Below are positions 1-28,121 of a stretch of 28,121 bases of DNA, piece after piece. Location of the stretch: the IMG/VR virus record IMGVR_UViG_3300048588_000756, positions 1 through 28,121 of that record. The stretch is one strand, 5' to 3'. Within the stretch, counting starts at the first letter, position 1; the number at the start of each line of letters is the position of its first letter. The notes beneath the pieces were generated by a model. The model worked only from the letters and a program-made list of their open reading frames with translations. It was not told the DNA's origin and did not search any database. The translations under genes were made by a program, and so were the position numbers. This stretch comes from a virus.

Positions 1-432
1 TTGTGACCTGCCGATCGGAAGGCTGTAGCTTACCTCTAGCCAAATTGATTTTGGGGTATTGGGAAACAAAGGCTCCTCGCTTGTCCGATTGATCAAATGC
101 GCCGTCTCTAGTCTGTTAAAGGCACGAGAAAGTTTACGTCGGAAAAGTGCTTCTAGTTCCGACTCGTTAAACGACTGTCCTGTGAGGAGAGTGAGAAGGA
201 TTGCCAGAATGATTGGACAATCCTTTTTTGGAGGTATTCCTGGCTTTGTGGTCGCTGAGTTGTGGAGCCAATACAAGCCATGGCTTTCGCAAAGGATGCT
301 TTCTCTCGAAAGAATTCCTAAACATCGATAGATTGTCTTCTCAGATTTCTTCATTAGGCTAGCCACATGAACTGGGCGAAAGCTCAGATCAGAGTTGTGT
401 AAGAAAAATTTAACAACTTCGAGGATGGTCAT
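1..432 (-). CDS. Winged-helix-like DNA-binding protein, C-terminus beyond left edge (partial)
   Basis: An uninterrupted frame of 144 codons runs from an ATG at 432 down to base 1 with no stop, so the gene continues outside the window. Its ATG overlaps the stop of the preceding gene in an ATGA junction, like the other joints of this operon. The N-terminus (LEVVKFFLHNSDLSFRPVHV, then ASLMKKSEKTIYRCLGILSR) reads like a winged helix: a helix, a turn with a recognition-type helix around residues 26-42, then a short aromatic beta strand (GLYWLHN). A second helical segment around residues 75-120 (ALFRRKLSRAFNRLETAHLI) could be a second such domain. A role in early regulation or replication initiation is inferred from position only. 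The overlapping plus-strand frame at 59-331 is taken as its shadow. Confidence 0.6.
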   Translation of the reverse strand, partial: MTILEVVKFFLHNSDLSFRPVHVASLMKKSEKTIYRCLGILSRESILCESHGLYWLHNSATTKPGIPPKKDCPIILAILLTLLTGQSFNESELEALFRRKLSRAFNRLETAHLINRTSEEPLFPNTPKSIWLEVSYSLPIGRSQ

Positions 433-689
433 TTTCGGACCTCATCGATTATAGGGATCGATCTTTGAACGAATTTTGTTGCACAGGATTTGCAGAGACC
501 AAGTTGGAATGTATCCGTTGTTTTGTGGCATCGGAAATCATCAGCAAGGCTTGCTTCACTTAAACCAGAATCCATGAGAGAAAGGACAATCTGTGCATGG
601 ACACATGGAAAAAATTCCTGCGGGAGATCTCTTTCCTCCCGCAGGGAAGGAGAAAGCCCAAATAAGTGATCAATGGATGGCGCATTCAT
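429..689 (-). CDS. Small protein with Cys/His cluster, possible zinc finger
   Basis: This 86-residue protein is the fifth gene of the left operon. Start and stop overlap the neighbours by ATGA on both sides, which supports both ends. The C-terminal half carries CHKTTDTFQLGLCKSC, a Cys-His and Cys-x2-Cys pair that could bind one zinc ion. The N-terminal half is acidic and leucine-rich with no motif I recognise. A GC-rich perfect 10-bp inverted repeat (617-626 and 636-645) lies inside the coding sequence and encodes the stretch around LREERDLPQE. The function is unknown; a small regulatory zinc protein is one possibility, inferred from the cysteine pattern alone. Confidence 0.55.
   Translation of the reverse strand: MNAPSIDHLFGLSPSLREERDLPQEFFPCVHAQIVLSLMDSGLSEASLADDFRCHKTTDTFQLGLCKSCATKFVQRSIPIIDEVRK
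617..645 (-). repeat. Perfect 10-bp GC-rich inverted repeat inside a coding gene
   Basis: CCTGCGGGAG at 617-626 and CTCCCGCAGG at 636-645 are perfect inverted copies separated by 9 bases. In mRNA of the minus-strand operon this would be a stable hairpin about 45 bases into the 429-689 gene. It is much more GC-rich than its surroundings. It could slow ribosomes, attenuate transcription or be a protein-binding site; none of these is shown by the sequence. Confidence 0.6.
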
Positions 690-958
690 GCGTAAAAATC
701 CTTTGTGTGTGGAGTTTTGAGGGTAATACCGTACTGTGCTTCTTTTCCAAAAACTGGAATGTCCGCTGTGGGCACGATATGGAGTCGGATGTATTCAAAG
801 AGTTCCGTTGAATTGAGTTTTTTCTTTAAACCATCAGGAACTTTTGCCCAACATGTTTCGAAAGCAGAGGCTAATCTTGAAGGAATGTATTTTTTCTCTT
901 CCACGAGCCTAACAATGAAAAGCTTTCGTACTCTTTCTTCTTTGCCGGTGTTTGCCAT
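686..958 (-). CDS. Hypothetical early protein, 90 aa
   Basis: The frame can be extended upstream to 1030, but the ATG at 958 is preferred. It overlaps the upstream stop as TAATG, is preceded by GGAG, and avoids a 73-base overlap with the upstream gene. The 90-residue product is mixed charged and hydrophobic (KLFIVRLVEEKKYIPSRL near the start, ELFEYIRLHIVPTADIPVFG later). No signal peptide, membrane segment or recognised motif is visible. It sits in the middle of the tightly overlapped early operon and is probably co-expressed with the Cro-like gene. No function can be assigned. Confidence 0.5.
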   Translation of the reverse strand: MANTGKEERVRKLFIVRLVEEKKYIPSRLASAFETCWAKVPDGLKKKLNSTELFEYIRLHIVPTADIPVFGKEAQYGITLKTPHTKDFYA

Positions 959-1194
959 TATCTCCACTCCAATGTTGCTTTTGGAAGACCGCGTTCTTGT
1001 CTGTCTTCGTTGTATCGTTTGTTTGCCCAAAGTTTGAATCTTGCATCGAGCTCTTCTCCTTCGAGAAAGAGTTCGTAAAACGCAATGCGAACTATGAGTT
1101 TGTGGATGAAGGGAATGCGTTTGATGGAGTCACCAATGCAAAACCGTTTGCAAAGTTCATCGGATTTCATTTCGATTTCTTCACCACGAGTCAT
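958..1194 (-). CDS. Hypothetical early protein, 78 aa
   Basis: This 78-residue product starts in an ATGA overlap with the upstream gene and ends in a TAATG overlap with the downstream gene. It is helical-looking and highly charged (MTRGEEIEMKSDELCKRF at the N-terminus, EEELDARFKLWANKRYNED-like positions toward the end), with no membrane segment and no known motif. Tiling within the operon is the main evidence that it is real. Confidence 0.5.
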   Translation of the reverse strand: MTRGEEIEMKSDELCKRFCIGDSIKRIPFIHKLIVRIAFYELFLEGEELDARFKLWANKRYNEDRQERGLPKATLEWR

Positions 1195-1514
1195 ACTGCT
1201 ACACTCTTGGCTAAATACCTAACAGCCAGTTCCACGCGATCCAGGTGGAATCGAACAACCCAGAAATGGGCAAAGAAAAATTTGTTAGGATGGCCCATGA
1301 GAGTAATTTTCAAATAAGGCTCTCTCGATCCTTCGAGCATGCCCATGGCTTCCAATGCGATGAGTCGACTATCCTCAATTTTAACGGTAGGCTTCCATTG
1401 ATTGCTCTCGCAGTAACGTACGGCCGCTTCAATTTCGGAACGAGTCTCGGGTTCCAGAATTGTTATGAACTTCGGAGGAAGCGTCGTTGCTGTCTTAGTC
1501 AAAGTTTCCATCAC
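1191..1514 (-). CDS. Hypothetical early protein, 107 aa
   Basis: The start is either the GTG at 1514, which gives a GTGA overlap with the Cro-like gene, or the ATG at 1511, which gives a TGATG overlap. Both keep the gene translationally coupled. The 107-residue product has an N-terminal low-complexity Thr-rich start, a charged middle (ETRSEIEAAVRYCESNQWKP) and an aromatic stretch HPNKFFFAHFWVVRFHLDRV. I do not recognise a family. Its position directly after the Cro-like gene is typical of lambdoid-style early regulators or small replication accessories, but that is context only. Confidence 0.5.
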   Translation of the reverse strand: MMETLTKTATTLPPKFITILEPETRSEIEAAVRYCESNQWKPTVKIEDSRLIALEAMGMLEGSREPYLKITLMGHPNKFFFAHFWVVRFHLDRVELAVRYLAKSVAV

Positions 1515-1720
1515 GCCGCTGATCTCTTGCTAAGAGGTTTTGCTTGATAAGGAATTTTGAATTTATCAAATGCACTTCGAACGGTAGGAGGAACAAAGTC
1601 ACCATTCAATGCTTTGATAAGGTAAGGATAATCGATGCCAGCTTCTTCGCTAAATTCTTTGAAGTTGAAGCCTAGCTTTCGAATGCTCTTTTTACATTCT
1701 TCGGGATTTGCAAGAATCAT
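1511..1720 (-). CDS. Cro-like small HTH regulator
   Basis: This 69-residue protein is the first gene of the leftward operon, divergent from the repressor at 1837. A strong Shine-Dalgarno (AAGGAG, six bases before the ATG at 1720) fixes the start. The sequence KEFSEEAGIDYPYLIKALNG (about residues 22-41) has the layout of a short helix-turn-helix: helix, glycine turn, then a recognition helix. By analogy with lambda-type switches it would bind the operators at 1789-1838 and shut down the repressor during lytic growth. The match is by shape and position, not by a diagnostic motif. Confidence 0.6.
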   Translation of the reverse strand: MILANPEECKKSIRKLGFNFKEFSEEAGIDYPYLIKALNGDFVPPTVRSAFDKFKIPYQAKPLSKRSAA

Positions 1721-1788
1721 TTTTTCTCCTTGATTTACTAGAACCTAGAGCCGATGCTCTTCGTAGGTTTAATCACGTTGAAACGACC

Positions 1789-1805
1789 ATACAGTTTAAT
1801 TGTAT
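1789..1805. promoter_or_regulatory. Operator-like palindrome O1
   Basis: ATACAGTTTAATTGTAT is an imperfect 17-bp palindrome with ATACA/TGTAT arms. It sits between the divergent Cro-like gene (starts at 1720) and repressor gene (starts at 1837). A second copy in inverted orientation at 1822-1838 matches it at 14 of 17 positions, which is how repressor operator sets usually look. It is probably the binding site of the 1837 repressor, the Cro-like protein, or both. Confidence 0.6.
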
Positions 1806-1821
1806 ATAAGTCAAACAAAAA

Positions 1822-1838
1822 ATTCAGATAAACTGTAT
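1822..1838. promoter_or_regulatory. Operator-like site O2 overlapping the repressor start codon
   Basis: Read on the minus strand, this 17-mer shares 14 of 17 bases with O1, including the half-site ATACAGTTTA. Its centre lies 33 bp from that of O1, about three helical turns, so two bound dimers would face the same side of the DNA. It overlaps the ATG of the repressor gene at 1837, which suggests direct autoregulation. No Shine-Dalgarno lies between it and the start. Confidence 0.55.
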
Positions 1839-2277
1839 GAATGAAGAAAAAAATTTTGCCTCTCGTGTTAAAGCTTTAATTACTGAATTAAATATTTCTC
1901 AGGCTGAATTTGGTCGCCTCATCGATAAAAAGCCTGCCTTCATCTCAGAAGTTGTTTCTGGACGTTCACTTTTATCTGCGGAATCACTTACTCTAATTCG
2001 AAATAAATTGAATGTGAATCCGCTCTGGCTACTTGCTGGAGAAGGAGAAATGTTTGTCTCGGAAATTGAGCTAAAAAGAGATCAGGCAACAGATCAGGCA
2101 GTTGAATTGAGCCGTTTCGTAAATCGAAATCCCGAAATTCGGGAGTTGGTTCAAGGTTTAAAAGCAATCCCTGCAAAAAATCAAAGCCGCCTAGTCAAAC
2201 TACTCATTAAGGTTTTAAGCCACTCTACGAAGGATCTGGAGCGTTTAGAGGGCTATCTGGATGGGATGGGGAAGTGA
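1837..2277 (+). CDS. XRE-family phage repressor
   Basis: This 146-residue protein has an N-terminal XRE/Cro-type helix-turn-helix: ALITELNISQAEFGRLIDKK (residues 13-32), then PAFISEVVSGRSLLSAESL, ending in NVNPLWLLAGEGEMF, which is characteristic of phage-type XRE repressors. The C-terminal half (about residues 85-146) is helical and charged, with no S24/LexA peptidase motif, so induction by RecA-stimulated self-cleavage is not supported. No Shine-Dalgarno precedes the ATG and an operator-like site overlaps it, so a leaderless transcript like that of lambda cI is possible. It is divergent from the Cro-like gene and followed directly by an intrinsic terminator. It probably maintains lysogeny by blocking the leftward early operon. 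Confidence 0.85.
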   Translation: MNEEKNFASRVKALITELNISQAEFGRLIDKKPAFISEVVSGRSLLSAESLTLIRNKLNVNPLWLLAGEGEMFVSEIELKRDQATDQAVELSRFVNRNPEIRELVQGLKAIPAKNQSRLVKLLIKVLSHSTKDLERLEGYLDGMGK

Positions 2278-2303
2278 GTTTATTTTTAATAAACTACTTT
2301 TTT
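2277..2303 (+). terminator. Intrinsic terminator after the repressor gene
   Basis: AGTTTATT at 2277-2284 and AATAAACT at 2288-2295 form a perfect 8-bp stem with a TTT loop. Two bases later a run of six T follows (2298-2303). It starts at the last base of the repressor stop codon. The stem is all A/T apart from one G-C pair, so it may be leaky. Confidence 0.7.
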
Positions 2304-2324
2304 GTTTGCAGATAATTTAAAAAT

Positions 2325-2351
2325 TTGACGTATAAAGAGACAGTATATAAA
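2325..2351 (+). promoter_or_regulatory. Possible sigma70-type promoter for the 2464-3200 cassette
   Basis: TTGACG at 2325-2330 and TATAAA at 2346-2351 are spaced by 15 bases (14 or so if the overlapping TATATA is used). They lie downstream of the repressor terminator and about 110 bases before the first gene of the next cassette. The 2304-2463 stretch otherwise holds no gene. The spacing is shorter than ideal, so this is tentative. Confidence 0.4.
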
Positions 2352-2463
2352 ACTTGGTCGTAAGTGTGAATCTTGGCCGATCACTAGCTGAATCCTTTTC
2401 GGCACCCTAAGCGAAAATTGAAAGTTAAGACTATGTTCGGGAAGAACTAATTGGAGAATTCAC

Positions 2464-2670
2464 TTGGCCGCATTAACAAACTGGAACGAAAAGAAATTTA
2501 ATCCTGTAGTGATTGAAAATGCTCTGCGTTCGTATGAAGACAAGAATTCAGAATCCGAAACCTCTCATGAAAAATGGTCAAATGCAATGCGAGCATTAGA
2601 AGGAAACTTCGATGAGGCTTTTGGTAGAGCAATTCAATCCCTTGATGATCACTATAAAGGAAAGAAGTAG
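2464..2670 (+). CDS. Hypothetical 68-aa protein, first gene of a two-gene cassette
   Basis: The frame opens with a TTG at 2464, supported by a GGAG seven bases upstream. The 68-residue product is acidic and helical (NPVVIENALRSYEDKNSESE, then KWSNAMRALEGNFDEAFGRA) and has no recognised motif. It ends nine bases before the 173-residue gene at 2679, so the two are probably co-transcribed. A small protein before a larger one resembles antitoxin-toxin or immunity-effector order, but nothing in the sequence itself proves that. It could also be an ordinary lysogeny accessory gene. Confidence 0.5.
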   Translation: MAALTNWNEKKFNPVVIENALRSYEDKNSESETSHEKWSNAMRALEGNFDEAFGRAIQSLDDHYKGKK

Positions 2671-2678
2671 ATTCCATA

Positions 2679-3200
2679 GTGGTAGAAGCTCGGCGCATTG
2701 AGAGAAAGCAATTCATACAAGCTGAAATAGAAAGACTTTTTTCAATCGGTAGATTTCATAAGGAAGTCATACAAGTTGATGAAGGTCTAATTGATTCAGC
2801 CCTTGATCTACATTTTGCAAGAATTGACTCTTGGAACAAAAATGTATTCACATCCCATGAAGAAGGAAAAAGAGCAGATCGGCATAAGGTTGGAGCCAAC
2901 ACTGCTCTAGCTATAATGGAGCATAAGCCGCTGAAAATCGTTCCAGGTTGCCAAACCAATGCATATGAGTCATCTGCAAATGGTTACTTGGCTATGAAAT
3001 TAGCTTTAGCAAGAGTTTTTTCTGAGAATGAAAGCAAATTAAAAATTTTTAAATTCCCTGAGAGAGAAATACTTCAAATGCTTTCCACTTTAAATCAAGC
3101 TGAATGGACTCCTAAAACATTTTCTCTAGATTTGTACCGAATGGAAGAACAATATTTGGAAAAATACAATGAATTTTTATTACCAACAGGTGCACGATAA
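2679..3200 (+). CDS. Unrecognised 173-aa helical protein, accessory cassette
   Basis: The start is a GTG at 2679 with a purine-rich AAAGGAAAGAAG about 13 bases upstream. The product is almost entirely alpha-helical in appearance. The most distinctive segment is around residues 63-85 (GKRADRHKVGANTALAIMEH, then KPLKIV), followed by NAYESSANGYLAMKLALARV. This Arg-Asp-x-His-Lys pattern before a hydrophobic helix recalls helical HEPN-like proteins in layout, but it does not fit the standard R-x4-6-H motif cleanly, so I do not assign that fold. Located between repressor and lysis genes, where morons and superinfection-exclusion genes are often found. Its 3' end overlaps the convergent gene 3180-3350. 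Confidence 0.55.
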   Translation: MVEARRIERKQFIQAEIERLFSIGRFHKEVIQVDEGLIDSALDLHFARIDSWNKNVFTSHEEGKRADRHKVGANTALAIMEHKPLKIVPGCQTNAYESSANGYLAMKLALARVFSENESKLKIFKFPEREILQMLSTLNQAEWTPKTFSLDLYRMEEQYLEKYNEFLLPTGAR

Positions 3201-3350
3201 AATCTCCTCTGCATACCGATGCACCAAAACTTCCAACGAGTCTTCACCAAATTCTACCTCGTAAATAAATAGTTTTAGCTTTTCTTGAATTCTCAGATTT
3301 AACAAAATTTCTTTCAATTTTTTTTGGTTATCTCCTTCCACAACATCCAT
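3180..3350 (-). CDS. Small hypothetical protein, 56 aa, convergent to the cassette
   Basis: The frame can start at 3365, but the ATG at 3350 has GGAG six bases upstream. A TATAAA -10-like hexamer at 3374-3369 would also put the transcript start near 3362, after the longer start. The product begins MDVVEGDNQKKLKEILLNLR, continues with KLKLFIYEVEFGEDSLEVLV and ends SCTCW. It looks like a short helix followed by a strand-helix unit. No family is recognised. It overlaps the tail of the 173-residue gene by 21 bases in convergent orientation, so the two transcripts could form an antisense pair. Confidence 0.4.
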   Translation of the reverse strand: MDVVEGDNQKKLKEILLNLRIQEKLKLFIYEVEFGEDSLEVLVHRYAEEILSCTCW

Positions 3351-3368
3351 GTTTTTCTCCAACATTTC

Positions 3369-3394
3369 TTTATACCGTCATCTGTATAGTATAC
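3369..3394 (-). promoter_or_regulatory. Possible operator and -10 of the 3180-3350 gene
   Basis: On the minus strand TATAAA (3374-3369) lies at a plausible -10 position for the small gene. The perfect 11-bp palindrome GTATAGTATAC at 3384-3394 would fall in the spacer/-35 area, the usual place for an operator. No good -35 hexamer is seen, which would fit an activated or regulated promoter. Confidence 0.3.
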
Positions 3395-3427
3395 TGAGAT
3401 TGGGACATTTTTGGCGACGAAAAAGTA

Positions 3428-3792
3428 CAATATTAGAAAATTCTTCTGCCTGAATTCCGGACTCCAGGCAGTGAAATTTAATTCAATTTAAACTTTTTTT
3501 TGGACTGCGATGCAATAAATCGGAATTGGATCCGAAACAAAAATCGCAAACGAACTGAGAAAAGAATCTTTTTGTTCATTTGAAACTCCACTGCCTTTGT
3601 TTGGATTTTTCTCTTTTGAGAAAGCAAAGGCGCTTTACTTAATTAGTAGTGGAGTTAGAAAATTTTTGAGATTTTGGAAACTATTTCAAAAGCAGAATAT
3701 GAAAATCGTTTATACGATCTGAATTAAATTTCATTTTAATTTAAAAAAAACATTATAGATGCAATAAAAATAAAAAGATCAATATTAGAAAA
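3428..3792. ncRNA. Repeat-dense non-coding region, candidate structured RNA or small non-autonomous element
   Basis: No convincing gene lies between 3366 and 3874. The region holds ordered repeats. CAATATTAGAAAA occurs at 3428-3440 and again at 3780-3792. Inverted 14-mers lie at 3472-3485 and 3720-3733 (TGAAATTTAATTCA and its exact complement). GATGCAATAAA occurs at 3509-3519 and 3758-3768. A hairpin at 3446-3471 (CTGCCTG/CAGGCAG) abuts the left 14-mer. Inside the 14-mer pair is a nested structure: an outer stem 3584-3592/3648-3656 (AACTCCACT/AGTGGAGTT), a contiguous inner stem 3593-3599/3625-3631 (GCCTTTG/CAAAGGC), and an apical stem 3608-3613/3618-3623 with a TTTT loop. Such nesting is typical of a folded RNA. 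The flanking direct repeats would instead fit a small mobile element. Strand and function are not determined, and no reverse transcriptase is nearby. Confidence 0.4.
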
Positions 3793-3874
3793 AATTAAAA
3801 TCATCGATTTAGTTTCGATAATTACTCGACTTGCGAAAATTGAAATTCAGATAATATATCGAAGGAGAAAGTTA

Positions 3875-4264
3875 ATGGCTGATAAAGAATGGGATTTTGG
3901 ATTCGGACAAGTAAAGGTATTTATTGATGGAGAAACATTAAAATTTAAACAAACCATGGTGGGAGAAAAATCATTTCCACTAGGTTCCACAAAAGTTTCT
4001 GTATCAAAAGAACTTATGACAATGGAGATATCTTTTTTAGTTTCTGGAGTATCGAAAGAAACGATCAAAGTTCCAAAAAGTAAAAAAACAATCATAATGG
4101 CAGACGAAATAGAAAAATATGTGAACGAATATCAAAGCAATCATGTAAAAAATTCGCAATCAAATGATTTAGATCAGTTAGAAAAACTACAAGATTTAAA
4201 AACGAAAGGAATTATAACGGAAGAGGAATTTTCAGCAAAGAAAAAGCAAATACTAGGTCTTTAA
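3875..4264 (+). CDS. SHOCT-domain protein with beta-rich N-terminal domain
   Basis: The ATG at 3875 has a strong AAGGAG seven to eight bases upstream. The 129-residue product has a beta-rich N-terminal part (residues 8-70, strands such as VKVFIDGETLKFKQTMVG and KVSVSKELMTMEISFLVS) that resembles a bacterial PH-like domain. After a charged linker comes a C-terminal SHOCT domain, about residues 99-129 (LDQLEKLQDLKTKGIITEEE, then FSAKKKQIL). SHOCT domains are short oligomerisation or protein-contact helices, common on phage and membrane-stress proteins. There is no signal peptide. As a stand-alone gene after a long non-coding stretch it is probably a lysogeny-expressed accessory gene (moron); its actual role is unknown. 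Confidence 0.75.
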   Translation: MADKEWDFGFGQVKVFIDGETLKFKQTMVGEKSFPLGSTKVSVSKELMTMEISFLVSGVSKETIKVPKSKKTIIMADEIEKYVNEYQSNHVKNSQSNDLDQLEKLQDLKTKGIITEEEFSAKKKQILGL

Positions 4265-4356
4265 ATTCAAGCAATGTGGTTTGATGATGTAGCAATTTAA
4301 TTCTCGACCAAAAAGATCGTTTTGCATTCCCACTTGACAAGCGTAAAACTACAAAA

Positions 4357-4725
4357 ATGTATGACCTCATGGAAAAATCAGGGCATACATTTGAAGGTTC
4401 GCTATTCAGTAAAGAGCCACTTCGCTTGGTAAAAAAAGAAATGGATCCGCAAAGTTCAAACGATGCAATTCCAAATGATCCGGAAGAAACAATGACATGT
4501 GCACAAGTCGCCGCATTACTCAAGTGCGCTGATCGAACGGTCACAAATTATCGTAGAGAGGGAAAATTGGGAAAGTATTGGAAACTAACTCAAACTCACT
4601 TTCTTTACTCTCGAAAAGGTGTGAATGAATTTTTTGAAAAGTCTTTCTTTGAAAATTATGATGCCGAACTTGATGCTAAAGAATCATCCAGAAGAGTTTC
4701 GAAAGTAAAGCGTAAGTCCGCTTGA
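4357..4725 (+). CDS. MerR/excisionase-type helix-turn-helix protein
   Basis: A helix-turn-helix of the HTH_17/MerR-like excisionase type occupies about residues 45-92: MTCAQVAALLKCADRTVTNY, then REGKLGKYWKLTQTHFLYSR and KGVNEFFEK. The pattern (T-x3-VA-x-LL-x5-RTV, then a wing ending in a hydrophobic residue and a short helix) is that of Xis and phage regulatory proteins. The tail is basic (KVKRKSA). The start is uncertain: the ATG at 4357 has no Shine-Dalgarno, and ATGs at 4369, 4441 or 4492 are possible. TTGACA at 4334-4339 could be a -35. Placed just before the lysis and late genes, it may be a late-gene activator or an excisionase; the sequence does not decide. Confidence 0.7.
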   Translation: MYDLMEKSGHTFEGSLFSKEPLRLVKKEMDPQSSNDAIPNDPEETMTCAQVAALLKCADRTVTNYRREGKLGKYWKLTQTHFLYSRKGVNEFFEKSFFENYDAELDAKESSRRVSKVKRKSA

Positions 4726-4757
4726 GACGGTCTAGGATTAAACTTTAACATTTGATA

Positions 4758-4781
4758 AGCTAGTTTCATATGAGACTAGCT
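4758..4781 (+). promoter_or_regulatory. 24-bp palindrome centred on the SGNH lipoprotein start codon
   Basis: Left arm AGCTAGTTTCAT (4758-4769) and right arm ATGAGACTAGCT (4770-4781) pair at 11 of 12 positions, and the twelfth is a U-G wobble in RNA. The ATG start codon at 4770-4772 is at the exact centre. No Shine-Dalgarno lies in the bases before it. The site could be a protein operator just inside the first lysis gene, or an RNA or cruciform structure that blocks initiation. It is the first non-coding boundary before a run of tightly overlapped late genes. Confidence 0.6.
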
Positions 4782-5501
4782 AAACTAATTGCATTTTCGC
4801 TCTTTGCTTTATTATTCAATCTCTGTTCTCAAACATCCGATCGAGATAAAGAAAACAAACTTTTAATTCTTGGAATTCTTCATTACCAGAACACTGGTGT
4901 CTATGACTTTGCTTCTTGCCAAACCAATTACCAACTGAATCCAGCCTACATTTCTGGTGGATTTGCGGAAAGATTTATCACTGACTTCAAACAATATAAG
5001 AATGTATTTTTCGGAGACTCAACAGCGTCCTTCTATTCTGAATTTCCAAATTTTCTAAATCCAAATACAACTCAAAATAACGCTACACCCGGTGACACTC
5101 TTTGCGATTATAGATCTCGTTTTAAAAAATCAATTAACTCTACGCCTGAAAATATAATTGTCTCAACTCTTGGCGGCAATGATATATTGAGGCAAATTCC
5201 CAATTCGATAATCATCGAAACTTTTCAAGATTTCCATAAATCATTAACATCTCACTTTCCCAATTCAAAAGTATCATATGTAGAAGTTCATCCTACTTTC
5301 ATCGACTATGCCAACGCAGAACGGAAGACAGTTGCCAGTCAAATGCGAGCTTACTCTTCGGATGCGTGTTGGATTGATCCTGATGTTTGTTTTTCGAATC
5401 CACTTCTCGCATCTGAGATGTTGGATCAAATTCATCCAAACCAAGGACCTGCTTTTTGTATTAAGAATCTTCTGCTTAACAACTGCGGAGTATTACTGTA
5501 A
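4770..5501 (+). CDS. SGNH/GDSL-family hydrolase lipoprotein
   Basis: This 243-residue protein has a signal peptide with a spirochaete-type lipobox (FALLFNLC, Cys19), so it is probably a lipoprotein anchored in the envelope. The SGNH catalytic set is visible: block I FFGDSTAS with Ser84, a glycine near 108 in NNATPGDT (block II), block III LGGNDIL with Asn137, and block V MLDQIHPNQG with Asp219 and His222. Such enzymes cleave or transfer acyl/acetyl esters on lipids, LPS sugars or peptidoglycan. It overlaps the next gene by one base and heads the lysis cassette, so a role in opening or modifying the envelope at lysis is likely. Lysogenic conversion or superinfection exclusion is an alternative. 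Its start codon sits inside a 24-bp palindrome. Confidence 0.8.
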   Translation: MRLAKLIAFSLFALLFNLCSQTSDRDKENKLLILGILHYQNTGVYDFASCQTNYQLNPAYISGGFAERFITDFKQYKNVFFGDSTASFYSEFPNFLNPNTTQNNATPGDTLCDYRSRFKKSINSTPENIIVSTLGGNDILRQIPNSIIIETFQDFHKSLTSHFPNSKVSYVEVHPTFIDYANAERKTVASQMRAYSSDACWIDPDVCFSNPLLASEMLDQIHPNQGPAFCIKNLLLNNCGVLL

Positions 5502-5725
5502 TGACTGAAATGGTGAAAGCTTTGTCGAGAGATTTAACTTTGAAAGATCTTCTCTATATTATGGGACTTGGGATCTCATTTGTTTTCCAATACTTAACCA
5601 TGTATCGAGAACATGATGTGAGGATTGTCGTACTTGAAACACAAATGTTCTCCATAGGTAAGGTTATGGAAGAAGTGCGCTTGGACGTAAAAACACTTCT
5701 GCAAAGAAAACAGAAAGGAAACTAA
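5501..5725 (+). CDS. Small one-TM protein of the lysis cassette, holin/antiholin-like
   Basis: The 74-residue product overlaps the lipoprotein stop by one base (TAATG). It has a short charged N-terminus, one hydrophobic segment at about residues 17-34 (LLYIMGLGISFVFQYLTM), and a charged helical tail (RIVVLETQMFSIGKVMEEVR, then LDVKTLLQRKQ) that could form a coiled coil. One TM plus a basic tail is seen in small holins, antiholins and pinholins. Position between two lytic enzymes supports a lysis role. No family-specific motif was recognised, so the role is inferred from topology and context. Confidence 0.55.
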   Translation: MTEMVKALSRDLTLKDLLYIMGLGISFVFQYLTMYREHDVRIVVLETQMFSIGKVMEEVRLDVKTLLQRKQKGN

Positions 5726-5726
5726 G

Positions 5727-6416
5727 ATGGTTTCAAATCCTCACACAGCCAAATTTGCTTACGATTATCTAACACAAAGAGACAACAGTTTGGTGATCCA
5801 AGTCATTGATGGTTGGGTATGGAATTATGAAACCAAAAAGAAATTGTTTCCAGTTTCTGAAATGGACAAAAGAGAATCAGAACTCTTTGATCGAACAACG
5901 GAATGTTTTATTTCTTCCGGATCTATGTTTGCAGGATGCCTTCATAAAGCTGGTATTCTTGCAACCATCATCGATGAGCTGACATACAAAATCAATGTCA
6001 TCGATCATTTAAAAAGAAAACAGACTCGATTTTTTTGGGAATCTCATAAGCGCGTATTCAATGAATTTTATCTGAAAGATTCGGAGTATGAATTTGTTTA
6101 TGAAAAAGTAAATGGTAACGAGGATAAAATTCGAGCGTCGATTGATGCAGGCTTCGTTGTTATATGTTCCATCTGGATTAAGCCTTGGTATCCTTCTGGC
6201 CGTGGCCATCTCATTATCATAAAAGGATACGTTTTAGATCAGAATGGAAATATAACTGCTTGGATCTGCGATGATCCGTTTGGTGACTGCCTTTCAAAAT
6301 ACATTAATCATAATGGACACGATGTCAGATACGATTTGAAGAATTGGAGAATGATGATGAATTCTCCCGAAGATAAACCGAGATTATTTGGATATGTAAG
6401 GAAGAGAATAAAATGA
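5727..6416 (+). CDS. Papain/C39-like cysteine peptidase, candidate endolysin
   Basis: This 229-residue protein has the arrangement of a C39-like (peptidase C39_2) papain fold: a candidate nucleophile Cys60 in TECFISSGSMFAG at the start of a helix, His161 in GRGHLIIIKGYV, and Asp182/183 in WICDDPFGD. The spacing and the aromatic strands before the His (VVICSIWIKPWYPSGRG) fit the family. Such domains act in phages as peptidoglycan endopeptidases or amidases. It has no signal peptide, so it would need a holin to reach the cell wall; holin-like genes flank it on both sides. It ends in an ATGA overlap with the next gene. The endolysin role is an inference from the cassette; a virion-associated or maturation peptidase is less likely. 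Confidence 0.7.
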   Translation: MVSNPHTAKFAYDYLTQRDNSLVIQVIDGWVWNYETKKKLFPVSEMDKRESELFDRTTECFISSGSMFAGCLHKAGILATIIDELTYKINVIDHLKRKQTRFFWESHKRVFNEFYLKDSEYEFVYEKVNGNEDKIRASIDAGFVVICSIWIKPWYPSGRGHLIIIKGYVLDQNGNITAWICDDPFGDCLSKYINHNGHDVRYDLKNWRMMMNSPEDKPRLFGYVRKRIK

Positions 6417-6697
6417 GTGAAGAAGAGATTTCAAGATTAAAAGCAGAGATTGAAAAACTGAAACGGCCTATGTTTTCCAAAAATGATTTTTGGAGACTTC
6501 TTTCTGTGGCGATGATCTTTGCAGGCCAACACTATCCAAAGTTTGAAACAACGATTGGAATGTTCCAAGGAAATTTCCTCGGGAAAACAAATGAAATCAT
6601 CCTCGCAGGTCTTGCGGGATTTATATTCATTCCACTAGTGAACAGGTGGTTGGACAACAAAAAAGCAAAACGATTTTCAGAGCAGATACAAGAATGA
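6413..6697 (+). CDS. Two-TM holin candidate
   Basis: The 94-residue product starts in an ATGA overlap with the peptidase gene and ends in one with the spanin candidate. It has a charged coiled N-terminal stretch (MSEEEISRLKAEIEKLKRP), a moderately hydrophobic first segment (FWRLLSVAMIFAGQHYP, residues 26-42), a clear second TM (IILAGLAGFIFIPLVNRWL, about 62-80) and a basic tail (DNKKAKRF). Size and topology fit a small class II-type holin that would release the cytoplasmic peptidase. There is no unique motif, so holin is a context call. Confidence 0.6.
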   Translation: MSEEEISRLKAEIEKLKRPMFSKNDFWRLLSVAMIFAGQHYPKFETTIGMFQGNFLGKTNEIILAGLAGFIFIPLVNRWLDNKKAKRFSEQIQE

Positions 6698-7062
6698 GAT
6701 CACCAATTTTCAATCTGCTTTTCTTGAAAATAGTTCTGATGTTTTTTTGCATTGGGTGCGGAAGTCTTCCTATATCCGAACCAGCAACAAACGCCTATGC
6801 AAACTCTTTGAAAGAAAAAGCGAAAGCGATCAAAGAAAAGCCAGGCGTTTCCAAAGAAGAAATACTAACTGCAAATGAGTTAGAAAGAGCCGCCAATCTC
6901 ATTCAAATTTCGGGAAAACAATCTGCTGAGAACCAAGAAGAGATTCAAGACCTTAACTACAAAGCAGGTCAGATTGATTTTCTATATTGGATCGCAAGCT
7001 TTCTCATTATAGGTGCACTCATTTATTTTATAGGACCAATACTTTTAAAGAGGTTTGGATGA
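6694..7062 (+). CDS. Unimolecular spanin candidate (lipobox plus C-terminal TM)
   Basis: The frame extends upstream to 6646, but the ATG at 6694 gives the ATGA overlap used throughout the cassette and starts right at a signal peptide. The 122-residue protein has an N-terminal hydrophobic signal with a lipobox-like end (MFFCIGCGS, Cys22 most likely), a charged, helical periplasmic part of about 70 residues (SLKEKAKAIKEKPGVSKEE, then NELERAANLIQISGKQSAEN), and a C-terminal TM (LYWIASFLIIGALIYFIGPI, about residues 98-117). A lipid anchor in the outer membrane joined to an inner-membrane TM is the defining layout of u-spanins such as T1 gp11. It is the last gene before the terminase, at the usual end of a lysis cassette. 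Confidence 0.65.
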   Translation: MRSPIFNLLFLKIVLMFFCIGCGSLPISEPATNAYANSLKEKAKAIKEKPGVSKEEILTANELERAANLIQISGKQSAENQEEIQDLNYKAGQIDFLYWIASFLIIGALIYFIGPILLKRFG

Positions 7063-7622
7063 CTCCAGAGATCATTCGTGAACGTGCTTTCTATATGTAC
7101 CTTGTCGGAGGTGAATCGTTTAATTCCATTGCATTGAGCTTACGAACTGAATTTGGAACGAAAACCACGGCCAAGTCAGTTCAGTCATGGGCTACTAAAA
7201 AAGATTCCATCGGAATGACTTGGGAAGATCGAAGGAAAGCCGTTACGCAAATTGCGGAATCAAGAATTGAAGTCGTTGCAGAGAATCGATTGGTTGAGAT
7301 CCGAACTAGAACCAAAAAAATCATCGATACAATTTACGAATCAATGATCTCCGAACATGCACCTGGCATCAAAACATTGGAAGGTGCCGCTTACGCATTC
7401 AAGACGTTAGCTGAATTTGAAACAAAGCTCGCAGATATGGAAGATTCAAAATTATCTCCAATGATGCTCATTCAATCTTTTTTCAATGCACTGATGAAAT
7501 GCAAACCTGTTTCCGTAGTTATCGAAAAACATTGGGATGAGATAAACAAAATCATTCGAGATGATTTCATTCATGTTTCTTCTTCAAACACACCTACGAT
7601 AAAGAATGTCACTGAACGATAA
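7059..7622 (+). CDS. Terminase small subunit-like protein
   Basis: The start chosen is the ATG at 7059, in an ATGA overlap with the spanin candidate and preceded by AGAGG; a longer frame from 6987 would run through that gene. The 187-residue product has an N-terminal helix-turn-helix (RERAFYMYLVGGESFNSIAL, then TEFGTKTTAKSVQSWATKK), which fits DNA recognition by a small terminase (DUF1804/Mu gp27-like layout). A long central helical region (AESRIEVVAENRLVEIRTRT) would oligomerise. It immediately precedes and overlaps the terminase ATPase gene by 17 bases, which is strong positional support. The protein would select the packaging site and stimulate the large subunit. Confidence 0.75.
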   Translation: MTPEIIRERAFYMYLVGGESFNSIALSLRTEFGTKTTAKSVQSWATKKDSIGMTWEDRRKAVTQIAESRIEVVAENRLVEIRTRTKKIIDTIYESMISEHAPGIKTLEGAAYAFKTLAEFETKLADMEDSKLSPMMLIQSFFNALMKCKPVSVVIEKHWDEINKIIRDDFIHVSSSNTPTIKNVTER

Positions 7623-8325
7623 AGACATATTTCAAAAGTTCTCAGAGGAAGGAACCAAACGATTTTCTAAAATCAAGAAAGAAGATCGTATTCATTATGG
7701 AAAAGAGTTCGGTCAAAAATCTTTACTCGCATTTGCAAGATATATCGATCCAAAATTCGAAGCTCCCAAACATATCAAACTGATCATCGATGTGTTAGAA
7801 GATATGGAGAAAGGAAAGATTCTTCGCACTATTATCAATATGCCTCCAAGACATGGTAAGTCTCAAATCTGCACACGCATTTTTCCAACTTGGTATCTTG
7901 GAAAACATCCTGATATAGAAGTCATCATAGCATCGTATTCAAATAAAAAAGCAGAGCGATTTACTGGCTGGATTCGAGACAGAATTGAAGCTCCTGCGTT
8001 CTCCGCCGTCTTTCCCGATGTTGCTGTGCGTGATGATGTAAGAGCTAGGAGCGATTGGCAAACGACAGCCGGCGGTGTTGTGATCGGTGCTGGCCTCTCA
8101 GGAGGTTTAACTGGAGAAGGTGCAGGCCTTCTCATCATTGATGATCCATATAAAAACATGGAAGAAGCAACATCGGAAACGATGAATGAAAAAATCTGGG
8201 AGAACTATCTTAGCGTTGCGGAAGCTCGTTTGGCACCAAATGCAAGGGTTCTTATCGTTCACACACGTTGGACACGAAACGATCTAACTGGCCGACTCCT
8301 CGGAGAGGATAAGGACGAAGAATGA
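7606..8325 (+). CDS. terL-N: Terminase large subunit, ATPase half (split gene)
   Basis: The 239-residue product contains the packaging ATPase: Walker A PPRHGKS (residues 80-86), Walker B LLIIDDP (175-181) with the catalytic acid following, and the coupling motif VHTRW (218-222). The adenine-side motif region (DVLEDMEKGKILRTIINMP) precedes Walker A as usual. The protein stops at LTGRLLGEDKDEE, exactly where full-length large terminases continue into the linker and nuclease. The nuclease follows as a separate gene starting in an ATGA overlap. Together they total about 480 residues, the normal length of one large terminase. The ATPase would drive DNA into the prohead at the portal. Confidence 0.9.
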   Translation: MSLNDKDIFQKFSEEGTKRFSKIKKEDRIHYGKEFGQKSLLAFARYIDPKFEAPKHIKLIIDVLEDMEKGKILRTIINMPPRHGKSQICTRIFPTWYLGKHPDIEVIIASYSNKKAERFTGWIRDRIEAPAFSAVFPDVAVRDDVRARSDWQTTAGGVVIGAGLSGGLTGEGAGLLIIDDPYKNMEEATSETMNEKIWENYLSVAEARLAPNARVLIVHTRWTRNDLTGRLLGEDKDEE

Positions 8326-9056
8326 AAGTTGAAACTGTTGGTGATTGGAAAGTATTGCGATTGCCTGCTATCGATGACGAAGGGAAAGCACTTTGGCAAG
8401 AAAGGTTTCCCATAGAACGATTGCAAAAAATCCGCACGCTTTATAACGAAAAAAGATTCAGCGGAATCTATCAACAAATTCCTATGGATACCGTTGGACA
8501 TTGGTTTGTTGATCCGATCTTTAGTGAGCCACCCGATGATCTGAAAATGATTGGATGGTGGGATCCGGCTTTTAAAAAGGAATCAAAGAAAAAAGACTTC
8601 AACGGCTTTGGTGCCGGGAATGTTCATGAAGATTTATTCTATTTAAAGAAAGGTGAAATTTGGAGATCAGATCTCAGATCAACCTATGATAAAATTGAAA
8701 AGCTTTATTTCCAATTAGGCCTAGAACTTCTTTATGTGGAAGTTAACCAGGGACAAGATGCTCTCATCATTGAATTAGAAAACCGAGGACTCCGAGTCAA
8801 ACCTCACTACTCCTCGGACTCTAAAGAATTTAGAATCGAAAACTATGTAAAATTGAATTGGAACAAGATTCGATTCAGCAACCAAGTGAGTCCCGAATTT
8901 ATCAAACAGATTTTGAAATATACGGAGCTTGCTAAGCATGATGATGCCCCGGATACTTTGGCATGTCTCATCAAAATACTCGGCTTTGGAATCAAAGCTA
9001 AATCGTTAAAAAATAGAATGAATTTCTTTGACTTACTTTTCGGAGGTGATTGGTGA
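8322..9056 (+). CDS. terL-C: Terminase large subunit, nuclease half (split gene)
   Basis: This 244-residue protein starts with the linker segment normally internal to large terminases (DWKVLRLPAIDDEGKALWQE), then an RNase H-like nuclease domain. Candidate metal ligands are Asp81 in IGWWDPAF, Glu140 in LLYVEVNQGQD and Asp207/208 in KHDDAPDTLA. Its ATG overlaps the ATPase stop as ATGA, and an AAGGA lies about six bases upstream of the ATG, so independent translation is plausible. No slippery heptamer is seen at the junction, arguing against simple -1 ribosomal frameshifting. It ends in a GTGA overlap with the portal gene. It would cut concatemeric DNA at the start and end of packaging. Confidence 0.9.
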   Translation: MKVETVGDWKVLRLPAIDDEGKALWQERFPIERLQKIRTLYNEKRFSGIYQQIPMDTVGHWFVDPIFSEPPDDLKMIGWWDPAFKKESKKKDFNGFGAGNVHEDLFYLKKGEIWRSDLRSTYDKIEKLYFQLGLELLYVEVNQGQDALIIELENRGLRVKPHYSSDSKEFRIENYVKLNWNKIRFSNQVSPEFIKQILKYTELAKHDDAPDTLACLIKILGFGIKAKSLKNRMNFFDLLFGGDW

Positions 9057-10444
9057 GAAGATCTAAAAAGAAAAATCGAAATAGTGAGTCAGGCATTCAA
9101 GAGTCTTCCAGTGATCTTGAATCTCGTCTTGATACATTGATCCATGCTGGGACTGGAAAAGGAATTTTGGGAAAGGATAAGCTTCGTGATACGGCACCTA
9201 ACCCAACGAGATTTTTTCCTTCCGAAGCTCGCAAATACTATGAGTCAAATGGATTCATCGCAAATATCATAGACTCTGTTGCCGATGATGCCACACGGGA
9301 AGGAATTGAATTACAAACCAATCGTGACAAAGATAATTCTGCAACTGGAGAAAAAGGACTTGGGATTTCCAGGATCCTTTTGAACCGGATGGAAGATTTG
9401 AAACTGATGAGTCGTGTCCGTGAACATATTAAGAATTCAAGACTCCATTCAAATGGTTCACTTTTGTTTTGGGGAATCCTCGCTGACCTTCCTCAAACAA
9501 ATTCTCAGTTAGCTCTAAGAATGCCAGATACGATTCGGAAGTTGCAATTTATAAATGTAATTGAACCAGATAGATATTCGGTGAATCGACTTTCCTATGA
9601 TCCTCTCTCTAGTCTTTGGCATGAGCCTTCCATTTCCATTGCAGGAACTACGCTCGATCCCAGTCGATTCCATTGGCTTGTGAATAGTTGGGTTTGGGAT
9701 AACATGAGAGGTGTTTCTGTTTTAGAAAAAATATACGACGGCATCATGGCGATTGATACTGCACTTTGGTCAGTCACTTCGGTTCTTTTTGAATTGGCCG
9801 TGAAGGTTTTGAAAACGGATAAGATTGATTCATCACCTCAGCAGATGATGGACTACTTGCGTTTGCTACGCAGATCTCTTTCGACCCAATCCACTGCTAT
9901 GCTCGGAGAGAAAGAATCACTTGAGCGTCTTGGCAATACGGGAATTTCGGATTCTAATTTGGATAGTCTTCTCAATTTTGTTTTTGAAGTATTATCCGGA
10001 CTTTCGAAGATCCCTAAATCAAAAATTATGGGGAAAACTCAATCGGTTATCAACATTGGTGGAGGATCTGATGGAGATGATCTAAGCTACAACGAAATGG
10101 TTCATACATTTCGTGAACTTGAGGTTCGACCTATCATTAATCGTTTTATAGAATTAGAAATTCGGTCAACTCAAGGTGAAATCTACCAACAGCTAGGTGG
10201 CAATTACAAAGCCTTGGATTGGGAATTCAAATTTAAGCCTCTCTACAAGGCTACTCCGAGCTCCGAAGCAGATACATATCTGAAAAATGCGCAAGCAGAT
10301 CAGATTTATAACACAATAGGTGTGCTAGGTGCGGACTCAACTAAGCAAATGAGGTTCCCTCAGATGGAAAAATTCTCTGATTACACCTCCGAACATAACA
10401 ATGGACTCAATTTTGGGACTCCAGAACTGCCAGAGACCGTTTAA
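9053..10444 (+). CDS. Portal protein (DUF1073-type)
   Basis: The start chosen is the GTG at 9053, which gives a GTGA overlap with the nuclease gene and follows GGAGG; a TTG at 9050 is one codon upstream. The 463-residue protein has the features of DUF1073-type portals: an N-terminal basic tail, FIANIIDSVADDATREGIEL (about residues 69-88), ending in the hallmark region GLSKIPKSKIMGKTQSVIN followed by GGGSDGDDLSYNEMVHTFR and ELEVRPIINRFIELEI. It would form the dodecameric ring at the capsid vertex through which the terminase packages DNA and to which the neck attaches. Order (terminase, portal, MuF protein, DUF2213 protease) is standard for this phage type. Confidence 0.88.
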   Translation: MRRSKKKNRNSESGIQESSSDLESRLDTLIHAGTGKGILGKDKLRDTAPNPTRFFPSEARKYYESNGFIANIIDSVADDATREGIELQTNRDKDNSATGEKGLGISRILLNRMEDLKLMSRVREHIKNSRLHSNGSLLFWGILADLPQTNSQLALRMPDTIRKLQFINVIEPDRYSVNRLSYDPLSSLWHEPSISIAGTTLDPSRFHWLVNSWVWDNMRGVSVLEKIYDGIMAIDTALWSVTSVLFELAVKVLKTDKIDSSPQQMMDYLRLLRRSLSTQSTAMLGEKESLERLGNTGISDSNLDSLLNFVFEVLSGLSKIPKSKIMGKTQSVINIGGGSDGDDLSYNEMVHTFRELEVRPIINRFIELEIRSTQGEIYQQLGGNYKALDWEFKFKPLYKATPSSEADTYLKNAQADQIYNTIGVLGADSTKQMRFPQMEKFSDYTSEHNNGLNFGTPELPETV

Positions 10445-10446
10445 CA

Positions 10447-10638
10447 ATGAAAAATGATTTTTTGAGTAGTTTTCAAAAAACGCAGGAAATGCCCTTTTCC
10501 GACGTTTTAGGGTCAGGGGGTAGTAAAGGTATGGGTTTTGATTTACTAAACAAAACTAAACACCATTGGCGGGGTTTTAGAGGCATCTTAGATACTTGTT
10601 TAAGACCATTATGTCCCGAAACTTCAAAAAAAGGGTAA
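10447..10638 (+). CDS. Orphan 63-aa ORF between portal and MuF genes
   Basis: The frame fills the portal-MuF gap almost exactly, two bases after the portal stop and four before the next ATG, which favours a real gene. Against it, there is no good Shine-Dalgarno (AACA before the ATG), and the base composition (G-runs such as GGGTCAGGGGGTAG) and codon use differ from the neighbours. The product is basic with an unusual C-terminal half (TKHHWRGFRGILDTCLRPLC, ending PETSKKG). No family is recognised. It could be a recently acquired small gene, a remnant, or a non-coding spacer that happens to be open. Confidence 0.4.
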   Translation: MKNDFLSSFQKTQEMPFSDVLGSGGSKGMGFDLLNKTKHHWRGFRGILDTCLRPLCPETSKKG

Positions 10639-10642
10639 AATC

Positions 10643-12235
10643 ATGTATCCTTTGGCTTTGGAACAGCAATATGGAGAGTTATTCAGAGAAGAATTTTCTG
10701 TTTTTGCGGAAGAGTTGAACCGAAAGTTTCTCTCTTTAGCCAAAAAATACCTCCGAGACAATCCAAACACAGATCCGAGGCTCGATTCGACATCAGAATT
10801 TGATCAAAATAAAACTGAAGTGAAGCATGACATCTCAGATTTACTAAAATCTCTTTTCCAATTGCGAGATGAGTATGGAGATTTTCCACCAAGACCAAAA
10901 TTTGAATCTCAAATCAAACGAAACATTCATCAAATTGATGCTTGGACTCGCGACAAAACAGGCGAAGTCATCCAGAAGCAAAATGAAATGATGGGAAGTC
11001 CTCCGAGAGCTGGAGTCAGCGGTGGCGATCGCTCTCAATTCAGAGTTCCGGCAGTGAATTTGCCTGCGAGTGAGAGTCCCATCATTTGGGACCGTGTCAA
11101 TGAGACGATTAACAAAAATCGTAAGATCGCATCGAGTGCTTTCAAGTCACATTTCGCTGATGTCCAATCTCAAATTGAATCTGGAATTCGAAATGGAACT
11201 TCCTACCAAGAGTTAGCTAAGAAAATTTCAGAAACAACCGATGTCTCACTATCCAGGGCAGAATTTTGGGCAAAGGATCAAGCCAAGAATTTTTATGCCG
11301 AACAAACTAAGCTCCGACAAACGGCAGCTGGTTTTCCTGGGTTCATTTGGAAAACTCAAAAAGATTCTAGAGTTCGAGATACGCATGAACTCCTCCAAGA
11401 TAAATATTACACTTGGGATGATCTTCCGTTTGTAAATAGGAAAGGATTGGGACTCGTTCGAACAAAACCAGGAGATGAATGGGGCTGTAGGTGTTGGGCG
11501 GAACCTGCACGGGGGCCGAAAGGATCTCAGACAAATCGACCTGTAGAACCGCCAATTCAAATACAATCGAGAGAACAAAAAGCAAGTGAAACCTTAGCGA
11601 GTAAAATTCAAATTAACTCGAAAGAATCATTTGTTCCCAAAGTAAATCAATCCATAAATGATCTTTCTTCAATCTTTAAAATTCCAAATAATCTTACTCC
11701 AATAAAATTGAATACAATGAGTCCGACTTTACAAAAAAAGAATGTCCTAGGACTTTATAATCCAGAAAATTCTGTGATTGCCCTCAATCCATTGCCAAAA
11801 TTTGAAGATGTGATCCAGACAACTTTCATTCATGAGTTTGGGCATATGATTGATTATAAATTACTTGGGCCAAAAGGTATTTTTGGTTCTAATTCATCGG
11901 CACTCTCCAGCTTCAAAACAGCGGTCATTGGCACCAAATTGTACGACCAATTGAAAATTGCATATCGAACAGGAATGATTTCGAGAGATGGAAAAAATAT
12001 AGAACTGACCAAACCATTCCGAAATACACTCCAGTATCTTTTAAGCACCGAAGAACTTTTTGCAAGAGCCCACGAAATGTATATCACTCGAAAATTGGGT
12101 TCAAGTGAACTTTTGAGACAAATTCGAAAAAAGGAAAAAATGAATTTTATTTCCCATTATTGGGATGATGAAGACTTTAAAAAGGTTGAACAAGTCCTGG
12201 ATAAGATATTTAATGAAAACGGAATCCTAAAATGA
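10643..12235 (+). CDS. MuF-like head morphogenesis protein fused to HExxH zincin domain (candidate MuF toxin)
   Basis: This 530-residue protein has two parts. Residues about 155-290 are a phage Mu F-like minor head domain (AKDQAKNFYAEQTKLRQTAA, then IWKTQKDSRVRDTHELLQDK and GDEWGCRCWAEP with the conserved WGCRC). After a linker rich in Pro/Gln/Ser (290-330), residues about 335-530 form a zinc metallopeptidase-like domain: TTFIHEFGHMIDYKLL gives HExxH at 397-401, and STEELFARAHEMY (468-480) is a plausible third-ligand segment (Glu470 or Glu471). MuF proteins with variable C-terminal enzyme domains are known as polymorphic toxins of temperate phages (MuF toxins), carried in the virion with a downstream immunity gene. 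A small gene overlaps this one by ATGA, matching that arrangement. Toxicity is an inference; a capsid maturation role is the alternative. Confidence 0.82.
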   Translation: MYPLALEQQYGELFREEFSVFAEELNRKFLSLAKKYLRDNPNTDPRLDSTSEFDQNKTEVKHDISDLLKSLFQLRDEYGDFPPRPKFESQIKRNIHQIDAWTRDKTGEVIQKQNEMMGSPPRAGVSGGDRSQFRVPAVNLPASESPIIWDRVNETINKNRKIASSAFKSHFADVQSQIESGIRNGTSYQELAKKISETTDVSLSRAEFWAKDQAKNFYAEQTKLRQTAAGFPGFIWKTQKDSRVRDTHELLQDKYYTWDDLPFVNRKGLGLVRTKPGDEWGCRCWAEPARGPKGSQTNRPVEPPIQIQSREQKASETLASKIQINSKESFVPKVNQSINDLSSIFKIPNNLTPIKLNTMSPTLQKKNVLGLYNPENSVIALNPLPKFEDVIQTTFIHEFGHMIDYKLLGPKGIFGSNSSALSSFKTAVIGTKLYDQLKIAYRTGMISRDGKNIELTKPFRNTLQYLLSTEELFARAHEMYITRKLGSSELLRQIRKKEKMNFISHYWDDEDFKKVEQVLDKIFNENGILK

Positions 12236-12474
12236 GCCCAACGAAAATCAAAGAATCGTTATCGGAAGCCGAACTTCTCCAAATCTATCGGCAAATTGGT
12301 GAAGCAGAAATTTCTCGTGACCAAATGATTGCATCCATTATGTTTGTGATGAATATGGGAGAGAAGGAAGCCTCTGACTTTGTAGATTGGAACTTGGCAC
12401 AGCATTCTCAAATGGAAGCCGATATGGAAATTCGAGGAAAATTACAGCCACTGGAAGATTCCATCGAAAACTAA
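12232..12474 (+). CDS. Small acidic helical protein, candidate immunity partner of the MuF-zincin
   Basis: The 80-residue product begins in an ATGA overlap with the MuF-zincin gene, so the two are translationally coupled. It is acidic and helical (ESLSEAELLQIYRQIGEAEI, then SRDQMIASIMFVMNMGEKEA and SDFVDWNLAQHSQMEADMEI), has no signal peptide and no recognised motif. Immunity proteins of polymorphic toxins are typically small, acidic and encoded directly downstream. It could equally be a small head-assembly factor or tail of the head module, because it lies between two head genes. The following 106 bases before the protease gene hold no gene. Confidence 0.6.
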   Translation: MSPTKIKESLSEAELLQIYRQIGEAEISRDQMIASIMFVMNMGEKEASDFVDWNLAQHSQMEADMEIRGKLQPLEDSIEN

Positions 12475-12556
12475 TTTCCTGACTCTCTAAAACATTTAAA
12501 CTAACTCACTCGAAACCTCCTCTTAACCTAGCCTAAGCAAGCCTTGGTTCTAAATC

Positions 12557-12578
12557 GAATCAATTGTAGAATTGATTC
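12557..12578 (+). promoter_or_regulatory. Hairpin immediately upstream of the capsid protease start
   Basis: GAATCAATT (12557-12565) and AATTGATTC (12570-12578) form a perfect 9-bp stem with a GTAG loop. It ends two bases before the ATG at 12581, and no Shine-Dalgarno is present between the previous gene and the ATG. It may be an operator, a translational control hairpin or a processing site separating packaging from capsid genes. The stretch 12475-12556 shows no clear promoter or terminator. Confidence 0.55.
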
Positions 12579-12580
12579 AG

Positions 12581-13819
12581 ATGAGAACATCACCAGATGC
12601 GATTCGATATGACAGTGCCACGATAGAGCTCGTAAGCTCTTCTGAGAAAGAACAATTTCTCAGGTTCCGCGTTGCATTCGCTCGTGCTGGTGTTTTTCCT
12701 TATTACCATCTGAACGGATCCATCAGGCGTGAAGCGAAACTCCCAGAAGATTTATTTTCTGAGGATGCCATTGCTTCTGCTCGCGGCATTCCTGCCACAG
12801 ATGATCACCCCCCAGTTACTGAAAACCAAGGTCTCCTAACGACTGCCAATGCGACTCGTTTTGCGAAAGGTGCGCTAGGCGATTCTATCGAAGTCGGCGA
12901 AGGAGAAATCCTTTGGGGCAACGAAACGGTTTGGGATGAAGAGTTAAAAGCTTCATTGCTTAAGGGTGAGAAGCTCGAAGTCAGTGTAGGTACTAGATGT
13001 AAGATAGACCATACACCCGGAGAGTATAAGGGACAGCCGTATGATGTTCGCCAAACGAATATTCGATTTAACCATTTGGCCCATGTGAATAAAGGTCGAG
13101 CGGGTTCTGAGGTGCGAGCCTATTTAGATCACGCAAATCCTGAGATGAACATTGCCATAAGAATCGATTCAAACGATAAGGAAAACCAACGAATGAAGAA
13201 ACCAGATTGGCTTACGAAAACCGAAGCTTTCTTAAAGAGTGTTGGAGTGAAATTGGATAGTGCTGATGGTGCTGCCGATGATCCAACCAAACAACAGCAA
13301 GAACCTGCTCAGCCTAATCCGCAGGAACCAAAGAAGGATGAAATTCCTCCTGCTCCCACTGCTGCTCCGATGAACAACGATAGCGTTCTTATCAAAGCCT
13401 TGCAAGACCAAGTAAAACTTCTCGAAGAAACTTTGAGTGCAACAAGAGCAATCTTGGAACAGGCTCTTTCTCCTGCTACGCAAGATTCCATTGCACGTCG
13501 AAGACTTTCTCTCATTGATTCTGTTCGCGCCGTTGATCCGGAAGCTAAGACAGATTCTTTATCGGAAAGAGAATTGAAAATCCTTGTCGTGACAAAAGTT
13601 CTTCCGCCAGCGGAAGGAGTGAAACTCGACTCGTTCGATGATGTGAAACTCGACGCTCGTTTTGAAGCTGCTATGGAACTTGCCAGAACTAACGCGGCAC
13701 TCAGAACCGGCAAAAGTCCTTCCGGAACACAATCGCAGGTCAATCTCGATGCGGATCAAGAGATTGCCAAAATCAAACAAGACCGCCTTCAAATGGCTCA
13801 AACAAAGGAGAAAGTTTAA
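12581..13819 (+). CDS. DUF2213-type prohead protease with C-terminal scaffold region
   Basis: The ATG at 12581 is preferred over the in-frame TTG at 12572, which lies inside the hairpin. The 412-residue protein has an N-terminal DUF2213 domain (residues about 10-190): PYYHLNGSIRREAKLPEDLF, IPATDDHPPVT with the conserved DHP, KLEVSVGTRCKIDHTPGEYK, and FNHLAHVNKGRAG. This family supplies the capsid maturation protease in phages that also carry DUF1073 portals and DUF2184 capsids. From about 205 the sequence turns low-complexity (Pro/Gln/Glu) and coiled-coil (KALQDQVKLLEETLSATRAI), which fits a scaffold. An in-frame ATG at 13193 with AAGGA ten bases upstream could give a separate scaffold of 208 residues. 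It ends in a TAATG overlap. Confidence 0.75.
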   Translation: MRTSPDAIRYDSATIELVSSSEKEQFLRFRVAFARAGVFPYYHLNGSIRREAKLPEDLFSEDAIASARGIPATDDHPPVTENQGLLTTANATRFAKGALGDSIEVGEGEILWGNETVWDEELKASLLKGEKLEVSVGTRCKIDHTPGEYKGQPYDVRQTNIRFNHLAHVNKGRAGSEVRAYLDHANPEMNIAIRIDSNDKENQRMKKPDWLTKTEAFLKSVGVKLDSADGAADDPTKQQQEPAQPNPQEPKKDEIPPAPTAAPMNNDSVLIKALQDQVKLLEETLSATRAILEQALSPATQDSIARRRLSLIDSVRAVDPEAKTDSLSERELKILVVTKVLPPAEGVKLDSFDDVKLDARFEAAMELARTNAALRTGKSPSGTQSQVNLDADQEIAKIKQDRLQMAQTKEKV

Positions 13820-14814
13820 TGAAACGAACTCTCATTTTTCTATTTTCAATTCTTTTCTTTTCATTGATTGGCATTTCGTGCCTTTACATAGCACCTGAAA
13901 CTCTTGGTCAATATATTCCATTTCAAAAAAGCGATTTGATTGGATTGTTTTCTGGAGTGACTCTCGCAATTAGCGGTGTTATGCCAGACGGCGGACTTTA
14001 CAATGATAAAGCTGGTTTATTTGGAACTGTTGCACGGGACTCCGTAAACTTATATCGAGTAGGCGGTAAAGTTGCAATAGGTAGAGTGCCTTTTGGATTT
14101 GGTATTTCTCTCGTTGCAGATGGCGATGGAGTTTCTGTTGTAGGTGCTGATGCAGTTCCTGATAAATTAGAGTCTGGATCTGGAAATGCTGGATTAAGAT
14201 TGATTACTAAAGAGATCGCCACTTGGGTAAGGTTTGCTATTGTCAATCCGGGAACAAACAATGCCTCACTTGCGCTTACGTTAGAAGGTGAAGGAACGCA
14301 AAGTGACCCTTACGTAATCACAGTGAGCACGGCAACAAACGGATCTGCTCAAATCACATCAACTGCTTCATTAGTCAAAACTGCCTTAGAAGCAAATGCT
14401 GAAATTAACTCAATCATCTCAGTTGAACTCTTGGGTTCAGGTGCAAGTGCAGTTGTTGCCCAAGCAGAAGCACCTTTGATGAAGAGCGTTGCAGATTTGC
14501 GATTTGACGGTGTTGCCGCTCAATCGAGTGCCGCTGGTGATTTAGAAAATGGTGCTTATCTCGATTCTCAACTTGCAACCTTCATTAATAAGGGAAATGT
14601 TTTTGTCCCTTGTGAGGAAGCAACTAAGGAACTTGATACTGTTCGCATTCGACTTGTTACCGATGGTGCTAACCTTGCAGGTCAGTTTAGAAAATCTGCA
14701 ATTCCAAATGTGACCGCTGTGATCAAAGGAGTCAAATTTGGTTCTAATCAAGAAATTGGTGCGGCTGAACTCGACTTATCCTCTGGTTTCTACGAACTCA
14801 CACTCGACGTATAA
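13819..14814 (+). CDS. Capsid decoration/head fibre-like protein with hydrophobic N-terminus
   Basis: The ATG at 13819 has a strong AAGGAG eight bases upstream and overlaps the preceding stop, so this start is well supported. The 331-residue product has an unusual N-terminus for a capsid protein: a signal-like hydrophobic stretch ending in ISC (TLIFLFSILFFSLIGISC, Cys21) and a second hydrophobic stretch (LIGLFSGVTLAIS). From residue 55 the sequence (DGGLYNDKAGLFGTVARDSV, NLYRVGGKVAIGRVPFGFG) resembles DUF2190-type capsid decoration proteins. An inserted beta-rich module (about 135-220: VRFAIVNPGTNNASLALTLE, then DPYVITVSTATNGSAQITST) is also found in the tail sheath. It lies between protease and major capsid genes, the normal place for decoration proteins. 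Confidence 0.65.
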   Translation: MKRTLIFLFSILFFSLIGISCLYIAPETLGQYIPFQKSDLIGLFSGVTLAISGVMPDGGLYNDKAGLFGTVARDSVNLYRVGGKVAIGRVPFGFGISLVADGDGVSVVGADAVPDKLESGSGNAGLRLITKEIATWVRFAIVNPGTNNASLALTLEGEGTQSDPYVITVSTATNGSAQITSTASLVKTALEANAEINSIISVELLGSGASAVVAQAEAPLMKSVADLRFDGVAAQSSAAGDLENGAYLDSQLATFINKGNVFVPCEEATKELDTVRIRLVTDGANLAGQFRKSAIPNVTAVIKGVKFGSNQEIGAAELDLSSGFYELTLDV

Positions 14815-14826
14815 GGAAAATCAAAC

Positions 14827-15792
14827 ATGGCAAGAGCATTATTTAGAAAAGAAGATTTCAACTACATCCAGAAACGAATTCTTACTCCACGTAAGAACGA
14901 ACTGGTAGTTCGAAGTATCTTCTCCATCAACAACGAGACTCCTACTTATTCGCATACGTTCGAAGTTGAGAATGTGCAAGATACAGGATCCGCTCAAGTT
15001 GTAGAATCTGGTGCAGATTCGGACAACATCCCTTTTGTTGGTGAATCAGTTGGTTCCCAGAAAGGAGTTCTATTCAAAATTCGTGATGCAATTCGTATCA
15101 CAGAAGATGACTTAGAAGCGGCTGATGCGAGACGGCAATCAGGCAAAGGATCTGAGTATCCAGTTCAGGAGAAACGTCTCGATGCGGCACGTAGATTCAT
15201 CGCAGAATCCGAAAACAAACTTGGTCTTCACGGTTTTGTAAAAGCTGGTAAAATTGTCCAACCAGGTTTATTGAATTGGCCTGGAGTTGTAAGTGAACCA
15301 GTTTCCGGAGCAAATACTGATGCTAGACTGTTTTCTGGAAAGACTCCTCAAGTCATCTTGAAAGACATCATCGATGCGAAGAAACAATTGGAAGGATCTG
15401 GAAAATTTAAAGCAGCAGGAATACTTATTTCCGATGAAGATTATCTGCATCTATTAAATCCATATTCTGAATCGACCACAATCACTATCTTACAGTGGCT
15501 ATTGTCGCATCAAGATTTGGTTTTTCCAAAAGGTTTCATTCGCTCACAAGATATTACTCCACAACATTCTGGTTTCAAAGATGGAAACACGAAAGTCGGT
15601 GGTTTTGCAATTTTTGATGATTCGGCTGATGTGGCTGAATTTATGATCGCACGTGATCTGGAAGTTGTGCAAACGCCTTGGGATGAATATCGCGGAGAGA
15701 TGAAGATCAAATGTCATGAAAAAGTTGGTGGTATCTATGTTTACCAACCAAAAGGAATCGTGATTCGAACTGGCTCATCTAAGGCCGCTTAA
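14827..15792 (+). CDS. Major capsid protein (DUF2184-like)
   Basis: The 321-residue product has the layout of DUF2184-type HK97-fold capsid proteins: an N-terminal arm, a strand-rich E-loop-like region (TYSHTFEVENVQDTGSAQVV), a spine helix region (KRLDARRFIAESENKLGLHG-like, around residues 117-140), the typical GLLNWPGVVS loop (about 149-158), TPQVILKDIIDAKKQLEGSG, and a C-terminal beta-strand set that ends QPKGIVIRTG. AAGGAAAAT precedes the start. It follows protease and decoration genes and precedes the DUF4054-type connector. Each capsid would contain several hundred copies, so this gene should be among the most strongly expressed. There is a 47-base gap after it. Confidence 0.82.
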   Translation: MARALFRKEDFNYIQKRILTPRKNELVVRSIFSINNETPTYSHTFEVENVQDTGSAQVVESGADSDNIPFVGESVGSQKGVLFKIRDAIRITEDDLEAADARRQSGKGSEYPVQEKRLDAARRFIAESENKLGLHGFVKAGKIVQPGLLNWPGVVSEPVSGANTDARLFSGKTPQVILKDIIDAKKQLEGSGKFKAAGILISDEDYLHLLNPYSESTTITILQWLLSHQDLVFPKGFIRSQDITPQHSGFKDGNTKVGGFAIFDDSADVAEFMIARDLEVVQTPWDEYRGEMKIKCHEKVGGIYVYQPKGIVIRTGSSKAA

Positions 15793-15839
15793 GCGAACCA
15801 AATTTAAGGTAAATTAAAAAGGTTTAAGGAAACACCATC

Positions 15840-16181
15840 GTGGGAATATCAACCGTTCAACAATTAAGAGGTTTCTTGCAAGAGAAAGTGCAAGGTGTCA
15901 GTGATGATACGTTGCAAATTTACCTCGATGATGCTGAAGGTTCTGTATTCTCCGGTGGTGTTTCTGTTTCGCATGCGAGATTTGCAGAACTGCAAAGATA
16001 TTTTACAGCACATCTTTTAGAATCGGTCGGTATCATTCCAAAAATGGTAACATCAGAATCAGCTGATGGGATATCCAGATCCTTCGATACTGCCTTCATT
16101 CCAGGATCTAAGGAAACTTACCTAGATCTATATAAAAGAAAACTCCATGAAATCAATGGGTTTAAAGGGAGGGTCTTCTGA
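15840..16181 (+). CDS. Head-tail connector (DUF4054-like)
   Basis: The start is a GTG at 15840, with AAGGAAA about eight bases upstream. The 113-residue product is helical with the layout of DUF4054 adaptor proteins that follow DUF2184 capsids: SDDTLQIYLDDAEGSVFSGG near the start, LQRYFTAHLLESVG as the helical core, then a loop and GSKETYLDLYKRKLHEINGF. Such adaptors bind the portal ring and form the upper neck. It ends in a TGATG overlap with the next gene. The motif match is moderate and the gene order supports it. Confidence 0.68.
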   Translation: MGISTVQQLRGFLQEKVQGVSDDTLQIYLDDAEGSVFSGGVSVSHARFAELQRYFTAHLLESVGIIPKMVTSESADGISRSFDTAFIPGSKETYLDLYKRKLHEINGFKGRVF

Positions 16182-16825
16182 TGCCTGGAAGTATAAAGGA
16201 CATTGGAAGCATTTCGGATTTGATAGATGGTTTAAAAGCCGTTGAATCCAAATCAGTATTTGTCGGGATACTTGGCAACGTAGATTCAGAATTTATAAAA
16301 ATTGCCGCTGCCAATGAATTTGGAGCGGTCATCAAACCCAAAAAAGGAAAATTCTTAACGATACCCTTAGTACCAGAAGCGAAAGGAAAATCTCCTAGGT
16401 CGTTTGGTGATTTGAAATTGATCCGAAAGAAAGGTTCCAAGGGTGAAGCAGGTGGAATACTTGCACGAGTAAACGGGACAAACATCGAACCAATCTTTGC
16501 ATTGGTGAAGCAAGTGATTATCCCTGAAAGAAGTTTCATGCGTGAGACATTTGAAAACACAGCTGTCATCGATGCCATTCGAGAGGAAGCTAGATATGGC
16601 ATTGAAGACTACTTTGCCGGAAAGATTGAAGCAATTCAAATTCTTCATCGAATCGGGCAAAGAATGGTTTCTGAAATTAGAAACCGAATTGTAGACAATG
16701 ACCCGGCACTTGCACCTAACTCACCTTTGACATTGAAACTCAAGTCGGGATCTGGACCCCTTCGAGATTCGTTACGATTGTTCCAAGCGATTTCCTATTC
16801 GATTGATGGAGAAATCTTTACATGA
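16181..16825 (+). CDS. Virion morphogenesis/tail completion-like protein
   Basis: The 214-residue product carries a pattern typical of phage virion morphogenesis and minor tail proteins that act at head-tail joining (HK97 gp10-like/Mu gpG-like): SVFVGILGNVDSEFIKIAAA, then NEFGAVIKPKKGKFLTIPLV, and further on IPERSFMRETFENTA (about residues 113-127). The long insertion between these blocks makes it larger than the usual 120-150 residues. It starts in a TGATG overlap and ends in an ATGA overlap, so it is embedded in the neck operon. The likely role is in joining or terminating the tail; assignment to an exact family is uncertain. Confidence 0.68.
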   Translation: MPGSIKDIGSISDLIDGLKAVESKSVFVGILGNVDSEFIKIAAANEFGAVIKPKKGKFLTIPLVPEAKGKSPRSFGDLKLIRKKGSKGEAGGILARVNGTNIEPIFALVKQVIIPERSFMRETFENTAVIDAIREEARYGIEDYFAGKIEAIQILHRIGQRMVSEIRNRIVDNDPALAPNSPLTLKLKSGSGPLRDSLRLFQAISYSIDGEIFT

Positions 16826-17205
16826 TTTTATCATCACTTGCACAAACTCTCATTCCTCATTCCAAAAATGTTTCTCTTTTTGTTAAAAGTGAGAAAACGA
16901 AAGATTTAAATGGTGAATGGCAAGAAGGAATCGCTATTCGACATGAATTGTTTTGGCCAACAACCAATGTCTCGGCAAGGCAATTTCAATTATCGGCTGA
17001 TGGATCTTATACGACAGAAGACCGAAACTTCTTTCAAATTTTAACAGAAGAAACCGCCTTCAATATCAAACAAGGCGATGAGTTTAAATACAAGAACACA
17101 TACTTTGTAGTAAAAGATATCAAGGATATGACTGATGAGGCAGGTTATATTCGATACGTTTGCAAAAAGAAAACTCCACAAACACAGCCAAGGACATCCT
17201 TATGA
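16822..17205 (+). CDS. Head-tail adaptor/neck protein, hypothetical
   Basis: The 127-residue product is beta-rich in the middle (RNFFQILTEETAFNIKQGDE, then FKYKNTYFVVKDIKDMTDEA), which suits a small head-closure or tail-adaptor barrel. It starts and ends in ATGA overlaps between the morphogenesis-like gene and the neck terminator gene. Position between connector and terminator makes a neck protein the most likely role, but no signature motif is seen. Confidence 0.58.
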   Translation: MILSSLAQTLIPHSKNVSLFVKSEKTKDLNGEWQEGIAIRHELFWPTTNVSARQFQLSADGSYTTEDRNFFQILTEETAFNIKQGDEFKYKNTYFVVKDIKDMTDEAGYIRYVCKKKTPQTQPRTSL

Positions 17206-17786
17206 TCACAAAACAGATAGAAGAAATATTTACACGCCTTGGTTTGGAGCTAGGATACGAGCTTGCACGAATCAAAGGTACACCAGTGGAAGAAGCCGTG
17301 GCCATTCCAATTGATAGAGTGGATCAAGTTTCCGAGAAGCCATCCTATCCTTATGGAACTTATCGCTTGGGAAGTATCAAACGAGTTCCAACGAAGAGTT
17401 CTTTCTATGTCGATGAGGACATCGTTGTTGATGAAGAGATCGATTCCGAAAAATTCAAACGCACTGAGAAGAAGAGAGCCTCTGCTTTCATTTCATTTTC
17501 GATCCTTCACGAAAAATCTTTAGCGACAGCTATTGCTTTAACAGACTTTGCAATGGATTTTTTTGATTCAGAGGAAGGGATGACTTTCTGTGAAACCAAA
17601 GGCATCACTCCTACTCTTATCAGCGATTCCGTTGAAGATCGAACCGTTGTTTTTGACAATGTTCGCTATGATTACAAAGCGGGATTTGATCTTAACTTCA
17701 ATTTTTACCGAACCAAGGAATCAGAGGTAGCTCTGATGCAACCACCAAGTAACGAATCTATTCAATTTCAGGATGAGGAAAATTAA
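17202..17786 (+). CDS. Neck terminator protein, gp12-like (LIC_12616-like)
   Basis: The ATG at 17202 gives an ATGA overlap; the frame also extends back to 17160, which is disfavoured. The 194-residue protein has the arrangement of neck/tail terminator proteins: an N-terminal helix (IEEIFTRLGLELGYELARIK), then SYPYGTYRLGSIKRVPTKSS, a strand EKKRASAFISFSILHEKS, a helix ALTDFAMDFFDSEEG and a final beta hairpin (RTVVFDNVRYDYKAGFDLNF). I recall the same pattern in LIC_12616-family proteins, named after a Leptospira interrogans locus, which supports the host guess. The protein would cap the tail tube and sheath and dock the tail to the neck. It overlaps the sheath gene by one base. Confidence 0.7.
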   Translation: MITKQIEEIFTRLGLELGYELARIKGTPVEEAVAIPIDRVDQVSEKPSYPYGTYRLGSIKRVPTKSSFYVDEDIVVDEEIDSEKFKRTEKKRASAFISFSILHEKSLATAIALTDFAMDFFDSEEGMTFCETKGITPTLISDSVEDRTVVFDNVRYDYKAGFDLNFNFYRTKESEVALMQPPSNESIQFQDEEN

Positions 17787-19144
17787 TGCAATCAGTCATT
17801 GAACCAATTGTAGTCAATATAAGCTTGGCGAACACGGCCGTCGCACAAGCTAACTTTAATCTGGCCTTACTTTTGGATACGAAAGCTCCATTGTACTTTG
17901 CCAAACTATTGAGTGGTGAATCAGGACTGATATGGAAAGCCAAAACTGGCGGACCAGTTTTCATTGGTGTCACCTATGTCGTGTCAGGTAACAACACCGC
18001 GTTGTCTGTTGTTCTAAGTGGATCAGGAACATCCGAAGCACCTTACCTCATCACCGTCAACTTGGCAACGAATGGATCCGGAGCGGCAACCTCTACAGCA
18101 GCAGCGGTAAAAACTGCGGCAGAGGCAGTGAGTGAAGTTGCGGCACTTGTAACCATTCAATTAGAAGGCACTACAGGTAACACGGCACTCGTAGCCGTTC
18201 CATCAACTGCTCTTACTTATGAGCGTTATATGGAAATTCTTGAGGCTGATGATCTATTGGCACTTGGGTTCGTAAGTTCAGATGTTGCTTACAAAAAAGC
18301 GCAGGCATTTTTTGAACAACCAGATGCTCCAGGTAAATTGGCAGTCTATTTGCTGACAGCTTGGTCTGCAATTGAAACAGAAATTGCTGCACTAAGAAAC
18401 TCAGGTAAGAATTCTTGGTATAAGGTTTTTGGGACTACAAATACAAAAGCAGAAATCATTTTGAATTCGAACTATATGGCTTCAATTCGTAAACGATACT
18501 TCGGTTTAACGAATGATATCACTATCTCAGTTGGTAGAAATCAAGTTCGTGAACTTTTGATTCTTCACAATGATTTGAATAATCATGCTGATGCACGTTT
18601 GCTAGGTGCCACTGTTGCTTTGGAACCTGGAACATATAACTATGCATACTTGAGATTGTCTGGTGTCACAAATTCAGGTTTCTCGAATTCTCAAGTATCT
18701 TCAATCCTTCAAGACAAAGGCAATGTAATTGCAATGTTTGGTGGCTTTCAAGTTTTTTGGAATGGAATGACAACGGGTGGAGCCTGGGCAGATATCATCG
18801 ATCTGAAAGACTGGTTAGAAGCTAGACTTTTGGAAGATACATCGGGGGTTTTCTTAAACAATAAGAAGATAGGTTATACATTAAAAGATGTAAATAAAGT
18901 TGAGTCCACATTGCGAAGGCGAATGGATTCCGCAGCCAAACAAGAAAAAATTGCACCAGTGGAAAGTGAAGACGATCAGACAAGATCAGATATGGGAGCT
19001 TACCAATACAAAATCTTTCTACCTGAATCAATTGCAGAAATTCCAGACAACGAAAGAAACAACCGTCTCTTTCCAGCGATCAAATTCAGTGCGAGATTGG
19101 TTGGTGCCATCAATGAGATGGATATCGAAGGCGTATTTACTTAA
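17786..19144 (+). CDS. Contractile tail sheath protein (DUF3383-like)
   Basis: The 452-residue protein shows DUF3383 sheath features: an N-terminal strand ANFNLALLL, then YMEILEADDLLALGFVSSDV, AYKKAQAFFEQPDAPGKLAV, the central domain, the LEARLLEDTSGVFLNNKKIG region and a C-terminal domain (YQYKIFLPESIAEIPDNERN) ending in GAINEMDIEGVF. Presence of a sheath defines a contractile tail. An extra beta-rich module at about residues 48-143 (TALSVVLSGSGTSEAPYLIT, VNLATNGSGAATSTAAAVKT) is inserted between the N-terminal strand and the YMEIL block, and resembles a module in the decoration protein at 13819. It is followed directly by the tube gene. Confidence 0.82.
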   Translation: MQSVIEPIVVNISLANTAVAQANFNLALLLDTKAPLYFAKLLSGESGLIWKAKTGGPVFIGVTYVVSGNNTALSVVLSGSGTSEAPYLITVNLATNGSGAATSTAAAVKTAAEAVSEVAALVTIQLEGTTGNTALVAVPSTALTYERYMEILEADDLLALGFVSSDVAYKKAQAFFEQPDAPGKLAVYLLTAWSAIETEIAALRNSGKNSWYKVFGTTNTKAEIILNSNYMASIRKRYFGLTNDITISVGRNQVRELLILHNDLNNHADARLLGATVALEPGTYNYAYLRLSGVTNSGFSNSQVSSILQDKGNVIAMFGGFQVFWNGMTTGGAWADIIDLKDWLEARLLEDTSGVFLNNKKIGYTLKDVNKVESTLRRRMDSAAKQEKIAPVESEDDQTRSDMGAYQYKIFLPESIAEIPDNERNNRLFPAIKFSARLVGAINEMDIEGVFT

Positions 19145-19154
19145 GGAGAATTAA

Positions 19155-19562
19155 ATGCCAAACGGATTATGGGACCCAAAAAAACATTCTGTATCAGTTG
19201 CTCTTGATGATGTAGCAGGATTTTCTACAGACAATCATTTTAAAGTGGAGCGCATGACAGCTGATCTGATTTCCTCTCAGTCGGGAGTGAAAGGAGAAGC
19301 TAACGTTTCCAAAATATATGATGGCAGAACAAAGATAACAATTGTTCTTCTCGGAGATTCGCCATCAAACAAAAAGTTTGATTTGCTGGCAAAAGCAGGA
19401 CTTCCATTTCCTATTTTATGGAAAGACAAGTCAGATGGTGGTGAGATTGGTTTCTCTGAAAAGTGTTATGTGATGACACCTGCAAATTCAGAACGCGGAA
19501 AGGAATACAAAGACAAAACTTGGGTATTTCTTGCCCTCGATTATAACGGAGCATACACATAA
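19155..19562 (+). CDS. Tail tube protein (DUF3277-like)
   Basis: The 135-residue product follows the sheath gene by ten bases with AAGGAG upstream, and ends in a TAATG overlap. It has the beta-barrel pattern of DUF3277 tube proteins: SVSVALDDVAGFSTDNHFKV, then DLISSQSGVKGEANVSKIYD, GRTKITIVLLGDSPSNKKFD and a C-terminal strand pair (DKTWVFLALDYNGAYT). The DUF3383-DUF3277 gene pair is the usual sheath-tube pair of this phage type. It would polymerise into the inner tail tube. Confidence 0.78.
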   Translation: MPNGLWDPKKHSVSVALDDVAGFSTDNHFKVERMTADLISSQSGVKGEANVSKIYDGRTKITIVLLGDSPSNKKFDLLAKAGLPFPILWKDKSDGGEIGFSEKCYVMTPANSERGKEYKDKTWVFLALDYNGAYT

Positions 19563-19906
19563 TGAGCGAACAAAAAACTTTAACAGAAGAGAAAACGGAA
19601 AAGACTCTTCCGAAAAATCCAATTTTGAAAAAAATAACGCCTGACGGTCGTAAAGCTGAAATCACGTTCATCGATGGTTTGGATTATCGTTTAGAACATC
19701 CGGGCAATCGTAAGGCGGATGAATGGAGAGGTGTGAGCTTAACTGAAAAAATTTCCAACGGCGATTTGATGGATAACTTTTTGGAGTATTGTGTTTTCCC
19801 AATGGGATCACATTCTAAACCAAACTTTGATTCACTTCATCCTTATGCTGCGGAGGTGTGGTCTAAGATGGCCCATCGGTTTCTTGGTGGGAAGTTGGAC
19901 CGATAA
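19562..19906 (+). CDS. Tail assembly chaperone, first frame
   Basis: The 114-residue product lies between tube and tape measure genes, the usual place for tail assembly chaperones. It has an acidic Lys/Glu-rich start, a short beta part (RKAEITFIDGLDYRLEHPGN) and a helical end (DLMDNFLEYCVFPMGSHSKP, then AAEVWSKMAHRFLGGKLDR). A second coding frame overlaps its 3' end and runs on to 20138. Chaperone pairs of this kind are commonly joined by programmed frameshifting. It would coat the tape measure protein before tube assembly. Confidence 0.7.
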   Translation: MSEQKTLTEEKTEKTLPKNPILKKITPDGRKAEITFIDGLDYRLEHPGNRKADEWRGVSLTEKISNGDLMDNFLEYCVFPMGSHSKPNFDSLHPYAAEVWSKMAHRFLGGKLDR

Positions 19907-20138
19907 ATTTTCGTTATTTGATCGAAGTCCAAGCCCTGAGAAATTTCAAAAATATGTGTATGAGTTGTACAAAAAAAATCGTTCTTATTGGCAACCATTC
20001 ATATTAGGAGTTAGTTCTTTTTCCCAATCCGAAATCGACTTGATGCCAAATTTATGGCATCGAGTTTTTTTGGAAGCTTTGTCCGAAAGGATGGAATACG
20101 AAAACAAAAAGTTAGAGTCGATGCGATTAGGAGTTTAA
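19884..20138 (+). CDS. Tail assembly chaperone, second frame (frameshift product or overlapping gene)
   Basis: This frame is open from 19791, but upstream of about 19884 it merely shadows the first chaperone. From SWTDKFSLFDRSPSPEKFQK onward it reads as real helical protein (YVYELYKKNRSYWQPFILGV, ALSERMEYENKKLESMRLG) up to 20138, two bases before the tape measure GTG. Possible own starts are TTG 19884 or GTG 19887, with no Shine-Dalgarno. Relative to the first frame it is +1 (equivalent to -2), so a programmed frameshift within about 19878-19906 is likely, as in the Mu chaperone pair, where a -2 shift has been reported. The exact slip site is not clear. Confidence 0.6.
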   Translation: MVGSWTDKFSLFDRSPSPEKFQKYVYELYKKNRSYWQPFILGVSSFSQSEIDLMPNLWHRVFLEALSERMEYENKKLESMRLGV

Positions 20139-20139
20139 G

Positions 20140-22029
20140 GTGGCACTGCGAAGTCTCAACATAGAAATAAATCTAGCAGGCAATGCGGGTGAAGAAATGT
20201 CTGCGCTAGATGAGAGAGTCGCAGAAATCCGAGAACAATTTGGAGACCTAACAGATCGCGTCGATTCGTTTAGTATTGAAGCCGCAAATTCATTTGAAAA
20301 TTTCGGTGCTTCCATCACTGATAATATTGCCAACAAATCAAATCCACAAATTGCTGAGATGGCACGGCTACTCGGAAAAACAGAAACCGAAGTTGCTAAA
20401 CTCATTTCACAAACTAAAAATGATTTAAAACTCGATGAAGATTTGATGAACGCTGCAAAGGCAGCTGGTTTATCGGATAAAGAATTTTCCAAACTTAACC
20501 AAACACTCGGAAAATCAAAAGAATCGGCCAATGGATTTGGAAGTGTTCTCAAGGCAGTAGCGGCGACAGGCGCGATTGCTTTTATGTCCAGTTTCGCTAG
20601 TTCCTCGTTAGATGCCTATACAGCACTCGAAAAAGAACGAACGATGCTTGTAAATTTAGCTGAAGACCAGTATCCAAAGCTAGAGAACTCGATCAACAAA
20701 GCCATGGTTGCCTCGGGAGGATTAGAATCGGAGGGATCTCTCAAAGAGGCGGCAAATGCCGCTCTCAAAATGGGAGCCTCCGTCGATTTTGTGGCCAATT
20801 CATTATCGGGAATGCAACAAGCAGCTGCTATCACAGGTGGTTCTCTCGGTGGAATGATGGAACAGGCACAAAGTGCAATTCTAACAGGTTCAGCAAAACT
20901 TTTCAAAGAGAATGGCGCCATATTTTCTCAATATAGAGAGCAATTCAAAGCGATAGGATCTGGTGCTGACCAAACATCCATTAAACTCCGTGAAGCGTTA
21001 GTCACCAAAGCTCTTTCAGAAAATACCGCACTGACAGAACAATATGGTAAACACATTCAAACGTCCGGTGCTCGTGCTCAAATTTTCTCACAACGAATGG
21101 GCGACTTAAAAGAAACAATCGGAGAGCTATTAACAGTAGCAATCAAACCATTGCAAGAAGCAATCATTCCACTGCTGAATTATTTTACAGATGCAGAGAA
21201 AGGAACAGCTCGTGTTGGATTTGCACTTATTGTCTTAGCACCAGTTATAGGCACGATAATGGTGGCTGCACTCAAAGCAATGGCTATCGCTGCATGGGCA
21301 GCTATCTCTCCTTTTCTACCGTTCATTGCAATTGCATTGGCAGTAGGTGCTGCCATTGCAGCTGTCGTTTTTGTAGTCCAGGATCTCATCGAGTGGATGG
21401 ATGGTGGAGAGTCAATCATTGGCGACTTCCTTGGTCCATTCAAAGATTTTGATTTGGCTAAACTTTTTAAAGGTATGCTCGATCGAGTTTTGAATTTGGT
21501 GAGGACATATGGAAAATGGATCATCATTGCTATGTTTCCAGTTTCTGCTTTGTATTTCTTTTGGGATGAGATCGTAGCTTTCATTTCAGGAATTCCAGAC
21601 AAGATCCTTGGGTTTTTTAGCTCAATGAAAGATAAAATCAAATCTTTGTTAACGGATATTTTACCTGCATCGTTTATCTCAGGATTGAAATCTATTGGAA
21701 TAGATTTAGGCTCAAACTCTGAAAGAGTAAATGATGCCATCATCACTAAAGATGGAAAGGTGATTCACACTCATCCGGATGACAATCTATATGCATTTAA
21801 AAGTTTGCCTGGTGCAAGTGGTGGATCCGAAAATTCATCAACTGGTGGAACCATAAAAGGTCAAACAGGCGGCATCAATTTTAAAATCGAAATTGATAAA
21901 GTGATTCTTGGGAATGGAAGCATACAGGAAGATGCATATAAATTTTTGGATATGGTGGAGAGTCTACTTGATGAGAAGCTCGCACCAAAATTAAGAAAAC
22001 TGCTTGGAATCCCTGAGGTAGAATACTGA
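20140..22029 (+). CDS. Tail tape measure protein
   Basis: The GTG at 20140 follows AGGAG at a good distance. The 629-residue protein is the longest in the window: helical throughout, with a coiled-coil N-terminal region (EEMSALDERVAEIREQFGDL), a Gly/Ser/Ala-rich middle (SLKEAANAALKMGASVDFVA, GGSLGGMMEQAQSAILTG), a long hydrophobic block at about residues 360-417 (VGFALIVLAPVIGTIMVAAL, FIAIALAVGAAIAAVVFVVQ) that could insert into the host membrane on DNA ejection, and a C-terminal basic/helical end. Length sets tail length; at about 1.5 angstrom per residue this gives a tail of roughly 90-95 nm. It follows the chaperones and ends in a one-base overlap with the Dit-like gene. Confidence 0.88.
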   Translation: MALRSLNIEINLAGNAGEEMSALDERVAEIREQFGDLTDRVDSFSIEAANSFENFGASITDNIANKSNPQIAEMARLLGKTETEVAKLISQTKNDLKLDEDLMNAAKAAGLSDKEFSKLNQTLGKSKESANGFGSVLKAVAATGAIAFMSSFASSSLDAYTALEKERTMLVNLAEDQYPKLENSINKAMVASGGLESEGSLKEAANAALKMGASVDFVANSLSGMQQAAAITGGSLGGMMEQAQSAILTGSAKLFKENGAIFSQYREQFKAIGSGADQTSIKLREALVTKALSENTALTEQYGKHIQTSGARAQIFSQRMGDLKETIGELLTVAIKPLQEAIIPLLNYFTDAEKGTARVGFALIVLAPVIGTIMVAALKAMAIAAWAAISPFLPFIAIALAVGAAIAAVVFVVQDLIEWMDGGESIIGDFLGPFKDFDLAKLFKGMLDRVLNLVRTYGKWIIIAMFPVSALYFFWDEIVAFISGIPDKILGFFSSMKDKIKSLLTDILPASFISGLKSIGIDLGSNSERVNDAIITKDGKVIHTHPDDNLYAFKSLPGASGGSENSSTGGTIKGQTGGINFKIEIDKVILGNGSIQEDAYKFLDMVESLLDEKLAPKLRKLLGIPEVEY

Positions 22030-22667
22030 TGGGAATTCTTTTTGGAAGGGAAACGATAGCTTTAAAAGGAGGAGATACAGAAGTCGAGTTGAACGTTTCG
22101 ACTAATATCGATTATGCTTATCCTGCCGAAGTAACAAAATATCCAATCGAACGAGAAGACGGATTCAAACAAACAATAGCAGATCATGTTCTCCTAGGTG
22201 AACGAGCAATTAATTTGAATTTCATCCTTTCGTCTTCCACTGAAATTTTCACACTCAAACGAATGACCGTTGATGCAAAAATGAAACAGTTAGTTGTTTG
22301 GCAATCAAAAGGTCAGTTGCTTACACTTCTTGGCTATTCAACTAATGGTGTTTTGGCTAAAGTTTTATCCTTCTTGCCTTCTATCTTTCAGTATGTTGAA
22401 CCTGATGATGAAATGGAACGATATATCGGAAGGTCACTCGATGAAATTCCAAACTTATTACTTGGGCCAGTTAATTTTAGTGAGTCAGCTGATACTGGGA
22501 ATGATATTTCCGGAACTTTATCTTTGTATCCCTCAATTATTGTCGAAGCGAAATCAAGAGCTATTACAAGGGTTCCTAGCAAAGGTAAGGCAACAAAAAA
22601 GAAAGATGAGAAATCAACGGAAGCGGCACCAACTAAAAAAACTTCTTGGGCTAAATCGTTATTCTAA
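22029..22667 (+). CDS. Dit-like tail/baseplate protein
   Basis: The 212-residue product starts with a beta-rich domain resembling the N-terminal domain of Dit-like phage tail proteins: VSTNIDYAYPAEVTKYPIER, EDGFKQTIADHVLLGERAIN, then LNFILSSSTEIFTLKR. The YP-x3-T-x2-PIE-x8-TIADH pattern is characteristic. The C-terminal 40 residues are a charged low-complexity tail (KGKATKKKDEKSTEAAPTKK). It lies directly after the tape measure gene. It would form the ring connecting tube and baseplate hub. It overlaps the next gene by one base. Confidence 0.72.
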   Translation: MGILFGRETIALKGGDTEVELNVSTNIDYAYPAEVTKYPIEREDGFKQTIADHVLLGERAINLNFILSSSTEIFTLKRMTVDAKMKQLVVWQSKGQLLTLLGYSTNGVLAKVLSFLPSIFQYVEPDDEMERYIGRSLDEIPNLLLGPVNFSESADTGNDISGTLSLYPSIIVEAKSRAITRVPSKGKATKKKDEKSTEAAPTKKTSWAKSLF

Positions 22668-23005
22668 TGGCAGAATTTGAATATTTAGAAATTGACTTTG
22701 ATGAACTTCCAGTTTCGAAAACATATAATTTCGGTGGAATCGATTATCCTATTGAGTTTCATTACAACCAGTTATTTGATTTCTTCACAATGCTTGTTCG
22801 GAATCCAAACGATCAAATAATATTCACCACAAAACTTGTATATGGTGTAAATGCAAATCACTGTATTGTCGAAGGGTTTCCTTTTGATGTCTCAATTATT
22901 CCACTTGATTTAAACGATTTGTTCACTTCCGAAGTTCGTGAAGATTTATTTAATAAAAACTCACTTGGTCGAGTAAAAATCTATTTGGGAAAAATAAATG
23001 AATAA
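22667..23005 (+). CDS. Baseplate plug protein
   Basis: The 112-residue beta-rich product matches the pattern of phage baseplate plug proteins: VSKTYNFGGIDYPIEFHYNQ, LFDFFTMLVRNPNDQIIFTT, then KLVYGVNANHCIVEGFPFDV and SIIPLDLNDLF. The tract 'F-x-Y-N-x-L-x-D-F-F ... LVYGV' is distinctive. It sits between the Dit-like and hub genes as usual and overlaps the hub gene by eight bases. It would close the tube lumen below the tape measure until contraction. Confidence 0.68.
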   Translation: MAEFEYLEIDFDELPVSKTYNFGGIDYPIEFHYNQLFDFFTMLVRNPNDQIIFTTKLVYGVNANHCIVEGFPFDVSIIPLDLNDLFTSEVREDLFNKNSLGRVKIYLGKINE

Positions 23006-23810
23006 GAAACTTTTCAAACGAATTGCTTCTATTGATTTGATACCAGTTAGTGGTCTTGCTAAAACATTTAATTATCCACCATTTCGAATCGACTTTGAAA
23101 CTGATTTAGATAGATTTGCTTCATCCAAAATCAGATTATACAATCCAAATAAAGTTACCATTGAAGCATGTGATCCAGTAAAGGTTGGATCCTCTTTTCA
23201 ATATGCGGATTTAGTTTTAACTGCCGGTTATGAAGACTTGAGTGGGATTGTTTGCGGCGGAAAAATCTTTCAAAGTAAACTCACGTATGCTGGCACTGAT
23301 AAAATTCTAGAACTTTCTGTTTCCGAAAAGGCAGGGATATGGTCAGAATCTAATATTCTAAAATCGTACAAAAAAACTCCTGCCAATGTTATCTTAGCGG
23401 ATATCTGCCAATCCTCAAATATTCAAATTGGTAAAATCGCTTTAGGTGAGAATAAACTTCTTTCCTACGGAGCAACATCACTTCGTAAAGCCATTGATGA
23501 CATTTGCAATAACACAAATTCAGAATTCTATTTTGATGAAGGTAAAATCTTTATCGTTGGAAAATCAAGTTTGTCACAACCATCTCAAGTATATTTGGAT
23601 TATACATCAGGTCTGATTGGTAGACCTGAAAAACTCGAAAAGAAACGTTGGAAAATTCGAAGTCTCTTTAGACACGAATTTAGATTTAACCAGGTGATCA
23701 AAGTCAAAGGTGGTGAATTAGATTCTCAAGTTAAGATCATTAAAGGTAAGGGGAAATTTTCTACACATTCAATTGAAGCATACTCGGATCTCGAAGGAAT
23801 TGAGATATGA
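22998..23810 (+). CDS. Baseplate hub protein (gp27/gp44-like)
   Basis: The 270-residue product is beta-rich with a layout of baseplate hub proteins: PFRIDFETDLDRFASSKIRL near the N-terminus, LILTAGYEDLSGIVCGG-type strands around residues 70-90 (AGYEDLSGIVCGGKIFQSKL), a helical middle (KTPANVILADICQSSNIQIG, TSLRKAIDDICNNTNSEFYF), then further strands and a C-terminal KVKGGELDSQVKIIKGKGKF. It would trimerise into the hub that holds the spike. Gene order (plug, hub, spike) supports this. It ends in an ATGA overlap with the spike gene. Confidence 0.72.
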   Translation: MNKKLFKRIASIDLIPVSGLAKTFNYPPFRIDFETDLDRFASSKIRLYNPNKVTIEACDPVKVGSSFQYADLVLTAGYEDLSGIVCGGKIFQSKLTYAGTDKILELSVSEKAGIWSESNILKSYKKTPANVILADICQSSNIQIGKIALGENKLLSYGATSLRKAIDDICNNTNSEFYFDEGKIFIVGKSSLSQPSQVYLDYTSGLIGRPEKLEKKRWKIRSLFRHEFRFNQVIKVKGGELDSQVKIIKGKGKFSTHSIEAYSDLEGIEI

Positions 23811-24397
23811 ATGAATTTGCAAGGTTACTTGATGATCTATTGAAAAATCGGCTTTCTGAAATTCTGATAGGTTGCCCGGCGGTGATACAATCATACAATA
23901 AGACTGAAGGAACAGCTTCAATTAAATTACTTCTTAAGAAAAAAGAAGGATTTAAGTTTTTACCATTTCCTGTTTTGTCTGAGATACCAGTGAACATATA
24001 TTACTCAGGCGGATTCTTTATGAAACCAGATTACAAATTTGGTGATATTGTTTGGGTAAATTTTGCAACTCATTCCACACAAAATGCGATGTTAGGTCAA
24101 TCAGATGAGTCATCAGAGTCTGCATTTAATATCCATGATGCATTCGTAGTTGGTGCTTATAAGTCGAAGAAGAATTTGAAACCAGCACTTTTACAACTGC
24201 TCGGAAAAGATGGAATTGTTTTAGGTCACGAAGATGGGGATGCATATATCAACATTACGAAAGAGAATATTTATCTTCATGCAAAGAAGATCATCAATAC
24301 AGATGGAATCAAACAATTTGATAATTTGAAACATATTCATACGAGCGGAGCGGTCAGCACTCCAACATCAGATCCAACTACTGGTATAGGTATTTAA
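23807..24397 (+). CDS. Baseplate spike (Gp138/gp45-like)
   Basis: The 196-residue product begins with helices, then an OB-like strand region typical of Gp138-N/spike proteins (CPAVIQSYNKTEGTASIKLL, SEIPVNIYYSGGFFMKPDYK, FGDIVWVNFATHSTQNAM), followed by a repeating beta-helix-like part (LLGKDGIVLGHEDGDAYINI, TKENIYLHAKKIINTDGIK). The end is NLKHIHTSGAVSTPTSDPTT, with HxH at residues 176-178. In P2 and phi92-type spikes such a His-x-His near the tip coordinates iron. It would be the membrane-piercing tip of the tail. Confidence 0.78.
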   Translation: MNEFARLLDDLLKNRLSEILIGCPAVIQSYNKTEGTASIKLLLKKKEGFKFLPFPVLSEIPVNIYYSGGFFMKPDYKFGDIVWVNFATHSTQNAMLGQSDESSESAFNIHDAFVVGAYKSKKNLKPALLQLLGKDGIVLGHEDGDAYINITKENIYLHAKKIINTDGIKQFDNLKHIHTSGAVSTPTSDPTTGIGI

Positions 24398-24399
24398 GT

Positions 24400-24639
24400 A
24401 TGGCAATGAATGCAGTTAGATTAGGTCTTGCAATAAAGGCAAAGGTCGATGCTCTTTCAGCTTCGGAAAAACTTGATTCGACAGCTGTTTACAAAGCACA
24501 AGCTGAGGCAATCATCGATGAGATCAAAAATCATGCCGAAATTGCATCTCTTACACAAAGTGGAATCATAGTCACAGGTGCAGCAGCAGTTGCTGAACAG
24601 GGTGCAACTGTCTCCGGTCAAACAGGTAAAATTTCATGA
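24400..24639 (+). CDS. Small alanine-rich protein next to the spike gene
   Basis: The 79-residue product starts two bases after the spike stop (ATG 24400, or ATG 24406) and ends in an ATGA overlap with the gp25-like gene. It is helical and Ala-rich (LGLAIKAKVDALSASEKLDS, YKAQAEAIIDEIKNHAEIAS) and ends with a Gly/Ala/Val stretch (IIVTGAAAVAEQGATVSGQT). No family is recognised. It may be a spike tip (PAAR-like in role but without its motifs) or an assembly factor. The C-terminal GQTGKIS is typical of small phage tail proteins but not diagnostic. Confidence 0.6.
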   Translation: MAMNAVRLGLAIKAKVDALSASEKLDSTAVYKAQAEAIIDEIKNHAEIASLTQSGIIVTGAAAVAEQGATVSGQTGKIS

Positions 24640-24986
24640 AAGGACTTCTAATTCGAAATAATGATACGGTACGAAAAAATGGCCGACTAATAGTCATAGA
24701 AGGAATTGAGTATTATAAGCAACGAATCCTCATTGCTCTTCGTACAAGTTTTCAAGAGAATGTTTATGCAAGAAATATCGGAATCAATTGGACTCAAATT
24801 TTTTCAGAGAAAGTATCTCAAGATAGAATACTAAGTGAAATCAGAAAAGTAATTCTAAAAGACCCTGAAACAGTAGCTGTCATAAGCCTTGAAATTATTG
24901 AATTTAACAGAGATAATAGGAAACTATCTGTGAAATTCCAAGTTAGAAGCATATTCGGTAATTTATCTCTTCTTGAGGATTTATAA
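24636..24986 (+). CDS. Baseplate wedge protein, gp25/gpW-like
   Basis: The 116-residue product matches the gp25-like lysozyme-related wedge family in length and layout: EYYKQRILIALRTSFQENVY, ARNIGINWTQIFSEKVSQDR, ILSEIRKVILKDPETVAVIS, then LEIIEFNRDNRKLSVKFQVR. The pattern 'Q-R-I-x-I-x-L-x-T-x2-E' with a preceding basic strand, and the C-terminal beta pair, are typical. It starts in an ATGA overlap and overlaps the gpJ-like gene by one base. It anchors the wedge to sheath and hub. Confidence 0.78.
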   Translation: MKGLLIRNNDTVRKNGRLIVIEGIEYYKQRILIALRTSFQENVYARNIGINWTQIFSEKVSQDRILSEIRKVILKDPETVAVISLEIIEFNRDNRKLSVKFQVRSIFGNLSLLEDL

Positions 24987-26197
24987 TGTCTTACGGCGTT
25001 ACGGAACAAGGCTTCATTCGTAAAACACGAAGCGAAATTTTGAGAGATCAGAAAGAGAGGGCGTTAAGTCTCCTTGGCCCTGAAACAGATCTTTCTGAAT
25101 CATCAGAAGATGGACTTCGAATTTTAATGCAAACTGATTTTCTTGATGAAGTTTGGCAGAAGATAGAAGATGTATTCTATAGCAATTTCTTAGAAACTTC
25201 ATATGGAGTTTCGTTAGATCGAGTCGTTGCAGAAGGTGGAGTTGAAAGGGCAAAACCTAAAAGATCAATTGTTCTTTTAACCTTTGAAGGTGTAGTCGAT
25301 TCACCAATTGAAATCGGAATCATAGCGCAAACACCACAAGGGATTCAATTTATAACGATAGATTCTGGAGTCATTCTAGGTGATGGATTTGGTTCTGTAT
25401 TTGCGCAAGCAATTCAATTTGGAATTATTGGAAATGTTGATGCAAATACTATAACAGAAATTAATACTCCGAAGCCTGGAATCCAATCGGTTACAAATTT
25501 AGAGCCTGCTAGTCAAGGAAGAATTCGAGAAACAGATCCTGAACTCATCTCTAGGTACAAAGAGAGAGGGACCTCGGGTGGTAGCTCAGCTGTTCAAATT
25601 CAAAACCTATTAAAGAACGAACAAAGCATCGTGACTGCAAAAGTTTATGAGAACGCTACAAAACTAGAGGATTCAGATGGTCGTCCACCTAGCAGTATGG
25701 AAGCGGTCGTTGAAGGTGGAAGCCCGGAACAAATCGGAAATTTATTCGTCAAAAATTGGCCAGGTGGGATTGAGTCTGTTGGAGAAGAATCAGTCACGAT
25801 CATCGACAATGAAAATATTCCTCGAACTTACAAATTCTCCAGACCAACGGATGTTCCTATATTTGTAAAAATCATAATTGATAAATCTGAAAAGTGGATC
25901 GAAGGATCAGAACAAGTCGTAAAGACAAACTGTATAAAAATCGTAGGTGGAACAGATACAATTGGACCCGTATCGACAATTTATTCTGGCAAAGGACTTG
26001 GCGAATCTCTTGCATCATGGGAACTAGAGGCCGCACAACTTGGTGTAGATGAATTCAAAACGGATAAAGTCGCTGGTATCAAAACGATAAATATTGAAAT
26101 AGGAATATCCGAGCCACCAGAAGAAACCTTTGTCATTGCAACAGGTAGACAGAGACTCAAGTTAATCACATCAAACATTGAGGTTGAATTCGTATGA
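24986..26197 (+). CDS. Baseplate J-like protein (Mu gp47-like)
   Basis: The 403-residue product has baseplate-J features: SYGVTEQGFIRKTRSEILRD at the N-terminus, the E-D-G-L segment (LSESSEDGLRILMQTDFLDE), YGVSLDRVVAEGGVERAKPK, a beta region (GVVDSPIEIGIIAQTPQGIQ), then TDPELISRYKERGTSGGSSA, which is the J-family E-x2-S-R-Y-x-R pattern. The C-terminal part is a set of beta strands ending IATGRQRLKLITSNIEVEFV. It is next to gp25-like and adaptor genes, the standard wedge order. It would form the outer wedge that holds the tail fibres. Confidence 0.82.
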   Translation: MSYGVTEQGFIRKTRSEILRDQKERALSLLGPETDLSESSEDGLRILMQTDFLDEVWQKIEDVFYSNFLETSYGVSLDRVVAEGGVERAKPKRSIVLLTFEGVVDSPIEIGIIAQTPQGIQFITIDSGVILGDGFGSVFAQAIQFGIIGNVDANTITEINTPKPGIQSVTNLEPASQGRIRETDPELISRYKERGTSGGSSAVQIQNLLKNEQSIVTAKVYENATKLEDSDGRPPSSMEAVVEGGSPEQIGNLFVKNWPGGIESVGEESVTIIDNENIPRTYKFSRPTDVPIFVKIIIDKSEKWIEGSEQVVKTNCIKIVGGTDTIGPVSTIYSGKGLGESLASWELEAAQLGVDEFKTDKVAGIKTINIEIGISEPPEETFVIATGRQRLKLITSNIEVEFV

Positions 26198-27159
26198 CAC
26201 CTGTAATGGATATCATTAAGAAATATCCTTCTTCATATTTGAATCAAAACCCAAATTCAGATACAGGAAAACGATGGCAAATAATTGCACCGGAATTTGA
26301 CGAAATCAATGTGGCACTAGATACCATGTATTTCTTGAAAGATTTTTCAAGGCATTCAGGCAAGATGCTTGATTTAATCGGACAGAATGTTCGTCAAAAA
26401 CGTAATGGACTCGATGATGAAAAGTTCAAGATATTTCTTTCAATTGCGAATGCAAAAAGGCAATCGAAGGGTGATATTTATTCGCTGAATGAAATTGGAA
26501 ATCGTATTGTTTCTGGTTCAGGCAATTTATTTGAGATTCGAGAACTTTGTTATTTAACGGGAACACGATATCTCGATGGATCCTTTCTGCTCAATGGTGA
26601 ATTGCCTTTGTCCGGATCATTGAAGCAACCAGCCACCATCGAGATTGTTTTAAATGGAAGAATCAATGATCTAAAAGTAATTTCAGAATTCAATCAAGCA
26701 ATCGCAGATATAAGGGCTGGTGGTGTTGAGGCAATTATTTCCTATCGATTTGAAATCTATTTTTCTGAAATGTTGAAGTTCAATATTCGGAATATTGAAT
26801 TTGATGGCACTTGGCCACTAGACGGATCAACTTTACTCAGTGGTGATCGTGTTGAGATCATTCCGTTTGAAATCGCAATAGGGACAGGTGCTGAACCCGG
26901 CGGCATTTTACGTGAGCCCGAATTTGAAGATACAGGACTGCAAACAGAAGTTTTGAGAAAACTTTGCTCTATCAGAAGAACAAGCGAAGGCTTACAAGAG
27001 TTTAGTGTGAAAATTAAACCAGGCGAAGCAATCGGTGATTCTATCAACGAGATAGGATTGTTCAGAGAATCAGGAGAGCCTTTCGCTCTCTTTTCTTTTC
27101 CTGGGAAACCAAAAGATGGTTATATTAATTATGAATTTGTAATACGTGAGGGGTTATAA
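26194..27159 (+). CDS. Baseplate/tail fibre adaptor (DUF2612/gp48-like) with DGS modules
   Basis: The ATG at 26194 gives an ATGA overlap with the J-like gene; ATG 26206 is also possible. The N-terminal third of the 321-residue product (KKYPSSYLNQNPNSDTGKRW, FEIDEINVALDTMYFLKDFS-like, then LIGQNVRQKRNGLDDEKFKI) resembles Mu gp48/DUF2612 proteins that follow baseplate J. Two short glycine/leucine modules, YLDGSFLLNGELPLSGSL (about residues 130-147) and FDGTWPLDGSTLLSGDRV (about 208-225), look like repeats found on fibre-binding proteins. The C-terminal part is beta-rich (GLQEFSVKIKPGEAIGDSIN). It would link wedge to fibre. Confidence 0.7.
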   Translation: MTPVMDIIKKYPSSYLNQNPNSDTGKRWQIIAPEFDEINVALDTMYFLKDFSRHSGKMLDLIGQNVRQKRNGLDDEKFKIFLSIANAKRQSKGDIYSLNEIGNRIVSGSGNLFEIRELCYLTGTRYLDGSFLLNGELPLSGSLKQPATIEIVLNGRINDLKVISEFNQAIADIRAGGVEAIISYRFEIYFSEMLKFNIRNIEFDGTWPLDGSTLLSGDRVEIIPFEIAIGTGAEPGGILREPEFEDTGLQTEVLRKLCSIRRTSEGLQEFSVKIKPGEAIGDSINEIGLFRESGEPFALFSFPGKPKDGYINYEFVIREGL

Positions 27160-27443
27160 TGATTTTTATATTGATAAGAGAAACATATGTCGAATTGCCA
27201 GAGGTTGGAAAACGTTGTATTGATAGACTTCCCTTAGTTGTAAATGCAACTCTCGAAAAACTCTTTTTGCATTGTGACCAAATTGGATTAACTAGGATTT
27301 CCGGTTCCGGAGCCGATTCAATATTTGGTAGAACTACAGATTTATCGTCTGTTAAAAATTCTCTTAAAGATTTTTTCAAAATTCAAACTCCGTTAAAAAT
27401 AACTGAACAATTCGTGATTTTTGAACAAGAGTTAGGAGACTAA
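27159..27443 (+). CDS. Hypothetical 94-aa protein between adaptor and fibre genes
   Basis: The 94-residue product starts directly at the adaptor stop (TAATG overlap) and ends three bases before the fibre ATG. It has strands at the start (MIFILIRETYVELPEVGKRC) and helices later (VVNATLEKLFLHCDQIGLTR, SSVKNSLKDFFKIQTPLKIT). No family was recognised. Position suggests a tail fibre chaperone or small baseplate part; nothing in the sequence confirms it. Confidence 0.5.
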   Translation: MIFILIRETYVELPEVGKRCIDRLPLVVNATLEKLFLHCDQIGLTRISGSGADSIFGRTTDLSSVKNSLKDFFKIQTPLKITEQFVIFEQELGD

Positions 27444-27446
27444 ACA

Positions 27447-28121
27447 ATGGTTGATTTTGTAGTTTCACCAACAAGATCTTGGAATCGAATCACACCAGCT
27501 GATGGGGATTTGATCAATCCTGAAATTGTACGGATTTATAATAACTTAAATCATTTAAAAGATGCTCAAGAAAATCCAGATTTGGGATTTCAACAGCTCA
27601 ATAATACTCCGAGTTCTTTTGCCGGGAAAGCTGGCTATTTACCAACAGTTAATGATACTGAGGATGGAATTGTTTACAGTCCATGGTTTGGTCTTATCGA
27701 TGGTGGATTGAAATTTAACAACGTGGCAGTTCCTGCAACTCTTTCCGCAGGATTTTACGGCATTAATGGAAAACTAGTACAGAAGACTTCCGATGCTACT
27801 ATTGCAACAACAGATACGATTCTCCAATCAAGACAATCCTTGGATTCCTTTTGTCATTATCTAGTATTAATGAATTCCGCAGGTCAGGTCAAATATTGCC
27901 TGTACGGCGAAGGAGCTGTATCAGGAGCGACAGGGAACATCACTTCGATCACTGGTTCTGGAACTACGAAAACACTGACCATAGCAAGTGGTTCGGTTGG
28001 TGCACATACAAATAAGATTTTGGTTATAACAGGAAATGATGGAGTCAACGGCGTATTCAAAATCACTGGTGGGAATGGATCCTCTACCTACCAATTTGAA
28101 TCTGTTTCAGCTCTCACTGGC
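27447..28121 (+). CDS. Tail fibre protein, N-terminal part (cut by right edge)
   Basis: The ATG at 27447 has TTAGGAG at a good distance. The frame is open for 225 codons to the last base, so the gene continues beyond the window. The N-terminal segment (TRSWNRITPADGDLINPEIV, RIYNNLNHLKDAQENPD) is a likely baseplate-attachment region, followed by beta-rich sequence with glycine-rich loops (AVPATLSAGFYGINGKLVQK) and a repeat-like strand module (GNITSITGSGTTKTLTIASG, NKILVITGNDGVNGVFKITG). Fibre proteins carry the receptor-binding tip at the C-terminus, which is not visible here. Call is based on position after the adaptor and the beta-rich low-complexity style. Confidence 0.68.
   Translation, partial: MVDFVVSPTRSWNRITPADGDLINPEIVRIYNNLNHLKDAQENPDLGFQQLNNTPSSFAGKAGYLPTVNDTEDGIVYSPWFGLIDGGLKFNNVAVPATLSAGFYGINGKLVQKTSDATIATTDTILQSRQSLDSFCHYLVLMNSAGQVKYCLYGEGAVSGATGNITSITGSGTTKTLTIASGSVGAHTNKILVITGNDGVNGVFKITGGNGSSTYQFESVSALTG

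What the first reader, a model, noticed from the sequence alone, without database searches (positions are those of the whole stretch)
3428..3792. Ordered direct and inverted repeats with nested stems in 500 bases of non-coding DNA
Seen: 13-bp direct repeats at 3428 and 3780, exact 14-bp inverted repeats at 3472 and 3720, 11-bp direct repeats at 3509 and 3758, and inside them a three-tier stem (9 bp, 7 bp, 6 bp with a TTTT loop) at 3584-3656, plus a hairpin at 3446-3471. The outer 14-bp pair would close a domain of about 260 bases. This could be a phage-encoded structured RNA (regulatory or decoy type) or a small non-autonomous mobile element with terminal inverted repeats. Neither is an annotated feature type I can match.
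Basis: seen in the sequence. Interest (0 to 1): 0.7.

Follow-up and report, generated by a model that had tools for sequence, protein, structure and literature searches.

The report
Phage micro-peptide gene with self-silencing leader
The "non-coding" repeats turn out to lie over a tiny phage gene, read on the opposite strand, for a 33-residue, strongly positively charged peptide whose messenger RNA folds so that its ribosome-binding site is hidden, an arrangement like that of bacterial type I toxin genes, although toxicity and a partner antitoxin RNA are not shown.

Summary
What is conserved is a roughly 230-bp block (3436-3662). It is 84% identical between this phage and IMG/VR contig 3300020213_000106 (L006), slightly more than terminase and far more than the neighbouring small gene (58%).

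The block acts on the minus strand. It contains, in order: a three-way-junction leader; a Shine-Dalgarno (SD) sequence paired in the closing stem in both phages, with two compensatory base-pair changes; an unannotated 33-codon ORF (3478-3579, MNKKILFSVRLRFLFRIQFRFIASQSKKKFKLN); and a terminator hairpin. Of 11 substitutions in the ORF, 9 fall at third codon positions and 8 codons change silently (P about 0.001 each).

So this is neither an untranslated RNA nor a mobile element. It is best read as a micro-protein gene whose mRNA is born translationally silent, a hallmark of type I toxin-antitoxin genes. The peptide (net charge about +10, predicted single amphipathic helix) fits that class but matches no family. 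No antitoxin RNA, transcript or toxicity is shown, so membership remains open. Only two sequences were available, and no Leptospira chromosome could be searched.

The parts
3436..3662 (-). Conserved block: leader, micro-ORF and terminator of one small minus-strand gene
   Evidence: 83.7% identity to L006 against 82.8% for terminase and 58% for the adjacent small gene; minus-strand fold z -5.6
3478..3579 (-). 33-codon ORF with stop: MNKKILFSVRLRFLFRIQFRFIASQSKKKFKLN
   Evidence: Same frame open in L006 474-575; 9 of 11 substitutions at third positions, 8 of 11 changed codons silent
3586..3589 (-). Shine-Dalgarno GGAG, six bases before the ATG
   Evidence: Read from sequence; unpaired probability 0.00 in every transcript length tried
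3584..3592 (-). Stem P1, 3' arm AGUGGAGUU, contains the SD
   Evidence: Two pairs changed on both sides in L006; MFE
3648..3656 (-). Stem P1, 5' arm AACUCCACU (anti-SD)
   Evidence: Pairs with 3584-3592
3636..3648 (-). Small hairpin UACU/AGUA inside the three-way junction
   Evidence: Unchanged in L006
3593..3631 (-). Hairpin P2: 7-bp stem GCCUUUG/CAAAGGC (3625-3631 with 3593-3599) and inner 6-bp stem UUUCUC/GAGAAA (3618-3623 with 3608-3613)
   Evidence: All pairs kept in L006, one as a U-G wobble
3446..3471 (-). Terminator-like hairpin after the stop codon, with a U-rich tail to about 3436
   Evidence: 26 of 26 bases identical in L006, where the tail has seven U and the scan calls it a terminator; the window's tail is poorer and was not called
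3752..3782 (-). Candidate promoter TTGATC-N19-TATAAT for a transcript of about 310 nt
   Evidence: Consensus match only; not conserved in L006
3720..3733 (-). Right arm of the 14-bp inverted repeat; would join the 5' and 3' ends of a long transcript
   Evidence: Present only in this phage

Best explanation
Positions 3436-3662, read on the minus strand, are a small independent phage gene: a folded 5' leader, a ribosome-binding site, a 33-codon ORF and a terminator hairpin. Shown by sequence and comparison: the ORF is under purifying selection, the SD is paired in a leader stem in both phages, and that stem is kept by compensatory changes. Inferred: the transcript is translationally silent when made and is opened by processing, unfolding or loss of an inhibitor. 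It then yields a cationic amphipathic helix that acts on the cell membrane, as in type I toxin genes. An antisense RNA antitoxin is expected on this reading but is not shown.
For: ORF open in both phages with 9 of 11 changes at third positions (P 0.0014) and 8 of 11 changed codons silent (P 0.00095). SD at the right spacing in both and closed in stem P1, unpaired probability 0.02 or less, as low as in only one of 14 other genes. Two double changes in P1; excess of kept double changes on the minus strand only. Block more conserved than terminase. Terminator hairpin identical, called in L006. Peptide with ten basic and no acidic residues, helix predicted. SD occlusion is named a major hallmark of type I toxin genes (PMC6733600).
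Against: Only two sequences. No transcript, promoter, antisense RNA or toxicity shown. The peptide's helix is amphipathic rather than a plain membrane span, and it matches no known toxin family. The window's terminator tail is weak. P values are not corrected for the few frames examined.
Confidence: 0.55

Rival explanations
1. A silent small-peptide gene that is not a toxin: the peptide is a phage regulator (for example a basic RNA- or DNA-binding helix), and the leader is a thermosensor or ligand-responsive switch controlling its translation.
For: Same gene anatomy. The leader is an elaborate three-way junction with conserved internal loops, more than a simple SD hairpin. Location between the repressor region and the late genes.
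Against: No Rfam riboswitch or thermosensor match; P1 is a full 9-bp stem in the window, stable for a thermosensor (inference); no family match for the peptide.
Confidence: 0.27
2. An untranslated structured regulatory RNA on the minus strand; the open frame is incidental.
For: Strong fold and conservation. Best predicted target is the start of the repressor gene at 1837.
Against: Silent-change and third-position excess in exactly the frame that follows an SD. Target not significant: 44 of 200 shuffled RNAs reach the same best score.
Confidence: 0.12
3. Leader or attenuator of the 56-aa gene downstream on the same strand (3180-3350).
For: Same strand, hairpin about 85 bases before the start codon; the two are inherited together in the two phages.
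Against: The small gene has its own conserved upstream element TTGTCC-N9-11-TATACT, shared with related phages that lack the block. The block contains its own SD and ORF.
Confidence: 0.04
4. A small non-autonomous mobile element bounded by the repeats.
For: Ordered direct and inverted repeats around a conserved block.
Against: One copy in the record; no copy elsewhere for exact probes except L006; repeats absent from L006, and homology there continues through the left boundary to 3198.
Confidence: 0.02

Closest known systems
AapA/IsoA type I toxin-antitoxin genes of Helicobacter pylori (AapA1, 30 aa)
   Same: Peptide of about 30 residues with basic ends; mRNA whose SD is masked by an anti-SD; possible 5'-3' end pairing in the window (PMC6733600, PMC8309996)
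   Different: No antisense RNA shown; no sequence similarity found; here the SD is closed by a three-way junction conserved between phages; charge is much higher
Other membrane-acting type I toxins (TisB, Hok, ZorO, Fst)
   Same: Short helical peptide, silent primary transcript (PMC8309996, PMC6733600)
   Different: No Pfam, NCBIfam, PHROGs or Rfam match; those have a more hydrophobic membrane span (own knowledge)
Prophage regulatory RNAs such as STnc6030 of BTP1 or lambda OOP
   Same: Unannotated small RNA gene of a temperate phage (PMC7067206)
   Different: Those act as antisense RNAs; here a conserved ORF is present and no gene of 60 aa or more is overlapped on the opposite strand

Membership tests
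Type I toxin-antitoxin system | Small peptide ORF, hydrophobic or amphipathic, with positive charges | tested here: met
   33 aa, charge about +10, predicted helix 4-32; ORF conserved
Type I toxin-antitoxin system | Primary transcript with occluded SD | tested here: met
   Predicted in both phages, SD unpaired probability 0.02 or less, stem kept by double changes; computed, not probed
Type I toxin-antitoxin system | Antisense RNA antitoxin | tested here: inconclusive
   Only a conserved 7-of-12 promoter-like site on the plus strand (CAGGCA-TAAACT, -10 at 3489-3494); no transcript data
Type I toxin-antitoxin system | Peptide toxic when overexpressed | not testable with these tools
   Needs expression in a laboratory strain
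Known type I toxin families (Pfam, NCBIfam) or Rfam RNA families | Sequence or covariance-model match | tested here: not met
   No match
Non-autonomous mobile element with terminal repeats | Several copies with conserved ends | tested here: not met
   Single copy in the record; ends not conserved in L006

The most novel reading that the evidence does not exclude
A new type I toxin-antitoxin family carried by temperate phages of spirochaetes (a 2021 review states that membrane-associated type I toxins had been described only in Proteobacteria and Firmicutes, PMC8309996), with a three-way-junction leader that masks the ribosome site, a geometry more elaborate than the usual local SD hairpin.
Probability: 0.3. 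Interest if true: 0.65.

Novelty: new member of a known kind. Interest (0 to 1): 0.45.

Why it matters
If true, it adds a silent, strongly basic micro-peptide gene to a poorly studied group of phages, in a site next to the lysogeny genes where cargo is exchanged. It would extend type I-like control to a group where it has hardly been described. It also shows that a 'structured non-coding' stretch can hide a gene below annotation cut-offs, detectable from only two genomes by its silent changes.

Tried and rejected
Rfam and ARAGORN: nothing. DNA searches of phage and plasmid records with the window's and L006's versions: none, apart from a chance 29-bp plasmid match. Exact-pattern scans of viral contigs: only L006; the 12 extra hits of a 17-mer are unrelated, and the weak peptide resemblance in some of them comes from the probe itself. 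Covariance model in 18 other loci and in 10 related phage records: no member beyond the two. Untranslated small RNA acting on phage mRNAs: no target significant after allowing for 42 genes. Retron, type III toxin-antitoxin and tmRNA were considered: no reverse transcriptase among the genes looked at, no toxin-sized partner, no tandem repeats, no tmRNA. Plus-strand late-operon leader rejected: related phages carry a TTGACA element right at the first late gene, and leader pairs that are wobbles on the minus strand would be mismatches on the plus strand. A first full-length fold scan of the window timed out and was repeated at lower depth.

Full report
Observation. The listed repeats and stems are all present. 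Shuffling 3380-3880 with dinucleotides kept gives direct repeats of 13 bp or more in 28 of 1000 and inverted repeats of 14 bp in 5 of 1000 cases, so the outer repeats are weak evidence. The folding is strong: for 3420-3800 z is -4.0 on the plus and -4.2 on the minus strand; for the conserved core 3436-3665 it is -5.6 on the minus and -3.2 on the plus strand. In a 200-base scan of the whole record only 15801-16000 scores higher.

Relatives. The record is a 28-kb fragment of a tailed phage. Terminase searches gave two close relatives (L006, L007, 92% protein identity) and a group of phages from isolate genomes at 63-66%. Only L006 reaches the region. Homology runs from 3198 to about 3654-3660 at 78% DNA identity and stops there. 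Genes on both sides of this module differ between the two phages: the left neighbour in L006 encodes a different protein end, and the right neighbour is a lipoprotein-like gene instead of a SHOCT-domain protein. The right-hand repeats of the finding lie outside the homologous block.

Which strand. The RNAalifold consensus on the minus strand keeps 56 pairs, three of them changed on both sides; two of these are in the stem P1, and the third is in a long-range helix I do not rely on. Column-shuffled alignments give z -5.1 for the minus and -4.6 for the plus strand. Mapping each phage's own fold onto the other gives an excess of kept double changes on the minus strand (P 0.016-0.042) and none on the plus strand. 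Single changes in the helices that are G-U wobbles on the minus strand would be A-C mismatches on the plus strand. Some of these lie inside the ORF and are confounded with silent changes, so only those in the leader are independent. The evidence is consistent but rests on two sequences.

The hidden gene. Reading the minus strand showed an ATG six bases after a GGAG. The ORF 3478-3579 encodes MNKKILFSVRLRFLFRIQFRFIASQSKKKFKLN; L006 474-575 encodes MNKKILFSARLRFLFRIQFRFIASQSKKKFKMK. Of 11 substitutions 9 are at third positions (binomial P 0.0014), and 8 of 11 changed codons are silent, against 24% expected (P 0.00095). These P values are not corrected for the few frames looked at; a factor of about ten would still leave them near 0.01. 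The whole block is 83.7% identical, compared with 82.8% for the terminase gene, 62% for the next shared gene and 58% for the 56-aa neighbour. The ORF is below the usual length cut-off and was missed in the first ORF listing here too.

The leader. The GGAG (window) or GAGG (L006) sits in stem P1: AACUCCACU with AGUGGAGUU in the window, UGAAUCUCU with AGAGGUUCA in L006. The SD is unpaired with probability 0.02 or less in both phages at every transcript length tried; among 14 other genes of the window scored in a similar way only one is as closed. The start codon is also paired in the window but partly open in L006. After the stop codon follows a hairpin identical in 26 of 26 bases and, in L006, a tail with seven U. 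The window's tail is poorer and was not called by the scan.

Ends of the transcript. The 3' end is presumably near 3436. The 5' end is unknown. The best promoter-like match is TTGATC-N19-TATAAT at 3782-3752, which would give about 310 nt and let the 14-bp inverted repeat join the 5' and 3' ends, as described for some type I toxin mRNAs (PMC6733600). That repeat is absent from L006, so I treat it as optional. Promoter prediction by E. coli consensus is unreliable in Leptospira, if that is the host (PMC5243855).

The peptide. It has ten basic and no acidic residues, pI 12, and a helical moment of 0.69 at residues 11-21. AlphaFold2 from the single sequence gives one helix 4-32, mean pLDDT 85. There is no match in Pfam, NCBIfam, PHROGs, PDB sequences or phage records.

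Mechanism. Shown by computation: conserved ORF, SD in a conserved stem, terminator hairpin. Inferred: translation is off in the primary transcript, and opening by processing or loss of an inhibitor releases a membrane-active peptide. A non-translatable primary transcript is described as a major hallmark of type I toxin loci (PMC6733600), and small helical peptides with positively charged ends are typical (PMC8309996). Not shown: any transcript, an antisense RNA (only a 7-of-12 promoter-like site), or toxicity. A peptide regulator behind a sensing leader is the main rival.

Neighbour. The 56-aa gene downstream on the same strand has its own element TTGTCC-N9-11-TATACT, shared with related phages that lack the block, so the block is probably not its leader. 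That small protein is predicted to be two helices (mean pLDDT 83).

Verdict.

Noticed in passing
window 15801-16000: Strongest RNA-folding signal of the record (z -6.4 plus strand, -4.8 minus strand), directly after the 321-aa gene ending at 15792; perhaps a terminator of that gene.
   Followed up: no
window 3180-3365 (-); L118 4056-4232, L119 4079-4273, L121 4087-4281 (-): Repressor genes of this phage group are followed by convergent small genes of 50-64 aa, in several cases with a shared upstream element TTGTCC-N9-11-TATACT; the window's member is predicted to be two helices.
   Followed up: partly
window 3875-4264; L006 815-1222; L009 6042-6959: Apparent cargo site before the late genes: a SHOCT-domain protein here, a lipoprotein-like gene in L006, a MORN-repeat-like secreted protein in the other phages.
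   Followed up: partly
window 2464-3200: Two genes (68 and 173 aa) between the repressor and the block; the 173-aa protein has no relative in Pfam, PHROGs, NCBIfam, phage records or the viral contigs scanned.
   Followed up: partly
window 4333-4360; L112, L118, L120 and L121 near 5900-6000: A TTGACA element close to the start of the first late gene is kept across the phage group and may be the late promoter, perhaps giving a nearly leaderless mRNA.
   Followed up: no
window 1797-1857: The translation start of the repressor gene at 1837 is the best predicted pairing partner of the minus-strand RNA, but not significant after allowing for 42 genes.
   Followed up: yes

Follow-up and report, generated by a model that had tools for sequence, protein, structure and literature searches.

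The gene at positions 4770 to 5501 of the window (the whole stretch of DNA analyzed here, 28,121 bases in length) heads a phage lysis cassette and encodes a protein that, by its sequence, is a near-certain member of the SGNH/GDSL superfamily of hydrolases. As a component of the cassette the gene is a real and conserved feature. Taken together, its place, its coupling to the following gene, its conservation, and an RNA hairpin predicted at its start codon favor a late role linked to lysis. The explanation that we prefer, and to which we give roughly even chances, is that an SGNH esterase anchored in the envelope and expressed late in infection helps to open the envelope at lysis, with its start codon held in the hairpin; that the protein has some part in lysis we consider likely on the sequence data.

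The SGNH gene and its lysis cassette

The gene content of the virus record identifies it as a piece of a contractile-tailed phage. The divergent genes of the left arm, together with a repressor, are followed by an HTH gene, the lysis module, and the small and large terminase genes, downstream of which lie the pilot and head protease genes and then those for sheath, tape measure and baseplate. The features of the lysis region are as follows.

4357..4725, + strand: HTH_17-type DNA-binding protein, just upstream of the lysis operon (Pfam HTH_17, 29.7 bits, cut-off 27; phrog_9099, 3.2e-27)
4758..4781, + strand: predicted RNA hairpin, 10 bp with loop AUAU, enclosing the SGNH start codon; a near-palindrome in the DNA
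4770..5501, + strand: SGNH/GDSL hydrolase, 243 aa, ATG start, TAA stop; signal sequence, Cys19 (probable lipid anchor), six further invariant Cys, Ser84/Asn137/Asp219/His222
5501..5725, + strand: 74-aa holin/anti-holin-family protein (phrog_10340 "holin/anti-holin", 9e-18), its start overlapping the SGNH stop by one base
5727..6416, + strand: C39-like cysteine peptidase, putative endolysin (Peptidase_C39_2, 20.9 bits, below the cut-off of 24; phrog_10051 endolysin, 7.6e-8; phrog_8519 cysteine protease, 6.7e-4)
6413..6697, + strand: 94-aa membrane protein with one TM segment (Kyte-Doolittle), possible second holin/anti-holin
6694..7062, + strand: u-spanin-like lipoprotein, Cys22 after IG, C-terminal TM
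7059..7622, + strand: terminase small subunit, the downstream border of the lysis module (phrog_2414, 1.4e-41, scanned from 6987; start at 7059 set by eye)

The preliminary description of this DNA had credited the protein with a complete Ser84/Asn137/Asp219/His222 set, and all four residues lie at those positions in an open reading frame with the boundaries it gave: Ser84 in FGDSTAS, Asn137 in LGGND, and Asp219 and His222 in DQIHP, with Gly108 as block II. Pfam PF00657 matches the window protein with 25.8 bits, above its cut-off of 23.6, and PF13472 with 31.1 bits, slightly below its cut-off of 32.9; both GDSL models match all four homologs described below at E<=1, and no NCBIfam model scores the protein above its own cut-off.

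The further claims that the gene heads the lysis cassette and shares one base with a holin-like gene also hold. The TAA stop and the next ATG overlap as TAATG, and in each of the four phages the lysis module begins with the SGNH gene, coupled in this way to its neighbor, and includes a u-spanin-like lipoprotein. The window cassette also has holin-like genes and a peptidase. In the window and in the contig L002 it is followed by the 74-aa holin-like protein, in which the Kyte-Doolittle scale finds no strong TM segment, and then by the C39-like peptidase, the 94-aa membrane protein and the u-spanin-like lipoprotein. In the contig L085 the order is a 69-aa holin-like protein, a 106-aa holin/anti-holin (phrog_5871), the lipoprotein and the peptidase; the 94-aa protein of the window is placed like this holin/anti-holin, with a low identity of 26%. 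In L084 a 205-aa i-spanin-family protein (773-1390) replaces the holin-like gene behind the SGNH gene and the one-base overlap is kept, so that the coupling outlives a gene swap.

By its sequence the 6694-7062 product has the features of a u-spanin, namely an N-terminal lipobox, a C-terminal TM segment and no periplasmic Cys. The last is the published rule for this class (PMC6139136), and in all four phages the lipoprotein has two hydrophobic ends and zero Cys past the lipobox (alignment A4). It drew no PHROG spanin match.

We also considered the SGNH lipoprotein itself as the o-spanin of a two-component spanin and rejected this, since an i-spanin-family neighbor occurs only in L084 and the lipoprotein with a C-terminal TM segment is a distinct protein in all four phages.

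The HTH_17 gene is found by tblastn in L002 (68%) and at about 52% in L004-L006 and L008-L010, relatives that carry another lysis module; in L007 it is broken. In L085 too it lies upstream, as an ORF at 7519-7869 recognized by eye. Leptospiral transposable prophages are described as lacking Mor/C (PMC8705779), and the HTH_17 protein could therefore be the late activator.

The phage and its probable host

The phage probably infects Leptospiraceae (Leptospira-group spirochaetes). We base this on its G+C content, on a tail-fibre match to phage LE1, and on the likeness of an endolysin in a relative to that of LE1. The G+C of the window is 0.39, as compared with 0.387 for 46 kb of phage LE1 and 0.385 for a 2-kb piece of the L. 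biflexa plasmid p74; a 41-aa stretch of a tail fibre from the window matches LE1 with 46% identity (E 1.6e-7); and LE1 has an M23 endolysin that shares 45% identity with that of the relative L005. The window also shares with the Leptospiraceae transposable prophages, as set out in section 2.5 of PMC8705779, divergent arms, sheath and baseplate genes, and a lysis module of cysteine-protease type near the head genes. No TnpA or TnpB transposase was found among the six left-arm proteins scanned in this 28-kb fragment, PADLOC returned nothing of note, and Rfam and tRNA scans of the window gave no matches.

Two features outside the lysis module were observed in passing. The large terminase is encoded by two overlapping genes, an ATPase-like half at 7606-8325 and a nuclease-like half at 8322-9056; it is split in L002 and L084 as well and gives two tblastn places in each of L004-L010, and in L085 it is a single 478-aa ORF (10715-12151). 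A predicted virion structural protein at 13819-14814 (phrog_8757) has an N-terminus that looks like a lipoprotein signal (...LIGISC), and phrog_8757 also matches residues 43-144 of the tail sheath (17786-19144; 9e-15), a stretch shared with the 13819-14814 protein and perhaps a single inserted domain used twice.

Homologs and distribution

As a lone query the window protein (P0001) found no match in the phage, plasmid or viral-contig collections. Relatives were reached through the terminase and holin genes, which led to L002, and with a two-row SGNH alignment, which led to L084 and L085. These three and the window make up the four homologs counted, all of them known from metagenomic contigs only. 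Each contig was counted once (L002=L082=L083=L087=L104; L085=L088=L103=L105=L107), L003, which starts inside the peptidase gene, does not enter the count of presence, and L084 is a 6.6-kb contig that starts 44 bases before its SGNH gene. The preliminary description had proposed looking for the gene in the lysis cassettes of other Leptospira phages. In the three metagenomic contigs it does stand first; phage LE1 gave no SGNH match, and neither did plasmid p74. Other searches added little: a blastn search with the cassette and a peptidase query were both unproductive in the phage collection, and the SGNH protein of L085 drew only chance-level matches from it at E<=10 (best E 2); L005 found nothing useful in the plasmid collection, alignment A1 nothing in genome contigs, and alignment A3 only a Rhodococcus terminase.

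In the four-row alignment the identity to P0001 is 59% for L002 (60% by tblastn), 53% for L084 and 52% for L085. Ser84, Gly108, Asn137, Asp219 and His222 are invariant in all four, so that the loss of catalytic residues in homologs, which had been named as evidence against the original reading, was not seen. The one variation at block I is in L085, which has GNS in place of GDS, as does the solved esterase 6njc. Between the window and L002 the dN/dS is ~0.2 (pS 0.66, pN 0.26), which indicates purifying selection, and over the same pair the SGNH protein diverges faster than its neighbors, its identity being 60% where nine other genes have 68-93%.

Seven relatives, L004-L010, have terminases 63-66% identical to that of the window and carry another lysis module. 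In L005, L007 and L009 (families assigned from L005) the interval from the HTH gene to the small terminase gene is occupied by an i-spanin-family protein, a spanin, an M23-type endolysin and a membrane protein, and the first of these genes was found in all seven. Searches with phrog_14008 and with the A2 profile (the four-row SGNH alignment) found the SGNH gene in none of the seven. By itself phrog_14008 matches 4 of the 11 phage records and also 7 of the 14 control genomes, and we therefore treat it as a general SGNH profile and its matches as no sign of a close family. Relatives without the gene had been a second ground named for doubt, and such relatives exist; their entire lysis cassette differs, however, and their bearing on this gene is therefore slight. 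With first place in four of four phages against none of seven in the M23-type relatives, the SGNH gene belongs with the cysteine-peptidase cassette, its place fixed amid shuffling.

Both modules have counterparts in the survey of Ndela et al. 2021 (PMC8705779), in which prophages of the TA-TA group have a holin/antiholin pair and a cysteine protease, and those of the TG-CA group an M23 peptidase with holin and spanin predictions. The window cassette, with its cysteine protease, resembles the former and thus agrees in type with what was reported for Leptospiraceae transposable prophages, and the L005-type relatives resemble the latter.

It might be argued that the gene is a passenger (a moron) that plays no part in lysis and came to its place by accident, given that all seven relatives with the other module manage without it. 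Its first place and one-base overlap are constant in all four phages while the later genes change, however, and it is under purifying selection, and we hold this explanation to be very improbable.

Export and lipid anchoring

The N-terminus of the SGNH protein is a signal sequence in which Cys19, invariant in all four homologs, closes the hydrophobic stretch. The preliminary description had called this site a lipobox. A Cys does occupy position 19 and never varies, but the box is non-canonical, with Leu at -1 (LFNLC in the window), and the word was too strong: across the four homologs the residues at this position are Leu, Phe, Phe and Ser, and three of the four break the usual rule. On the other hand, Loa22 orthologs from pathogenic and intermediate Leptospira carry Leu or Phe there as well, and the leptospiral lipobox has been called much more flexible (PMC4758666), so that lipidation at Cys19 is plausible, as far as sequence can indicate, despite the unusual box. 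All seven cysteines of the protein are invariant and none of the four homologs has an additional one, a pattern that would fit one lipidated Cys and three disulfides.

Many phage SGNH domains belong to tail-associated deacetylases. We rejected this identity here on account of the signal sequence and the location in the lysis module.

Fold and candidate substrates

The nearest solved relative in both sequence and fold is the sialate O-acetylesterase of Bacteroides/Phocaeicola, with GNS at block I, the A2 profile giving weak matches in the PDB to entries annotated as sialate O-acetylesterase/lysophospholipase L1 (6njc, E 0.025; 7pzg, E 0.03). An AlphaFold2 model built from the four-row alignment is of low confidence (pLDDT 55.5, pTM 0.53); its top nine Foldseek hits are all SGNH enzymes, with a best E of 8e-3 and none below 1e-3. 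Among the lower hits are TesA, platelet-activating-factor acetylhydrolases and peptidoglycan O-acetylesterases, and the fold hits thus do not tell substrates apart.

In one alternative the protein would be a peptidoglycan O-acetylesterase, or another wall deacetylase, that readies the wall for the endolysin. Peptidoglycan O-acetylesterases are found among SGNH enzymes, two were retrieved by Foldseek (4k3u at rank 30 and Ape1, 8gkd, at rank 37), and the gene adjoins the putative endolysin gene. These hits are low-scoring, however, and to much longer chains, and the putative endolysin resembles cysteine peptidases, enzymes that would presumably have no need of glycan deacetylation; we think this identity unlikely.

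A TesA-like lysophospholipase was also considered, which would finish the solubilization of membranes or clear lysophospholipids freed at lysis and would be dispensable for opening the envelope. The motifs SGDT and GGND are reminiscent of TesA, the L085 protein matches the NCBIfam TesA model weakly (E 0.062), and TesA structures appear at Foldseek ranks 21, 28, 34, 38 and 41. All of these matches are weak, however, and the best-ranked hits are glycan esterases, which makes a TesA-like role quite improbable.

A predicted hairpin at the start codon

In the window the AUG of the SGNH gene is formed by the hairpin loop and the first base of the 3' arm, and hairpins occur at the matching place in L002, L084 and L085, and thus in all four phages. 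Over 55 bases the minimum free energies for the window, L002, L084 and L085 are -13.9, -14.6, -14.4 and -14.0 kcal/mol, with z values of -3.73, -3.97, -5.16 and -4.56, and in each case 0 of 200 shuffles folded as well. The four starts rank 3rd to 6th in fold energy among 85 gene starts, a control list in which some starts are approximate (7030 in the window and 3931 in L002, for example, are not true start codons). Among 184 mechanically called ATG ORFs from 11 loci, 8 are at or below the unrounded -13.9 and the SGNH starts take places 6 to 9, the discrepancy between place 9 and a count of 8 being due to the rounding of -13.9.

The codons of the 3' arm show unusual conservation within the two sub-groups. 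Between the window and L002 they are identical at 4 of 4, against 73 of 135 elsewhere (p 0.09), and between L084 and L085 at 7 of 7, against 76 of 177 elsewhere (p 0.003). The stems of the sub-groups are in different registers, and covariation, at 2 of 10 pairs, is not above that of shuffles, 135 of 500 of which reach it. Near-palindromes as such are not rare, with 20 overlapping ones in the window as compared with 7-15 in five first-order random sequences. In the window, with its near-palindrome, the site may instead be a DNA operator, but the stems of L084 and L085 have a bulged A, which is more in keeping with an RNA hairpin.

Two other starts were seen to be structured. A near-palindrome at 12556-12579 is located at the start region of the head protease gene and folds as strongly as that of the SGNH gene. 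In the other lysis module the AUG of the first, i-spanin-family gene is paired in a hairpin of -10.6 to -11.2 kcal/mol, in seven sequences that are nearly identical.

Starts of i-spanin-family genes with paired AUG: L004 2155; L005 6382; L006 6382; L007 6395; L008 6390; L009 6395; L010 1796

A promoter belonging to the SGNH gene was not detected above background: the region scanned holds 16 promoter-like matches where 13.0 are expected, and a weak match at 4722-4751 falls within the shuffle background.

These data bear on a further explanation, in which the lipoprotein reaches the cell surface as a modifying esterase that deacylates or deacetylates LPS or other glycans and so keeps the lysogen or infected cell from binding the same phage, or released virions from sticking to debris. 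The nearest solved relatives are glycan-acting enzymes, leptospiral lipoproteins are often surface exposed (PMC2387172), and the divergence of the SGNH protein, faster than that of its neighbors, fits a changing surface target, so that involvement in surface change or in host specificity would accord with it as well. Nevertheless, a start folded in a hairpin is ill-suited to constitutive expression in a lysogen, the gene shows no promoter of its own above the shuffle background, and it lies first in the lysis module of all four phages, overlapping the next gene. We consider a surface role somewhat unlikely.

Discussion

In the explanation that we favor, the SGNH esterase would be exported, anchored by lipid at Cys19, and held by three disulfides. 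Its production would fall in the late phase of the lytic cycle, alongside that of the holin-like protein, the cysteine-peptidase endolysin and the u-spanin-like lipoprotein. By cleaving acyl or acetyl esters of the host envelope it would cause the envelope to yield when the endolysin acts. The hairpin would block translation of the SGNH gene on upstream read-through transcripts, with a late transcript, or unfolding, freeing the start. The esterase may nonetheless be accessory, since the u-spanin-like lipoprotein, present in all four phages, may already open the outer membrane.

The preliminary description held an SGNH lipoprotein beside a u-spanin to be an unfamiliar arrangement. For phages of spirochaetes we likewise found no report of an SGNH-headed lysis cassette in the literature searched, and the words SGNH, GDSL, esterase, lipase and hydrolase are absent from the main text of PMC8705779, although published TA-TA prophages may nevertheless carry such a gene. 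More broadly it does not, as the combination has parallels in the GDSL lipases encoded beside holin and endolysin in Pseudomonas syringae phages and in LysB of mycobacteriophages. The P. syringae phages psageB1/nickie encode a GDSL-like lipase ahead of their holin and endolysin genes (PMC12173070, PMC8537276), and esterase activity of the Psa phage GDSL lipase domain has been measured in a chimera (PMC12173070). The window likewise has a GDSL hydrolase upstream of these genes and, probably, a diderm host. The P. syringae lipase differs, however, in having a carbohydrate-binding domain, neither a lipid anchor nor a start-codon hairpin is reported in the relevant parts of these papers, and phages and host are not the same. 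Other uses of SGNH domains have been described as well (PMC3853054, PMC9746216, PMC9862828, PMC10462455, PMC13331135).

The position of the SGNH gene in its cassette also fits a placement like that of LysB, with the SGNH activity a predicted one. LysB cleaves the mycolyl-arabinogalactan ester and is an alpha/beta hydrolase (cutinase-like, GxSxG) that is not known to be a lipoprotein. The window protein, in contrast, has Pfam matches to the SGNH/GDSL families instead of to LysB-type alpha/beta hydrolases and is a probable lipoprotein. In mycobacteriophage Ms6, LysB is a lysis-cassette esterase that carries out a third lysis step, at the outer lipid layer (PMC5707550).

For the hairpin the closest parallel is the lysozyme gene e of T4, in which a helix at the start region keeps the gene from being translated early, and late transcripts, from which the 5' strand is missing, are translated well (PMC3014915). 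In both cases the start region of a phage lysis gene lies in an RNA helix; the T4 transcripts are known, whereas here the helix is a predicted fold. What is new in the present cassette is thus the probable lipoprotein, the leptospiral type of phage, the constant one-base coupling, and the hairpin at the start codon.

A broader proposal can be drawn from these comparisons, one that we regard as speculative and not very likely to hold in full: in some phages of the leptospiral group an SGNH enzyme tethered to the outer membrane of an LPS-bearing diderm would be a third-step lysis enzyme beside the u-spanin-like protein, like LysB but on another fold, and its translation, with that of the coupled holin-like gene, would be gated by the hairpin until late transcription.

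How phages leave spirochaetes has been little studied, and Ndela et al. described the lysis proteins of leptospiral transposable prophages as "not directly visible" (PMC8705779, section 2.5). If the hairpin works as in T4 gene e, the lysis genes of unrelated phages would have reached the same timing device. With an esterase gene always in first place, one type of cassette would extend the holin-endolysin-spanin scheme by an enzymatic step in a diderm host, and our data suggest that the phages bearing the SGNH gene supplement the usual steps of lysis with an enzymatic attack on the envelope.
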